This document shows, in pieces, positions 1 to 64,000 of a stretch of 64,000 nucleotides of DNA. The notes beneath the pieces are model-generated. The model worked only from the letters and a program-made list of their open reading frames with translations. It did no database searches and was not told the origin of the DNA. Source of the DNA: Pedosphaera sp. (GTDB lineage Bacteria; Verrucomicrobiota; Verrucomicrobiia; Limisphaerales; JADLHS01); NCBI GenBank assembly GCA_009695195.1, contig SIBJ01000009.1, positions 1-64,000 of the forward strand. Reading direction: 5' to 3'. Position numbers and translations under genes: made by a program. Every line of letters begins with the position of its first letter. Within the stretch, counting starts at the first letter, position 1.

Positions 1-84
1 TCGCTCCAAGGATCCAGTTATATTCGCGTACAATTGCTGACGCGTTTTTCCTTATCTAAGCGCCATTCACGGGTGAGGGCATTA

Positions 85-203
85 TGGACTGCGGTGGCAA
101 GTCGGACGCGACACCGCTTTCGAGCGAACGGGGCGGGTTGCTCATTTCCCTCGCCGTCGTCGGTGCCAAAGCGGTGTCGCGTCCGACTTGCCACCGCAGT
201 CCA
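85..203. repeat. REP-like element with perfect 36-bp inverted repeat
   Basis: Bases 85-120 are the exact reverse complement of 168-203, with 47 bp between them. The arms contain GCGGTGGCAAGTCGGACGCG and GACACCGCTTT. A perfect 36-bp arm in non-coding DNA suggests a young or actively maintained palindromic repeat of the kind scattered through verrucomicrobial genomes. Bases 1-84 and 204-399 show no convincing gene. Confidence 0.85.
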
Positions 204-399
204 AAAATACCGCCAGCACCCTCTCACCCTCACCCGCTTTTAATCACACCCCTACACGCCCCATGGAAGATTCCCCAAGCGTAGAGGACGACGCTCCTGG
301 CCGCGAAACGGATTACTGGAGCCGCGAAATCAACAGTTGACACCCTGCGAGCCTCGCTCTAAAAATCCGTCGAACTTTAACAACTAGGAGAACTTTGTT

Positions 400-1092
400 A
401 TGGATCGAGACGACCAAAACCGCACCGAGATGTTTACACCGTTGACAGTGTGATGGACAAGAACAACTCCATCTGGAGCGGCGTGCCGGCCATCGCCGTA
501 ACGACCGGCGATTTCAAAGTCATCATCGCTGACATTGGCAAGTCCATCCGCAAACAGGCAATCGCGACGGGTGGCGCGGGGGATGAAAAAACGAATGTGC
601 GGCTGAGTTTCGAGGAAAGTATTCTGTTCATTGCCGATCAGTTGTCGGCCCTCGGGGCGAAGAACAACGACGTGCTCCTTGGCGCGCAAGTCGAGTTGTC
701 GCTGTCGGCTCTGGACAAGATGGGTGTGGATGAACTCGAGGCCTTGGGCAAGACGGTTTCCGGCTTGGGCACGGCCAAACTTGCGGCGCTGGCCGACTAC
801 GGCATCACGGCGGCTGACGTAACCGCGTTGGACGGGTGGAAAACAAAGTTCGGCAAAGTGAAGAACGCGCCGCGCACGGCCATTGCAGACCGCAAGGGAC
901 AGACGGAAGCGCAGCTCGCGCTGGTTGCCAAAGGCACTAAGTCTCCTACGCAACCGGCTGGACAAACAAATGACGAGATTCAAGAAATCCAACCCGGAGT
1001 TTTACGCGGCCTATCGCAGCGCCCGCGTCATCGTGGATCGTGGCGGCACTTCGCCAACTCCGCCCACGCCACCGCCCGCACCGCCGCATTAA
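400..1092 (+). pseudogene. Frameshifted hypothetical gene (about 230-aa family)
   Basis: Coding signal runs through two frames. It starts at ATG 400 after a GGAG ribosome site (388-391) with MDRDDQNRTEMF. It continues from about 450 in the next frame (MDKNNSIWSG and onwards). From about 930 it returns to the first frame, giving a tail with LLRNRLDKQM and a Pro/Thr-rich end (TPPTPPPAPPH). Joined, these parts make one continuous protein; read singly, each frame stops early or ends in unnatural Arg-rich sequence. Two compensating frameshifts suggest a decayed gene. The middle part is alanine-rich, predicted helical, with no recognised domain. Function unknown. Sequencing error is less likely because two events are required. 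Confidence 0.65.
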
Positions 1093-1237
1093 AAGTCCGG
1101 CGGTAGATGGATTACAATAGTTCCCCGGCGCATGCCGCACGGTGCTTCATTACGTTTTTTTAGCGGCGCATACTTCGCTGCGCATTTAATTTGGAAATGT
1201 ACCACCACCCCATGCCGCCGGTGATGCCGGCCACGTC

Positions 1238-2920
1238 ATGAGATTTCTTCCCGTTGTCGAACGAGAGTTGCGGTCGTCGTCGCGCAGGTTCGGGACGTAC
1301 TGGGTGCGGACGATTGTCGCGGCCGTCGTCGTGGCCATCAGCGGCTTCATGGTGATGGCGATGCGCGACGAGCAGCCGAAGGACGTCGCGGAAATGATTT
1401 TTTGGGGCATCAGCATCGGGGCGATGATTTATTGCCTGCTCGTCGGCATCCATTCGATGGCCGATTGTATCAGCGAGGAGAAGCGCGAGGGAACGCTCGG
1501 CTTGTTGTTTCTCACCGACCTGAAGGGCTACGACGTGGTGCTGGGGAAACTGGTGGCGAATTCGCTGAACAGTTTTTACGGGCTGGCCTCGGTGCTGCCG
1601 GTGCTGGCAGTGACGTTGATGATGGGCGGCATCACCGGCCTGCGGGTGGCGCGCGTGTGTGCGGTGTTGCTGAACACGATGTTCTTCTCGATGTGCGTCG
1701 GGATTTTTGCGTCGGCGTGCAGCCGGTTGCTGCGGCGGGCCAATGCCTTCGCGTTCGCCATCATCCTGTTCTTCACCGGCGTCATTCCGGGACTGGGCGC
1801 GTGGGCGGCGTGGAAACTGGAGCTGCGATTCACGGAGTGGGAATTCTTTTTGTGGACCAGCCCGGTGTATTCGTACATGTCCGCGCAGCAATTGCCGGTT
1901 CCGTTGCTGAGTCCGGTTGGGTTCGCGGGCGCGCTGGCGGTGATTCACTCGCTCGGCTGGTTTTTTTTACTGCTCGCGTGTTTCGTGGCACCGCGGTCGT
2001 GGCAGGACAAGCCGGCGGGCGTGCGGCGGTTGCGCTGGCGGGACCGGTTGAAGAACTGGAGTTACGGCGCGGCGGCATCGCGCGCGGCGTTCCGGCGGCG
2101 GTTGCTGGACGCGAACGCATTTTTCTGGCTGGCGGCGCGGGAACGCTTGAAGCCGGCGTGGGTGTGGACCTTTCTCGGCGTGGTGGCGTGTAGCTGGATT
2201 TGGGGCTGGGTCAAGTTTGGCCACGATTGGTTGAGCGAAGGCATCTACATCACGACGGCGCTCGTGCTGAACGCGGTCTTCAAGAACTGGTTCGCGGCGG
2301 CGGCGACTCGGCAACTGAGCGATGACCGGAAGATGGGCAGCCTGGAGTTGCTGCTCTCGACGCCGTTGACGGTGAGGGAAATTTTGCGCGGCCAGGCGCT
2401 GGCGTTGCGCCGGCAATTTCTCGGCCCGGTGCTGATCGTGTTGCTGGCGGAGATCGTGATGATGGTGGCGGGTATGCGCCATGCGATGGATGGCGCGGAT
2501 CGCACGGTGTGGCTGAATTTATGGGTCTGGTATTTTATGGTGCTGCTGGTGGCGGACTTGATCGCGTTGTATTGGGTCGGGATGTGGATGGGGTTGGCTT
2601 CCAAAAATCCCAAGCGCGCCTACAGCGACACGGCGGGTCGCGTGCTGGCGATGCCATGGATTGTTTTTTCCGGCTTCATGCTGTTGACGGCGCTGCTGTC
2701 GCTGCGGGGCCGAACGGATCTTTCGTGGAAGTTTTTTCTGGGCTTCGGCATCGGCGAGGCGCTGGCGCTGGATCTGATTTTCGCGTTGTGGGCGCGGCAT
2801 CAACTGTTGACGCAGTTCCGCGAGGTGGCGACGAGGCGTTTTCAAACGGGCGCATCGTTCTGGCGGCGAGTGTTCGGGCTGGGAGTTCCCGGCGAGAACG
2901 TTTCGACGGCGAAGGAGTGA
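1238..2920 (+). CDS. ABC-2 type transporter permease, tandem duplicated
   Basis: Predicted 560-residue inner-membrane protein with about a dozen hydrophobic segments. Two halves each carry the short amphipathic segment typical of ABC-2 permeases, before a membrane helix: EEKREGTLGLLFLTDLKG near residue 85 and DDRKMGSLELLLSTPLTV near residue 365. The protein therefore looks like two permease domains fused head to tail. Proteins of this class export lipids, polysaccharides or drugs, or serve gliding and secretion systems, using a separate ATPase. No ATPase gene follows; it may lie upstream of the window's neighbouring genes or be encoded elsewhere. Substrate unknown. The ATG follows GCCGGCCACGTC with no strong ribosome site. 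Confidence 0.85.
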   Translation: MRFLPVVERELRSSSRRFGTYWVRTIVAAVVVAISGFMVMAMRDEQPKDVAEMIFWGISIGAMIYCLLVGIHSMADCISEEKREGTLGLLFLTDLKGYDVVLGKLVANSLNSFYGLASVLPVLAVTLMMGGITGLRVARVCAVLLNTMFFSMCVGIFASACSRLLRRANAFAFAIILFFTGVIPGLGAWAAWKLELRFTEWEFFLWTSPVYSYMSAQQLPVPLLSPVGFAGALAVIHSLGWFFLLLACFVAPRSWQDKPAGVRRLRWRDRLKNWSYGAAASRAAFRRRLLDANAFFWLAARERLKPAWVWTFLGVVACSWIWGWVKFGHDWLSEGIYITTALVLNAVFKNWFAAAATRQLSDDRKMGSLELLLSTPLTVREILRGQALALRRQFLGPVLIVLLAEIVMMVAGMRHAMDGADRTVWLNLWVWYFMVLLVADLIALYWVGMWMGLASKNPKRAYSDTAGRVLAMPWIVFSGFMLLTALLSLRGRTDLSWKFFLGFGIGEALALDLIFALWARHQLLTQFREVATRRFQTGASFWRRVFGLGVPGENVSTAKE

Positions 2921-2948
2921 GCGATTCGTGGAAAATTTCGGCAGGGAC

Positions 2949-3089
2949 TTTTTCACCGCGGGAATTCCGGCGAAAAATCAGCGGTGAATAACCCGCGGGA
3001 CGAGGCGCTGGAAACCTTGATTCCATTGACGATGCCGAATTGTTCACAGGTTGTTCACCGTCGCGAATCGGTGAACAAGCTGTGGATAT
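2949..3089. promoter_or_regulatory. Cluster of six DnaA-box-like 9-mers
   Basis: Six sites resembling TTATNCACA lie within 141 bp: TTTTTCACC (2949-2957, +), TTATTCACC (2983-2991, -), TTGTTCACA (3040-3048, +), TTGTTCACC (3051-3059, +), TTGTTCACC (3070-3078, -) and ATATCCACA (3081-3089, -). The 4th and 5th form a perfect 10-bp inverted repeat with an 8-nt loop (3051-3078). The density is striking, but most sites deviate from consensus at the last base. The region could be a DnaA-bound origin or promoter, or the operator of another regulator. A somewhat AT-richer stretch follows (3087-3150). Confidence 0.4.
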
Positions 3090-3096
3090 CAATTCG

Positions 3097-3124
3097 TTGT
3101 CGGATTGGGAAACCAAGTTAAGAT
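3097..3124 (+). promoter_or_regulatory. Possible sigma-70 promoter for the structured RNA
   Basis: TTGTCG (3097-3102) and TAAGAT (3119-3124) are separated by 16 bp and resemble -35 and -10 boxes. A start near 3130 would fall just before the first hairpin of the structured region. It overlaps the end of the DnaA-box-like cluster, so the two may interact. Confidence 0.35.
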
Positions 3125-4012
3125 GTTCGCAGTTCATTGAAAGAACTGAGACGGACGGCGGCGATTGAAAAGTTGAGGCCGGAAGTTTCAAGGATAATCC
3201 CAGGCGACTGGGGAAAGGTAGAGTCAGGCTGGTTGGCTCGACCCCTCTCAAGCCGGATCGCAAGGTTCGGGAGCGGAGGCAGAATTCACCAGTTCCTCTG
3301 GCCGCGTTCGCGCGCGGTCAGTACACGCGAAAAAGGAACCTGGCGATGAGGAACGATGAGAAACCGTTCCGAATCGAATCAAGTAGTCCGGGGAGGTTTC
3401 GAACCCGGGCGAAACGCAGTTACCCAGAGGGTAATCGGTTGCTACTGTGCATCAGCACGGGGCGGACGACTCTGGCGGATTCAATCAACCGTTTGAAACC
3501 GCCCAAAGAAAGCCATCGAAAGGTGGACAAACAGAGTGGACGCACCGGGAAGGTCACGCAGGCTCGGCAGGCCGCGTGAAAAACTTCTGAGTGCCGGCGA
3601 TGTTAAAAACGACACCGCTGGCCTGTGAATGAAAGGCAACCTGAGAGTTAAGAGGCGAGACCCGTGGCATCGGGCCAACGCGCGGCCAAAAGTCGTGGCG
3701 GATCCGGTGCCAAGTGGTGAAGACGCGGAAGATAAATCGCAGACATGTCTTTACCTGGTTTGCGGGCCGGTGGCGCAACCACCAGCCCAAGCGAGCTGAA
3801 AAGCCTCACTCGAAATTCAACGTCGCGAGATGTTGGACGGCCCTGCTACGAGGCCGCAGACTCCGCTTGCCGTGGAGAATAGCGTCGGGAAGCCGGCAGC
3901 CGCTGAGAGGCGAGCGCCAAATGTCGGCACGGGAAAGAGAGTGTGGCGAACTCCCATCCCCCGAATTGTCCCTGTCTGACCGCAAGGTCGGGCAGGGACT
4001 CTTCGTTTGTAT
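3125..4012 (+). ncRNA. Candidate large structured non-coding RNA
   Basis: About 880 nt contain no plausible protein but a dense series of compact hairpins. Examples: 3131-3148 (CAGTTC/GAACTG), 3253-3270 (GCAA loop), 3350-3370, 3388-3408, 3420-3434 (TTACCC/GGGTAA), 3447-3458, 3513-3526 (GAAA loop), 3555-3578, 3769-3783, 3839-3855 and 3861-3877. The string ends in a strong terminator. Many stems keep pairing through G-U wobbles and are capped by GNRA tetraloops, as expected of a folded RNA. I see none of the hallmark sequences of RNase P RNA, tmRNA, SRP RNA, 6S or group I introns, nor a clear group II domain V. It could instead be a very long attenuator leader of cysK, whose start is 135 nt beyond the terminator. 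Confidence 0.6.
3968..4012 (+). terminator. Terminator ending the structured RNA
   Basis: GTCCCTGTC (3968-3976) and GACC (3978-3981) pair with GGTC (3986-3989) and GGCAGGGAC (3991-3999) around a GCAA loop. The stem is 14 bp with a few wobbles, followed by the T-rich TCTTCGTTTGTATT. This is typical of intrinsic terminators. Confidence 0.75.
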
Positions 4013-4017
4013 TGGGG

Positions 4018-4043
4018 AACATCCAACATCCAACATCGAACGC
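4018..4043. repeat. Short CAACATC tandem repeat
   Basis: The hexamer-like unit CCAACAT occurs in tandem (AACATCCAACATCCAACATC). The same motif recurs in the nuoJ-nuoK spacer near 31365, so it is one of the dispersed repeat families of this genome. It lies between the terminator of the structured RNA and cysK. Confidence 0.5.
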
Positions 4044-4146
4044 GGGGACTTGAAGTTGGTGCGATGAAAAAAATCCGCTTGCCCTCGGCGGGACTTCCGC
4101 CAAAACTTCGGCACACAAAAGCCAAAAACAAACAAAGGAAAAATTT

Positions 4147-5130
4147 ATGGGCCGCATCTATAACAACATTGTTGAAACCGTCGGTCGCACGCCGCTGGTT
4201 CGTTTGAACAAAGTCACCGCCGGCGTTCCGGCCACAGTCTTGCTCAAGTGCGAATTCTTTAATCCACTCGGCAGCGTCAAGGACCGCATCGGCATGTCCA
4301 TGATCGAAGACGCCGAGAAGAGCGGCATCTTGAAGAAGGACACGGTCATCATCGAGCCGACCAGCGGCAACACCGGCATCGCGCTCGCGTTCGTCGCGGC
4401 GGCGAAGGGTTACCAGTTGATTCTCACCATGCCCGAGACGATGTCGCTGGAGCGACGCACGTTGCTGGCGATGCTCGGCGCGAAGCTCGTGCTGACGCCC
4501 GGCACGGAAGGCATGAAGGGCGCCATCGCGAAGGCGGAGCAACTCGCGAAGGAAACGCCGAACGCGTGGATTCCGCAGCAGTTCGAGAATCCATCCAATC
4601 CGGAAATTCACAAACGGACGACGGCGGTGGAGTTGTGGGAGGACACGGATGGGAAGATTGACATTCTCGTCGCCGCCGTCGGCACGGGCGGGACGATCAC
4701 CGGCTGTTACGAAGTCATCAAACCCAAGCGGCCTTCGTTCCAGGCCATCGCAGTCGAACCGAAAGATTCGCCGGTGATTTCGCAGACACTCGCCGGTCAA
4801 CCGCTGAAACCCGGTCCGCATAAGATTCAAGGCACCGGCGCGGGTTTCGTCCCGAAAAATCTCCATCTCAACGACGGGCAGGGCAACCCGCAGATTGCCG
4901 AGTGCGTCCAGGTCACAAACGACGACGCCTTTGCGATGGCGCGCCGGCTGGCGAAGGAGGAAGGAATCCTCGTCGGCATCTCGACCGGAGCAAACGTGGT
5001 CGCGGCGATTGAGGTTGCGAAACGCCCCGAGAACAAAGGCAAGATCATCGTGACGATTGCTTGTTCGACCGGCGAACGCTACTTGAGCACGCCGCTGGCG
5101 GCGGAAGCCCGGGCGGCGGTTGGTGGCTGA
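4147..5130 (+). CDS. cysK: Cysteine synthase (O-acetylserine sulfhydrylase)
   Basis: A 327-residue PLP enzyme that joins O-acetylserine and sulfide to give cysteine and acetate in the cytoplasm. Residues 11-20 match the family opening ([10 protein letters not shown]). K45 in NPLGSVKDR is the expected PLP lysine, TSGNTG (72-77) is the substrate loop, and AVGTGGT binds the PLP phosphate. It is full length for the CysK/CysM family. AAAGGAAAA lies just before the ATG. The gene stands alone, preceded by the structured RNA and followed by a terminator. CysK versus CysM (which can use O-phosphoserine and a sulfur-carrier thiocarboxylate) cannot be settled here; this matters because a CysO-like carrier is encoded at 21.2 kb. 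Confidence 0.93.
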
Positions 5131-5187
5131 GGCCGCCAGCGCAGGCGAAACGCAGCGGGTTCGTCCCTGCGTGGGCGTTTTCCATTG

Positions 5188-5226
5188 CCAAATGGCGCAA
5201 AATACTTGTTGCGCCGTTTGGGTTTT
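5188..5226 (+). terminator. Intrinsic terminator after cysK
   Basis: CCAAATGGCGCAA (5188-5200) pairs with TTGCGCCGTTTGG (5209-5221) around an 8-nt loop, with one G-U pair. TTTT follows at 5223-5226. It separates cysK from rho. Confidence 0.75.
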
Positions 5227-5376
5227 GCCCGTATTTAGAGCCTTGTCGAAGGTTTGATAGCTGCGTGCGGTTGGGTTGTTTTGGACATTTACCGGCGCAG
5301 CAGCTTCCAAATAATTCAAAGTTCAAACAGTCTTTTGGGGTTTTGGTTTTCGGCCTCCGACACAACAAAGCAGTCT

Positions 5377-6507
5377 ATGAGCACCAACAACAACGCAAAC
5401 GACCACGGTTCGGGCTATCTCGAAATCTCGGACAAGGGTTTCGGCTTCCTGCGCACCGAGTCGAATCATTATCACCCCAAACCCACGGACATTTTCGTCA
5501 CGCCGGACACCATCAAGCGCAGCTTCCTCCGCGAGGGCGCGCACGTCGCCGGTCCGACGCAGCCGCCGCACCGCGGCACCAGCCCGCAACTGAAATCCGT
5601 GGATCAGGTCAACGGTATGGCCTTCAAGGATTATACCAAGGCCGTCCGGTTCGAGAACCTGACGAGTATTGATCCCATCGAGAAGTTCCGGCTGGAAACC
5701 GCGCCCGAACTGATCGAAACCCGCGTCATTGACCTCGTCACGCCCATCGGCAAGGGCACGCGCGGCCTGATCGTCTCCCCGCCGCGCAGCGGTAAGACCA
5801 CCATTCTCAAACAGATCGCCAACGCCATCACCACCAACCATCCCGAAGTTCAGGTGATGGTGCTGTTGATTGACGAGCGCCCGGAGGAAGTCACCGATTT
5901 TCAGCGCTCGGTGAAAGCCGAGGTCGTCGCGTCGTCGAACGATCAGGATTTGGAAACCCACGTCCGGCTCTCGCGTTTCATGATCGAGCGTTGCCGGCGC
6001 ATGGTGGAGACGGGCAAGGACGTGTTCGTGCTGATGGATTCGCTCACGCGCATCGCGCGCGCCTACAACAGCGTTCACGGCGGCAGCGGTCGTACGATGA
6101 CTGGCGGCGTGGACGCCCGCGCGCTGGAGATCCCGCGCAAGATGTTCGCCTCCGCCCGCAAGATCGAGAACGGCGGTTCGCTCACCATCATCGCCACGGC
6201 GCTGGTGGACACCGGCTCGCGCATGGACGAATTGATTTTCCAGGAGTTCAAAGGCACGGGCAACATGGAGTTGATCCTCGACCGAAAACTTTCCGACCGC
6301 CGGCTCTTCCCGGCCATTGACATCCCCAAGAGCGGCACGCGCAAAGAGGAAAAACTTTTCCCGCCGAAACAGATCGAGGCCATCCGCAAACTCCGCCGCA
6401 TGATGGTGGACTTGAATCCCATCGAAGCGATGGAAACGCTCACCGCCGCGCTCAAGAAGCACAAGACCAACGACGAGTTGCTCGCCAAGCTGGACAAGGG
6501 GAGTTGA
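5377..6507 (+). CDS. rho: Transcription termination factor Rho
   Basis: A 376-residue hexameric RNA helicase that ends transcription. The cold-shock-like RNA-binding domain comes first (GYLEISDKGFGFLR near residue 14). The Walker A motif PPRSGKTT lies at about 135-142, followed by DERPEEVTDF at about 166 and the Q/R-loop region. The C-terminal half closely follows the standard Rho sequence (DSLTRIARAYN, GGSLTIIATALVDTGS). I start at ATG 5377, because the open frame upstream lacks conserved sequence. The N-terminal helical extension seen in many Rho proteins is short here. Single gene, preceded by the cysK terminator. Confidence 0.95.
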   Translation: MSTNNNANDHGSGYLEISDKGFGFLRTESNHYHPKPTDIFVTPDTIKRSFLREGAHVAGPTQPPHRGTSPQLKSVDQVNGMAFKDYTKAVRFENLTSIDPIEKFRLETAPELIETRVIDLVTPIGKGTRGLIVSPPRSGKTTILKQIANAITTNHPEVQVMVLLIDERPEEVTDFQRSVKAEVVASSNDQDLETHVRLSRFMIERCRRMVETGKDVFVLMDSLTRIARAYNSVHGGSGRTMTGGVDARALEIPRKMFASARKIENGGSLTIIATALVDTGSRMDELIFQEFKGTGNMELILDRKLSDRRLFPAIDIPKSGTRKEEKLFPPKQIEAIRKLRRMMVDLNPIEAMETLTAALKKHKTNDELLAKLDKGS

Positions 6508-6730
6508 GCGGCCGTCGCGCGCAAAGTTTTTCACGCCTCGCCTCCCGCCGGGCGTTTGCGTGTACCCTTTGGCTGTCAGGCGGACGCTTACTTTTGCCCA
6601 CGCGCAGGACAGTCGCGCCGGGGCGCGAGCGCGTTTACGACGCAAACAGGCGAGGCACGCGAATCGCTATTGCAACGCCAATCGCCAAGGGGGATTAAAA
6701 CGATTCCGCCAAGGTCGGGTCGTAAACCAA

Positions 6731-7246
6731 ATGAAGAAAATCTTGTTTGCCATCGTTGCGTCCGCCATGTGCGCTTGGTTCGCCGGTTGTCAAACCGCCA
6801 GGCCAGCCGCCGATATCCGTCCGCGATTTCACGAAGGCGCGAGCGCCGATGTCGTCCTCCACTTTCACCGCTGGGACACGATTTACATGCTGCGGCCCGA
6901 CACGCGCCAGGGCGGCTTCCTCCCGTTCTTCACCCGCGACGGAGTGAAAGTCGAACTCGCCGACCGCCAGCCCGTGCGTGACCTCGCCGTTGTCATCCTG
7001 GGCTATAACTTTTCGCCCGAAATCGAAGCCGGGCTGGTTCGGGACTGGACGCAATTCCTTTCCGCCGAGAAATTCAAACGCGTCGTCCTCGTGCGCGCGG
7101 GATGGGGGCACGAGATTGACGGATTGCTCATTATCCGCGATTCCGCTATTGCTGCCGCGGATGACAAAGGCCGCCCGACCGCTGAAAAGCTTGCCGCTCT
7201 CGCGCCCGCCGCTGGAGCGAATGTTGCGGATTCATCAGGCCGTTGA
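6731..7246 (+). CDS. Hypothetical lipoprotein
   Basis: Predicted 171-residue protein starting at ATG 6731. MKKILFAIVASAMCAWFAGC is a type II signal peptide with its lipobox cysteine at residue 20, so the protein should be anchored in a membrane facing the periplasm. The rest contains mixed alpha/beta sequence (DLAVVILGYNFSPEIEAGL) without a recognised domain. Its last 86 bases overlap the next gene in another frame, suggesting a shared transcript or an upstream-starting regulator. Function unknown. Confidence 0.7.
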   Translation: MKKILFAIVASAMCAWFAGCQTARPAADIRPRFHEGASADVVLHFHRWDTIYMLRPDTRQGGFLPFFTRDGVKVELADRQPVRDLAVVILGYNFSPEIEAGLVRDWTQFLSAEKFKRVVLVRAGWGHEIDGLLIIRDSAIAAADDKGRPTAEKLAALAPAAGANVADSSGR

Positions 7247-8186
7247 GTCCGGCCGGTTTCCCAACACCACCACCCTCGCCCGCGAACTCGAAGTCAGCAC
7301 CAAATCCATCCAGCGCGACATCGAGTTCATGCGCGATCGCCTGAACCTGCCGCTCGCCTACAACGGCTCGCGGATGGGCTATTTCTACACGGAGGAAGTC
7401 AACGCGTTCCCGACGATGCAGATCACCGAGGGCGAACTCGCCGCCCTGGTCATCGCCGAGAAAGCGCTCCAGCAATATCGCGGCACGCAGTTCGAGAAAC
7501 CGCTGCTCAGCGCCATTCGCAAGATCGAGCAATCGCTTCCCGACACCATCTCGCTCAGTCTTGCCGACCTTGAACAAACCATTTCCTTCCGCACGCGCGC
7601 CGAGCCGATTCTGAATCTGGAAATCTTTGATGCGCTCGCCAAGGCCACCGCACAGCGGCGACAACTCGCGCTCGCCTATCGCAAGCCGGGCCGCCGTGAA
7701 CCTGAGCCGCGCCTCGTTGACCCCTACCACCTCGCGAACATCAACGGCGAGTGGTATCTCTTCGCCTACGACCACGCGCGTAAAGACATTCGCACCTTCG
7801 TCCCCGCGCGCGTCCAATCGGTGAAGCCCACCGGTAAAACTTTCGAGCGACCGCAAAAGTTCTCGCTCGAAAAACGTCTGCGCGACAGTTTCGGCGTCCA
7901 CTCCGGTCAAGGCGACTACGACGTCGTCCTCCGCTTCAACGCCCGCGCCGCCGACATCGTGCGCGAAAAAAAATGGCACGCGTCGCAGCAACTCCGCGAA
8001 CTGAAGGGCGGGGGAGTGGAACTGCGGTTGAAACTTTCGAGCCTCGTCGAGATCGAACGCTGGGTGCTCAGTTGGGGTGGCGACGCGAAAGTGTTGCAGC
8101 CCCGCGAACTGGCCGACGCGGTCCGCTGCGCGGCGGAATCCATTCTGGGAGCGCCGGCGTCCCGCCGACGAGTATCAAAACCATGA
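7161..8186 (+). CDS. WYL-domain transcriptional regulator
   Basis: Predicted 341-residue DNA-binding regulator. A winged helix-turn-helix comes first (TTLARELEVSTKSIQRDIEF, about residues 36-55). The WYL domain follows in the second half (GEWYLFAYDHARKDIRTF near 200) and is thought to sense ligands or nucleic acid. A C-terminal WCX-like extension ends the protein. The ATG at 7161 lies inside the preceding lipoprotein gene; ATG 7218 is an alternative start that still keeps the helix-turn-helix. The stop overlaps the next start as ATGA, so the VanX-like gene is translationally coupled. Regulator targets are unknown. Confidence 0.85.
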   Translation: MTKAARPLKSLPLSRPPLERMLRIHQAVESGRFPNTTTLARELEVSTKSIQRDIEFMRDRLNLPLAYNGSRMGYFYTEEVNAFPTMQITEGELAALVIAEKALQQYRGTQFEKPLLSAIRKIEQSLPDTISLSLADLEQTISFRTRAEPILNLEIFDALAKATAQRRQLALAYRKPGRREPEPRLVDPYHLANINGEWYLFAYDHARKDIRTFVPARVQSVKPTGKTFERPQKFSLEKRLRDSFGVHSGQGDYDVVLRFNARAADIVREKKWHASQQLRELKGGGVELRLKLSSLVEIERWVLSWGGDAKVLQPRELADAVRCAAESILGAPASRRRVSKP

Positions 8187-8839
8187 ACCATTTCTTCTCC
8201 TCACTTTTTGTCGGCGCCATGTTGCTCGCGGGTTGCCAGTCATCCCCGCCGAAAGAGTCCGGAACTTTCCGCGAAGGCGAACTCGTCGAACTGATCCAAC
8301 TCGATCCCACCATCCACCTCGACATCCGTTACGCGACGACGAACAACTTCATGCATCGCCCCGTGTACACTCAGCCGCGCGCGTTCCTGCAACGGCCTGC
8401 CGCCGAGGCCTTGGCGCGCGTGAACCGCACCGTGCGCGCGCACGGTTACGGCCTGCTCGTGTTCGATGGCTACCGTCCGTGGGCGGTGACAAAATTATTT
8501 TGGGATTCCGCTAGCGCCGCCGAACGGAAGATCGAGTTCGTGGCGAACCCGCGCAAAGGTTCAAAGCACAATCGCGGTTGCGCCGTGGATTTGTCGTTGT
8601 TCGATCTCAAGACCGGCCGCGAGGTGGAGATGCCGAGCGTGTACGACGAATTTTCGGAGCGCGCCTTCGCCGCGTACGCCGGCGGCCCGGCCGAAGCGCG
8701 CGCGCGTCGCGAACTCCTGCGCGCGGCGATGGAAGCGGAAGGATTCGCCGTCCTCAAAGAGGAATGGTGGCACTTCGATTATCGTGACTGGCGGCAATAT
8801 CACATTTTGAATGTTCCTTTCGAACGGCTCGGGCAATGA
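8183..8839 (+). CDS. D-Ala-D-Ala dipeptidase (VanX/DdpX family)
   Basis: Predicted 218-residue zinc peptidase of family M15D that splits D-Ala-D-Ala. A lipoprotein signal is present (MLLAGC, Cys18), placing it in the cell envelope. The family's zinc signature is intact: SKHNRGCAVD supplies His and Asp, and EEWWHFDY supplies the catalytic Glu and the second His. FDGYRPW matches the conserved arginine region. Envelope location points to recycling of peptidoglycan dipeptide rather than vancomycin resistance; there is no vanH/vanA partner. The start overlaps the WYL gene stop by four bases. Confidence 0.88.
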   Translation: MNHFFSSLFVGAMLLAGCQSSPPKESGTFREGELVELIQLDPTIHLDIRYATTNNFMHRPVYTQPRAFLQRPAAEALARVNRTVRAHGYGLLVFDGYRPWAVTKLFWDSASAAERKIEFVANPRKGSKHNRGCAVDLSLFDLKTGREVEMPSVYDEFSERAFAAYAGGPAEARARRELLRAAMEAEGFAVLKEEWWHFDYRDWRQYHILNVPFERLGQ

Positions 8840-8885
8840 TGGCTGCCGGAACGGGCCGCGCCGTCGTGAACCGCGGAAGAGAAAT

Positions 8886-10313
8886 ATGAAACTGAATCAT
8901 TTTGTAAGCCTGAGCCTGGCGGCTGCGCTGACCGTGGGTGCGGCTTCGGCGCAGGAGACAAACGAGTTGGAATTGTTGCGCAAAGAAATCCGGGAACTCC
9001 GCGCGCGGACGCAGGCGCTGGAGCAAAAACTCGAGCGCATCGAGCAGAAACCGGCGGCGAATCTGCCCGCGCCGCCGAAAGAAATCGTTGCCGCCCCCGT
9101 GCCGGTGGCCAAATCCTGGTCGCCGACGGATCCGCTTCGCCTCGGCAAGGCCGGGACGTACGCCGACCTCGGTCTGGTGGCGACGTTTGCCGCTGGCGGC
9201 TCGACTGCGAACGACATCGCGGGCGGCACGCAGCTTGGCGGACACGATCCGAATCAGCGTGGCTTCACCGTGCAGGGCGTGGAGATGAATTTGCAAGGCG
9301 CGATAGACCCGTTCTTCCGCGGCAACGCGAACATTGCGTTCCTGTTGGATTCCCACGGCGAGACGGGAGTTGAACTCGAAGAGGCTTGGTTGGAAACCGT
9401 TTCCCTGCCGTGGAATTTACAGGTTCGCGCCGGACAAATCCTCACCGAGTTCGGTCGCATCAACACGCAGCATCCGCACTCGTGGGCGTTCGTGGACGTG
9501 CCGCTGATCAGTGGGCGGTTGTTCGGTGAGGACGGCCTGCGCAATCCGGGCGCGCGTTTCTCCTGGCTCGTGCCGACACCGTTTTACTCCGAGCTGTTTC
9601 TTTCCGTTCAAAACAGCGTGGGTGAAACCGCACACAGCTTTGTGGCTGACTCTTCCCCCATGACAAATGTATTTACGCTTCCAGGCGGAAGACCTTACGC
9701 AACGAACGTCGTCTCTCGCGGGGTAAGTTCGCTTGCCGACCTCTTGTTCACTCCTCGTTATCTGGCATCATTCGACCTAACCGACTCCCAGACTCTGGTC
9801 GCCGGCGTTTCTGCTGCTTTTGGTCCCAATCAAACAGTTGCCAAGGGTTGCGCGCAGATTTATGGGGCGGACTTCTACTGGAAATGGAAATCGCCAAATG
9901 CCCACGGCGGCTTTCCGTTTGTTTCCTTGCAGGCAGAAGCGATGCTGCGGCGCTATGACAGTGAATCCACGTTTGTTCACGCAAGTGGACGCCAATTCAC
10001 CTCCCGCGAAACGTACGAAGATTGGGGGATGTACTCGCAAATTGCTTGGGGCTTCAAGCCAGGTTGGGTCGCGGCTCTTCGCGGCGACTACGTCGCACCC
10101 GTCAACCGAAATTCAGAATTAACGATTCCAATTGTCGAGTTTGATCGCGCCACCCGCTGGCGCATTTCGCCGAACCTCACATGGTACCCGAGCGAGTTTT
10201 CCAAACTTCGGCTGCAATACAATTACGACAACCGCGACGGCTTCGGCGTGGATCATTCGGTGTGGTTGCAGTTTGAATTCCTGCTGGGCGCGCACGCGGC
10301 GCACAAGTTCTAA
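8886..10313 (+). CDS. Outer-membrane beta-barrel protein, possibly metal-related
   Basis: Predicted 475-residue protein with a cleavable signal peptide (LAAALTVGAASA). A short coiled coil follows (ELELLRKEIRELRARTQALE, about residues 28-47), then many alternating amphipathic strands ending in a C-terminal aromatic-rich barrel (VWLQFEFLLGAHAAHKF). The coiled coil may bind the cell wall or form a trimer, as in some porins. It lies directly before a zinc/manganese-binding protein gene, so it may let metal through the outer membrane. The family assignment is only by architecture. ATG 8886 follows GGAAGAG. Confidence 0.7.
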   Translation: MKLNHFVSLSLAAALTVGAASAQETNELELLRKEIRELRARTQALEQKLERIEQKPAANLPAPPKEIVAAPVPVAKSWSPTDPLRLGKAGTYADLGLVATFAAGGSTANDIAGGTQLGGHDPNQRGFTVQGVEMNLQGAIDPFFRGNANIAFLLDSHGETGVELEEAWLETVSLPWNLQVRAGQILTEFGRINTQHPHSWAFVDVPLISGRLFGEDGLRNPGARFSWLVPTPFYSELFLSVQNSVGETAHSFVADSSPMTNVFTLPGGRPYATNVVSRGVSSLADLLFTPRYLASFDLTDSQTLVAGVSAAFGPNQTVAKGCAQIYGADFYWKWKSPNAHGGFPFVSLQAEAMLRRYDSESTFVHASGRQFTSRETYEDWGMYSQIAWGFKPGWVAALRGDYVAPVNRNSELTIPIVEFDRATRWRISPNLTWYPSEFSKLRLQYNYDNRDGFGVDHSVWLQFEFLLGAHAAHKF

Positions 10314-10341
10314 CCACGAATGTACACGAATGGACACGAAG
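10314..10341. repeat. CACGAATG-type dispersed repeat
   Basis: TAACCACGAATGTACACGAA and the following TGGACACGAAG are imperfect tandem copies of an octamer-like unit. The same family appears, on both arms of an inverted pair, in the nuoH-nuoJ spacer. This copy abuts the start of the znuA-like gene and supplies its stop/start spacer. Confidence 0.6.
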
Positions 10342-11349
10342 ATGAATACAAGGTTTCAAAAACTGTTTTTCCAACGCAGAGACGCAGAGGCCGCGGAGAA
10401 ACGCAGAGTTTCTTTTTCATCTCTGCGTGCCTCTGCGGTCTTTGCGCCTCTGCGTTTCATCGGCTGCGCGCTGTTAATCTCGGCGACGGCGCACGCAAAA
10501 CTCAACGTCGTCGTTACCACGCCGGACCTCGCGGCGATTGCTAAGGAAGTCGGCGGCGAACTTGTGGACATCACCACGCTTGCGCGACCGACGGAAGATC
10601 CGCATTTCATAGATCCTCGACCGAGTTTTATAGTGAAACTCAATAAAGCCGACGTCTTAATTGAAGGTGGAGCGGAATTGGAAATTGGGTGGTTACCGAA
10701 ATTGATTGAAGGCACGCGTAATCCCAAGATTCAATCCGGTCAGCCCGGACGCATACTCGCCAACGAAGGCATTGCGATGAAGGAAGTGCCAACGGCGCTG
10801 GATCGTGCGAAGGGAGATTTGCACGCGGCGGGTAATCCGCACTTCATGATGGATCCCGCGAATGCCCGGCTCGTCGCGCAACATCTCGCCGACGCGTTCG
10901 GCAAGTTGGACGCGAAGTCAGCCGGCATTTTCAGCGCGAACCTCAAGAAATTCACCGACGCACTCGACGTGAAGTCGGCGGAGTGGAAAAAAACTCTCGC
11001 GCCTTTCAAGGGGCGCGAGGTGGTGGCGTATCACAACTCGTGGCTCTACTTCGCGGAACGGTTCGGCTTGAAGATCGAATTGTTTCTCGAACCCAAGCCG
11101 GGCATTCCGCCGTCGCCCGCGCACCTGGCGGAGGTGATTGGAAAGATGAAGGAGATGAACGCGCGCGTGGTCATTGTGGATCCCTACCTGAATCGCAAGA
11201 TCGCGGAAACCGTGGCGCGCGGCACGGGCGCGGCGGTCGTGGATGTGGCGCAATTCCCCGGCGGCGTGAAGGGAACGGAGGGCGGCTACATCGCGCTGAT
11301 GGATTATCTCGTGAACACGCTGGCGAAGGCGCTGGGAGAAAAGAAGTGA
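10342..11349 (+). CDS. znuA: Zn/Mn ABC transporter substrate-binding protein (ZnuA/TroA family)
   Basis: Predicted 335-residue periplasmic metal-binding protein delivering Zn2+ or Mn2+ to an ABC importer. Ligand candidates follow the cluster A-I pattern: His in TEDPHFIDPR, His in GNPHFMMDP, His in VAYHNSWLYF, and Asp in VIVDPYLNRK. The usual His-rich loop of ZnuA is missing, so metal choice is open. The signal peptide has an unusually long basic n-region; residues 11-39 are encoded by an inverted-repeat element, and the true hydrophobic core follows (CALLISATAHA). ATG 10342 is chosen; ATG 10330 is possible. The permease gene lies 187 bp downstream. Confidence 0.88.
   Translation: MNTRFQKLFFQRRDAEAAEKRRVSFSSLRASAVFAPLRFIGCALLISATAHAKLNVVVTTPDLAAIAKEVGGELVDITTLARPTEDPHFIDPRPSFIVKLNKADVLIEGGAELEIGWLPKLIEGTRNPKIQSGQPGRILANEGIAMKEVPTALDRAKGDLHAAGNPHFMMDPANARLVAQHLADAFGKLDAKSAGIFSANLKKFTDALDVKSAEWKKTLAPFKGREVVAYHNSWLYFAERFGLKIELFLEPKPGIPPSPAHLAEVIGKMKEMNARVVIVDPYLNRKIAETVARGTGAAVVDVAQFPGGVKGTEGGYIALMDYLVNTLAKALGEKK
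10373..10457. repeat. CGCAGAG inverted repeat read as signal-peptide sequence
   Basis: AACGCAGAGACGCAGAGG at 10373 pairs imperfectly with CCTCTGCGGTCTTTGCGCC and CTCTGCGTTT ending at 10457. This is a common non-coding dispersed repeat type, here translated within the znuA-like n-region. Confidence 0.7.
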
Positions 11350-11356
11350 GATGAAT

Positions 11357-11517
11357 GCTCGCCCTCACCCTAACCCTCTCTCCCGGGGAGAGGGAACAGC
11401 ATTCGGGAATTCTTCGATTGGCCTGAGCGCGTCCTGCAAACTCAGTCTCAGGATTTCTCTGAAGGCTGCCGACGATTCTCCCTCTCCCCGGGGGAGAGGG
11501 CCGGGGTGAGGGCGAGC
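11357..11517. repeat. CCCTCACCC/GGGTGAGGG dispersed palindromic repeat, copy 1
   Basis: A 161-bp element bounded by a perfect 14-bp inverted repeat (GCTCGCCCTCACCC and its complement). Inside each end is a second palindrome built on CCCTCTCCCCGGGG. It fills the spacer between the znuA-like and permease genes. Copies occur at 21005-21165, and partial copies within nuoM and metH. Confidence 0.85.
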
Positions 11518-11536
11518 GTCACAACCAAATGAATCC

Positions 11537-12373
11537 ATGACCGAAATCCTCTCCGTTATGAAATGGCCGCTGGTGGCGTGCCTGATTTTGCCGCCGCTGC
11601 TGGTTTACTTCGGTCTGCACATCATCCGCCGCGAGGTCATTTTCGTTGACCTTGCGCTCGCGCAGGTGGCCACCCTCGGCGCGTGCGTGGCGATCCTGTT
11701 TCATTTCGACCCCCACGACTGGCAGAGCTACGCGTTCTCGATCGTGTTCACGCTCATCGGCGCGGCGATCTTCACGCTCACTCGGATGAAGGAGCATCAT
11801 CAAGTTCCGCAGGAGGCGTTGATCGGCATCGTCTATGTCGTCGCGGCGGCGGGTGGAATTCTGCTGCTCAACAACAGTCCGCACGGCAACGAGGAGCTCA
11901 AACAGACCCTCGTCGGCGAACTGCTCTATCTGCAAACACCGGAGCAGGTGCTCCTGCCCTTTGCGCTCTTCGTGGTGATTGGCATTGTGCATTTCATCTT
12001 CCGGAAAAAATTCCTCGCCATCTCGTTCGAGCCGGCGCGCGCCGAGGCGGAAAAACTTTCCATTCGCGGCTGGGATTTTCTTTTTTACGCGCTGTTCGGC
12101 ATCGTCGTGACGACGTTCGTTCACATCGGCGGCGTGCTGCTTGTCTTCTCGTATCTAATCATCCCGGCGGTGTGCGCCAATTTCCTCGCCCGGAAGCTCG
12201 CTTCGTTGCTGGCGATTGGCTGCGCGATCTCGACGCTGGGCAGCGTGGCGGGAATCTATTGTTCCGGCGCTTTCAACTGGCCCGTCGGCGCGGCGATTGT
12301 CTGCGTGCTGGGCGCGGTGCTGCTGGGCACGGCCATCGTCGCGAGCCTCAAAAAACGCGGCGTTAGCGCCTGA
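11537..12373 (+). CDS. znuB: Metal ABC transporter permease (ZnuB family)
   Basis: Predicted 278-residue inner-membrane permease of the ABC-3 family with about eight membrane helices. The family features are FVDLALAQVATLGA near residue 35 and the coupling region of the type GIVYVVAAAGGILLLNN near 95. It should form the channel for metal brought by the neighbouring binding protein. The ATPase (ZnuC) is not next to it, which is unusual for this system, so it is probably encoded elsewhere. An additional repeat element lies just upstream. Confidence 0.9.
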   Translation: MTEILSVMKWPLVACLILPPLLVYFGLHIIRREVIFVDLALAQVATLGACVAILFHFDPHDWQSYAFSIVFTLIGAAIFTLTRMKEHHQVPQEALIGIVYVVAAAGGILLLNNSPHGNEELKQTLVGELLYLQTPEQVLLPFALFVVIGIVHFIFRKKFLAISFEPARAEAEKLSIRGWDFLFYALFGIVVTTFVHIGGVLLVFSYLIIPAVCANFLARKLASLLAIGCAISTLGSVAGIYCSGAFNWPVGAAIVCVLGAVLLGTAIVASLKKRGVSA

Positions 12374-12584
12374 TTTCATGCGCACTTGGCGCGGGCTTTG
12401 GCGAAGCGGGCCGCGGTCGGGCTAACGATGTCCATAAACGGAGTTGAAGACTGCTCTCCAAGGCAAAAAACTCGAAAAACTTCTTGTGAAACTTTTCACG
12501 TCACGGCATTGTCTGCGGGCTTCCGGCGAAAACCCGGTTTAAAAAACCGATGGAATATGTGTCGCCGGAGCGATCCAAAACGTG

Positions 12585-13523
12585 ATGTCTCTGAAGAAGA
12601 CTATTTTGACAGCAGCAGTGTTGCTCGGCTTTGCGGCGTTTCTCAACGCGGCGGAGCCGGGGCATGAAGCCGCGGTCGATGGTGCTGCGCCTCACGCGGG
12701 CCACGTCGGACCGCCCGTGTCGCCGGAAGCGCCGACGCTCTTTCACATCGGGCCGCTGCCGGTGACGAACTCGATTGTTTACACTTGGATCATCGGCGCT
12801 GTGATTCTCTTCGTGATTCGCGCGGGAACGAAGAAGATGAAGGAAACTCCGTCGGGCGTGCAAAACGTCGTCGAAGCCGCCGTCGAAGGACTGGAGGAAC
12901 TGACGAAAGGTTTGCTCGAACCGAAAGTCGCTCACTGGGTTTTCCCGCTGGCGGCAACATTCTTCCTGTTCATCGTGGTTTCAAACCTGATGGGTTTGCT
13001 GCCCGGCGTCGGCAGCATCGGCTGGGGTCACGCGAGCGGTGCGCCGTTCGGAATCGAGCATGCGGACACGCCTTTGTTCCGTCCGCCCACTGCCGACGCG
13101 AACATGACCGTCGCGATGGCCGCGATATTTTTCGTGATGAGCACCATCTGGGCGCTCAAATACAACGGCCCGGTCGGGCTCCTCAAACACATCTTCGGCG
13201 TGAAGGGCGGCATGACGGGCTGGATCGTGATTCCGCTCTCGCTGATTTTCATTTTCATCGGCTGCATTGAAGTCATCTCCATCATGATCCGCCCGGTCGC
13301 GCTGGCGATGCGTCTCTATGGAAACATTTACGGTGGCGAAAGCGTGTTGACGCTCATGCTGACCAATTCGCCGCTCGGCCTAGCGGCGCTGCCGTTTTAC
13401 TTTTTGGAATTGCTCGTCGCGGTCGTGCAGGCGCTGGTGTTCACGTTGTTGAGCATCGCGTTCATCGGCACGCTTTGTTCGCACACGGAAGAAGAGCACG
13501 CGGGCGCGAAGCACGCGCATTGA
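12585..13523 (+). CDS. atpB: ATP synthase F0 subunit a
   Basis: Predicted 312-residue membrane subunit forming the half channels for proton flow. The N-terminus looks like a signal peptide (LLGFAAFLNAA), followed by a His/Pro-rich extracytoplasmic stretch. Such an extension is longer than in E. coli. The essential arginine lies in the conserved helix RPVALAMRLYGNIYGGE (about 232-248). GTG 12582 is an alternative start, three bases upstream. It is the first gene of the atp operon; no atpI is seen before it. The C-terminus is His-rich (EEHAGAKHAH). Confidence 0.95.
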   Translation: MSLKKTILTAAVLLGFAAFLNAAEPGHEAAVDGAAPHAGHVGPPVSPEAPTLFHIGPLPVTNSIVYTWIIGAVILFVIRAGTKKMKETPSGVQNVVEAAVEGLEELTKGLLEPKVAHWVFPLAATFFLFIVVSNLMGLLPGVGSIGWGHASGAPFGIEHADTPLFRPPTADANMTVAMAAIFFVMSTIWALKYNGPVGLLKHIFGVKGGMTGWIVIPLSLIFIFIGCIEVISIMIRPVALAMRLYGNIYGGESVLTLMLTNSPLGLAALPFYFLELLVAVVQALVFTLLSIAFIGTLCSHTEEEHAGAKHAH

Positions 13524-13592
13524 ATTTGCAATCGAGACCGTGCTGCGCGCGGGCGATTGCAGTAACACAAAAACACAAACGAAAGAAAAACT

Positions 13593-13817
13593 ATGATGCT
13601 CGCACAAGCAGCCGTCGAAGGATTACACGGCAACGTCGCAATCGGTCTCGTCGGTTTAGGCGCGGCCGTCGGGGTCGGTCTCGCCGCCTCGAAAGCCGCC
13701 GAAGCCATTGGCCGCAATCCCGGCGCGTTCGGCAAAGTCTTCACCACCGCGCTGATCGGCATGGCGCTGGCCGAAGGTCTGGCCATTCTCGCGTTCTTCG
13801 TCGTCGCCAAGGCTTAA
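13593..13817 (+). CDS. atpE: ATP synthase F0 subunit c
   Basis: Predicted 74-residue hairpin of two membrane helices joined by the polar loop GRNPGA; the c-ring carries ions through the membrane. The ion-binding glutamate lies in helix 2 (GMALAEGLAI). Helix 1 lacks the glutamine, and the residue after the glutamate is Gly rather than Ser/Thr, so the sodium-binding pattern is missing and proton use is inferred. AAAGAAAA precedes the ATG. A second ATG follows immediately and could also serve. Confidence 0.96.
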   Translation: MMLAQAAVEGLHGNVAIGLVGLGAAVGVGLAASKAAEAIGRNPGAFGKVFTTALIGMALAEGLAILAFFVVAKA

Positions 13818-13837
13818 CGCCGTAACGCTTCCCGTTT

Positions 13838-14341
13838 ATGGGAGAAACCTTACAGCAACTCGGAATTCAATGGCCGAAGTTGATCGCGCAAGTGGTCAAC
13901 TTCGCCATTGTCCTTTTCATTCTCTGGAAGTTCGCCTACCAGCCCGTGCTCAACATGCTGGCGCAACGCCGCGAGAAAATCGCCGAGGGCATGGCCAACG
14001 CGGACAAGATTAAAGCCGAGCTTGCCGCGACGGAAGCGAATCGCCGCTCCATTCTCGACAAGGCCAACGTGGACGCGACCAAGTTCATCGAGGAAGCCCG
14101 GGTCGCCGCCGCGAAGGTTTTGGAGCAGGAAACGCAGAAGGCCATCGCCACCGCCAACGACATCATCACGAAGGCGCGGCAGGCTAACGAGGCGGAACTC
14201 GCGCGAATGAAAACCGAGTTGCGCCGCGAAGTCGGACGGCTCGTGGTTTCCACGACGTCGAAAGTCACGGGCAAGGTACTCACGGCGGACGATCAGAACC
14301 GTCTGGCGGAAGAAACGAGCCGGCAGTTGGCGAGCAATTGA
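13838..14341 (+). CDS. atpF: ATP synthase F0 subunit b
   Basis: Predicted 167-residue peripheral stalk subunit. One N-terminal membrane helix (LIAQVVNFAIVLFILWKFAY) is followed by a long charged helix that forms a coiled-coil dimer and binds the delta subunit. Length is usual for the family. The gene lies 20 bases after atpE and 22 before atpH, consistent with one transcript. Confidence 0.95.
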   Translation: MGETLQQLGIQWPKLIAQVVNFAIVLFILWKFAYQPVLNMLAQRREKIAEGMANADKIKAELAATEANRRSILDKANVDATKFIEEARVAAAKVLEQETQKAIATANDIITKARQANEAELARMKTELRREVGRLVVSTTSKVTGKVLTADDQNRLAEETSRQLASN

Positions 14342-14363
14342 TATTGATCCAGCCGAACGCGGA

Positions 14364-14756
14364 ATGAAAATCTCCAAACAAGCCCGGCGCGACGCGAAGC
14401 AATTGTTCAACCATTGCCGGGTCGCGGGCCTCGTGGACGAGAACCGCGTGCGCCAGACCGTCGGGGCGGTGGTCGCGCGCAAGCCGCGCGGTTATGTGGG
14501 AATCCTTTCGCACTTCCACCGGTTGTTGAAACTCGACATCGAGCGGCGCTCGGCCCGCGTGGAGAGCGCGGTGGCCGCCACGGACGCGCTGAAGTCGTCG
14601 GTGACGGCGAGTCTGGCGAAGCGTTACGGCGCGGGCCTGACCGTGACGTTCGGGACGAACCCGGAATTGATCGGCGGCCTGCGGGTGAAAGTGGGCAGCG
14701 ATGTTTACGACGGTAGTGTGCGCGGACGATTGGCCGCGTTGGAAGAGAGTTTTTGA
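14364..14756 (+). CDS. atpH: ATP synthase F1 subunit delta (short)
   Basis: Predicted 130-residue protein linking the peripheral stalk to F1. The C-terminal signature is clear: GGLRVKVGSDVYDGSVRGRL. At 130 residues it is about 45 shorter than E. coli delta; the N-terminal bundle that binds alpha looks reduced. ATG 14364 is the only reasonable start after atpF. Its 3' end is followed by a palindromic repeat before atpA. Confidence 0.9.
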   Translation: MKISKQARRDAKQLFNHCRVAGLVDENRVRQTVGAVVARKPRGYVGILSHFHRLLKLDIERRSARVESAVAATDALKSSVTASLAKRYGAGLTVTFGTNPELIGGLRVKVGSDVYDGSVRGRLAALEESF

Positions 14757-14763
14757 GTGAACG

Positions 14764-14831
14764 GTAGCGGCGCCTCGGTAGAGCGCCGCTGAAAAAAACA
14801 GGTTTGCGGCGCTCTGCCGAGACGCCGCTAC
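14764..14831. repeat. GTAGCGGCG palindromic repeat between atpH and atpA
   Basis: Two 26-bp arms (14764-14789 and 14806-14831) are complementary with two mismatches and a 16-nt A-rich loop. The element fills most of the 87-bp spacer. It could act as a hairpin in the atp message, possibly adjusting stoichiometry, but no T-tract follows. Confidence 0.85.
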
Positions 14832-14843
14832 GAAGAAAATTTT

Positions 14844-16376
14844 ATGAGCAACCTATTGCAAGAAATTGAAGCGCAGATCGCCGGCGTGAAGACGCAGGTG
14901 AACCGGCAAAACGTCGGCGTCGTCCGCGAATGTTCCGACGGCGTCGCCAAGATCGAGGGCCTGACCGATGCGATGGCCAACGAGATGTTGGACTTTGGCA
15001 ACGGCGTCATCGGCCTCGCGCTCAACCTCGAAGAAACTGAAGTCGGCGCCATCATCCTCGGCGATTACCTCGGCGTGCATGAAGGCTCGGAGGTCAAGAC
15101 CACGGGCAAGCTGCTTTCCGTGCCGGTGGGCAAAGGCCTGCTCGGTCGCGTGGTGGATTGTCTCGGCCGCCCGGTGGACGGCAAGGGCCCGATCAAGCAG
15201 GACGCGTTTTATCCCGTCGAGAAAATTGCGCCCGGCATCATCAAGCGCAAATCCGTCAGCCAACCGGTGCAGACCGGCATCATGGCGATTGACGCGATGA
15301 TTCCAATTGGCCGCGGCCAGCGCGAACTTATCATCGGCGACCGTTCCACGGGCAAGACCACGATTGGCGTGGACACGATGATCAATCAGGCGCGCATCAA
15401 CAAAGTTGGTCGAGCGTCCGGCGACAAGAGCTTCCGCCCGATGCACAACATTTACGTCGCCATCGGCCAGAAGCAGTCGAACGTCGCGCGCGTCATTGCT
15501 GAACTGGAAAAAGCCGGCGCGCTCGAAGACACGATTGTGGTCGCCGCTTCGGCGTCAGACTCCGCCGCGAATCAATATCTCGCGCCGTTCGCGGGAGCGG
15601 CGATGGGCGAATGGTTCATGGATAACGGCATGGATGCGCTGATCATTTACGACGATCTCTCGAAGCAAGCCGTGGCGTATCGCCAGGTTTCGCTGGTGCT
15701 GAAGCGCCCGTCCGGTCGCGAAGCGTATCCCGGCGACGTGTTCTATCTTCACAGCCGCTTGCTCGAACGCTCGGCGCGCGTCGGTGAAAAATACGGCAAC
15801 GGTTCGCTCACCGCGCTGCCGATCATCGAGACGCAGGCGGGCGACGTTTCGGCCTACATTCCTACGAACGTGATTTCGATCACGGACGGGCAAATTTATC
15901 TGGAGACAGATTTGTTTTACCAAGGCGTTCGCCCCGCCGTATCCGTCGGTCTTTCTGTCAGCCGCGTCGGTTCCGCCGCGCAGATCAAGGCGATGAAACA
16001 GGTCGCCGGTCGTATCAAAGGCGACCTCGCGCAATATCGCGAGCTGGCGGCGTTCGCGCAGTTCGGCTCGGACCTCGACGCGAAGACGCAGGGCATCCTC
16101 GAACGCGGCAAGCGCGTGGTGGAAGTTTTCAAGCAGCCGCAATTTAATCCGACGCCCGTTGAAATCCAGGCCAGCGTGTTGTGGGCGGTGCAGAACAATT
16201 TCATTGACGACGTGGCGGTGGAGAAGGTGAAGGATTTTCAGAACAAGCTCACGGACTTCCTCCAGACGCGCAAAGGCGATCTGCTCGCGAAAATCCGCGC
16301 CGAGAAGGCGTTCAGCGACGCGCTCGCCGCCGAGTTGAAAGCGGCGGTCACGGAGTTCAAGCAGACTTATCGGTGA
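14844..16376 (+). CDS. atpA: ATP synthase F1 subunit alpha
   Basis: Predicted 510-residue non-catalytic nucleotide-binding subunit of the F1 head. The Walker A motif is GDRSTGKTT (about 170-178). Other family features include the SVSQPVQTG switch region and the arginine-finger region ([15 protein letters not shown]). It is full length. AGAAAATTTT precedes the ATG, after the palindromic repeat. Downstream an ORF6N gene separates it from atpG. Confidence 0.97.
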
Positions 16377-16392
16377 GATGTTGTGGATGAGA

Positions 16393-16425
16393 AAACTTGA
16401 AGTCACAAATTGTGACTTCAAGTTT
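16393..16425. promoter_or_regulatory. 33-bp perfect palindrome upstream of ORF6N gene
   Basis: AAACTTGAAGTCACAA, a single central A, and the exact reverse complement of the arm. The core TCACAAATTGTGA closely matches a second palindrome within the gene (TCACAGATTGTGA). This suggests a binding site of the ORF6N protein itself, or an autoregulatory or homing site. A hairpin in the atp message is also possible. Confidence 0.6.
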
Positions 16426-16450
16426 GCAAAGCGACAAATGACAGATGTTT

Positions 16451-17020
16451 ATGGCAAGTGAACCAACATACGCTCCGATCCGCCGGATTGAGGATTTGAT
16501 TTTCCTCGTTCGCGGCCAGCGCGTCATGTTGGATTCCGACTTGGCAAAAATCTATGGCGTTACGACCGGACAACTCAATCAGGCCGTCAAGAGAAATGCC
16601 GGACGGTTTGAAGCGGGTTTTGCATTTCAGCTTACCGGACAGGAGTTTACGGCTTTGATATCACAGATTGTGATATCAAAGATCGGCCGTGGCGGACGCA
16701 CCAAATTGCCTTGGGTTTTTACTGAACATGGCGCGCTGATGCTCGGGAATGTTTTGAACAGCAAGATTGCCGTGGACGCAAGTGTTCGCGTTGTTAAAGT
16801 TTTCATTTCCATGCGCGAGCAACTCGCGGCGCACAAGGAACTCGCCGGGAAGCTGGCAGAACTGGAAGGCCGCATTACTGGCCACGACGAGGCGCTTCAG
16901 AATTTGTTCGAGGCGATCCGGCAATTGATCGAGCCGCCTTTGCCGCCGAACCGCAAGCAGATTGGTTTCATGCGCGAAACCTCCCCGCCGTATCGGGTGA
17001 AGCCGCGTTCCCGAAGATAA
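16451..17020 (+). CDS. ORF6N-domain protein within the atp operon
   Basis: Predicted 189-residue protein. The ORF6N domain covers about residues 12-105, with landmarks LIFLVRGQRVMLDSDLAKIY, LNQAVKRNAGRF and LPWVFTEHGALML. Such domains come from phages and plasmids, relate to KilA-N and are presumed to bind DNA. A helical tail follows (EQLAAHKELAGKLAELEGRI). It is not an ATP synthase part. Its stop lies four bases before atpG, so atpG translation may depend on it. ATG 16445 is an alternative start. Its base and codon use is less GC-rich than the flanking atp genes, suggesting acquisition. Confidence 0.85.
   Translation: MASEPTYAPIRRIEDLIFLVRGQRVMLDSDLAKIYGVTTGQLNQAVKRNAGRFEAGFAFQLTGQEFTALISQIVISKIGRGGRTKLPWVFTEHGALMLGNVLNSKIAVDASVRVVKVFISMREQLAAHKELAGKLAELEGRITGHDEALQNLFEAIRQLIEPPLPPNRKQIGFMRETSPPYRVKPRSRR
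16653..16681. repeat. Palindrome inside the ORF6N gene
   Basis: CTTTGATATCACA (16653-16665) and TGTGATATCAAAG (16669-16681) are perfect complements with a 3-nt centre. It encodes LISQIVISK. The core resembles the palindrome upstream of the gene. Confidence 0.7.
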
Positions 17021-17024
17021 TTTC

Positions 17025-17903
17025 ATGCCCAGCACCCGCGACATCCGCCGACGCATCAAGTCGGTCAAGAACACGGCGCAGATCACGAAGGCCATGCAAA
17101 TGGTGGCTTCGTCGAAGATGCGCAAGGCGCAGCTCGCCGCCCTGGCGGGCCGGCCGTACGCGAGTTTGATGAACAACCTGCTCGCGCATGTCGCCGGCAA
17201 CGCCGGAGATTTCGCGCACCCGCTGCTGGAACAGCGCGAGGGGAAAAAGCGCGCGGTGTTGCTCGTCAGCACGGACAAGGGCCTCTGCGGAGCACTCAAC
17301 TCAAACCTCACGCGCGAGGCGGTGAAGTTCGACAAGGATACGACTGTGTTTGTTTGTGCCGGCAAAAAAGGAGCTCAATTCATTTCCCGCACCAAGCGCA
17401 AGCTCGCCGCGGAATTCACCTACAAGGATGCGCCATTGTTTGCCGAGGCACGGGCGATTTCGAAGTTCGTGCAAGACCTGTTCGTCAAGGGCGAGGTGGA
17501 CCGCGTGGATGTGCTCTACACGAACTTCGTCAGCACCCTGGTTCAGAAACCTGAAGTGCAACCGCTGTTGCCCATCGGCGAAATCACCGGGGTGCAGTCC
17601 GGCGTTCACGGCGGTGAGACTTCCGTCGCGCTGGAAAAATCCGGCGTCGAGTATCTCTTCGAGCCAGGGGCCGACGGCGTGCTCGGCGCGTTGCTGCCGC
17701 ACTATCTGAATTTTCAGGTCTATCAATTCCTGCTCGAAGCCAAGGCGTCCGAGCACAGCTCGCGCATGGTGGCGATGAAGAACGCGACCGACAACGCCAA
17801 GCAACTCATCAAAGACCTCACGCTCGATTACAACAAGCTGCGGCAGGCGAACATCACGAAGGAACTTTTGGAAATCACCACCGCCCAGATGGCGTTGGGT
17901 TGA
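17025..17903 (+). CDS. atpG: ATP synthase F1 subunit gamma
   Basis: Predicted 292-residue rotating central shaft of F1. The N-terminal helix matches the family (TRDIRRRIKSVKNTAQITKA), as do LVSTDKGLCGALNSNL and the C-terminal helix (EHSSRMVAMKNATDNAKQLI). Full length. Only four bases separate it from the ORF6N stop; GAAGATAA just before the start is a weak ribosome site at best. A NYN gene follows where atpD would normally be. Confidence 0.95.
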   Translation: MPSTRDIRRRIKSVKNTAQITKAMQMVASSKMRKAQLAALAGRPYASLMNNLLAHVAGNAGDFAHPLLEQREGKKRAVLLVSTDKGLCGALNSNLTREAVKFDKDTTVFVCAGKKGAQFISRTKRKLAAEFTYKDAPLFAEARAISKFVQDLFVKGEVDRVDVLYTNFVSTLVQKPEVQPLLPIGEITGVQSGVHGGETSVALEKSGVEYLFEPGADGVLGALLPHYLNFQVYQFLLEAKASEHSSRMVAMKNATDNAKQLIKDLTLDYNKLRQANITKELLEITTAQMALG

Positions 17904-17935
17904 CGGCTGCTCGGAAAATCGAAATACTCTAAATT

Positions 17936-20012
<2,077 letters not shown>

Positions 20013-20018
20013 CCCAGT

Positions 20019-20080
20019 CTCTTAATCGTAATCCTCCGGGAGCGAGTAAGAGTAAGATGAAGATTAAGATCAAGAACTGA
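20019..20080. repeat. AAGATTAAGA imperfect inverted repeat between atpD and atpC
   Basis: CTCTTAATCGTAATC (20019-20033) is partly complementary to AGTAAGATGAAGATTAAGA further on. This AT-richer, low-complexity pattern stands out from the coding sequence and looks like another dispersed repeat. It leaves atpC with an odd 72-bp spacer. Confidence 0.55.
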
Positions 20081-20084
20081 AACA

Positions 20085-20492
20085 ATGGCCAACACACTGA
20101 AACTCGAAATCGTCACGCCGGAAGCGAAAGTTTATTCCGAAGACGTGGACATGGTCACGCTGCCGGGCGTCGAAGGCGAGATGGGCATCCTGCCGATGCA
20201 CGTCCCACTGATGAGCCAGTTGACCGCCGGCGAAATCATCGCGCGCAAGGGCGGCCAGGATTATTTTCTCGCCGTCGGCGATGGTTTCGTGGAAGTCACC
20301 GGCGAACGCGTCTCCATTCTGACCGACATGGCGATCAAGGCCGAGAACATTGACGAGGTGAAAGCCGAAGAAGCCCGCAAGCGCGCCGAAGCCCGCCTCG
20401 CCGAAAAGCTCGACGATGAAGAAGTTGCCAACGTCAATGCGGCGCTGGCTCATTCACTGGCACAGTTGAAAGTGAAACGGCGGATGAAATAA
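20085..20492 (+). CDS. atpC: ATP synthase F1 subunit epsilon
   Basis: Predicted 135-residue subunit that couples and regulates rotation. The N-terminal beta sandwich is clear (LEIVTPEAKVYSEDVDMVTL, LPGVEGEMGILPMHVPL), followed by a helical C-terminal arm (EEARKRAEARLAEKLDDEEV). It is the last gene of the atp operon, followed by a repeat and a two-way terminator. Confidence 0.95.
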   Translation: MANTLKLEIVTPEAKVYSEDVDMVTLPGVEGEMGILPMHVPLMSQLTAGEIIARKGGQDYFLAVGDGFVEVTGERVSILTDMAIKAENIDEVKAEEARKRAEARLAEKLDDEEVANVNAALAHSLAQLKVKRRMK

Positions 20493-20493
20493 C

Positions 20494-20640
20494 CGTAGCT
20501 CCGCTAGGAGCGGAATCTTTGTAGTTGCCGGCAACCCTTGTTCTCCCAAGCCCCAGCGGGGCGGCATAATCTATGTCGCTCCTGACGGAGCTTTTGCTTC
20601 TCTCTTAATCTGCCCGACTACAAAGATGGCACCCCTGACG
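20494..20640. repeat. GTAGCTCCG/CGGAGCT composite repeat
   Basis: GTAGCTCCGCTAGGAGCG near 20497 and GTCGCTCCTGACGGAGCT near 20573 are inverted copies. The ATCTTTGTAGT and ACTACAAAGAT stretches also pair. The remainder holds AGCCCCAGCGGGGC and CCCCTGACGGGG hairpins. Between atpC and the terminator, no gene. Confidence 0.75.
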
Positions 20641-20653
20641 GGGTTTCAAAAAG

Positions 20654-20687
20654 AACGGCGCGGATGATTCCGCGCCGTTTCTATTTT
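20654..20687. terminator. Bidirectional terminator between atpC and NIL gene
   Basis: AACGGCGCGG (20654-20663) pairs with CCGCGCCGTT (20670-20679) around ATGATT. A T-rich tract (TCTATTTT) follows on the plus strand, and TCTTTTTG on the minus strand. It can end both the atp operon and the minus-strand cluster. Confidence 0.9.
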
Positions 20688-20700
20688 GAAAGAAGACGGT

Positions 20701-20985
20701 TCAGCTCTCCACCACACTGATCTCGACTGGTTCGACGCTGACGCCGTGTTTCACCAGCCACTTGATGGCGGCTTTCACTTCCGCCCGCGGGCCGTCGAGT
20801 TCGAGGCAGACGATGCCGATTTCATCCGTCACGCTGGCCTGGCGGATGTTGGTGACGACTTTGAATTTGCGCCCGACTTCCCAGAGGAGCGGCTTCTTGA
20901 TGAGCTTGGGCGGATACATCAACCACAGGCGCGTTTGTTGCGGTGAGCTTTGTGTCGTCGGCTTGGATTTCTTTTTTGTAGCCAT
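20701..20985 (-). CDS. NIL-domain protein
   Basis: Predicted 94-residue cytoplasmic protein. After a Lys/Gln-rich start, the NIL (ferredoxin-like) fold spans about residues 18-92: RLWLMYPPKLIKKPLLWEVG, then NIRQASVTDEIGIVCLELDG. NIL domains cap methionine importer ATPases, where they bind methionine, and occur with ferredoxin domains in proteins linked to homocysteine formation in methanogens and sulfate reducers. It is the last gene of the SAM-riboswitch cluster, so a role in sulfur or methionine metabolism is inferred. No iron-sulfur cysteines are present. Confidence 0.85.
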   Translation of the reverse strand: MATKKKSKPTTQSSPQQTRLWLMYPPKLIKKPLLWEVGRKFKVVTNIRQASVTDEIGIVCLELDGPRAEVKAAIKWLVKHGVSVEPVEISVVES

Positions 20986-21004
20986 GAGATTGATTGGTTT
21001 ATTT

Positions 21005-21165
21005 GCCCTCCCTCACCCCGGCCCTCTCCCCAAGGAGAGAGTGAATGTCTCGCCGGTTACTGATAACTCGAAAGCCGGTCGCATTGTATCCGTCGTTCAA
21101 ATCACCAGAGGCAGCCGCTCGCTGTTCCCTCTCCCCGGGGGAGAGGGTTAGGGTGAGGGCGAGCG
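21005..21165. repeat. CCCTCACCC/GGGTGAGGG dispersed palindromic repeat, copy 2
   Basis: Same architecture and length as 11357-11517: an outer CCCTCACCCCGGCCCTCTCC arm at the left, and CTCTCCCCGGGGGAGAGGG then TTAGGGTGAGGGCGAGC at the right. The central part differs from copy 1. It separates the sulfur-carrier gene from the NIL gene. Confidence 0.85.
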
Positions 21166-21186
21166 TTTTCACAAACTTGTTTCGAC

Positions 21187-21462
21187 CTAACCTCCCGCAA
21201 TCGCCGGGATGATGCTGATTTCGTCGCCGTCTTTGAGCGGGGTGCTCTGGTTCTTGAGGAAGCGGATGTCCTCCTCGTTCACATACACGTTCACGAAACG
21301 GCGGACTTCGCCTTTCTCGTCCACGAGGCGTTCCTGGATGCCGGGATAGCGCGTCTGCAATTCCGTGATCGCCTCGGCGATGGTCGCGCCGTTGACCTCC
21401 ACGAGTTCTTCGTTGTTGGTCAACTTGCGCAGCGGGGTTGGGATGCGGACTTTTTTGGGCAT
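21187..21462 (-). CDS. CysO/MoaD-like sulfur-carrier protein
   Basis: Predicted 91-residue ubiquitin-like protein ending in AIAGG. The free Gly-Gly end is the site where such proteins are adenylated and converted to a thiocarboxylate that donates sulfur. Sequence order resembles mycobacterial CysO: VRIPTPLRKL, GISERL-like GIQERLVDEKG, RRFVNVYVNEEDIRFL, then PLKDGDEISIIPAIAGG. CysO feeds cysteine synthesis by CysM; in this cluster the PLP partner is a threonine-synthase-like enzyme. No activating E1-like or JAMM peptidase gene is in the window. A partial copy of its 5' end lies at 22507-22606. Confidence 0.9.
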   Translation of the reverse strand: MPKKVRIPTPLRKLTNNEELVEVNGATIAEAITELQTRYPGIQERLVDEKGEVRRFVNVYVNEEDIRFLKNQSTPLKDGDEISIIPAIAGG

Positions 21463-21512
21463 AAAATAAATTGTGTCAGGTGCGGGGTGTCAGGTGTCAG
21501 GTGATTGTGCGG

Positions 21513-21797
21513 TCAAGCGGCTTCAAAAGTAACTTTCAATCCGAGCGCGGTCAGCACTGAATTCAAGCTCGTCAAACGCGGGTTGCCGTCACGCGAAACG
21601 AGACGATACAAACTTTCCCCGTTCAACTTGCTCAATTCGGCGGCGCGGGCGACGCCGCCTTGCGCTTCAACCACGTCGCGCAGTCCGACGAGAAAAACTT
21701 CCGGGCCTTCCTCGTAACAGGCGGTGAGGTATTCTGCCGCCTGTTCAGGGTCGTCGAGTTTCTCGTGCAAAATCTTTTTGTAACTCACGGTTTTCAT
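21513..21797 (-). CDS. HigA-type antitoxin-like HTH protein
   Basis: Predicted 94-residue helix-turn-helix protein of the addiction-module antidote type. The N-terminus (YKKILHEKLDDPEQAAEYLT) and the DNA-binding part (GVARAAELSKLNGESLYRLV, about 48-67) match the usual arrangement. A HigB-type toxin gene is not next to it; instead its start overlaps the end of a PIN-domain gene by four bases. It may control the PIN cassette or be an orphan. Confidence 0.8.
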   Translation of the reverse strand: MKTVSYKKILHEKLDDPEQAAEYLTACYEEGPEVFLVGLRDVVEAQGGVARAAELSKLNGESLYRLVSRDGNPRLTSLNSVLTALGLKVTFEAA

Positions 21798-22210
21798 TTT
21801 TCCAGCTTTGCCAGGATGCTCAAGAACTCGCTAGCGCGGACGATTTCAATGTCCCGAAACTTCTTCAAATCCAGCAAATCCTTGTCGCCGCTGATGACAT
21901 ACGTTGCTTTGCCTTCGATGGCACATTCAATCACTGCATTGTCATCAGGATCGCGCGGCACGGCATTCAGCACGTTCGGAATTCTTACGGTGCCAAGGAA
22001 GCGCAAAAAACGCGCAATCGTTTCGGCGCTTTGCTCGGCGGAAAAGCCGAGCCTTAGTTCCAACTTCTCCGCCAGTTCATCCATCAACTCGGCACAGGTC
22101 ACGGCTTGGATTTTTCCCGCCCGCGCCAACTCCACACATTCAAACGGTTTCCCGCGCCAGCCGGTTGCCGAAAAAAGAACGTTGGTATCGAAGACGACGG
22201 TGGGCACCAC
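21794..22210 (-). CDS. PIN-domain putative toxin ribonuclease
   Basis: Predicted 138-residue PIN-domain protein. The acidic residues expected for metal binding are present: D in VVFDTNVLFSA, E/D in CAELMDELAEK, and D in PRDPDDNAVIECA and ISGDKDLLDL. Such VapC/COG2402-type nucleases cut tRNA or other RNA. It lies two bases after the 79-aa gene upstream and overlaps the HTH gene downstream, so the three genes form one cassette inside the sulfur cluster. Confidence 0.85.
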   Translation of the reverse strand: MVPTVVFDTNVLFSATGWRGKPFECVELARAGKIQAVTCAELMDELAEKLELRLGFSAEQSAETIARFLRFLGTVRIPNVLNAVPRDPDDNAVIECAIEGKATYVISGDKDLLDLKKFRDIEIVRASEFLSILAKLEK

Positions 22211-22212
22211 GG

Positions 22213-22452
22213 TTATTCCTCATGCAACAACCGATCCACGAACTCTTCGCGTTGATCTTCCGACAGACGATCCCAGTCGAGTCCGCGTTCGGCGCAGCGG
22301 CGACGCAATTGCGCCTCGGCAAAACCCATTCGCTCGTCATGCCGGATTTCTGCATCCTCGGCCAGCGCCAGCAATGCTTGTCGCTTCCGGGCGGACGGCA
22401 ACTGGCGCACCAGCGAAATCACCTGCTCATCGGTCAATTCCAAAACGCTCAT
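22213..22452 (-). CDS. Small partner protein of the PIN toxin (likely antitoxin)
   Basis: Predicted 79-residue acidic, helical protein (ELTDEQVISLVRQLPSARKR; EDQREEFVDRLLHEE). It has no recognised DNA-binding fold. Its size, charge and position just before the PIN gene (two-base gap) suggest an antitoxin, but this rests on context only. Confidence 0.7.
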   Translation of the reverse strand: MSVLELTDEQVISLVRQLPSARKRQALLALAEDAEIRHDERMGFAEAQLRRRCAERGLDWDRLSEDQREEFVDRLLHEE

Positions 22453-22480
22453 ATCTTGAAAGTATCAGCCGCCAGCCAAA

Positions 22481-22594
22481 TCACAAATTGAATTCAACGG
22501 TCGCCCCGGCGATGGTCGCGCCGTTGACCTCCACGAGTTCTTCGTTGTTGGTCAACTTGCGCAGCGGGGTGGGGATACGAACTGTTTTTGGCAT
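22481..22594 (-). pseudogene. Truncated duplicate of the sulfur-carrier gene 5' end
   Basis: Bases 22507-22606 repeat 21375-21475 in the same orientation with only a handful of differences. They cover the start codon and first 29 codons of the CysO-like gene and its leader. The copy then runs into unrelated sequence and stops after 37 codons at 22481. It lacks the fold and the Gly-Gly end, so it cannot work as a carrier. Confidence 0.85.
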
Positions 22595-22623
22595 AAATTT
22601 ATTGTGACTAATTCAATCAAATA

Positions 22624-22956
22624 TCAAACAAGATGAAAAATCTCGGCCTGACACTTCGCACACTTTCCGGTTTCTGAAACAGAAGTTTCAGAAAAAAGCC
22701 ATTGTCCACATGAACGGCAAATTAACCTGTGCTTTTCACGAAGATGCCTTGAGATCAAAACTACTGCTCCCACAAAGCCGATGACTGCAAAAGCAATAAA
22801 CACGTTTGAAACCGTTTCATGTTCGTGAAACCAATATCGAAATCCTGCGCCAATTGCGAAAAACGCCGCCAGCCACACCATAAAAGACGCCGTTGACATC
22901 CAGCTGATTTCACGCCGGAAATTGCGCTGTGCGTTTATGAACTCAATCTCTGTCAC
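22624..22956 (-). CDS. Small membrane protein with C-terminal zinc ribbon
   Basis: Predicted 110-residue protein. Two membrane helices (about residues 20-37 and 50-67) are followed by four cysteines in CRSCGQW and CAKCQAE, a zinc-ribbon arrangement near the C-terminus. It follows the threonine-synthase-like gene by 27 bp on the same strand and is more AT-rich than its neighbours. No family assigned; relation to the sulfur cluster is unclear. Confidence 0.65.
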   Translation of the reverse strand: MTEIEFINAQRNFRREISWMSTASFMVWLAAFFAIGAGFRYWFHEHETVSNVFIAFAVIGFVGAVVLISRHLREKHRLICRSCGQWLFSETSVSETGKCAKCQAEIFHLV

Positions 22957-22983
22957 GGCTTTGACACGCAGGCTTGCCAGCTT

Positions 22984-24240
22984 TTACACCGACACCTTCT
23001 CCTCACTCGCCAGCATCGTTTCAAACTCGCGCAGGCTCGGCTTGATTTCGCGCGTCTTGCCGACGTGGCCCACGACCGCATCGAGCGTCTTCAGGCCGTT
23101 GCCGGTGATGCAGAGCACGGCGGAATCATTCGCCGGAATTTTGCCCGAGGCAATGAGTTTCTTGGCCACGCCCACGGTCACGCCGCCGGCAGTTTCGGCA
23201 AAGATACCTTCTGTTTCCGCGAGCAGGCGGATGGCTTCGCGGATTTCGTCGTCGGTCACGTCGTCGGCGGCGCCGCCGGTTTCCTTCATCACGCGCAACG
23301 CGTAGAAGCCGTCCGCCGGCGTGCCGATGGCGAGCGACTTCGCAATCGTGTTCGGCTTGACGGGCTTGAAGAAATCCAGTCCCGCCTTTTGCGCGACGGA
23401 AATGGGCGAGCACCCGGTCGCTTGCGCGCCGTGGATGTGGTATTCGGTTTCCGAAACGAGGCCGAGCTTCACAAATTCCTGGTAGCCCTTCTGGATTTTC
23501 GTGAGCAAAGAGCCGGACGCCATCGGCACAACGGTGTGTTGCGGGATGCGCCAGCCGGATTGCTCGATGATTTCATACGCCTGACTCTTCGAGCCTTCGG
23601 CGTAGTAGGGCCGCATGTTCACATTCACGAACGCCCAGCCGAACTTGCCCGCGATCTCGGCGCAAAGCCGGTTCACTTCGTCGTAATGGCCCTTGATGGT
23701 GATCACGTTCGCGCCATAGACAAGCGAGTTGACGATTTTTCCCTGCTCCAAATCCGACGGGATGAAAACGTAGGCGCGCAGCCCGGCGGACGCGGCTTGA
23801 GCGGCGACGGAGTTGGCGAGGTTGCCAGTCGAAGCGCACGCCACGGTGTCAAAACCCAGTTCGCGCGCGCGGCTCAATGCGACGCTCACCACGCGGTCTT
23901 TGAAGGACAGCGTGGGGTAGTTGACCGTGTCGTTCTTGATCCAAAGTTCGCGGATGCCGAGGGCTTTGGCGAGCCGGTCGGCTTTGACGAGCGGCGTGAA
24001 ACCGACTTGCAGCCCGACGGTCGGGTCCTTGGCCACGGGCAGCAACTCGCGGTAGCGCCACATGGATTTGGCCCGCGATTGGATCGCGGCCTTGGTCATG
24101 GACTTCTTGATGCGGTCGTAATCGTAGGCAACTTCGAGCGGGCCGAAGTCGAACTCGCAAACGTGCGTGGCTGTGAGCGGATACTCGCGTCCGCACTCGC
24201 GGCACTTGAGCGCCTTCATGAAACCTTGATGTTCACTCAT
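22984..24240 (-). CDS. thrC: Threonine-synthase-like PLP enzyme
   Basis: Predicted 418-residue cytoplasmic enzyme of the ThrC family, which turns O-phosphohomoserine into threonine. An N-terminal zinc-ribbon-like segment has C13, C16 and C28. K114 in LSFKDR is the PLP lysine, and CASTGNLANSVAA and the late CITGNGLKT fit the cofactor-binding loops. Two points suggest a different job: a SAM-I riboswitch precedes it, and downstream genes encode a sulfur carrier and a NIL protein. A variant that places sulfur on O-phosphohomoserine to make homocysteine would fit this context. Ordinary threonine synthase remains the conservative call. Confidence 0.88.
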   Translation of the reverse strand: MSEHQGFMKALKCRECGREYPLTATHVCEFDFGPLEVAYDYDRIKKSMTKAAIQSRAKSMWRYRELLPVAKDPTVGLQVGFTPLVKADRLAKALGIRELWIKNDTVNYPTLSFKDRVVSVALSRARELGFDTVACASTGNLANSVAAQAASAGLRAYVFIPSDLEQGKIVNSLVYGANVITIKGHYDEVNRLCAEIAGKFGWAFVNVNMRPYYAEGSKSQAYEIIEQSGWRIPQHTVVPMASGSLLTKIQKGYQEFVKLGLVSETEYHIHGAQATGCSPISVAQKAGLDFFKPVKPNTIAKSLAIGTPADGFYALRVMKETGGAADDVTDDEIREAIRLLAETEGIFAETAGGVTVGVAKKLIASGKIPANDSAVLCITGNGLKTLDAVVGHVGKTREIKPSLREFETMLASEEKVSV

Positions 24241-24286
24241 AAACTTTCTTTCAACCGTAGCAGCCGGTGTTAGTCGGCGCGTTCAA

Positions 24287-24390
24287 GGAGCGCGGGCTTT
24301 AGCCCGCTTCACCGTCCGCACTCGCGAGACGTTTCAGATTTCAATGCGCTCTTAACTTCGAGCGTTGAAGCGGCCTAAAGGCCGCGCTCC
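24287..24390. repeat. GGAGCGCGGGCTT inverted repeat in the thrC leader
   Basis: GGAGCGCGGGCTTTAGCCCG (24287-24306) with CTTCA pairs with TGAAG, CGGCCTAAAGGCCGCGCTCC ending at 24390. The same family occurs in the nuoH-nuoJ spacer (30715). Here it lies between the riboswitch terminator and the thrC start codon. Confidence 0.8.
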
Positions 24391-24397
24391 ATCAGGG

Positions 24398-24432
24398 CAA
24401 ACAAAAAGCCCCGACTCTTGGAGAGAAGGGGC
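24398..24432 (-). terminator. Riboswitch terminator hairpin
   Basis: On the minus strand GCCCC (24432-24428) pairs with GGGGC (24412-24408), with an inner CTC/GAG pair, followed by TTTTTGTTTG. CTTCTC in the 5' arm can alternatively pair with GAGAAG at the end of aptamer stem P1, the usual switch between readthrough and stop. Confidence 0.85.
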
Positions 24433-24566
24433 GACAAATGTTTTTGTGCTCTTCTCATTTTCCCCCGACACCCGTCGGGGCTGGATTTGGCACCTGCATT
24501 GAAATCGAAATTTCAACCGGTTGCCGTGGCGTCATCGGGCCAGTCCCTCAGCCACTCTGCATGAGA
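24433..24566 (-). promoter_or_regulatory. SAM-I (S box) riboswitch
   Basis: Read on the minus strand, the aptamer shows the near-universal SAM-I core: AGAGTGGCTGAGGGACTGGC, CCGATGACGCC, GGCAACC and GGTGCCAAATCC. Stem P1 is closed by TCTCAT (24566-24561) with ATGAGA (24458-24453). P4 is CCCCGAC/GTCGGGG. A terminator follows at 24398-24432. High SAM should stop transcription before the threonine-synthase-like gene. It sits after the metH stop, so the controlled genes are thrC, the zinc-ribbon gene and, if the transcript runs on, the sulfur carrier and NIL gene. Confidence 0.96.
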
Positions 24567-24590
24567 CCGTTGGTATCAACGGATGCGGAT

Positions 24591-24619
24591 AGATTGATCT
24601 TAGTCCGCTTCAGTGTCAA
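24591..24619 (-). promoter_or_regulatory. Promoter upstream of the riboswitch
   Basis: A perfect TTGACA (24619-24614 on the minus strand) is followed after 17 bp by CAATCT (24596-24591), a weak -10 box. The predicted start near 24585 lies just before the aptamer, fitting an independent promoter for the riboswitch transcript rather than readthrough from metH. Confidence 0.55.
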
Positions 24620-24646
24620 CCGGTTTTGTAAAACGGTGACGCGGAA

Positions 24647-27600
24647 TCATTTTGCCGGATCGTAATTCAACCACGGCCCAAGCCAGCGTTCCATTTCGGA
24701 GAGCGGTTTGTCTTTGCGGGTGGAGAGGTCTTGCACCTGATCGCGGTCAAGTTTGCCGACGGCGAAGTACTTTGATTCCGGATGTGCGAAGTAGAGTCCG
24801 CTCACACTCGAACCCGGCCACATGGCGAAACTTTCCGTGAGCTTGATGCCGGTATGTTTTTCCACGTCGAGCAGGTCCCAAAGAATTCCTTTCTCGGTGT
24901 GATCGGGGCAGGCGGGGTAGCCAGGCGCCGGACGGATGCCGCGATATTTCTCCGAGATCAAATCTTCGGTGGTGAGCTTTTCGATTTTCCCGAAGCCCCA
25001 CTCATCGCGCGTGCGCTTGTGCAGATACTCGGCGAACGCTTCGGCCAGTCGGTCCGCGAGCGCCTCGGCCATGATGGCGTTGTAGTCGTCGTGGTCAGCC
25101 TTGAACTTCTCGACAATCGCTTTCAAACCATGTCCGCTCGTGACGGCAAAGCCACCAATGAAATCCGGTGAGCCTTTCGGCGCAATGAAGTCAGCCAGGC
25201 ACCAGTTCGGTGTGCCGTCGCCCTTTTCGATTTGTTGACGCAGGAAGTGGAACTTCGTCAAAAGCTTCGCTCGGGATTCGTCCGCGTAAATCTCCACGTC
25301 ATCGCCGACGGCGTTTGCTGGAAACAAGCCATAGACGGCGCGAAGTTGCAGCGATTTCTTGGCGACGAATTCCGCGAGCAACTGCTGCGCGTCGGCGAAA
25401 AGCTTGCGCGCTTCCTCGCCGTGTTTTTCGTGCTGGAGGATCTTGGGATAAACGCCGCGGAGTTCCCAAGTGTGGAAGAAGGGCGACCAGTCAATGAGCG
25501 GCACCAATTCGGCCAGCGAGACGGTGGATTGGCGATTGGCGATTGGCGATTGGCCATCGGAGGAAAGGACACGAACGTCGGTGAACTCAGGCTTCGGTAA
25601 ATCATCGAACTTGAGCTTCGGTGCGTTGGCGCGGGCGGCTTCGAGTGAAAGCAGTTTCACCTGCGACCCGGCGTGATGCGCGCGGGCTTTCTCGTAGTCT
25701 TCGCGCAGTTGTTTCACGAACGGCGCTTTGCCTACTGCGCTCAACAGGCTGCTCACCACGGGCACGGCGCGGCTCGCGTCGAGGACGTGGACGACTGGTT
25801 CGCTATAGTGCTGCGCGATCTTCACCGCCGTGTGGGCGCGGCTCGTGGTCGCGCCGCCGATGAGCAACGGGACTTTCCAGCCGGTGCGTTCCATTTCGCG
25901 CGCGACGTGAACCATTTCGTCCAGCGACGGGGTGATGAGTCCGCTTAAACCGATCAGGTCGGCCTTTTCCAGCTTCGCGCGCTCCAGAATTTTTTCGCAC
26001 GGCACCATCACGCCCATATCAATCACCTCGTAATTGTTACAGGCGAGCACGACGCCGACGATGTTCTTGCCGATGTCATGCACGTCGCCCTTCACAGTGG
26101 CGAGGATGATTTTGCCCTGGACCTTCACGGTCTCGCCCCGCGCCAGCATCGCCGCTTTCTCGGCTTCCATGAACGGGGTGAGATAAGCCACAGCTTTCTT
26201 CATCACGCGCGCGGATTTGACCACCTGCGGCAAAAACATTTTTCCGACGCCAAACAAATCGCCGACCACGCCCATGCCGGCCATGAGCGGCCCTTCGATG
26301 ACTGACAGCGGCTTGCCGTATTTCTGCCGCGCCTCTTCGATGTCGGTATCAATGAAAGCGTCAATGCCCCGCACCAGCGAGTGCGAGAGCCGTTCCTCGA
26401 CTGTGCCTTTGCGCCATTCTTCTTCGACTTTTTTGTCCGTCGCGGTCGTGCCGGCGCTGGCGGCTTTGAGTTTTTCACCGAACGCCACGAGCCGCTCGGT
26501 CGCGTCGGGACGGCGATTCAGCAAAACGTCTTCGACGAGTTCCTTCAACTCCGGCTCAATCTCTTCATAGACTTCGAGCATCCCGGCGTTGACGATGCCC
26601 ATGTCCATGCCGGCCTTAATGGCGTGATAAAGAAACGCGCTGTGCATCGCTTCACGCACCGGATTGTTGCCGCGAAAACCGAACGACACGTTCGACACAC
26701 CGCCGCTAACTTTTGCGTGCGGGAGGTTCGCCTTGATCCAGCGCGTGGCTTCGATGAAGTCCACGGCGTAGTTGTTGTGCTCCTCGATGCCCGTGCCGAC
26801 GGTGAGGATGTTCGGATCGAAAATGATGTCCTCGGGCGGGAAGCCGACTTCATCCACAAGAATGCGATAGGCGCGTTCGCAGATGCGAATCTTGTCCGCC
26901 AGCGTCGCGGCCTGGCCTTGTTCGTCGAACGCCATGACGACGACGGCCGCGCCATACTTCAAAACTTTCCGCGCATGTTCGCGAAACCTCGCCTCGCCTT
27001 CCTTCATCGAGATGGAGTTCACGATGCCTTTGCCTTGAACGCATTTCAGCCCGGCCTCGATGACTTCCCACTTCGACGAGTCTACCATGAACGGGACTTT
27101 GGCGACTTCGGGTTCGCTGCCGAGCAGATGAAGAAAGCGCGACATCGCCGCGACGCCGTCAATCATGCCTTCGTCCATGCAGATATCTATGATGTTCGCG
27201 CCGTTCTCGACCTGCTGCCGCGCAACGGCGACGGCTTCCTCGTATTTATTTTCCTTGATGAGTTTCGCGAACTTCGGCGAACCCGCCACGTTCGTACGCT
27301 CGCCGATCATGAGGAATATCCCGGGCTGCTGCGTGAACGGCTGCGAGCCGGAGAGGCGCAGGGGAAGAGGCGTGATCGGCGCGACTTCTCCCTCTCCTCC
27401 CGCCGAGGGAGGAGAGGGCTGGGGAGAGGAGGCACTTCCATTTTCAGAAGCCCCTCTCTCCATCTCTCTCCCCGTTCGTTCCTCACGGGGAGAGAGGGAT
27501 ATTACGCGCGTCGTTTGCTGCACGAATTCTCGCGGATGCCGCCCCTCCAGCGCCTTCGCGATGGCCACGATGTGTTCGGGCGTGTTGCCGCAGCAGCCGC

Positions 27601-28618
27601 CGGCGATGTTGAGCAAGCCGCTCCGCGCGAACTCACCGAGAAAGTTTCCCATGTCCGCCGGCGTGAGATCAAAGCCTGTGGGCGAAAGCGGATTCGGCAG
27701 GCCGGCGTTCGGATAGCACGAGATTGCGGCGCTCGACTTATCCGCGAGTTCCGCAAGGAATGGGCGCATGAGATCGGGACCGAGCGAACAGTTCAGCCCG
27801 ACCGCGATAGGTTTAACATGCTTCACCGCCGTCCAAAACGCTTCGATGGTTTGCGCAGAGATCATCGTTTCCCCGCCGCGACCCACGGCAGCAGAAATCA
27901 TGATCGGCAAAATCTTTTTGTCCTGCTCGAACACTTCCTGGATCGCCACGAGCGCCGCCTTGGCGTTGAGCGAATCAAAAATCGTTTCGACGAGCAGCAA
28001 GTCCGAGCCGCCCGCGATGAGCGCGCGCACTTGGTTCGCGTAGGCGGCCTTGACCTGGTCAAAGGTGCAAACGCGAAATCCCGCGTCATCCGCATCCGGC
28101 GAGTTGGAGAGCGAAACTGTCAGCGGCCCGACCGCGCCCGCGACAAAACGCTGACGGCCGGTTTTGTTTGCGATGCGGTCGGCCCATTCGCGGCATTGCT
28201 TGGCGGACTGCTCGTTGATTTCCCAGGCGAGATCGTTGAGGGATTTGTCCTCAATGATTTTTTGATAGAACGCCGGGTCTTTGCGCCCGCCATGCTCGCG
28301 CGGGTCGTCCACGAAGAATTCGCTCTGGCCGATGCTCGTTGCCGAGAAGGTGTTCGTCTCAATGATGTCCGCGCCGGCTTCGAGGAAACGGCGATGGATG
28401 TCGCAGATCGTGTCGGGTTGCGTGAGCGAATAGAGGTCGCCGTTGTTCTTGAGGTCCTTCTTCGAGTCTTTGAACCGTTCGCCGCGAATCGCCGACTCGC
28501 CCAACCCGTAGGCGCGGATGGTCGTCCCCATCGCGCCGTCAATGATGGCGATGCGATGGCGCAGGAGTTTGACGAGTTCCTCGCCGCGCGCAAATGGACC
28601 TGATGGCTTTTCGCTCAC
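24647..28618 (-). CDS. metH: Cobalamin-dependent methionine synthase
   Basis: Predicted 1,323-residue enzyme that methylates homocysteine from methyltetrahydrofolate through B12. Domains in order: homocysteine domain (zinc cysteines in GLNCSLGPD near 274 and GGCCGN near 341), folate domain ([14 protein letters not shown]), B12 cap and Rossmann domains (GDVHDIGKN near 842 supplies the cobalt-binding His), and the SAM-dependent reactivation domain ([15 protein letters not shown]). I start at GTG 28618, where homology begins; an ATG at 28726 adds 36 unconserved residues. Two linkers are lengthened by repeat-derived sequence: residues about 372-411 and about 1021-1030. It is transcribed toward the riboswitch cluster. 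Confidence 0.96.
25527..25554. repeat. Four exact GATTGGC heptamers inside metH
   Basis: (GATTGGC)4 spans 28 bp with no interruption. On the coding strand it reads GCCAATC and encodes part of [10 protein letters not shown] in the linker before the reactivation domain. Because the unit is seven bases, gain or loss of one copy would shift the metH frame. Confidence 0.9.
27384..27505. repeat. CCCTCTCC palindromic repeats translated within metH
   Basis: CCCTCTCCTCCC/GGGAGGAGAGGG (27390-27418) and CTCTCTCCCCGT/ACGGGGAGAGAG (about 27463-27496) are two hairpins of the dispersed CCCTCTCCCC family. They encode [16 protein letters not shown] and [16 protein letters not shown] between the homocysteine and folate domains. 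Confidence 0.85.
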
Positions 28619-28836
28619 GGCGGGCAGCTTAGCGTGAGGGCGGGGCAGTGCCAAGTGAAAAATCAACGTATCTGGATATGACGATATGACATTTGAGACG
28701 GCGGGGCGCAACGCCGGGCTTTTCATGCGCCGGGCGATTGTCAGCCGGCAATGATGCGCGACCCGGATGGCAATTTACGAGTGATGCTCGCCAACCGTTT
28801 GCTTGCTTCGCGCTGACCGCTTTCTAAACTCCCGCC

Positions 28837-29436
28837 ATGCTCGGTGAAGGAATCATCAAAGGAATGGCGGAGACGGCGAGGAATTTCCTCGGCAGTTACG
28901 TCAGCGATGAGCGCCTCACCACGGTGCAATATCCCGAGGAGCGGATTCCCCAGATCGAGAACGCCCGGCAGTTTCCGTTTCTCCTTTACGATGGCGATGA
29001 CTGGCACGCAGGCATGCGCTGCGTCGCCTGCCAGATTTGCGAAAAGGAATGTCCACCCAAGTGCATTTACATCGAGAAGAGCAAGGACAAGAAACCGGAT
29101 TACACGGGCAAGGCGCAGTTTTATCCGGCGAAGTTCGATATTGATATCTCGGTCTGCATGAGCTGCCAGATTTGCGTCGAGGTCTGCCCGTTCGACGCGA
29201 TCAAGATGGACACGGAATATGAACTGAGCACCACGGACCGGTTCGGGGGGTTGCTGATCAACAAGCAAAAACTCTCGCGGTCGAATTCCCACTTTCGCCA
29301 GATTCATCCGACCGACGCCGCGGAAGTGGACATGCGGCTCGCTGCGGAGAAGGCCAAAGCCGAAGCGAAGGCGAAAGCCGCCGCGGCTCCGAAACCAGCG
29401 CCGCCGGCACCAGTTGCGGCCCCGATCGGAGCATGA
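28837..29436 (+). CDS. nuoI: NADH-quinone oxidoreductase subunit I
   Basis: Predicted 199-residue protein carrying two 4Fe-4S clusters that link the hydrophilic arm of complex I to quinone. The cluster motifs are CVACQICEKECPP (about 63-75) and CMSCQICVEVCP (about 108-119). A low-complexity Ala/Lys/Pro tail (about 168-199) follows the fold and is not part of the usual subunit. It is the first gene of this nuo cluster; nuoA-G are not in the window. Its start faces the metH start, giving a divergent region of about 218 bp. Confidence 0.95.
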   Translation: MLGEGIIKGMAETARNFLGSYVSDERLTTVQYPEERIPQIENARQFPFLLYDGDDWHAGMRCVACQICEKECPPKCIYIEKSKDKKPDYTGKAQFYPAKFDIDISVCMSCQICVEVCPFDAIKMDTEYELSTTDRFGGLLINKQKLSRSNSHFRQIHPTDAAEVDMRLAAEKAKAEAKAKAAAAPKPAPPAPVAAPIGA

Positions 29437-29469
29437 CTAACGAACAGGGGAAAAGGGATTCTTGAACTG

Positions 29470-30666
29470 ATGTCTGACACGTTCGACCAGATTTTTGTTT
29501 CGTTGAAGCACTGGCTGCTCGGCTATCTGCCGGTTTGGTCGCAGCCGGTGATTTCATGTCTGCTTTCAATCGCGGTCATCATCGTCGCCTTCGCGACGCT
29601 CTTCGCCATCACCACGTGGCTGGAACGAAAAGGCCTGGCCCGCATTCAAAATCGCTACGGCCCAAACCGCGCTGGTATTCCGCTGACGAACATCAGCCTC
29701 TTCGGCCTCGGCCAACCCGCCGCCGACGGCATCAAGGCGCTCACCAAGGAGGACATCGTGCCTTTTGCCGCCGACAAGCTTGTGCATTTCTTCGCGCCGG
29801 TGGTGTTGGTCATTCCAGTGTTGCTTTCCTACGCGGTGCTGCCGATCGGCCGCAACATGGTCGCCGTGGACATGGACGCCGGCCTGCTGTTTTTCTTCGC
29901 CGTTGGCGCGGCGACGGAGTTGAGCGTGTTCATGGCCGGCTGGTCGAGCCGCAACAAGTACGCGCTCCTCGGCGCGATGCGCGCCATCGCGCAAATGGTC
30001 AGCTACGAAATCCCGCTCATCCTGAGTTCCGTCAGCGTGATCATGATGGTCGGTTCGCTCTCGACGGTGAAGATTGTCGAGGCGCAATCCACTTACCACG
30101 GCCTGCTGCCGGACTGGTTCGTGTTCACGCCGTGGGGTTTCGCGGGTTTCATCCTGTTCATGATTTCCGCGCTCGCCGAATCGAACCGTTCGCCGTTTGA
30201 TCTCCCGGAAGGCGAATCGGAAATCGTCGCCGGTTACTTCATCGAATACTCCGGCTTCAAGTTCGCGCTCTTTTTCCTCGCGGAATATCTCGGCATGTTC
30301 GCCATCAGCGGACTCGGCATCACCTTGTTCCTCGGCGGCTGGCACGCGCCCTTCGCGTGGCTCACGTGGATTCCTTCCTGGGCGTGGTTCTTCATCAAGC
30401 TGGTGACACTTGTCCTGATCCTGATCTGGATTCGCGGCACCGTGCCGCGGCTGCGCATGGATCAACTCATGAACTTCGCCTGGAAATTCATGCTGCCCAT
30501 GGCGCTGCTCAATCTCGTCGGGGTTGCAATCTGGCATTTCATGACGCCGGGATTGCCACGCTGGCTCGTCGGCTTCGCGCTCGTCGTCGGCCCGTATCTG
30601 CTGCTGGGGCGCGGGTTGATGGCAGGCAAAAACCTCGCCAAGCGCACGTATCGTTTCGCGGAATAA
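29470..30666 (+). CDS. nuoH: NADH-quinone oxidoreductase subunit H
   Basis: Predicted 398-residue membrane subunit that forms the quinone chamber entry. Conserved stretches include TWLERKGLARIQNRYGPNR, DGIKALTKEDIVP and the acidic loop ESNRSPFDLPEGESEIVAGY. Full length with about eight to nine membrane helices. The gene order I-H differs from the usual H-I. Confidence 0.96.
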   Translation: MSDTFDQIFVSLKHWLLGYLPVWSQPVISCLLSIAVIIVAFATLFAITTWLERKGLARIQNRYGPNRAGIPLTNISLFGLGQPAADGIKALTKEDIVPFAADKLVHFFAPVVLVIPVLLSYAVLPIGRNMVAVDMDAGLLFFFAVGAATELSVFMAGWSSRNKYALLGAMRAIAQMVSYEIPLILSSVSVIMMVGSLSTVKIVEAQSTYHGLLPDWFVFTPWGFAGFILFMISALAESNRSPFDLPEGESEIVAGYFIEYSGFKFALFFLAEYLGMFAISGLGITLFLGGWHAPFAWLTWIPSWAWFFIKLVTLVLILIWIRGTVPRLRMDQLMNFAWKFMLPMALLNLVGVAIWHFMTPGLPRWLVGFALVVGPYLLLGRGLMAGKNLAKRTYRFAE

Positions 30667-30670
30667 ATTC

Positions 30671-30849
30671 AACCACGGATCAACACTGATGAACACGGGT
30701 ACAATCGGAGCGCGGGCTTCAGCCCGCTTCAACGGTCGCATGCAGCTAGGTATCCGGACGATTCAAACTTCCGACTGGCGAAGTGGAATAAGTTCCGCGC
30801 TCCGGCCCGTTGCCTGTATCATCCGTGTCCATCCGTGTCCATCCGTGGT
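30671..30849. repeat. Nested inverted repeats between nuoH and nuoJ
   Basis: The outer pair is ACCACGGATCAACACTGATG on the left and CATCCGTGTCCATCCGTGGT on the right. Inside lies GGAGCGCGGGCTTCAGCCCG at 30715 with its partner TTCCGCGCTCC near 30805. One repeat family appears nested inside another. The right end stops seven bases before the nuoJ start, leaving no obvious ribosome site. Confidence 0.8.
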
Positions 30850-30855
30850 TAAAAA

Positions 30856-31353
30856 ATGACTTTGCCTTTCATCATCCTCGCCGTTCTGACCATCGCCGCC
30901 GCCGTGGCTGCGATGAGCCTGCGTAATCTCATCCATTGCGCTCTCGCGATGGTTGGCGCATTCGGCGGACTCGCGGCGCTCTACTTGCAACTCGACGCCC
31001 AATTTGTCGGCTTCACCCAAATCCTGGTTTACATCGGTGCGGTCGCGATCCTGATTGTGTTCGCCATCCTGCTGACGCGCGGCGGCCAGGTGCCGGAGAA
31101 AGCGCTTTTCTCTTCCTCGTGGATTTGGGGCGTGCTCGTGACCGTCGCCGTGTTCGGCACGCTCGCGTGGACCATCAAGAATAGTTTCGCCAGCCAGCGC
31201 GTGCCGGCGGAGCGCGTGGAAGCCACGGTGAAAGAGATCGGCGACGCACTGATGACGAAGTTTGTTCTCCCGCTAGAAGTCATCGGCTTGCTGCTGACGG
31301 CGGCGCTGATTGGCGCGGTGATTATTGCGATGCGTGACGAGGTGAAGAAATGA
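30856..31353 (+). CDS. nuoJ: NADH-quinone oxidoreductase subunit J
   Basis: Predicted 165-residue membrane subunit with five helices. Typical features are [20 protein letters not shown] and [20 protein letters not shown], the helix with the pi-bulge seen in complex I. The ATG follows the repeat TCCGTGGTTAAAAA rather than a clear Shine-Dalgarno site. Confidence 0.95.
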
Positions 31354-31357
31354 AGCT

Positions 31358-31444
31358 CCAACAACCAACATCCAACATCCAGAGAAGCACCAAGCTCCAA
31401 GCACCAAGCGTGTGCCTCGCGCGGGGCATTGGAGCTTGGAGGTT
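31358..31444. repeat. CCAACATC/CCAAGCTCC repeat between nuoJ and nuoK
   Basis: AACCAACATCCAACATCCAG and CACCAAGCTCCAAGCACCAA are tandem-like; GGAGCTTGGAGG at the right pairs with the CCAAGCTCC part. It shares its first motif with 4018-4043. Confidence 0.7.
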
Positions 31445-31450
31445 CAGCGC

Positions 31451-31762
31451 ATGACTCCGCTCTCCGCCTATCTCATCCTGTCCGCCATGATCTTCGCCAT
31501 CGGGCTGGCCGGTGCTTTGACGCGGCGCAATGCGATCATCGTGCTCATCGGCATCGAGCTCATGCTCAACGCGGCGAACCTGAACTTCATCGCGTTCTGG
31601 CGTTTCAGCGAACACCCGGAAGCGCTGACTGGAATCATGTTCGTGATTTTCTCAATCGGCATCGCGGCGGCCGAAGCGGCCGTCGGCTTGGCGCTCATCA
31701 TCGCGATTTACCGGCATTACAAGACGACGAACGTAGACGAAGTGAACTCGCTCAGGGGATGA
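31451..31762 (+). CDS. nuoK: NADH-quinone oxidoreductase subunit K
   Basis: Predicted 103-residue, three-helix membrane subunit. [17 protein letters not shown] contains the helix-2 glutamate used in proton transfer, and [16 protein letters not shown] ends the third helix. ATG 31451 is chosen; the upstream open frame is repeat-derived. An IS200-type element separates it from nuoL. Confidence 0.95.
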
Positions 31763-31825
31763 AAACCGAGCAACAAAGTTTCAATGCGCTGTCGGCGAAT
31801 CCGACAGGCGCGGAGCGCCGACAGA

Positions 31826-31884
31826 AGGTAGCCCACGGCGCCAGCCGTGGGTTAATGCGTGAAAACAATCCAAGCCCCGGAGGG
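31826..31884. repeat. Inverted partner of the transposase-flanking repeat
   Basis: GTAGCCCACGGCGCCAGCCG (from 31830) and CCAAGCCCCGGAGGGGCGA (from 31870) are reverse complements of the two halves of the 88-bp repeat that follows at 31894. The pair can fold into a long imperfect hairpin. Confidence 0.75.
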
Positions 31885-31893
31885 GCGAAAGAA

Positions 31894-32551
31894 TCTGTCG
31901 CCCCATCCGGGGCTTGGTTTGATTCAACTTGGAATCCCACGGCTCACGCCATGGGCTACAGTCTGCCGCCGTTCCACGGCTAACGATTATGGCGCACACA
32001 TTCACCAATCTCCTGACGCACATCATTTTCAGCACGATAAACCGGATGCCCACGCTCGAACCCGATCTCAAACAAAGGTTGTTTCCCTACATGGGCGGCA
32101 TCTTTCGCGAACTGGACGCAACTGCGCTTCTGATAAATGGCCCAACCGATCACGTTCACATTCTCGCGGTGCTTCCCGCAAAACTCGCCCCAGCCGAAAT
32201 CATCGGTAAGGTGAAGTCGAATTCCTCCGGCTGGGTTCACAAGACATTTCCAACGCGACAGACATTTTCGTGGCAGGTCGGTTACGCGGCCTTGGGCGTG
32301 AGTCCGTCGCAGAAGCAAACCGTATTGGATTACATCGCCAATCAGGAAGAACACCACCGCAAAATTTTGTTCAAGGAGGAGTTCATTGCGTTCTTGAAAA
32401 AACACGGGATTGAATACGACGAGAAATATCTGTGGGAATGAGCGCGCGATTCCAAATTGTTTTTCTGTCGCCCCTGCCGGGGCTTGGTTTGTTTTGTTCG
32501 TTTGACCCACGGCTGGCGCCGTGGGCTACCATCTGCCGCCACTCCGTGGCT
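31894..32551 (+). mobile_element. IS200-type transposase flanked by 88-bp direct repeats
   Basis: Copies at 31894-31981 and 32464-32551 are both exactly 88 bp and share TCTGTCGCCCC, CCGGGGCTTGGTTTG, CCCACGGCT, TGGGCTAC and TCTGCCGCC blocks. Each contains a palindrome (CCCACGGCTGGCGCCGTGGG in the right copy). A Y1 transposase gene lies between them. This matches a REP-associated transposase unit, in which the enzyme moves or copies the palindromes. It sits between nuoK and nuoL. Confidence 0.75.
31989..32441 (+). CDS. IS200/IS605-type Y1 transposase (RAYT-like)
   Basis: Predicted 150-residue HUH single-strand transposase. The metal-binding HUH motif is DHVHILAVLP (about residue 54) and the likely catalytic tyrosine is in VLDYIANQEEHH (about 120). 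FTNLLTHIIFST opens the fold. It is full length and unbroken, so may be active. Start ATG 31989 lies eight bases after the left 88-bp repeat. Confidence 0.9.
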   Translation: MAHTFTNLLTHIIFSTINRMPTLEPDLKQRLFPYMGGIFRELDATALLINGPTDHVHILAVLPAKLAPAEIIGKVKSNSSGWVHKTFPTRQTFSWQVGYAALGVSPSQKQTVLDYIANQEEHHRKILFKEEFIAFLKKHGIEYDEKYLWE

Positions 32552-32556
32552 TTCAA

Positions 32557-34667
<2,111 letters not shown>

Positions 34668-34671
<4 letters not shown>

Positions 34672-36230
34672 ACGACCTTCCAATCCTCACCATCATCACG
34701 TTGCTACCGCTCATCGGCGGATTGATTGTCGTCGGTCTCGGTGCGGAGCAGAAGGGCCTCGCGCGCAAACTGGCACTCGCCTTTAGCTTTGCATCGCTCG
34801 CGCTGGCGATGGGATTGTGGAAACAATTCGACACGACCTCTGGCGAACTTCAATTCGTCGAGCGGCACGACTGGATTCCAACGCTCGGCGTGCAGTATTT
34901 CGTCGGCGTGGATGGGCTGGGGCTGTTGATGGTGATGCTCACCGCGATCGTTGTCCCGATGTCGCTGCTGGTCTCCGGGCGAATCAATGAGCGCGTTCCG
35001 CTCTATCACGCGCTCGTGCTGTTCCTGCAAGCCGGCCTGTTCGGCACGTTCACGGCGCTGAACTTTTTCCACTGGTTCATTTTCTGGGAGCTGAGTTTGA
35101 TCCCGGCGTTCTTCCTCGTGCGGCTTTGGGGCGGACCGCAACGCGCGCCGGCGGCGACGCAGTTTTTCATCTACACGATGGTCGGCAGCGTCGCGATGCT
35201 GCTGGCGTTCCTCGCGATCTTCGTCGCGACGGGCAAATTTGATTTCATCGAACTCGCGGAGCTTGGTCGCAACGGCACGCTGGCTTCCGCGCTCGCGGCG
35301 AAACTTGGCTGGTATAATTTGAACACCGGGCCGCTCGCACTGGTGATTTTCGGCGGCGTGCTGCTGGGCTTCGCGGTGAAAGTGCCGTTGATGCCGTTCC
35401 ACACGTGGCTGCCCGCGACCTACGCCGAAGCGCCGTCGCCGGTGACGATGCTGCTCACGGGCGTGATGTCGAAGATGGGCATGTATGGTTTCATCCGCAT
35501 CCTGCTGCCGATTTTCGTCTCGCAGATGCAGATGCCCAAGGTGCTCGCCACGCTGCAATGGCTCGCGGTCATCACCATCGTTTTCTCGGCGTGCGCCGCG
35601 TTCGCGCAGCGCGACCTCAAGCGCATCCTCGCGTATTCCTCGATCAACCACCTCGGCTACTGCCTGCTCGGCGTGTTCGCGGTTGCGGGTTCCGGCGGCA
35701 TCGCGGTCAATGCCGCCACGGAAAAAGCCGCCGCGCTCAACGGCGTGTTCCTGCAAATGTTCAATCACGGCCTCACGGCGGCGACGTTGTTCATGTTCGT
35801 GGGCTTCCTTGAACAACGCAGCGGCGGCCTGCACGGCCTGAACGATTTCGGCGGGCTGCGCAAAGTCGCGCCGGTATTTTGCGGACTGATGGGCATTGCG
35901 TTGTTCTCGTCGCTCGGACTGCCGGGGCTGAATGGGTTCGTGGGCGAATTCCTGATTTTCAAAGGCGTGTTCCCGCTCGCGCCGTGGGCGGCGGCGTTGT
36001 CGGTGATTGGCCTGCTGGTCACGGCGATTTTCATCCTCACGATTTTGCAACGCGTCTTCAACGGCCCGCTGAACGTGAAGTGGGCGAAGTTCCCGGACCT
36101 GACGCCGGGTGAGATTGGGCTGTTGCTGATCCCGATCGCACTCATGTTCGTGCTCGGCCTATATCCGCGCCTCGTGCTGGACGTTATCAATCCGACGGCG
36201 GTGCAGATGGTGGAGCAACTGAAATTCTAA
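34668..36230 (+). CDS. nuoM: NADH-quinone oxidoreductase subunit M, first copy
   Basis: Predicted 520-residue antiporter-like subunit. Conserved features: VGVDGLGLLMVMLTAIVVPM, FFHWFIFWELSLIPAFFLV with the key glutamate, and MPFHTWLPATYAEAPSPVTM. It starts at GTG overlapping the nuoL stop. Full length. A second NuoM paralogue lies 1.1 kb downstream; they are clearly diverged. Confidence 0.94.
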
Positions 36231-36236
36231 GAGTAA

Positions 36237-37355
36237 ATGCATAATGATAAGGCCAATTATGTGGCGAATCACGCGAGCGTGAACTCGCGGATGCTTGTCG
36301 TTACTGGCTGCCTCCTAACCGCATTGATTATTGGTTTTACCCTGATTGCTCCCAAGTTGACCCGCAAAGAGCCATCGCACCTTGGAAAACCACTTAGCAT
36401 ATGGATTGAGGAACTGCGAACCGACAGGTTTGATTGGGCAAGATTGGAGCCCGTAATTGATGAAAAAGCAGCCGGAGCAATTCGAGCCATAGGAGAACCT
36501 GCCGTGCCGTTTTTGAACTCTTGGTTGGAAAGGTCTCTAAATATTGAACGGTTCGACCATCTCATCGACGCCCTTCCAATTGACTTCCCGGACATGCGCA
36601 GCGCTTCCGGACGGAAGGGATATGATTCAGCTCTTGGCCTGACGGTCTTGGGTGGTAATGCGTTCGCTGCCATACCGACGATGACAAATCTATTGTTTAA
36701 CGAATCCACGGCCCTGCTAGCAGCCTGGGTGCTTGCTTCAATTGGTTCTGCGTCGGTGCCAGCCTTGTCTAACGCATTGATTGGTACGAATTCCAAAATC
36801 AGCGCGGCAGTGGTGCATTCTTCTGGAGCACTGGGTAAAAGTGGCGAACCGTTAATCCCATTGCTGGTGAAAGTTTTTACGAATACGAGGCAAGACCGTG
36901 TGACGCGATGTTCTGCTGCAAGAGCATTGGGGATGATCGGACAGGCCCCGAAAACTGTCCTTCCAGTTTTGGAGGCAGGGCTTAGAGACGATGACCACAT
37001 CGCAAGACGTGGCGCAGCCTTTGGCTTATTGCTTATGGACAGACATTCCACGAGTTTGATTCCTGCGCTTGAAACTGCTTTGAAAACCCCTTCGAGCAAA
37101 CTGGACCAATGGATCCTCATGGCTCTCGATGGTGTGAATGCTGACGATCTCGGCGTTGCGAGGGCCTTGGAGAAATCGTTCACGTTTGGGGTATCAAACT
37201 CTCCAACTCGACAAGCAGATGCTGGGTTGGTGGTTAATCCAGAGTGGGCACGAGTTTTTACGGCCTTTCGAACCATCACAAACATCACGAGTCAGGAACT
37301 GGGGGCGGCGCGCGAAGCGCTCGTACGAATCGCACCCCAAGAGGGAATAGAATAA
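36237..37355 (+). CDS. HEAT-repeat membrane-anchored protein inside nuo operon
   Basis: Predicted 372-residue protein. One N-terminal membrane helix (about 20-38: LVVTGCLLTALIIGFTLIA) is followed by helical repeats of HEAT type: IRAIGEPAVPFLNSWL, VLASIGSASVPALSNAL, ALGKSGEPLIPLLVKV, ALGMIGQAPKTVLPVL. Such repeats bind proteins. The sequence is visibly lower in GC and differs in codon use from the nuo genes. It begins six bases after one nuoM and its stop overlaps the start of the other (TAATG). A complex I assembly role is possible but unsupported; a captured gene is equally likely. Confidence 0.8.
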   Translation: MHNDKANYVANHASVNSRMLVVTGCLLTALIIGFTLIAPKLTRKEPSHLGKPLSIWIEELRTDRFDWARLEPVIDEKAAGAIRAIGEPAVPFLNSWLERSLNIERFDHLIDALPIDFPDMRSASGRKGYDSALGLTVLGGNAFAAIPTMTNLLFNESTALLAAWVLASIGSASVPALSNALIGTNSKISAAVVHSSGALGKSGEPLIPLLVKVFTNTRQDRVTRCSAARALGMIGQAPKTVLPVLEAGLRDDDHIARRGAAFGLLLMDRHSTSLIPALETALKTPSSKLDQWILMALDGVNADDLGVARALEKSFTFGVSNSPTRQADAGLVVNPEWARVFTAFRTITNITSQELGAAREALVRIAPQEGIE

Positions 37356-38914
37356 TGTTAGCCTGGACCATTTACATTTCATTCCTCGGCGTGCTGGTGC
37401 TGATGCTGTTGCCGAAGGGGAACGCGTCGGCGGCGCGCAAGGTGGCCATGCTTTCGGCGGTCGCTGGATTGTTTGTCGCGGTTGCGGGGTTTGTTCAATT
37501 CAAGGTGGGCGAGATTGTCACGGTTGCCAAGCTGCCTTGGATTCCGTCGCTGGGCATTGAATATCATCTCGCAGCGGATGGTGTGAGTTTGACGTTGGTG
37601 TTGCTGACCGGTCTGGCGGCGGTAGGTGGAATTCTTTTCTCATGGAACATCGAACATCGCGCGAAGGAGTTCTTCGCGTTCTACCTCGCGCTCATTGGCG
37701 GCGTGTACGGCGTGTTCCTGAGTTTCGATTTGTTCCTGTTGTTCGTGTTTTACGAAATCGCGATCATCCCGAAGTATTTCCTCATCGCGATCTGGGGTTC
37801 GACGCGGAAGGAATACGGCGCGATGAAGCTGGCGCTCTACTCGTTCGTCGGCAGCGCGATGGTGCTGGTGGGATTGATCGCGGCGTATGTCGTGTCGGGG
37901 GCGCACACGTTCAATGTGATGGAACTGGCGAAGTATCCGTTCCCGCACGATTTCCAGATGTGGGCGTTCCCGTTGGTGTTCGTGGGATTCGCGATTCTCG
38001 CGGGCATGTGGCCGTTTCACACGTGGGCGCCGACCGGTCACGTCGCCGCACCGACGGCGGCTTCGATGTTGCTCGCGGGTGTGGTGATGAAGCTGGGCGC
38101 CTACGGCTGTCTGCGCGTGGCTATGACGTTGTTTCCGCAGGGATTGGAGAACTGGAGTTTTGGAGTAGTGGGATTTCACTCGTGGCGTGACGTGATCGCC
38201 GTCTTCTCCGTTATCGGCATCGTTTATGGCGCGGTGGTGGCGCTGGTGCAGAAGGATTTCAAATTCGTCATCGGCTATTCGAGCGTAAGTCACATGGGCT
38301 TCGTGCTGCTCGGGTTGGTGACGCTGAACACGATCGGCCTGAGCGGCGCGGTGTTGCTGATGTTTTCGCACGGGATCATCGCGGGGCTGCTGTTCGCGGT
38401 GGTTGGACGAATGGTTTATGAGCGCACGCACACGCGTGAACTCGCAGTACTAGAAGGAATGAATCTGGTGAAGGCGATGCCGTTTGCAGCGGCGACATTC
38501 GTCATCGCGGGAATGGCTTCGATGGGGTTGCCAGGTTTTAGCGGGTTTGTAGCGGAGTTGCAGGTGCTCATCGGCGCGTGGAAGGCGTTCCCGACGCTGG
38601 CGGTGATTTCGGGCGTGGGCATTGTGATTGGCGTAGCCTACACGTTACGCGCGATGCAGAAGGCGTTTTTTGGCGAAGCGGAGAAGCCCCTCACCCCGGC
38701 CCTCTCCCCATCGGATGGGGAGAGGGAGACGGCTTCGCAGGACGAACATCATCACGCGATGGATGCCATTTCAGTTCCGGAGCGCATCGGTGCGGTGATG
38801 TTGATCGGTGTTTCGTTACTCGTGGGACTTTACCCGCGAATTTTGCTGGATGTTATTGTCCCGAGCTTTGATTCGCCGCTGTTTGATTGGTTGCGGAAAG
38901 GAGGTGGGCCATGA
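37355..38914 (+). CDS. nuoM: NADH-quinone oxidoreductase subunit M, second copy
   Basis: Predicted 519-residue antiporter-like subunit. Features: YHLAADGVSLTLVLLTGLAA, LFLLFVFYEIAIIPKYFLI with the conserved glutamate, and MWPFHTWAPTGHVAAPTAAS. Residues about 445-459 (LTPALSPSDGERE) come from a dispersed repeat. The family suits NuoM4-type paralogues seen in complexes with an extra subunit. The start overlaps the HEAT gene stop; the stop overlaps the nuoN start (ATGA). Confidence 0.93.
   Translation: MLAWTIYISFLGVLVLMLLPKGNASAARKVAMLSAVAGLFVAVAGFVQFKVGEIVTVAKLPWIPSLGIEYHLAADGVSLTLVLLTGLAAVGGILFSWNIEHRAKEFFAFYLALIGGVYGVFLSFDLFLLFVFYEIAIIPKYFLIAIWGSTRKEYGAMKLALYSFVGSAMVLVGLIAAYVVSGAHTFNVMELAKYPFPHDFQMWAFPLVFVGFAILAGMWPFHTWAPTGHVAAPTAASMLLAGVVMKLGAYGCLRVAMTLFPQGLENWSFGVVGFHSWRDVIAVFSVIGIVYGAVVALVQKDFKFVIGYSSVSHMGFVLLGLVTLNTIGLSGAVLLMFSHGIIAGLLFAVVGRMVYERTHTRELAVLEGMNLVKAMPFAAATFVIAGMASMGLPGFSGFVAELQVLIGAWKAFPTLAVISGVGIVIGVAYTLRAMQKAFFGEAEKPLTPALSPSDGERETASQDEHHHAMDAISVPERIGAVMLIGVSLLVGLYPRILLDVIVPSFDSPLFDWLRKGGGP
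38687..38729. repeat. CCCTCTCCCC palindrome translated within second nuoM
   Basis: CCCTCTCCCCAT (38700-38711) pairs with ATGGGGAGAGGG (38715-38726), preceded by CCCCTCACCCCGGC. It matches the right-hand half of the 160-bp elements at 11357 and 21005, and is read in frame as LTPALSPSDGERE. Confidence 0.85.
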
Positions 38915-40419
38915 GCTATCTCGAACTGCTCAAGCTCGCCGCACCGGAAACAATTGTGGTGTTGGCCGCGTTGGCCGTGCTGGTGATTGACCTCACGGCG
39001 ATGCGCGAACTGGAGACGCGTTTCCGGTTCATCGTTGGTGGGATGGTTGCCAGCGTGGGTTGCGCGGCGGCGATCGTCTGGATGCTGGTCGTGCCGGCGC
39101 ATGGCGATGTGTCTGGCGGTATGCTGGTGGTTGATCCGTTGACGCAACTGGTGAAGGTCGCGTTGCTCGCGCTGACGATTTTCACGGTGTTGATATCCAT
39201 CGAGTCGAACTTCACCACACACATCGGCGAATATCTCGCGCTGATTCTGCTCGCGACCGTCGGCATGATGTTTCTCGTCAGCGCCGAGGACATCCTGATG
39301 ATTTTCGTTTCGCTCGAACTTGTGAGTCTCTCGCTCTACATCCTGACAGCTTTCAACAAGCGCAATATCAAGTCCGCCGAGGCGGCGCTGAAATACTTTT
39401 TGTTCGGTGGCATGGCGGCGGCGTTCACGTTGTTTGGATTGAGCCTCCTTTACGGACTGTCCGGCTCGACAAACCTTCGCGAAATCGCCCAAGCGGTCGG
39501 GGCGAAATTCGTCAGCCCGAACCATCTCGACCCGCTGCTCATCGTCGCCATCGTGATGACGGTGATTGGTTTTGGCTTCAAAGTGGCCGCCGTGCCGTTT
39601 CATCTGTGGGCGCCGGATGCTTACGAAGGCGCGCCGACACCGAGCGCGGCGTTCATCGCGTCCGGCTCGAAGGTGGCGAGCTTTTTTGTTTTCGCCAAGG
39701 TGATGATGATTGGCTTCAAAGGAGCGGAAGGCAGCGGGGCATACCAGCATTACCTGGCAGGTTGGGTGCCTGTGATTGCGATTATCGCCGGACTCTCGCT
39801 GGTGCTGGGCAATCTCGTTGCCATTGTGCAAACCAGCGTGAAGCGGTTGCTCGCGTATTCAGCGATTGCCCATGCGGGATACATGCTGCTCGCGGTGATG
39901 TCGCACGACACGCAGGCCGTGGCTTCGCTGATTTATTACGCGGTGACTTACGGGCTGACGACGATTGGCGCGTTTGGCGTGGTTGGGTTCGTGGAAGCGA
40001 GGGCAGGGGACGACAAGCTGTCGAGCTTCGCGGGATTAAGCCGGAGTGCGCCGGTGGTTTCACTGTGCATGATGGTTTTCATGCTGTCGCTGGCGGGAAT
40101 TCCGCCGCTCGCGGGTTTCTTTGGAAAATTTTATCTCTTCGCCGCCGCCTTGAAAACCGGCGCGCCGAATCTCGGTTTGCTGTGGCTGGTCATCCTCGCC
40201 ATCGCGATGAGCGCGGTGTCGCTTTACTACTACTTGCAAGTGTTGAAACAGATTTACGTTGTGGAGGGGACGAATGCGACGGATATCGCGGATGCCAACG
40301 TGCCTTGGGTGACGCAGATCGCGCTGGTGGTGCTGGCGTTGTTGGTGGTGGCTTTGGGCGTGGCCCCGAATCTGATCCTGGAAAGTTTGCTTGCGGCCAT
40401 CCAGTCGGTTGGATACTGA
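38911..40419 (+). CDS. nuoN: NADH-quinone oxidoreductase subunit N
   Basis: Predicted 502-residue antiporter-like subunit, last of the membrane arm here. Conserved parts: ILMIFVSLELVSLSLYILTA with the glutamate, VPFHLWAPDAYEGAPTPSAA and AYSAIAHAGYMLLAVMS. Start ATG 38911 follows GGAGG at 38901-38905, a good ribosome site, and overlaps the previous stop. Confidence 0.96.
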   Translation: MSYLELLKLAAPETIVVLAALAVLVIDLTAMRELETRFRFIVGGMVASVGCAAAIVWMLVVPAHGDVSGGMLVVDPLTQLVKVALLALTIFTVLISIESNFTTHIGEYLALILLATVGMMFLVSAEDILMIFVSLELVSLSLYILTAFNKRNIKSAEAALKYFLFGGMAAAFTLFGLSLLYGLSGSTNLREIAQAVGAKFVSPNHLDPLLIVAIVMTVIGFGFKVAAVPFHLWAPDAYEGAPTPSAAFIASGSKVASFFVFAKVMMIGFKGAEGSGAYQHYLAGWVPVIAIIAGLSLVLGNLVAIVQTSVKRLLAYSAIAHAGYMLLAVMSHDTQAVASLIYYAVTYGLTTIGAFGVVGFVEARAGDDKLSSFAGLSRSAPVVSLCMMVFMLSLAGIPPLAGFFGKFYLFAAALKTGAPNLGLLWLVILAIAMSAVSLYYYLQVLKQIYVVEGTNATDIADANVPWVTQIALVVLALLVVALGVAPNLILESLLAAIQSVGY

Positions 40420-40480
40420 ATCAATTCATGGGCGTAAAATTCTGTAGGTGTTCGGTTCACATTCGTTGACGCCGGGTCTT

Positions 40481-43033
40481 ATGATTTTTGTACGATCAGA
40501 ACCCACAATTTCGGTTGTCCGTTGTTTCCACCTTGTCACTCTCCTTACGGCGCTTTCTTTCCTGACGGCCTCGGCGGCGGAAACAAATTCGAGCGCCGGG
40601 TCAACCAATCATCATTGGTCTTTCAAACCTCCCGTCCGGCCCGCGATTCCTGAGGTGAAACAAAAACGCTGGTCCCGCAATCCCATTGACCATTTCATCC
40701 TGGAGAAGCTGGAACAGAACAAACTCGCACCGTCGCCGGAGGCCGACCGGCTCACATTGATTAGGCGGTTGAGTTTCGACGTGATCGGATTGCCGCCGAC
40801 GCCCGATGAAATTGATAGGTTTGTTTCCGATAAAAGTCCTTCGGCCTGCGAAAATTTGGTGGATCGCCTGCTGGCTTCACCGCGCTACGGTGAGCGTTGG
40901 GCGCGACACTGGCTCGACGTGGTGCGTTTTGCGGAGAGCGACGGCTTTGAAATGAATCAGCCGCGCACCAACGCCTGGTATTATCGCGACTATGTGATCG
41001 CGGCGTTGAATGCCGACACGCCGTATGATCGTTTCGTGACCGAGCAGCTTGCCGGGGATGTTTTTCAGTTGGATGCGCCAACCGGTTTCATCGTGGGCGG
41101 GGCTTGTGACCGGGTGAAGAGTCCCGACCCAGCGCTCACGCAACAGCAGCGGGCGGACGAACTGCACGACATGATCTCCACCACCGGCAGCGCGTTTTTG
41201 GGGCTGACGGTCGGTTGTGCGCGCTGTCACAATCACAAGTTCGATCCTATTTCGCAGACGGATTACTACGCGATGACGGCGGTCTTTGCGGGAGTTCAAC
41301 AGGGGGAACGGATCTTGCGCCAATCGGATTACGAACAACGGGAGGCCGAGTCAAACCAGGACAAAAAAGATCTCGACGACGCAACCCGGAAACTGGAGCG
41401 ATTCATGCAACTCGCCCAGGTGACGGATGCAGTGGCGGGTCAGTCGAATCGTTTTCCCCATTTGCGCGCCCGCGTCGATCCGCGCCGTAACGTGGAGCGC
41501 TTTGCACCCATCGAAGTAAAGTTCGTCCGGTTCACGATTCTCGAAACCAGCGATCTGGAGCCGTGCATTGACGAGTTGGAAGTTTTCACGGCGGAAGAAA
41601 AACCCCGCAACGTGGCGATGGACGTGACCGGCGCCAAACCGACCGCCTCAGGAACATTTCCCAATTCCGACATTCACCGGCTGGAGCACGTCCATGATGG
41701 ACAATATGGCAACAGCCGGAGCTGGATTTCCAATGAACGGGGCCGGGGCTGGGTGCAAATTCAATTACAAGAGCGGGCGACGATCAACAAAATCATCTGG
41801 GGGCGTGATCGCGAGGGAAAATATGCCGACCGTCTGCCGACCCGCTATCGGATCGAGGCGGCCACGACCACAAATCAATGGAAGGTAATCGCCACGTCGG
41901 AAGACCGCCGGGTTTATGAGCCGGGCGGCGAAGTTCCGTCCGAGTATTCCGCGGCGGGAATGGGGGCGGGCGCAGAATTGGAGCTGACGAAATTGTTGAG
42001 CCAGAAAAAAGATGCGGAGGCCCGGCTCAGGAAATTTGCGGCGCAACCGAAAATTTATTCCGGAGTGCTGGTCGAACCCGGGCCGACGCATCGCTTGTTT
42101 CGGGGTGACCCGATGCAAGAGCGCGAGGCGGTCGCGCCGGCGACCCTCGCCGCATTCGGCAACCGGATCGAGCTGCCGGAAAATTCCCCGGAAGCGGCGC
42201 GGCGGCTGGCGCTGGCGAAATGGATTGTTGATCTCCGGAATCCGCTGACTGCACGCGTGATGGTGAATCGCCTCTGGCAGCATCATTTTGGCGAGGGCAT
42301 CGTGGCGACGCCGAGTGATTTTGGCCGGAACGGCTTCAAGCCGACGCATCCTGAATTGCTCGACTGGCTGGCGACGGAGTTCGTCGCGCACGGATGGAGC
42401 GTCAAGGCGATGCACCGGTTGATGCTGCTATCGAGCACTTACCGGCAATCGGGCCAAACTAATCCGCGGGCGATGGCAGTTGACGCGGCGAACCGCTGGC
42501 TCTGGCGTCATGCCCCGGTGCGGTTGGAGGCGGAACCGCTGAGGGATGCCATCCTTGCGGTCAGCGGCAGGTTGAATTTGAAAATGGGCGGGCCAGGTTT
42601 TGATCTGTTCGCGCCCAACGACAACTACGTGAGAGTTTACAATTCCAGAAATGATTTTGGCCCGGAGGAATGTCGGCGCATGGTTTACCAGGCCAAGCCA
42701 CGGACGCAACTGGACGACACGTTCGGCGCTTTTGATTGTCCCGATGCGGCGCAGATTGCGCCCCGTCGCAACGTTTCCACCACGCCCTTGCAGGCGCTCA
42801 ATTTTTTGCACGGTGCATTCCTGCTGCAACAGTCGGATTTTTTAGCCGCGCGATTGCGTCAGGACTCTGGCGACGACGCGCAAGCGCAGGTGCTCCGGGC
42901 GTTCCGACTCGCGTTTGGTCGTGCAGCAACGCGGGCTGAGGTTGGCGCGTCGGTAAAATTGATCCAAGCCAGCGGGCTGGCAAATTTTTGCCGCGCATTA
43001 TTCAATGCGAATGAATTCCTTTATGTGTATTGA
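40481..43033 (+). CDS. DUF1549/DUF1553 secreted protein with a haem motif
   Basis: Predicted 850-residue exported protein. A signal peptide (LLTALSFLTASAA) precedes DUF1549 (NPIDHFILEKLEQNKLAPSP; RYGERWARHWLDVVRFAESD). CARCHNH has the CxxCH haem-binding pattern. The middle (about 350-500) resembles a discoidin-like sugar-binding region (GRGWVQIQLQERATINKIIW). DUF1553 follows (NPLTARVMVNRLWQHHFGEG; STYRQSG). Such proteins pair with DUF1501 proteins in Planctomycetes and Verrucomicrobia and are thought to serve polysaccharide breakdown. GTG 40448 is an alternative start. Confidence 0.88.
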   Translation: MIFVRSEPTISVVRCFHLVTLLTALSFLTASAAETNSSAGSTNHHWSFKPPVRPAIPEVKQKRWSRNPIDHFILEKLEQNKLAPSPEADRLTLIRRLSFDVIGLPPTPDEIDRFVSDKSPSACENLVDRLLASPRYGERWARHWLDVVRFAESDGFEMNQPRTNAWYYRDYVIAALNADTPYDRFVTEQLAGDVFQLDAPTGFIVGGACDRVKSPDPALTQQQRADELHDMISTTGSAFLGLTVGCARCHNHKFDPISQTDYYAMTAVFAGVQQGERILRQSDYEQREAESNQDKKDLDDATRKLERFMQLAQVTDAVAGQSNRFPHLRARVDPRRNVERFAPIEVKFVRFTILETSDLEPCIDELEVFTAEEKPRNVAMDVTGAKPTASGTFPNSDIHRLEHVHDGQYGNSRSWISNERGRGWVQIQLQERATINKIIWGRDREGKYADRLPTRYRIEAATTTNQWKVIATSEDRRVYEPGGEVPSEYSAAGMGAGAELELTKLLSQKKDAEARLRKFAAQPKIYSGVLVEPGPTHRLFRGDPMQEREAVAPATLAAFGNRIELPENSPEAARRLALAKWIVDLRNPLTARVMVNRLWQHHFGEGIVATPSDFGRNGFKPTHPELLDWLATEFVAHGWSVKAMHRLMLLSSTYRQSGQTNPRAMAVDAANRWLWRHAPVRLEAEPLRDAILAVSGRLNLKMGGPGFDLFAPNDNYVRVYNSRNDFGPEECRRMVYQAKPRTQLDDTFGAFDCPDAAQIAPRRNVSTTPLQALNFLHGAFLLQQSDFLAARLRQDSGDDAQAQVLRAFRLAFGRAATRAEVGASVKLIQASGLANFCRALFNANEFLYVY

Positions 43034-43048
43034 AGCATCGGGAAGCTG

Positions 43049-44536
43049 ATGAATGGCGATTTGTCCAATGCAGGCCGGAGAATGCTGGATCGGCGTTCGT
43101 TCCTGCAATTTGCCGGTACCGGGCTGGGCGGCATCGCTCTGACCACGTTGCTGGCGGAGCAAGGCTTGTTGGCGGCGGCGAAAGACGACACCACGCAGAT
43201 TCGTCCTGTGATTCGTCCCGAGTCGCCGATGGCCGCGCGCCCGCCGCATTTTCCCGCGAAGGCAAAACGTGTGTTGCTGATTTTCTGCTCCGGCGCGTGC
43301 AGCCACGTTGATACGTGGGACTACAAGCCGGAGTTGATCAAGATGGACGGCCAGCCGCTGCCGGGCAACGAACACCTCGTCACGTTCCAGGGCACGCAGG
43401 GTAATCTGACCAGACCGTTGTGGGAATTCAAACCGCGCGGCCAAAGCGGCAAATATATTTCCGACCTGTTTCCGCACCTGGCGGAAATGGCCGACGAGAT
43501 GTGCTTCATTCATTCGATGACCGCCAAGAGCAACACGCACGGGCCGGCGGAAAATCAGATGGGTACCGGATTCACGCTCGATGGATTTCCCAGCATGGGC
43601 GCGTGGGCCTCTTATGCACTGGGGACCGAGTGCGGTGATTTGCCCGCGTTCATCGCCATTCCCGATCCGCGCGGTGTGCCGCAGATCGGGCCGCGCGCCT
43701 GGGCTTCGGGATTTCTACCGGCAGTGTTTCAAGGCACGAGCTTCAGTGCGGACAAACCTATTCCGAATCTGAACCGCCCCGGCGTCCTCAGCGCCGCCGC
43801 CGCAAAATCCGCCGGGAATTTTTTGAAATTCCTCAACGAGGAACATCTGAAAAAACATCCGGGCGACAGTGACCTGGGCGCGCGCATTGCCAGCTACGAA
43901 CTGGCCGCGAAGATGCAATTGCGCGCGACCGAGGCCGGAGACTTGTCGCGCGAAAGTGCTGCCACCCGCGCTTTGTATGGCGTGGACGACCGCAACAAGT
44001 TGAAGGCCGGTTACGCAAAAAACTGTCTGCTCGCGCGGCGATTGCTGGAGCGCAACGTCCGCTTCGTGCAACTGTTCAACGGGGCTTACGCGATGGGCGA
44101 GGGCGTCGGCAATTGGGACGGGCACAAAAAACTCAAAGAGCAGTACGACATTCATGCGCCAATTTTTGATCAACCCACGGCAGCGTTGCTGCGGGACTTG
44201 AAGGGCAGGGGACTGCTGGACGACACGCTCGTGGTATGGACCACGGAGTTTGGCCGGATGCCCACCTTCCAGATGAACGCGAACGGACGCGACCACAACC
44301 CCAAAGGCTTCACCGTCTGGATGACCGGCGCGGGTGTAAAACGCGCGTTCAGCCACGGCGCAACCGACCCGTTCGGTTACGAAGCGGTGGATCAGGTGAC
44401 GACCGTGTATGATTTGCACGCCACCATCCTGCACCTGCTGGGATTGGACCACGAACGATTGAGCTTTTACCACAACGGCATTGAACGCCGCCTGACCGAT
44501 GTGCATGGCGAGGTGATCAAACAGATTCTGTCGTAG
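43049..44536 (+). CDS. DUF1501 secreted protein, sulfatase-like fold
   Basis: Predicted 495-residue protein. [20 protein letters not shown] resembles a twin-arginine export signal. DUF1501 features follow: [43 protein letters not shown] and [17 protein letters not shown]. The family is distantly related to alkaline-phosphatase-type sulfatases. It starts 15 bp after the DUF1549/DUF1553 gene, the usual pairing. Substrate unknown. Confidence 0.9.
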
Positions 44537-44591
44537 GTCAGGAAATTTCGGTGCGTTGACGGGACTGGCTCTTTGCGGCTACAACCTTCTA

Positions 44592-45590
44592 ATGCGAATT
44601 GAATTTCTGCCGCGCTTCCCGCTGGCCCACCTGCCAACGCCTATCGAGGAATTGAAACGGATGTCGCGTGAACTCGGCGGGCCGGACTTGATCATCAAGC
44701 GCGATGATCAAACGGGCCTCGCGCTCGGCGGCAACAAGACGCGCAAGCTGGAATTCCTCGTCGGTGATGCGCTGGAGCAGGGCGCGGACACATTGGTCAC
44801 GGCGGGCGGAGTGCAATCCAATCATTGTCGGCAAACCGCGGCGGCGGCGGCGAAGGCGGGGTTGAAGTGCGAATTGATTCTGAACGGGAAGAAACCGGAA
44901 TTGCCGAACGGTAACTTGCTGCTGGATGAATTGCTGGGCGCGAAGTGTCACTGGATTGAGCGTCCGCAGCGCGCCGCCAAGCTGAAGGAGATTCCCGAAC
45001 AACTCCGCGCGCAGGGCCGCAAGCCTTACGTCATCGGCGTCGGCGGCTCGAATGGCGTGGGCGCGACGGGTTACGTGGTGGCGATGATCGAGTTGATGGA
45101 ACAACTCCGCGCGAGCGGGCAGCGCGTGGACCACATCGTGTTCGGCACGAGTTCCGGCGGCACGCAGGCGGGAATTGAGTTGGGTGCGCGCGTCACAGGC
45201 TTCACGGGGAAGGTGAATGGCCTCTCCATTGACAAGGACGACCCTGAGCATCTCGATTACGAAAGCGAAGTCGCGCAGATTGCGAACGAGTGCGCGGCCT
45301 ACATCGGCTCGGACGTGCGCCTCACCAAGGCTGACATCACCGTGGTGCGCGGCTACATGGGCGAAGGCTACGGCATCGTCGGCGATCTGGAACGCGAGGC
45401 CATCCGGCTGATGGCGCGGTGCGAGGGAATCATTCTCGATCCGGTGTACGCCGGGCGCGCGTTCGGCGCGTTGGTGGATTTGATTCGCAAGAAGGTTTTC
45501 AAGCGTGGCGAAACGGTTTTGTTCTGGCACACGGGCGGGGAGCCGGCGTTGTTCGCGTACGCCAAGGAACTGATTGCTCCGACGGCCTGA
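44592..45590 (+). CDS. D-cysteine desulfhydrase / ACC deaminase family enzyme
   Basis: Predicted 332-residue PLP enzyme. The PLP lysine is in LALGGNKTRKLEFLVGDAL, preceded by the KRDDQTG motif, and VTAGGVQSNHCRQTAAAAA contains the catalytic region. FGTSSGGTQAG is the phosphate-binding loop. The family degrades D-cysteine to pyruvate, sulfide and ammonia, or opens ACC; the two are hard to separate by sequence. D-cysteine desulfhydrase is the more common function in such genomes. ATG 44592 is chosen over the upstream in-frame start. Confidence 0.85.
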   Translation: MRIEFLPRFPLAHLPTPIEELKRMSRELGGPDLIIKRDDQTGLALGGNKTRKLEFLVGDALEQGADTLVTAGGVQSNHCRQTAAAAAKAGLKCELILNGKKPELPNGNLLLDELLGAKCHWIERPQRAAKLKEIPEQLRAQGRKPYVIGVGGSNGVGATGYVVAMIELMEQLRASGQRVDHIVFGTSSGGTQAGIELGARVTGFTGKVNGLSIDKDDPEHLDYESEVAQIANECAAYIGSDVRLTKADITVVRGYMGEGYGIVGDLEREAIRLMARCEGIILDPVYAGRAFGALVDLIRKKVFKRGETVLFWHTGGEPALFAYAKELIAPTA

Positions 45591-45842
45591 GTCCGCACCC
45601 GAACCGGGGACAAAACCGGGGCATCCCCGGGCGCGTCGGGTTTGACTCACCTTCCCGCCGTAGCGCATAGTCTGGCGTCTGCTGAATGAAGGATGATTTG
45701 GAACAACAACCACGGGGCGGGGCCGCGCAACTTCTCTCACCACCGGAAGAGATTTGTCGGGTCGCCCACCCACGGCCATTTGACTTGCCCGGGTTTGCTT
45801 CGCATCATCTCAATCCGACTACCGCGTTGCTACTAACTCACG

Positions 45843-47993
45843 ATGTGTAATCACCTGTCTCGCCGAACGCCAGCGAACGCGTGTCCCGCGCGCCGTTCGA
45901 ACAAGCATTTCTCCGCCGCAACGGTTCGCGGGGCGAGCGTGTTGCTGCTCCAACTGCTGGCGCTTTTCGGCTCGCCGTTAGTTTCGCAGGGGCAACCCCG
46001 CACTGGCGGGGCGGCCGCCGACAATTCCTGGACTGCGGTGGACCAGCTTCCCAACGGCCGGCCGGCCGCTGCCACGGGAATTCGCGCGCGCAAGTTCAAG
46101 AGTTTTCAACTGAACCACGGCCAACTGCGCAAGTTCCTCGACGCCGCGCCGAACGAGAAAGCACATTCCGCCCGGACCTCGCCGGCGATCATCACGTTGC
46201 CGATGCCAGATGGAACCTTCGCGCGGTTCCGGTTCGTCGCGGCTCCAGTGATGGCGCCGGAACTGGCCGCCAGGTATCCGGAGATCAAAACGTATCAAGG
46301 GCAGGGGATTGAGGATCCGGCGGCTTCGCTTCGCTTTGACGTCACGCCGGCGGGATTTCACGCGCAGGTGCTTTCGCCGTCGGGAGCGGTTTACATTGAC
46401 CCAGCGTTTCGCGGCGACAACGGACTGCACACGTCCTATTACAAACGCGATTACGTTCGCGCGGATGATTTCCGCTGCGAAGTGCCCACAGACGCCGCAA
46501 CCGCCGGGCGCGGCACGGATGGCTCGACGGCGGTGGCCATGGCGACGCCGATGGACCTCGAACGTTCCGGCGGAAACCTCCGCACCTACCGGCTCGCGTG
46601 CGCAGCCGACGGCGAATACACGGCCTTCCACGGTGGCACGGTGGCGGCGGGTTTGGCAGCCGTCGTTACGGCCGTCAATCGTGTCTCGGGCGTTTACGAA
46701 ACGGAACTCGCCATCCGCCTGGTGCTCGTCGGCAACAATGATCTCATCATTTACACCAACTCCGCGACCGATCCGTACAGCAACTCCAGCGGCTCGACGA
46801 TGTTGAACCAGAATCAATCCACGCTCGACTTCGTCATCGGCAGCGCGAACTACGACATCGGCCACGTGTTCAGCACCGGCGGCGGCGGCATCGCGGGCTT
46901 GGGCGTCGTGTGCGGGAGCAGCAAGGCACGCGGCGTCACCGGCAACACCGCGCCGGTCGGCGATTCGTTCTGGGTTGATTACGTGGCGCACGAGATGGGG
47001 CATCAGTTCGGCGGCAACCACACGTTCAACAGCACGACGAGCAATTGCGGCGGCGCCAACCGCAACGCCTCGACCGCCTACGAGCAGGGCAGCGGTTCGA
47101 CGATCATGGCCTACGCCGGCATTTGCGGCGGCGACGATCTGCAGCCGCACAGCGACCCATATTTTCATGCGGCCAGCTTCGACGATATCCTCGCCTTCAC
47201 CACCACGGGCAGCGGCAACAGTTGCGCCGTGATCACCTCGACCGGCAACACCGCGCCGACGGTCAGCGCCGGAACGACCAACACGATTCCGCAGAACACG
47301 CCCTTCACGCTCACCGCGAGCGGCAGCGATCCCAATGGCGACTCGTTGACTTTTTCCTGGGAGGAACGCGATCTCGGCGCGACCACCACAGTCTCCGCGC
47401 CCGACAATGGCAGCAGTCCGCTCTTTCGTTCGTGGAATCCGACGAGCAGTCCGTCGCGCACCGTCCCGCGGCTCTCTGATTTGCTGAACAACACGCTCGC
47501 CGTCGGTGAAGTCATGGCCACGACGACGCGCACGATGAATTTCCGCGTCACTGCCCGCGACAACCGCGCCGGCGGCGGCGGCGTGAACACCGCCGACACG
47601 CAGGTGAACGTCACCGCGACGGCGGGGCCGTTCCTCGTCACCTCGCACAACTCCGGCGGCACTTTTTCCGGCGTGCAAACCGTGACGTGGAACGTCGCGG
47701 GCACCACGAACGCCCCGGTCAGCACCCCGAACGTGAACATCCTGCTCTCGACCGACGGTGGTTTGACCTTTCCCATCGCCCTGACCACGAACACTCCCAA
47801 CGACGGCTCACAACTTGTCGTGCTGCCGAACCTCACCACTTCAACCGCCCGCCTGAAAGTCGAAGCTGCGGGCAACATCTTCTTCGACATTGGCAACGCC
47901 AACTTCGCCATGGTTTCCACGACGCCGGTGCCGTTGATCACTTGGATTCCACGGCGCTCGTGGCCGAAAACTGCTCCACGACCAACGGCGTGA
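45843..47993 (+). CDS. Secreted reprolysin-like metalloprotease, N-terminal part (frameshifted)
   Basis: Predicted 716 residues in this frame. After a signal-like hydrophobic segment and a propeptide-like region comes a zinc protease domain (RTYRLACAADGEYTAFHGGT) with the full HExxHxxGxxH site: HEMGHQFGGNHTF (about 383). SGSTIMAYAGICG supplies the met-turn. A Fn/Ig-like region follows (TNTIPQNTPFTLTASGSDPN). The end (WIPRRSWPKTAPRPTA) is out of frame: the natural continuation is in another frame from 47942. Secreted M12B-type enzymes of this kind digest proteins outside the cell. Confidence 0.85.
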   Translation: MCNHLSRRTPANACPARRSNKHFSAATVRGASVLLLQLLALFGSPLVSQGQPRTGGAAADNSWTAVDQLPNGRPAAATGIRARKFKSFQLNHGQLRKFLDAAPNEKAHSARTSPAIITLPMPDGTFARFRFVAAPVMAPELAARYPEIKTYQGQGIEDPAASLRFDVTPAGFHAQVLSPSGAVYIDPAFRGDNGLHTSYYKRDYVRADDFRCEVPTDAATAGRGTDGSTAVAMATPMDLERSGGNLRTYRLACAADGEYTAFHGGTVAAGLAAVVTAVNRVSGVYETELAIRLVLVGNNDLIIYTNSATDPYSNSSGSTMLNQNQSTLDFVIGSANYDIGHVFSTGGGGIAGLGVVCGSSKARGVTGNTAPVGDSFWVDYVAHEMGHQFGGNHTFNSTTSNCGGANRNASTAYEQGSGSTIMAYAGICGGDDLQPHSDPYFHAASFDDILAFTTTGSGNSCAVITSTGNTAPTVSAGTTNTIPQNTPFTLTASGSDPNGDSLTFSWEERDLGATTTVSAPDNGSSPLFRSWNPTSSPSRTVPRLSDLLNNTLAVGEVMATTTRTMNFRVTARDNRAGGGGVNTADTQVNVTATAGPFLVTSHNSGGTFSGVQTVTWNVAGTTNAPVSTPNVNILLSTDGGLTFPIALTTNTPNDGSQLVVLPNLTTSTARLKVEAAGNIFFDIGNANFAMVSTTPVPLITWIPRRSWPKTAPRPTA

Positions 47994-50900
47994 TTGATCC
48001 GGGCGAAACGGTGACGCTCAACATCTCGCTGCGCAACACCGGCACGGCGGACACCACGAACCTCGTCGTGACGTTGCTCGCGACCAACGGCGTCGTCTCT
48101 CCGAGCGCGGCGCAAAATTACGGCGTGCTGGTCGCCGGCGGCGCGGCGGTCACGCGCTCGTTCACCTTCAGCGCGGCGGGCGTTTGCAGCGGCAACCTCT
48201 CCACGGTGCTCCATTTGGTGGATAGCCCTTCGGATTACGGGAACCTTTCCCGCACGTTCAGTCTCGGTGTGATGGTGCCGAGCACCTGGCGCTACACGAA
48301 TTCCACCACATTGACCATTCCCGGCACCGGCACGAAGGGCCCGATGTCGCCGTTCCCGTCGAGCATTGCGGTTTCCGGCGTCACGGGCGCGGTGAGCAAA
48401 GTGACGCTCACGCTCGCTGGCCTTTCGCACACGTGGCCGGCGGATGTGGATGCACTGCTCGTCGGGCCGACCGGCCAAACGCTGCTTTTCCTTTCCGACG
48501 CGGGCGGTGGCAACGCCGTCAGCGGGTTGAACCTCACCTTCGATGACGCCGCATCTTCGGCTCTCTCCGACTCAGCGGCGATGACTTCGGGCACGTATCG
48601 CTGCACGAACTACGGCTCGGGCGACACCTTCTCCGCCCCCGCGCCAGCCGGCAGTTACGGCACGACGCTCTCGGTCTTCAACGGATTGAACGCCAACGGC
48701 ACGTGGTCACTTTACATTCAGGACGACAGCAGCCAGGACACCGGCAGCATCGCGCAGGGCTGGTCGTTGAGCGTCACCACCTCCAACGCGATCTGCTGCG
48801 TCACGCCGACGCCGGTGGCCGATCTGGCGATCCAGAAAACCGCGTCCGTCTCCGCGGTGAACGCCGGCGCCAACGTGAACTTCACGCTCACCGTCACCAA
48901 TCACGGACCTGAGGTTGCCGACCTGCTCACCATTGATGACTTTCTGCCCGCGGGTTTGAATTTCGTTTCCGCGAGTTCGGCATACGGGCCGTGGACAAAC
49001 GTCGGCCAGCAGGTCGAGTTCATCGTCACCAATCTCGCCAGCGGCAGCGCGATCTCAGTTGGCGTTGTGGCCACGGCGAGTTCACCGGGCAACCGCACCA
49101 ACGTCGCGACCGTGGCCGCCAACACGCTCGATCCAGTTTCATCGAACAACCTAGCGTCCGTCGTCATCTCGGTGAACGCCTTCCCGACGATCAGCGACAT
49201 TACCAATCTGGTCACGAATGAAGATTTCGACGCTGGCCCGCTCGCGTTCTCCATCGGCGACTTCGAAACGCCCGCCGGCTCACTCGCGTTGACGGCGTCG
49301 TCGTCCGACACGAATCTCGTGCCGCTCGCGAACGTCGTCTTTGGCGGCAGTGGCAGCAATCGCACCGTCACCGTCACGCCCGCGCCGAACGCCTTCGGCA
49401 GCGCGACCATCACCGTCTCGGTGAACGACGGCATGGCGACGAACACCGATTCGTTCCTGCTCACGTTCAACCCTGTGAACGACCCGCCCACCCTCGCCGC
49501 GATCACCAACTTTACCATCGTCGAAGGCGGGACGTTGACCTTCACCAACGTCGCGAACGATGTCGAAACGCCGGCGAACTTGCTCGTGTTCACTCTTACC
49601 GGCGCGCCGACCAACGCCGCAATCAATCCGACGAACGGCGTGTTCACTTGGATCACTGGCGAACTGGACGGCCCGTCCACGAATTCGATATTCGTGACCG
49701 TCACCGACGATGCGGCGCCGAGCCTGAGCGCGACGCAAAGTTTCACGGTCATCGTGCTGGAGACGAATGAAGCGCCCGTTCTCGCTGCGATCTCGAACTT
49801 CACAATCTTCGAGGGTGAGACGCTCACCTTTACCAACGTCGCCACGGATTCCGACTCGCCGTCCAACGCGCTTGTGTTCAGTCTTGCCAGTGCGCCCGCC
49901 GGTGCGTCCGTCAACCTGACGAACGGCGTGTTCACTTGGACCACCACCGAAGCCGATGGCCCGGGCACGAACGTCATCGCTGTGGTCGTCACCGACGATG
50001 GCACGCCGAGTTTGAGCGCGACGCAAAGTTTCACCGTCACGGTGCTGGAAACCAACGCCGTGCCGGTGCTCGCCGGCATTTCCAATTTCACCCTCGTCGA
50101 AGGCGAGTTGCTCACGTTCACGAATTCTGCGAGCGACAGCGATCTGCCGGCGAACGCGCTCACGTTCGCCCTTGAAAACGCGCCGACGAACGCAACCGTC
50201 AATCCGACGAATGGAGTGTTCACCTGGACGCCGAGCGAAGCGCAAGGCCCGTCCACCAACACCATCTCCGTGATCGTGACCGACAATCCCGGCCAGCCGG
50301 GAAGTCTCAGCGCGACGCAGAGCTTCACCGTCATCGTGCTGGAGACGAACGAAGCGCCGGTGCTCGCGGCCATTGGCGATTACACCATCTTTGAAGGCAC
50401 GAAACTGACCATCACGAATCTCGCCAGCGACGCGGACCTGCCCGCGAACGCACTATTGTTCAGCCTAGCGGACGCGCCGACCAACGCGACCATCAATCCC
50501 ACCAACGGCGTGTTATGCTGGACGCCGACGGAAGCCCAAGGCCCGTCCACGAATCACATCTCGGTCATCGTCACCGACGACGGCGTGCCGAGTCTCAGCG
50601 CGACGCAAAGCTTCACGGTCATCGTGTTGGAAACGAACGAAGCGCCGGTGCTCGCCGCGATCTCGAACTACACCGTCTTTGAAGGCGCAACGCTCATCTT
50701 CACCAACACCGCGACGGATTCCGATTCGCCGCCGAACGCGCTCGTCTTCAGCCTCGCGAGCGCACCGACGAACGCGACCCTCAATCCGACCAACGGCGTG
50801 TTCTGCTGGAAACCGACCGAAGCGCAAGGCCCGTCCACGAACCTCATCTCGGTGGTCGTGAGCGACGATGGGGCGCCGAGCCTGAGCGCGACGCAAAGTT

Positions 50901-51433
50901 TCACCGTCATCGTTTTGGAGAGCAACACCGCGCCGGTGCTCGCACCGATCTCCGATCACAAGATTCACGCCGGTCGCACGCTCACGCTCACCAACAGCGC
51001 CACCGATTCCGATCTGCCGCCGAACACGCTGACCTTCAGCCTCGACGCCGGCGCGCCGCCCGGCGCGACCATCACTGCCGACAGCGGCGTCCTGACCTGG
51101 ACGCCGTCCGACGCCGACACGAGCGCCGTCCACAGCTTCACCGTGCGCGTGACCGACGATGGCGTGCCCGCGTTGTCCGACACGAAAACTTTCCTCGTCA
51201 CCGTGGTCTCGCGCCCGTTTATCACGTCGTTGGAAATCACGAACGGCCTCGCGACCGTGACGTGGACCTCCCTCGCGGGGCAGGATTACCGGTTGCAATA
51301 TCTGACGAATCTCAACGACACCAACTGGAGCGATGTCGCGCCCGATGTCACCGCCACCGGCCCGACCGCGACGCAAACCAACGCGTTCGATCCCGCGTCG
51401 CTGCGCTTCTACCGCGTGAAGCTTGTGCCGTGA
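47942..51433 (+). CDS. C-terminal part of the same giant metalloprotease
   Basis: Continuation of the protease gene in another frame (about 1,160 residues). It opens with LDSTALVAENCSTTNGVIDP, which normally follows the preceding domain. Then come a P/proprotein-convertase-like domain (WPADVDALLVGPTGQTLLFL; GTWSLYIQDDSSQDTGSIAQ), a DUF11 repeat (DLAIQKTASVSAVNAGANVN), six cadherin/Ig-like repeats of about 96 residues, and the short C-terminal domain of verrucomicrobial secreted proteins (ASLRFYRVKLVP). A one-base deletion near 47941 separates it from its N-terminal part. No start or ribosome site is evident here. Confidence 0.8.
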   Translation: MDSTALVAENCSTTNGVIDPGETVTLNISLRNTGTADTTNLVVTLLATNGVVSPSAAQNYGVLVAGGAAVTRSFTFSAAGVCSGNLSTVLHLVDSPSDYGNLSRTFSLGVMVPSTWRYTNSTTLTIPGTGTKGPMSPFPSSIAVSGVTGAVSKVTLTLAGLSHTWPADVDALLVGPTGQTLLFLSDAGGGNAVSGLNLTFDDAASSALSDSAAMTSGTYRCTNYGSGDTFSAPAPAGSYGTTLSVFNGLNANGTWSLYIQDDSSQDTGSIAQGWSLSVTTSNAICCVTPTPVADLAIQKTASVSAVNAGANVNFTLTVTNHGPEVADLLTIDDFLPAGLNFVSASSAYGPWTNVGQQVEFIVTNLASGSAISVGVVATASSPGNRTNVATVAANTLDPVSSNNLASVVISVNAFPTISDITNLVTNEDFDAGPLAFSIGDFETPAGSLALTASSSDTNLVPLANVVFGGSGSNRTVTVTPAPNAFGSATITVSVNDGMATNTDSFLLTFNPVNDPPTLAAITNFTIVEGGTLTFTNVANDVETPANLLVFTLTGAPTNAAINPTNGVFTWITGELDGPSTNSIFVTVTDDAAPSLSATQSFTVIVLETNEAPVLAAISNFTIFEGETLTFTNVATDSDSPSNALVFSLASAPAGASVNLTNGVFTWTTTEADGPGTNVIAVVVTDDGTPSLSATQSFTVTVLETNAVPVLAGISNFTLVEGELLTFTNSASDSDLPANALTFALENAPTNATVNPTNGVFTWTPSEAQGPSTNTISVIVTDNPGQPGSLSATQSFTVIVLETNEAPVLAAIGDYTIFEGTKLTITNLASDADLPANALLFSLADAPTNATINPTNGVLCWTPTEAQGPSTNHISVIVTDDGVPSLSATQSFTVIVLETNEAPVLAAISNYTVFEGATLIFTNTATDSDSPPNALVFSLASAPTNATLNPTNGVFCWKPTEAQGPSTNLISVVVSDDGAPSLSATQSFTVIVLESNTAPVLAPISDHKIHAGRTLTLTNSATDSDLPPNTLTFSLDAGAPPGATITADSGVLTWTPSDADTSAVHSFTVRVTDDGVPALSDTKTFLVTVVSRPFITSLEITNGLATVTWTSLAGQDYRLQYLTNLNDTNWSDVAPDVTATGPTATQTNAFDPASLRFYRVKLVP
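49478..51205 (+). repeat. Six tandem 288/294-bp cadherin-like repeats
   Basis: Units start near 49478, 49766, 50054, 50348, 50636 and 50924. All but one step is 288 bp; one is 294. Each encodes APVLAAISN(F/Y)T, a fold core and SLSATQSFTVIVLETN. Similarity extends to DNA, e.g. GAGCGCGACGCAAAGTTTCA recurs, so recombination between units could change the copy number. Confidence 0.9.
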
Positions 51434-51519
51434 GCGGGCTGGCAACGGGCGTTCCATCAACTCCGCAACTCCAACTCGCTGAAGTGTGCCGCGAAGGCCG
51501 GAAAGTCAGTGACCGGAAA

Positions 51520-51572
51520 ATGGATGACAGGAATATGTCTCTAACTTTCGTTCTGATTTTCCTGTCATCCAT
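51520..51572. repeat. ATGGATGACAGGAA inverted repeat
   Basis: ATGGATGACAGGAA (51520-51533) and TTCCTGTCATCCAT (51559-51572) are a perfect 14-bp pair with a 25-nt loop. It lies between the protease and DUF362 genes, which converge here, and might act as a terminator, though without a T-tract. Confidence 0.8.
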
Positions 51573-51673
51573 CTTCCTGTCATATCCTTTCGTGCCGAAG
51601 AAGGAAGTGAAACTTCAGGTCGTGGTGAAGTCGGCGGTGCGGCTGCTTGTTTGCTGGCGTCGAAAGCCGCGCA

Positions 51674-52744
51674 TTACTTCACCGTTTCCACCTGGATGTG
51701 CGTCACATCGTTGACGCCGAGGTCGAGGAAGGCGGCGTTGGCGTAGAGGTCGAAGTTCGGTTTGATGTAGGGCGATTTGGTGGTGCGGCGCTGGCGATCG
51801 AGTTCCTTGATCGAAAGCATGTCCAGCGCGACGGGGTCGCGGCTGAAGCGGAGTTGATTCAACACAGTGGAGTAATGCAGCAGTCCGCGCTGGCCGCCTT
51901 CGTACTGGCAGATCAACGCGTCGGTGATGCTCAACACCACTTTGTCGCCGACGGACGGCAGCGCGTAAAGTTCCGGCACGGCTTTGGCCAGACGCGTGGC
52001 GTCGGCCTCGAAGCGCAAGGTGTTGTCCACGCTGCCCACCGCGAGGCCGTACAGATTTCCCGAGACGCCCGCGGCGTTGTGATTGAGCAGGGGCGTGAGG
52101 TTGATGATCTTGGTGATCTCCTGGCTCACGAGTTTGGAGACGTAAGACCGGCGCCCGAGGCCGTCACCGGTCTTGCCGAATTCCACGTCGCCCCAAACCA
52201 GATTGCCGAGGAGCGGGGTGTCGTAGAAGTTGGTGAGGTCGTAGCCGGAAGCCACGCTGCCGGTGACGCGGATACCCAGTAGTTGCGCGAGGGCGAAGTA
52301 GCCGGCTTCGTGCAGGTCCACATCGTATTTGTCCCAAATGATTATTTGCTTTGGCGGCACCCCGGCGGCGATCAGCCCGCGCGCGACGGCGGCGGCGACT
52401 TCGGGTCGCGTGCCGGTGTTCGGGCCGGGCCGGGAATAGACTTTGATGCCGATGATGTCCTGCGTGGTGACGAGGCTGAGCCACGCTTCGGCGGTCGTGG
52501 GTTTGCCGGTGAGTTTCGTGATACCGCGATCCACCATCGGCTGGATCCTCTCCGGCACGGGCTGATACGCGTCGGTGGCGTAGCGGTCGGTGACGGTGAC
52601 GACGCGGGCAATTGGCGCGGGGCGGGTGGTGGTGGAGAACGTGTCGGCGGCGCGGCCCGTGACGGCAAACAGGCCTAGCATCACTACGAAGCCGACGGCG
52701 CCGCGGCGAAGCTTCGTGATTGAAATGGGTGCGTTTCTTGACAC
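51674..52744 (-). CDS. DUF362-domain exported protein
   Basis: Predicted 356-residue protein with an N-terminal signal-like segment (AVGFVVMLGLFAVTGRAA). The DUF362 domain follows (TTQDIIGIKVYSRPGPNTGT; EVAAAVARGLIAAGVPPKQI; DVDLHEAGYFALAQLLG; ISDALICQYEGGQRG). In other bacteria DUF362 proteins can carry iron-sulfur clusters, but the cysteines for one are missing. I start at GTG 52744, where homology and signal peptide begin; the longer upstream open frame overlaps the TPR gene and lacks conserved sequence. The function is not known. Confidence 0.8.
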   Translation of the reverse strand: MSRNAPISITKLRRGAVGFVVMLGLFAVTGRAADTFSTTTRPAPIARVVTVTDRYATDAYQPVPERIQPMVDRGITKLTGKPTTAEAWLSLVTTQDIIGIKVYSRPGPNTGTRPEVAAAVARGLIAAGVPPKQIIIWDKYDVDLHEAGYFALAQLLGIRVTGSVASGYDLTNFYDTPLLGNLVWGDVEFGKTGDGLGRRSYVSKLVSQEITKIINLTPLLNHNAAGVSGNLYGLAVGSVDNTLRFEADATRLAKAVPELYALPSVGDKVVLSITDALICQYEGGQRGLLHYSTVLNQLRFSRDPVALDMLSIKELDRQRRTTKSPYIKPNFDLYANAAFLDLGVNDVTHIQVETVK

Positions 52745-52774
52745 GTCAGGGTGCGGATGGTACCACGAGCCGCA

Positions 52775-54502
52775 ATGCTGGCGATAAAAAATCCGCGCGC
52801 GCTCCTTCTGATTTCGTTTCTGGGAATTATTCTCCTTGTTTCCGGTTGCATGCCGGCGGGGCCGCGCGCGCTGCTGGACGGGAAAAAACTTTTGGAGCAA
52901 GGCCGTTATCCGCAGGCGGTGGAGAAGCTCACGTTCGCCACATCGTTGATGAAGACCAACGCGGCAGCATGGAATTATCTCGGGCTGGCGCGGCACCGGG
53001 CGGGCGACGCGCCGGGCGCGGCGAAGGCCTACGGGCAGGCGCTGCTGTTGGACCGGGAACTGTTCGAGGCGCGCTATAATCTCGGCTGCCTCTTGCTCGA
53101 ACAAAACAAGGCGGACCTCGCGAAGAGCGAGTTCACCGCCTGCACCTTGCGGCGGCCGGCTTCGGTGGAGGCGTGGGTCAAGCTGGGCACGGCGCAGTAT
53201 CGGTTGGGTGAACTGGCGTCCGCCGAGGAAAGTTTTCATACGACATTGCGTTTGAGCGCGAACAACGTGGAAGCGTTCAACGGACTCGGGCTCGTGAATC
53301 TCCAGCGCAAGCGCCCGCGCGACGCCGCGCAATATTTCGCGCTGGCACTCAAGCAGCAGACGAGTTACCGGCCGGCATTGCTCAACCTCGCCACGGTTTC
53401 GCACCGGCAGTTGAACGATCCGGTCACGGCGTTGCAACGGTACCGCGAGTACCTCGCCCTCGTTCCGCGCGAGGACGACTGGCCGGCGGTCAATGCGCTC
53501 GCGCAAGCTTTGGAGCAACAGCTCGCCGTCGCGGTCCGCCCGGCGACCGTTGCGGTGGCGCCGCCATCGCCCGGCAGCAATGTGGCGGCGCGGGCAACGA
53601 CTCCCGCCGTGACCCCGCTGGTTCCGACGACGAAAACCAGCGCGCCGCCGGTGATCGTGAAAACTCCCCCGCCGCCGCCGCCGCCGGCGCAATCGGTGCC
53701 GTTGCCGCCCGAACCGGTGATCAAGATTGCTCCAACGCACGCGAACCCATCGAACGTCGCGCCGGCTCCAAGCGGTGACGTCGCAACGAAAGCGTCCGCC
53801 TCGCCGTCGGTGCCTGTGGAATTTTCTCCACCGCCGGCCAAGACCGAGAAGCGGGGATTTTTCTCGCGCCTGAATCCGTTTCGCAGCGACGCCAAACCCG
53901 CGAAGAAAAGTCCGCCGCCGGAGGCGACTGTCGCGACGAGCGCGATCTCGAACGTCCAACCTCCGCCGTCCGGCGGGTCGCAAACTTTTCCGCGCTACGC
54001 TTACAGTTCGCCCGCAGCGCCCGCGGCGGGGAATCGAGCGGAAGCCGAGCGCGCCTTCGCGCAAGGCACGCAGGCGCAAAGCGCGAACCGGCACTCAGAC
54101 GCGGCCAAGGCATTCGGTCGCGCGGTGGAACTGGACGGGAGTTATTTCGACGCGCGCTACAATCTGGGTTTGGAGCAGTATGGCTTGCGGAATTATCCCG
54201 CCGCGCTGGCGACGTGGGAGCGGGCGCTGGCCACGCGGCCGGATTCGACCGAGGCGCGTTACAACTTCGCGCTCACGCTCAAGGCGGCGGGTCACGCGTG
54301 GGATGCAGCGGCGGAACTGGAAAAGATTCTCATGGCTTCCGCGAATGACGTGCGCTCGCATCTGGTGCTGGGAAATCTTTACGCCGAACAGTTGCGCGAC
54401 GTCGCCAGGGCACGGACCCATTACCAGCGGGTGCTGGATTTGGATTCCAAACACCCGCAGAGCACGGCCATCCGGTATTGGATGGTGGCCAATCCGCCGT
54501 GA
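52775..54502 (+). CDS. TPR lipoprotein with proline-rich linker
   Basis: Predicted 575-residue protein. MLAIKNPRALLLISFLGIIL plus VSGC forms a lipoprotein signal (Cys24). Several TPR repeats follow (residues about 35-260: AAWNYLGLARHRAGDAPGAA; FEARYNLGCLLLEQNKADLA). A long Pro/Ala/Thr linker (about 260-420; VKTPPPPPPPAQSVPL) leads to a second TPR block (YFDARYNLGLEQYGLRNYPA). TPR proteins assemble complexes. The ATG is 30 bp from the divergent DUF362 start. GTG 52751 is an alternative. Confidence 0.85.
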   Translation: MLAIKNPRALLLISFLGIILLVSGCMPAGPRALLDGKKLLEQGRYPQAVEKLTFATSLMKTNAAAWNYLGLARHRAGDAPGAAKAYGQALLLDRELFEARYNLGCLLLEQNKADLAKSEFTACTLRRPASVEAWVKLGTAQYRLGELASAEESFHTTLRLSANNVEAFNGLGLVNLQRKRPRDAAQYFALALKQQTSYRPALLNLATVSHRQLNDPVTALQRYREYLALVPREDDWPAVNALAQALEQQLAVAVRPATVAVAPPSPGSNVAARATTPAVTPLVPTTKTSAPPVIVKTPPPPPPPAQSVPLPPEPVIKIAPTHANPSNVAPAPSGDVATKASASPSVPVEFSPPPAKTEKRGFFSRLNPFRSDAKPAKKSPPPEATVATSAISNVQPPPSGGSQTFPRYAYSSPAAPAAGNRAEAERAFAQGTQAQSANRHSDAAKAFGRAVELDGSYFDARYNLGLEQYGLRNYPAALATWERALATRPDSTEARYNFALTLKAAGHAWDAAAELEKILMASANDVRSHLVLGNLYAEQLRDVARARTHYQRVLDLDSKHPQSTAIRYWMVANPP

Positions 54503-54580
54503 GTGCTGGCACAAATCTGGCTGAATGAGGGAGAACTTGTTTTGTGACACGCAAACGGTGTCAGAGCAAGAAAACTGGAC

Positions 54581-55201
54581 ATGAAACTCGACAGTCTGCC
54601 CATCAACTGGTTTGACCTGCTGCTCCTCGTGTGGCTGGGCATGGGGATTTTTCGCGGCCGCAAGCGCGGCATGTCCGCCGAGCTGCTGACTTTTTTGCAA
54701 TGGGTCGCCATTGTGATCGCGAGCTCGATCCTTTACGCGCCCATCGGCAACTGGCTCTGGCAATCCTCGAAAGTTTTCGGCCTGCTGTTTTCCTACATCG
54801 TTGGCTACGCGGTCACGGCCGGACTGGTGGCGATCATCTTCGTCCTCGGCAAGCGGCAGTTCGGCGGGAAACTCGTCGGCAGCGACGCCTTCGGCAAATG
54901 GGAATATTACCTGGGCATCCCGGCGGGCCTGCTCCGGTTCACTTGCATGATGATCGCCATTCTGGCCCTGCTGAACGCGCGGTTTTACTCCGAGAAGGAA
55001 ATCAAAGCTGAAAGAAAATACCAGATGGATAATTTCGACAGTGAATTTTTCCCCACTTTTCAAGCGGTGCAGGCGGGCGTGTTTGAAAAATCTTTCACCG
55101 GCCCGTACATCAAAAAATACCTCGGCTTCCTGCTGATCAAGCCCACGGCGCCCGGCACCGGCGAGAAACCATACAAGCAGAAGGAGTGGTCGGCCCCATA
55201 G
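54581..55201 (+). CDS. CvpA-family membrane protein
   Basis: Predicted 206-residue protein with four membrane helices in the N-terminal half: WFDLLLLVWLGMGIFRGRKR, then LQWVAIVIASSILYAPIGNW, FSYIVGYAVTAGLVAIIFVL, FTCMMIAILALLNARFY. The pattern of a basic loop after the first helix is typical of CvpA, a protein linked to colicin V export and envelope stress tolerance in other bacteria. The C-terminal part is soluble. It lies upstream of dnaG. Confidence 0.85.
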   Translation: MKLDSLPINWFDLLLLVWLGMGIFRGRKRGMSAELLTFLQWVAIVIASSILYAPIGNWLWQSSKVFGLLFSYIVGYAVTAGLVAIIFVLGKRQFGGKLVGSDAFGKWEYYLGIPAGLLRFTCMMIAILALLNARFYSEKEIKAERKYQMDNFDSEFFPTFQAVQAGVFEKSFTGPYIKKYLGFLLIKPTAPGTGEKPYKQKEWSAP

Positions 55202-55266
55202 CGCGCGCCCGTTCGCCGCGCAATTTACCTCGACGCGGGCGTTGGTTTTCGTCTTGATGGCACGGC

Positions 55267-57063
55267 TTGGCCGGATTCATCCCTGACAATTTGCGTGAGC
55301 AGATCCGTGCCGCCAGTGACATCGTGGATGTCATCGGCGGTTATGTTCCGTTGAAACGCGCCGGCGCGAACTTCACCGCGCTCTGCCCGTTTCACAAGGA
55401 GAAGACCCCGAGCTTCAACGTCAATCCGCAGAAACAAATCTTCCATTGCTTCGGTTGCCACAAAGGCGGCGACGTGTTCACGTTCGTGAAGGAGTACGAG
55501 AACATCGGCTTCATGGACGCGCTGCGGCGGCTGGCCGAGCGCGCGAAGATTCCGCTCGAATTCGACAATGCGCCCGGCGCGCAGGAGTCGCGACATCTCA
55601 AGGATCAACTCCTGCAAATCCACGAACAGATCACGCAGCGCTGGCAAAGTTGTCTGGCGAACGAAGCCGCCGGCCAGCTCGCGCGCGATTATCTCGCGAA
55701 GCGCGGGGTGTCGGCGGAGGCGGTGAAACTGTTCCGGCTCGGCGCCGCGCCGGACGCGTGGGATGACACGGTGAACTGGGCCAAGAGCAAAGGGTACGAC
55801 CCCGCGCTCGTTGAGAAGGCGGGACTGATTTTGAAAAAAGAAGGCGCGGAGAATCATTACGACCGCTTTCGCGGGCGTCTGATGTTTCCGATCTGCGACG
55901 AGCAGGGCCGGGTCGTTGGCTTCAGCGGACGCATCCTTTCCGGCGACGAGAAGACGGCGAAATATGTGAACTCGCCGGAGACGCCCATCTTCACGAAGAG
56001 CAAGGTCTTCTTCGGCCTAGACAAATCCAAGCGCGCGATCCTCGACGCGGGCTTTGCCATCGTGTGCGAGGGGCAACTTGATTTGATCGCGTGTTTCATG
56101 GCCGGCGTGCAGAATATCGTCGCGCCGCAGGGCACGGCGTTCACCGAGCAGCACGCGCGCATCATTAAACGTTACGTGGACGAAGTGGTTTTGTGTTTTG
56201 ACTCCGACAACGCCGGACAGAACGCGGCGGTGCGTTCGTTGGACAGCCTGCTCGCTTCGGGTCTGGCCGTGCGCGTGGCGGTGGTGCCCGCGCCGCACGA
56301 CCCGGACAGTTTCATCAAGGCGAACGGCGGCGAGGCTTTTCAAAAACTGATCGAAGGCGCGGAAGGTTTTTTTGACTACTACCTGAACCGCCTGTGTGCC
56401 ACCAACGACCTCGCGACCGACAAGGGGCGCACCGCCGTGCTACGCGCCATGGCCGAGGCCGTTCACAAAACCGGCAACACCGTGCTCGTGGACAAGCACG
56501 CGCAAAAAACGGCCCACCGTCTCGGCGTGACACCGGACGCGGTGCGCGCGGAATTCAAGAAACGCCCGCCGGTCCGGGCCGCGCTCGAACCTGCCGGTGA
56601 CGAAACGGACGAAACGTTTGAAGAAGCCGCGGAAGTCACCCGGCCTTCCGCGCAGGAATTCTGGCTGTTGAGATTGCTTTTCTCGAATGAAGACCTCGTC
56701 GCCTGGACGGCGATGCATCTCCAACCGGACTGGGTGCAACACGCGGCCGTGCGGGAGATTGTCAGCCGCCGTCTTGCAGCGCAGTCCGGCGAAACGTGGA
56801 CGAACCTGGCCGCGTTCCTCGACGAGTGCGGGTCGGCGGAAATGCAGAACCTCATCACCGAAGTTGTGGCGGAAGACCGGTCGCTGCCCAATCCTGAACA
56901 GCAACTCGCGGACGTGGTGCTGCGTCTGCGCAATCTGCATCTTGATCGGCAAATTGCCGCGCTCACACATCAAATCAGCCAACCGGAAACCGGCGATGCG
57001 CAAAGGATGGAGTTCCTCCGGCAACAACAGGAATTGCGTCAACTCAAGAAGCAACCGCTGTAG
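55267..57063 (+). CDS. dnaG: DNA primase
   Basis: Predicted 598-residue replication primase that makes RNA primers. The zinc-binding domain is CPFHKEKTPSF and HCFGCHKGGD (about 39-68). The TOPRIM core has FAIVCEGQLDLIACF, with Glu and Asp, and VVLCFDSDNAGQNAA. The C-terminal domain binds DnaB helicase. The only usable start in frame is TTG 55267; a stop lies four codons upstream. The stop codon is within a palindromic repeat. rpoD is not adjacent. Confidence 0.95.
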   Translation: MAGFIPDNLREQIRAASDIVDVIGGYVPLKRAGANFTALCPFHKEKTPSFNVNPQKQIFHCFGCHKGGDVFTFVKEYENIGFMDALRRLAERAKIPLEFDNAPGAQESRHLKDQLLQIHEQITQRWQSCLANEAAGQLARDYLAKRGVSAEAVKLFRLGAAPDAWDDTVNWAKSKGYDPALVEKAGLILKKEGAENHYDRFRGRLMFPICDEQGRVVGFSGRILSGDEKTAKYVNSPETPIFTKSKVFFGLDKSKRAILDAGFAIVCEGQLDLIACFMAGVQNIVAPQGTAFTEQHARIIKRYVDEVVLCFDSDNAGQNAAVRSLDSLLASGLAVRVAVVPAPHDPDSFIKANGGEAFQKLIEGAEGFFDYYLNRLCATNDLATDKGRTAVLRAMAEAVHKTGNTVLVDKHAQKTAHRLGVTPDAVRAEFKKRPPVRAALEPAGDETDETFEEAAEVTRPSAQEFWLLRLLFSNEDLVAWTAMHLQPDWVQHAAVREIVSRRLAAQSGETWTNLAAFLDECGSAEMQNLITEVVAEDRSLPNPEQQLADVVLRLRNLHLDRQIAALTHQISQPETGDAQRMEFLRQQQELRQLKKQPL

Positions 57064-57128
57064 CCGCTGACGTGAGGAGGCGGATCGGGCAACTTCGTGG
57101 AAATCCGCCTCCTCACGTCGGCGGCTAC
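57060..57128. repeat. GTAGCCGC palindromic repeat overlapping dnaG stop
   Basis: Arms at 57060-57085 and 57103-57128 are complementary with one or two mismatches. The TAG stop of dnaG (57061-57063) lies within GTAGCCGC. It is the same family as the segment translated in nuoL (33980-34047). Confidence 0.9.
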
Positions 57129-57135
57129 AAAGCGC

Positions 57136-57169
57136 AAAAACGGCGCAGGCTCTTGCAAACCTGCGCCGG
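57136..57169 (-). terminator. Terminator of the cytochrome gene
   Basis: CGGCGCAGG (57142-57150) pairs with CCTGCGCCG (57161-57169) around a 10-nt loop. On the minus strand TTTTTGCG follows, so it acts for the minus-strand gene; it may also stop dnaG readthrough. Confidence 0.8.
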
Positions 57170-57190
57170 ATGTTTTGCGAATCCAGAATT

Positions 57191-57628
57191 TTACTTCGCG
57201 CCATGGTCAATCCACGCGCGGATCAAACCGACCTGATCCTTGGTCAGCGGTGGAATCTTCGCCTTGTTGTCCTTCGGCGGCATCCAATTGTCCTCGTCAC
57301 CCAACTGCCCGACGTTATGGACGAGCACGCTGTCGGCACTCTTGCCGGCTTCGATCACCTTGCCGTTCTCGCTGCCCTTCAACGCGCCGGCCAGACTGTC
57401 GAGGCGAAGTTTGGCCTTGGGCTTCTCCGCGCCGTGACACTTGACGCACGACTTGTCGAGGATGGCTTTGATGTCGCCGGCGTAAGTCACGCCCTGCTTG
57501 TCGGCGGCGGGCGGGAGTTTGCTGGTATCCACTTTGGATGTTTTTTCCTCGGCTGGCGCGAGTGTGGCGAGCGCCAGCGTCGCAACGAGGACGGTCAGAA
57601 TTTTTGTTTTCACGAATAGTTTACGCAT
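57191..57628 (-). CDS. One-haem planctomycete-type cytochrome c protein
   Basis: Predicted 145-residue exported protein. The signal peptide (LTVLVATLALATLAPA) is followed by the cytochrome domain with CVKCH (about residue 62). The downstream NWMPPKDNKAKIPPLTKDQV provides the likely methionine ligand, and IRAWIDHGAK ends the domain. Such domains usually lead larger DUF1549-type proteins; here it stands alone. An electron-carrier role is inferred. Confidence 0.88.
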   Translation of the reverse strand: MRKLFVKTKILTVLVATLALATLAPAEEKTSKVDTSKLPPAADKQGVTYAGDIKAILDKSCVKCHGAEKPKAKLRLDSLAGALKGSENGKVIEAGKSADSVLVHNVGQLGDEDNWMPPKDNKAKIPPLTKDQVGLIRAWIDHGAK

Positions 57629-57699
57629 AAATGTTGTTTTGCTTCGCGGCATTTGAATCAAAGACGTTCGCGCTGTCAAAAAGATTCAATCACGGTCGT

Positions 57700-58239
57700 T
57701 CAATCCGAACCTTTTTTGGCAGGCGGAGCCAGGAACGTTTCTTGAACTAAGCTCTCCACGGAATTCATGGCGACTTGCAGTTCAGCACGCTTTCGATTCA
57801 CCGCGGAATCAGTTGCGGCATCCACCGAGAGCGCCAGCGCGTCCGCGCACCGCTCCTTCAACGGCAGACCCTCGTTACCTTCTCCCAACTGGACGATCAG
57901 TTCGTTGACGCGTTTGATCCGCTTCAATGCCTCCGCAATTGTTTCTTTGGCCTGTTCCACCCCGAGCGCGCCGCGCCTGACTTCTTGCAGCAACCGGCAC
58001 TCAAACGTCCGGCAACACTCCGGCCGATGCGGATAAATGCCGCAACGTTTTCCCTTCAACGCCCGGCAAGGTTGCAACAACAGGGCTCCGTCATCTCCAT
58101 CAGCGTCCTCGATCTCCAGCCCCATGACTTCCAGCGCGGTTGCCTCGTCGTCGCCGGCCAGTTCCACGTCGGCAAACAAAGACCCGTCACAACAAAGTCC
58201 GCAGCGGGTGCAGAGCACATCCGTCAGGCTCGGGATCAT
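57700..58239 (-). CDS. YkgJ-family cysteine-cluster protein
   Basis: Predicted 179-residue protein. CTRCGLCCDG near the N-terminus, PCRALKGKRCGIYPHRPECC and the later CRTFECRL give the eight-cysteine pattern of the YkgJ/UPF0153 family, thought to bind zinc or an iron-sulfur cluster. ATG 58239 is chosen; an earlier in-frame start overlaps the methyltransferase gene. Same strand as the methyltransferase, 32 bp downstream of it. Confidence 0.85.
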   Translation of the reverse strand: MIPSLTDVLCTRCGLCCDGSLFADVELAGDDEATALEVMGLEIEDADGDDGALLLQPCRALKGKRCGIYPHRPECCRTFECRLLQEVRRGALGVEQAKETIAEALKRIKRVNELIVQLGEGNEGLPLKERCADALALSVDAATDSAVNRKRAELQVAMNSVESLVQETFLAPPAKKGSD

Positions 58240-58271
58240 TTCGTGAGAATTGTTTTGTTTCAGGACGAGGC

Positions 58272-58892
58272 TCAACCGTCGAGTTTCTCCCACTCCTGCC
58301 AGTGTTCGAGACCTTGATAAACGGGCACCGTCGGCGCCAGCACCGGCTCTGTGTGCCGCAGCGTGAACAACCGTCCGAGCAAATGTTCCGCGGTCTCATC
58401 CGTCAACGGGAACGGCGGCGGCTCCGGTTCCCGTCCGTACAGGAAAAGTCCGACCAGTTTCCCACCGGGCAACAAGAGGTCCGCAATCCGCGCCGCGTAA
58501 TCCGGCCAACGCGCCGGCGGCAATGAGCAAAGAAAGCCGCGCTCGTAGATCATGCCATAGCGTTGCGCGCCGAAGTCATGCTTGAAGAAATTTCCCTGGA
58601 CGATTTTGTCTCCGAGCGGGCCGAGCACTGCCCGCGCGTGGGCCACCGCCGGCCCGGAAAAATCAATCGCCGTCACGTCATGGCCCGCCTCGTGAAACGC
58701 CCGGACTTCGTAGCCCGTGCCGCAACCCGGAATGAGCACGCGCGCCGGAGAAGCCGAGGAGCGCGTCAGGAAGGACACCAGATTCGGGGGAATGCCGCCG
58801 AGATCCCACGGCAACGTTCCGTCCTCCCAACGCTTCACCCAGAACTGCGTCCGCGAACTGTCCGGCACGTCTGGTGGAATGGGGTCGCTCAT
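58272..58892 (-). CDS. SAM-dependent methyltransferase (TPMT family)
   Basis: Predicted 206-residue enzyme. FWVKRWEDGTLPWDLGG opens the thiopurine-methyltransferase fold. The SAM-binding motif is VLIPGCGTGYEVRAFHEAGH (about 50-69), followed by VTAIDFSG, and YERGFLCSLPPARW is a family signature. The family methylates sulfur, selenium or tellurium compounds, but the substrate is not predictable here. ATG 58892 is preferred over 58910. Confidence 0.9.
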   Translation of the reverse strand: MSDPIPPDVPDSSRTQFWVKRWEDGTLPWDLGGIPPNLVSFLTRSSASPARVLIPGCGTGYEVRAFHEAGHDVTAIDFSGPAVAHARAVLGPLGDKIVQGNFFKHDFGAQRYGMIYERGFLCSLPPARWPDYAARIADLLLPGGKLVGLFLYGREPEPPPFPLTDETAEHLLGRLFTLRHTEPVLAPTVPVYQGLEHWQEWEKLDG

Positions 58893-58937
58893 TTTACAGA
58901 CTCCGTTCAAACGCCGAGCACGGTCGCGGTTCGGCTT

Positions 58938-59633
58938 TCACTTGGGCTCCAAGTGGTAGGTTACTTTGCCTTTCTCGCCGATGGTGAGGTGGCCGGCCTG
59001 ACTGAGGTTTTCGATGAGGTCCAAAGCCTGCCCGTCGGTGATTTTATGGCCGAGGTGCGCGACAAAAAAGCTGGCCAGCTTGTCCTTGTTCTTCGGACGG
59101 GTGGCGGAGGGTTTGCGCAGGTGCGCCAGCACCTGGGTCTCCCGTTGGTCCAAACTTGCAGGCGGGGCTTTGGGCTTTATTGGCGACTTCGGTTTTGGCG
59201 TAGCAGCGATCGGGATTGGAGCCGGCAGCTTGGCCGGCCCTGAGAAAGTCAGCGAGGTGAAATCGTCGTGCCGGTGGGCGCGGATATGCTTGCTCCGGAG
59301 GTGTTCGATGAGCGGGTCGTAACCCGTGTCCTTCGACACGATGTGAAAGAAGCCGGTCGGATCGGCGGCCACAGCGCGACCGACGTAGTACGCGAGCGTG
59401 AAGTCGAGGGCGTTCTTGCCGGAGGAACTCAGGCGCACCAACTGCACCGAAGCGGCGTGCTCCAGCAGCTTCTCAACCAGGGACACATCGAGCTTCGTCT
59501 GCCTCGCGCCCAGCAGTAACGTGAAGCTGACGGTTTTGTTACCGATGACCGCGTGGTTGATCTCGTGGACATTTTCGAAATCAACCAAGACGTGATTTAC
59601 CGGCGGTGGGAGATCGGCGGTAACGTCCGGCAT
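58938..59633 (-). CDS. PIN-like domain protein with C-terminal winged helix
   Basis: Predicted 231-residue protein. HVLVDFENVHEI carries the first acidic site, and IVSKDTGYDPLIEHLRS another, as in PIN-like/NYN nucleases. A Pro/Lys linker (about 140-160) leads to a C-terminal helical part (DGQALDLIENLSQAGHLTIG) that resembles a winged helix. RNA-related nuclease activity is inferred. ATG 59633 is chosen; the longer open frame upstream is antisense-like and unconserved. Confidence 0.78.
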   Translation of the reverse strand: MPDVTADLPPPVNHVLVDFENVHEINHAVIGNKTVSFTLLLGARQTKLDVSLVEKLLEHAASVQLVRLSSSGKNALDFTLAYYVGRAVAADPTGFFHIVSKDTGYDPLIEHLRSKHIRAHRHDDFTSLTFSGPAKLPAPIPIAATPKPKSPIKPKAPPASLDQRETQVLAHLRKPSATRPKNKDKLASFFVAHLGHKITDGQALDLIENLSQAGHLTIGEKGKVTYHLEPK

Positions 59634-59671
59634 AATAGTTTTTTTCGCGCGCGGGATTGAGGAGCGGGGGC

Positions 59672-60826
59672 TTACTTCGCGGCGGATTTTATTTTCTCCC
59701 ACGCGCCGGTCTTCGCCGATTTCAACACCGCATCGCAGACGAATTGCGTTTCGAGCGCGTCGCGGAAGGTCGGGCCGGCGGGTTTGCCGCTCGCGAGGCC
59801 AGCGAGGAAATCGGCGACTTGGTGGATGAAGCTGTGCTCGTATCCGATCTGGAGGCCGGGCACCCACCACTTGTCCATGTAAGGATGTTCGCCGCCGTGA
59901 TCGGTGACGTGGATGGAACGCCAGCCGCGCAGTTTGCCCTCGTCCTTGTGGTCGAAGTATTGGAGGCGATGGAGATCGTGCAAATCCCACGCGATGCTCG
60001 CGTGCTCGCCGTTGATCTCGAAGGTGTAAAGCGCCTTGTGCCCGCGCGCGTAACGCGTGCTCTCGAACGTGGCGAGCGAGCCGTTCTTGAATCTCGCGAG
60101 AAACGCGCAGGCGTCGTCAATGCCGACCTTCTCCACTTTGCCGGAGAGCGTGTGCTTGCGCTGTTTGATGAAGGTTTCGGTCATCGCGGTGACGCTCGCG
60201 AAGCCGCCGTTGAGCCAGATAGCGGTGTCAATGCAATGCGCGAGCAGATCGCCGGTGACGCCGCTGCCGGCGGCCTTCGCGTCGAGCCGCCAGAGTCCCG
60301 CGCCGCCTTGGGGCAACTCGGGGCTGATCGTCCAGTCCTGGAGAAATTTTGCGCGGTAATGGAAAATTTGTCCGAGCCGGCCTTCTTCAATCAACTGTTT
60401 CGCCATCGTGACCGCGGGGACGCGCCGGTAATTGTACCAAACCATGTTCGGCACTTTGGCTTTCTCGACGGCCTTCACCATGTCCACGCCTTCCGGTCCG
60501 TCCATCGAGAGCGGCTTCTCGCAGAGAATCATCTTCCCCGCCTTGGCCGCGGCGATGGCGATTTCGGCGTGGGAATTATTCGGCGTGCAAATATCAATCG
60601 CGTCAATGTCGTCGCGTTCGAGCAGTCGCCGCCAATCCGTCTCGACGGATTCGTAGCCCCACTTCTTCGCGAAGGCGATGGCGTTGGCCTCGTTGCGGGC
60701 GCAAATGGCTTTGAGGACGGGTTGGTATTCGAGGTCGAAGAAGTTGCTGACCTTGCGATAGGCGTTGGAGTGCGCCCGGCCCATGAAGCCGTAGCCAATG
60801 AGTCCGATGCGGAGTTTTTTTGCCAT
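59672..60826 (-). CDS. Gfo/Idh/MocA-family oxidoreductase
   Basis: Predicted 384-residue NAD(P)-dependent sugar or inositol dehydrogenase. The Rossmann motif is [20 protein letters not shown] (residues 7-26) and CEKPLSM contains the conserved Glu-Lys-Pro. [20 protein letters not shown] contains the likely catalytic His. It precedes a TIM-barrel isomerase 36 bp downstream-of-start spacing on the same strand, a common partnership for sugar or inositol use. Substrate not determined. Confidence 0.92.
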
Positions 60827-60862
60827 AGGTGATTTTGCTTTCAGGTGGAAATGAAAATGCGG

Positions 60863-61909
<1,047 letters not shown>

Positions 61910-61999
61910 AATTGGTTCCAGAAATGCGGTTGCAAATTAGCAGGAGAAGTTTTCCGCAGGCAACCTTGAAGTTCGCGCACTTCCGGAGCCGTGGCGTGG

Positions 62000-64000
62000 C
62001 TAAGGCGTCCGCAATTGATAGAACCGGCGCAGGTAATTTGACGCGGCGGGGTCAGTGAACTGATAATTGCCGGCCGAAACCAGGGTGGCCGCGCCGATGA
62101 CCGACCAGTTCGTCAGGTTCGTCGAGGCGTAAATGGTGCCTCCGCTGCCGCTGTAAGCATAGGCGAACTGAAACTTGCCATCGCTCAACCGCGTCAGATT
62201 TGAGAGCACCGTTGGAAATGGGCCGATGGGAGTGACGGCCGCCCAGGAATTACCGATACGCAGCTCGTCCCATTGCATCGCTGCGGGAACGCTCGTCGCC
62301 GTGTTCTGCCTGATGTTGAAGCGATCAATCGTGAAGCCGTCCGTTCCCGTGTTGGTGGAAATCGAGCCGCCCGGCGCGGTACCGAGACCGAAGGTTGCAG
62401 CGCTCGGATTGATCCAAAGCGCGACGGTATTGGGCGACGCGTCGAAATCGTATTTGCCGACGAGAAACATGATATCGCCCGCGTGATACTCCGTGGAATC
62501 GAAGGCAGCCGTGACTCCCGTCCCGCCTTTTTGGACGCCGAGGACGTAACCCGATGGCGAGTTGGATTTCACCAGCACGGCCATCCGAAAACTGTTGGTG
62601 TCATTCGCCGTCAACGCGCCAGCTTGCGAAGCTGTGCCCAGCCAAGTGCCCAGGCCAAGATTGTTGATGCGGAACAATGCCGAAAAATAAAGCTGCCCGT
62701 TGGTGAAGCCCGTTCCGAAGGATCGCCGGACGCCGAGCCCGACGCCGCCGTTGGTCACGCTGTTACTGATGGGAGTCGCGAGGCCCGGATACGAAAGGTT
62801 GCCCGCGGTCACGTTGAGGTCGTTGGTGCCGGTGCCACCGAAGGTCCAGTTCGCCGGCGTGTTCGAACTGACCGGGCTGCCGACGTTTGGATAATCGAAC
62901 GGCTCATAGAGGAACACCTGATTGGGAATCACGGTCAAGGTCGTCACCGCGCTCGTCACGCTGCCGGAAGTGTTCGTGACCACGACCGTGTAACTGCCGG
63001 CGTCGTTCGTCTGCACATTCGCTCGTGTGTAGCTGTTGGTGGTCGCGCCGGCGATCGTTGTGTCGTTGAAGCGCCAGCGGTAACTGAGCGGAGCAGCGCC
63101 CGTCGCCGTGACGTTGAACGTCGCATCCGTTCCCGCAAAATTGGTCCGGCTGGCGGGTGGACTGGAGATTCCGGGCGCGTTGGTCGAGAACGGAAAACCC
63201 ACGAACGGCGCGCCGTCGGCGAATTTGAAAAGTGCGGCGTCGCCGCCGTTCAAGTTGAGCGTTAGCTGGCGCTTCGAGTTCACGACGGGCAGGGGAACGT
63301 TCGTCAACTGGCCGCTCACCGGATCGAGCATGTCTATCGAAGGAAACGCGTCGAGGAAGTTGAGTTTGATTTCCTGGAGACATTCCGCTGGCGTGCCGTT
63401 GCTGGCGCAGAGCGCGTTCACCACCATCAGGTAAACTTCGTTGGTGGCGGCGCCGTCAAAACTTTCGTCGAGTGGCTTGAACCAGGAAATGATCACGTCG
63501 CCGTTCGTCCCGCCGTTTTTCAAACCGGCCTTGTTCGTCACGCTCCAGCCGTTGAGATAGGGATCGTTGCGCTGGAAAATCCAGTCGGTGTAATCGTTCG
63601 GCGCGTCGTCGTCACCGTTGAAGCCGATGGGAATGGGATTGATGTTGCCGGTGAAATCACGTCCGCGCAGGAACATGATGCTCGTGGTGTAGGTCGGGCT
63701 GGCTTCGGCAATGGGTTTGAGCCGGACGAGCGCCTTGCCGAGATTGCGCGCGCGCTTCGCGCAATCCGCCTTCTCAGTGTAGAGCGCGTTGGGAGAGTTG
63801 TCGCCGCCCGCGCCGTTGTTGAAGAGCGACGACGCGCCGGTGTTATAGGTGAAATCAATCAGTGCCTTCACGTTGAACGCCATCGCGCCGAAATGCAGCA
63901 GGCGCAGCTCCGACGCCGAGGGATCGCGCACGCCTTCGCTGACCGAGTGATAGGTTTGCACGTAGCAGGCGAGGGGAATGTTCGCGCCGCGCGCGAATTC
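62000..64000 (-). CDS. Large secreted protein, 3' part (5' end beyond window)
   Basis: At least 666 codons are open to the window edge. The visible N-terminal part (IPLACYVQTYHSV; MAFNVKALIDFTYNTGAS; YTTSIMFLRGRDF) looks like the end of a glycosidase-like catalytic domain. Then comes an Ig-like domain (PLSYRWRFNDTTIAGATTNS; NDAGSYTVVVTNTSGSVTSA), a lectin-like beta-sandwich (VFLYEPFDYPNVGSPV; YFSALFRINNLGLGTW), and the conserved C-terminal domain (YASTNLTNWSVIG; NYLRRFYQLRTP). Probably a secreted polysaccharide-acting protein; the catalytic class cannot be told. Confidence 0.8.
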   Translation of the reverse strand, partial: EFARGANIPLACYVQTYHSVSEGVRDPSASELRLLHFGAMAFNVKALIDFTYNTGASSLFNNGAGGDNSPNALYTEKADCAKRARNLGKALVRLKPIAEASPTYTTSIMFLRGRDFTGNINPIPIGFNGDDDAPNDYTDWIFQRNDPYLNGWSVTNKAGLKNGGTNGDVIISWFKPLDESFDGAATNEVYLMVVNALCASNGTPAECLQEIKLNFLDAFPSIDMLDPVSGQLTNVPLPVVNSKRQLTLNLNGGDAALFKFADGAPFVGFPFSTNAPGISSPPASRTNFAGTDATFNVTATGAAPLSYRWRFNDTTIAGATTNSYTRANVQTNDAGSYTVVVTNTSGSVTSAVTTLTVIPNQVFLYEPFDYPNVGSPVSSNTPANWTFGGTGTNDLNVTAGNLSYPGLATPISNSVTNGGVGLGVRRSFGTGFTNGQLYFSALFRINNLGLGTWLGTASQAGALTANDTNSFRMAVLVKSNSPSGYVLGVQKGGTGVTAAFDSTEYHAGDIMFLVGKYDFDASPNTVALWINPSAATFGLGTAPGGSISTNTGTDGFTIDRFNIRQNTATSVPAAMQWDELRIGNSWAAVTPIGPFPTVLSNLTRLSDGKFQFAYAYSGSGGTIYASTNLTNWSVIGAATLVSAGNYQFTDPAASNYLRRFYQLRTP

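Follow-up and report, generated by a model that had tools for sequence, protein, structure and literature searches.

A MISL RNA gene in Pedosphaera sp. and the DnaA-box-like sites upstream of its predicted promoter

Close to the start of a contig of Pedosphaera sp. lies a stretch that a sequence-only reading had taken for a discrete, elaborately folded non-coding RNA, either new or a verrucomicrobial form of a known class. What is this RNA, where does its gene begin and end, and what might control it? We addressed these questions in the 64-kb stretch of contig SIBJ01000009.1 that was analysed as a whole (the window; assembly GCA_009695195.1, 4.46 Mb in 162 contigs) and in relatives of the RNA across the phylum.

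Identity, extent and fold of the RNA

A cmscan search against Rfam 15 returns a clear match to a known family, RF03079 (MISL), at 3192-3954 on the forward strand, with 596 bits against a cutoff of 274.6 and an E-value of 1.7e-180. The match spans the whole model (positions 1-751), and the consensus helices carry compensatory changes in relatives. The feature at ~3130-4008 is a MISL RNA gene, belonging to a catalogued family with no known function. It is thus a newly found member of an already-known family; a full-length match so far above the cutoff rules out a new one, leaving the verrucomicrobial form of a known class as the correct half of the earlier proposal. No match to RNase P RNA, tmRNA, SRP RNA, 6S RNA or a group I intron overlaps the stretch at gathering score or E <1, in agreement with the reading by eye, and the same holds for GOLLD, ROOL and OLE. 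The gene is single-copy in the assembly. The family probably goes back to Weinberg et al. in 2017. In the full-text literature searched, a single work mentions MISL, as a structure-probing example.

The RNA shares with RF03079 a full-length match, the consensus structure and the phylum, and nothing excludes its membership; the Rfam model differs in being without two pseudoknots, one helix and the gene ends mapped here. The gene is a free-standing unit of ~880 nt that runs ~60 nt 5′ and ~55 nt 3′ beyond the model (Table 1), near the limits of 3125 and 4012 first proposed.

Table 1 Features of the MISL locus in the window
Feature	Position	Strand	Basis
ABC-2 family membrane protein, upstream neighbour	1238-2920	+	ORF; PF12679/PF01061
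Outer inverted pair, DnaA-box-like: TTTTTCACC 2949-2957 (+), TTATTCACC 2983-2991 (-)	2949-2991		position shared by many relatives within the order
Putative double DnaA box TTGTTCACA-GG-TTGTTCACC, spacer 2 bp	3040-3059	+	
Putative double DnaA box ATATCCACA-GC-TTGTTCACC, spacer 2 bp, facing the box at 3040-3059	3070-3089	-	
Sigma-70-like promoter: TTGTCG (3097-3102), 16 bp, TAAGAT (3119-3124)	3097-3124	+	sequence; positions conserved in the order
5′-terminal hairpin, core GUUC-AUUGAAA-GAAC (3132-3146), outside Rfam model	3130-3148	+	near-invariant in relatives
5′ extension, closing helix 3147-3151/3186-3190, outside Rfam model	3147-3190	+	covariation
MISL RNA core, RF03079 1-751	3192-3954	+	596 bits
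Pseudoknot helix 3308-3312/3326-3330 (UCGCG/CGCGA)	3308-3330	+	covariation
Long-range pseudoknot helix 3623-3628/3737-3742 (CUGUGA/UCGCAG)	3623-3742	+	covariation
Intrinsic terminator: 14-bp stem 3968-3999, GCAA loop, U-rich tail	3968-4010	+	covariation
Cysteine synthase-like PLP enzyme, downstream neighbour, separate from the RNA	4147-5130	+	ORF; PF00291

The fold has a minimum free energy of -386 kcal/mol (z = -7.6 against dinucleotide shuffles). In an alignment of 41 relatives with their flanks, onto which the Rfam consensus was mapped to give 192 pairs including the added 5′ hairpin and terminator, changes on both sides occur in 134 of the 192 pairs. The covariation score of 0.379 compares with 0.160 in shuffled alignments and 0.06-0.09 when partners are slid, none of 500 shuffles scoring as high, and paired cells amount to 87.2%, compared with 74.4% shuffled and 36-41% slid. 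The sequence-only reading had counted a dozen compact hairpins, several with GNRA loops. The hairpins are real but the number is too low, since the Rfam consensus projected onto the window gives ~19 internal ones plus the 5′ hairpin and the terminator; the GNRA loops are likewise real, the first hairpin loop fitting GNRA in all 112 parseable homologues among 126 examined.

Three covarying helices are absent from the covariance model, one in the 5′ extension and two forming pseudoknots. The 5′-extension helix is 92% paired with both-side changes in four of its five pairs, the shorter-range pseudoknot is 99.5% paired with such changes in 3/5 pairs, and the long-range pseudoknot 95.5% with 4/6, counts that are somewhat optimistic because the helices were picked from and tested on one alignment. 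Sliding the partners lowers pairing in the three helices from 95.7% to 24-47%. Covariance models cannot represent pseudoknots, and Rfam's own MISL alignment may already mark both. The 5′ hairpin, GUUC-MUUGAWA-GAAC, is nearly invariant across relatives, so its support comes from conservation and not from covariation. Structural work on MISL would need the corrected gene ends and the three extra helices.

The strong 14-bp terminator described by eye is borne out: its 14 pairs are conserved with covariation, the helix being 96.8% paired in the 41 relatives with both-side changes in nine pairs. The promoter-like pair fares less evenly. It is weak, scoring 8/12 against the consensus, and for that reason was not reported by a promoter scan; its positions are nevertheless kept: counted from the base that opens the 5′ hairpin core, 21 aligned members of the order, the window included, have TTG at -35 and TA...T at -13 to -8. 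This conservation makes the promoter credible and points to transcription starting near 3130. Among members of the Opitutaceae-type group, no -10 and -35 elements are obvious. Together these features support the proposed large structured RNA as a discrete predicted transcript with its own promoter and terminator. The absence of a coding signal, also claimed from the letters, is confirmed, as the longest open frame is no longer than in shuffles, substitutions follow no strong 3-base pattern and most indels are not multiples of three; a coding region, intact or degraded, is ruled out.

The covariance model detects MISL in 31/388 genomes sampled across Verrucomicrobiota and in 26/57 close relatives; 14 control genomes gave no match. 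So patchy a distribution means that replication in the phylum as a whole does not depend on MISL. A conserved internal motif retrieves only verrucomicrobial records among the named matches listed, mostly Opitutae/Opitutaceae, Verrucomicrobiales, Pedosphaera and Limisphaerales, although some record names may be misassigned, two of them reading Akkermansia muciniphila. Different families have different genes next to MISL. Judged by eye, these are an hrpB-like helicase or typA-like gene for the Opitutaceae-type group, an M23 peptidase-like gene or cysteine synthase in the order of Pedosphaera sp., and a folC-like gene in another. Without a common neighbour across families, a conserved partner gene is ruled out. 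MISL occurs on chromosomes and has no match in the plasmid or phage collections searched, which speaks against a mobile element. One 5.4-kb IMG/VR contig (L245) carries a full-length MISL at 62-813 (543 bits); this contig may be host sequence wrongly classed as viral.

DnaA-box-like sites upstream of the promoter

In the flanks of relatives, words resembling TTATTCAC recur upstream of MISL in several families, and most relatives carry two to five DnaA-box-like sites just upstream of the MISL promoter. With up to one mismatch allowed, TTWTNCACA occurs at 2.47 sites per locus between -220 and -60, compared with 0.37 in dinucleotide shuffles, and shows no comparable excess further upstream, downstream or inside MISL. 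We fixed the motif TTDTNCACM on a first set of 47 loci, then tested it on a second set of 75 further loci, taken from the named-genome matches listed after removal of near-identical loci. The first set contains the motif in 44/47 loci, with at least two sites within 200 bp in 36/47; background windows hold one site in 2.4% and two or more in 0.03%. In the second set, 67 of the 75 loci have at least one site and 52 at least two, compared with 1/70 and 0/64 in control regions, and the reversed motif appears at 3/75 loci. As loci within each set are related, these counts are not independent, and the agreement between families is the stronger point.

The sites hold fixed positions with respect to the RNA 5′ hairpin, at -51, -62, -80 and -113, some clusters reaching -183. 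The commonest box, TTATTCACC, differs in its last base from the classical consensus TTATCCACA, while TTATTCACA and other exact TTWTNCACA forms occupy the same slots. A clean double box is found in 47 of 126 loci (~37%), the others having single or inverted boxes. A strict inverted-pair pattern searched genome-wide has MISL as its sole match but in just 2 of 7 genomes, and is therefore too strict to be general.

The spacer between tandem sites is 2 bp in 44 cases and 3 bp in 12; no other length up to 24 bp occurs more than twice, and the background is one tandem pair per ~400 kb. A ChIP-seq study in E. coli found that DnaA favours paired boxes with 2 or 3 bp between them and that changing this distance disrupts binding (PMC11317965). 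The pairs at 3040-3059 and 3070-3089 are the only double boxes in the window; the whole 4.46-Mb assembly contains four instances of the 2-bp-spaced pattern, namely these two at MISL, a third upstream of dnaA and a fourth beside other genes. Genome-wide, the tandem pattern picks out MISL and the dnaA upstream region in both Pedosphaera sp. and a second genome (G423) and the dnaA region in a third (G392); single boxes lie upstream of dnaA in most other genomes examined. DnaA of the Pedosphaera sp. genome keeps the domain IV motif GGRDHGTVLHA.

The locus thus displays three features expected of a DnaA-regulated promoter: enrichment of the 9-mer, tandems with 2- or 3-bp spacers and the same sites upstream of dnaA. 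We read the putative boxes as those of DnaA on the strength of the spacing, the sharing with the dnaA upstream region and the genome-wide rarity, and infer that DnaA occupies them. The double boxes of E. coli, located for example in front of purH, polA and nrdA, likewise consist of 9-mers in tandem with 2 or 3 bp between them (PMC11317965). In contrast, the MISL boxes often end in C, and the gene that they putatively regulate is a large non-coding RNA; DnaA targets of this kind are not described in the papers searched. The box architecture, extended ends and extra helices were likewise not found there, in a search that did not cover the likely source of the family.

A predicted DnaA-controlled RNA and competing explanations

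Taken together, MISL is probably a trans-acting structured RNA of ~880 nt whose transcription is set by DnaA. The RNA would be transcribed from the sigma-70-type promoter and end at the intrinsic terminator, while DnaA dimers would bind the box pairs centred ~50 and ~80 bp upstream of the start and so adjust promoter activity to how much of the replication initiator is present or to its nucleotide state. Proteins bound upstream of a -35 element usually activate. Since the boxes lie upstream of the -35 without covering it, activation fits better than occlusion, and DnaA, known both to activate and to repress (PMC8203912), would be predicted to activate the MISL promoter. Since the neighbours vary and MISL carries a promoter and terminator of its own, action in trans is the natural reading; the RNA would work by virtue of its folded structure, probably by binding or scaffolding a protein or RNA, in a process that may be coupled to replication or growth. 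The step from being DnaA-controlled to acting on replication or growth is one that we take only tentatively, as possible and short of probable. Of similar standing is the complete proposal, in which Verrucomicrobiota could have a DnaA-controlled circuit with MISL as its RNA arm, tracking the initiator level and feeding back on replication or growth. The phylum-wide box cluster poses a direct question: does the replication initiator control MISL, and does MISL act on replication?

GOLLD, ROOL and OLE share with MISL the size class, an ornate fold and an unknown or partly known function, and homo-oligomers have been shown for all three (PMC12286853). They differ in that no Rfam match connects them with MISL, which occurs on chromosomes and has no match in the plasmid or phage collections searched. 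MISL may serve as a scaffold for proteins, as a sponge or, like these three, as an assembly made of RNA alone.

Among the competing explanations, it is unlikely, if the least unlikely of them, that the cluster is a site for DnaA titration or reactivation, as datA and DARS are in E. coli, merely lying beside an unregulated RNA. The clustering itself, with some boxes reaching -183, and the variable position of MISL relative to dnaA between complete genomes would suit such a site; pure titration would not require the boxes to keep a constant distance from the RNA 5′ end, as they do in different families, and the cluster accompanies MISL through unrelated gene neighbourhoods. Nearly level with it, and similarly improbable, is binding by another regulator that also controls dnaA. 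The departure of the commonest box from the classical consensus leaves room for such a protein, DnaA binding itself being inferred, but exact consensus forms occupy the same slots, and the 2- or 3-bp spacer is the reported signature of a DnaA dimer (PMC11317965).

Very improbable, by comparison, is that the RNA serves the downstream cysteine synthase gene as a cis-acting leader: the two share strand and order in Pedosphaera sp. and several relatives, but a strong conserved terminator separates them, and in other families the downstream gene is unrelated and often on the opposite strand. Least probable of all, and largely refuted, is a chromosomal replication origin marked by MISL, as a DnaA-box cluster beside a stable structured element might suggest, given that GC skew keeps its sign on both sides of MISL (20 kb each) in eight complete or near-complete genomes, in most of which dnaA also lacks a clear skew change so that skew did not locate the origin, and that the MISL-dnaA distance ranges from ~4% to >30% of the genome.

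Other features of the window and of related genomes

Three Rfam matches to Acido-Lenti-1, at 31806-31851 (-), 31936-31981 (+) and 32506-32551 (+), flank a Y1_Tnp transposase gene of the IS200-like, REP-associated type (31986-32438), which sits among nuo genes directly before nuoL. Acido-Lenti-1 here looks like palindromic repeats of the transposase, not an RNA gene. A SAM riboswitch at 24452-24567 (-) is flanked by genes resembling methionine synthase (24647-28726, -) and threonine synthase (22984-24240, -), and therefore precedes the second of these. At 84-203, GGACTGCGGTGGCAAGTCGGACGCGACACCGCTTT and a near-exact complement of it form the arms of an inverted repeat that resembles a small non-autonomous mobile repeat.

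In three Opitutaceae-type genomes (loci L251 1469-3020, L084 1524-3021 and L081), a gene judged by eye to be PIN/PhoH-like likewise has a double or near-double DnaA box in front of it, making this gene a possible further DnaA target.
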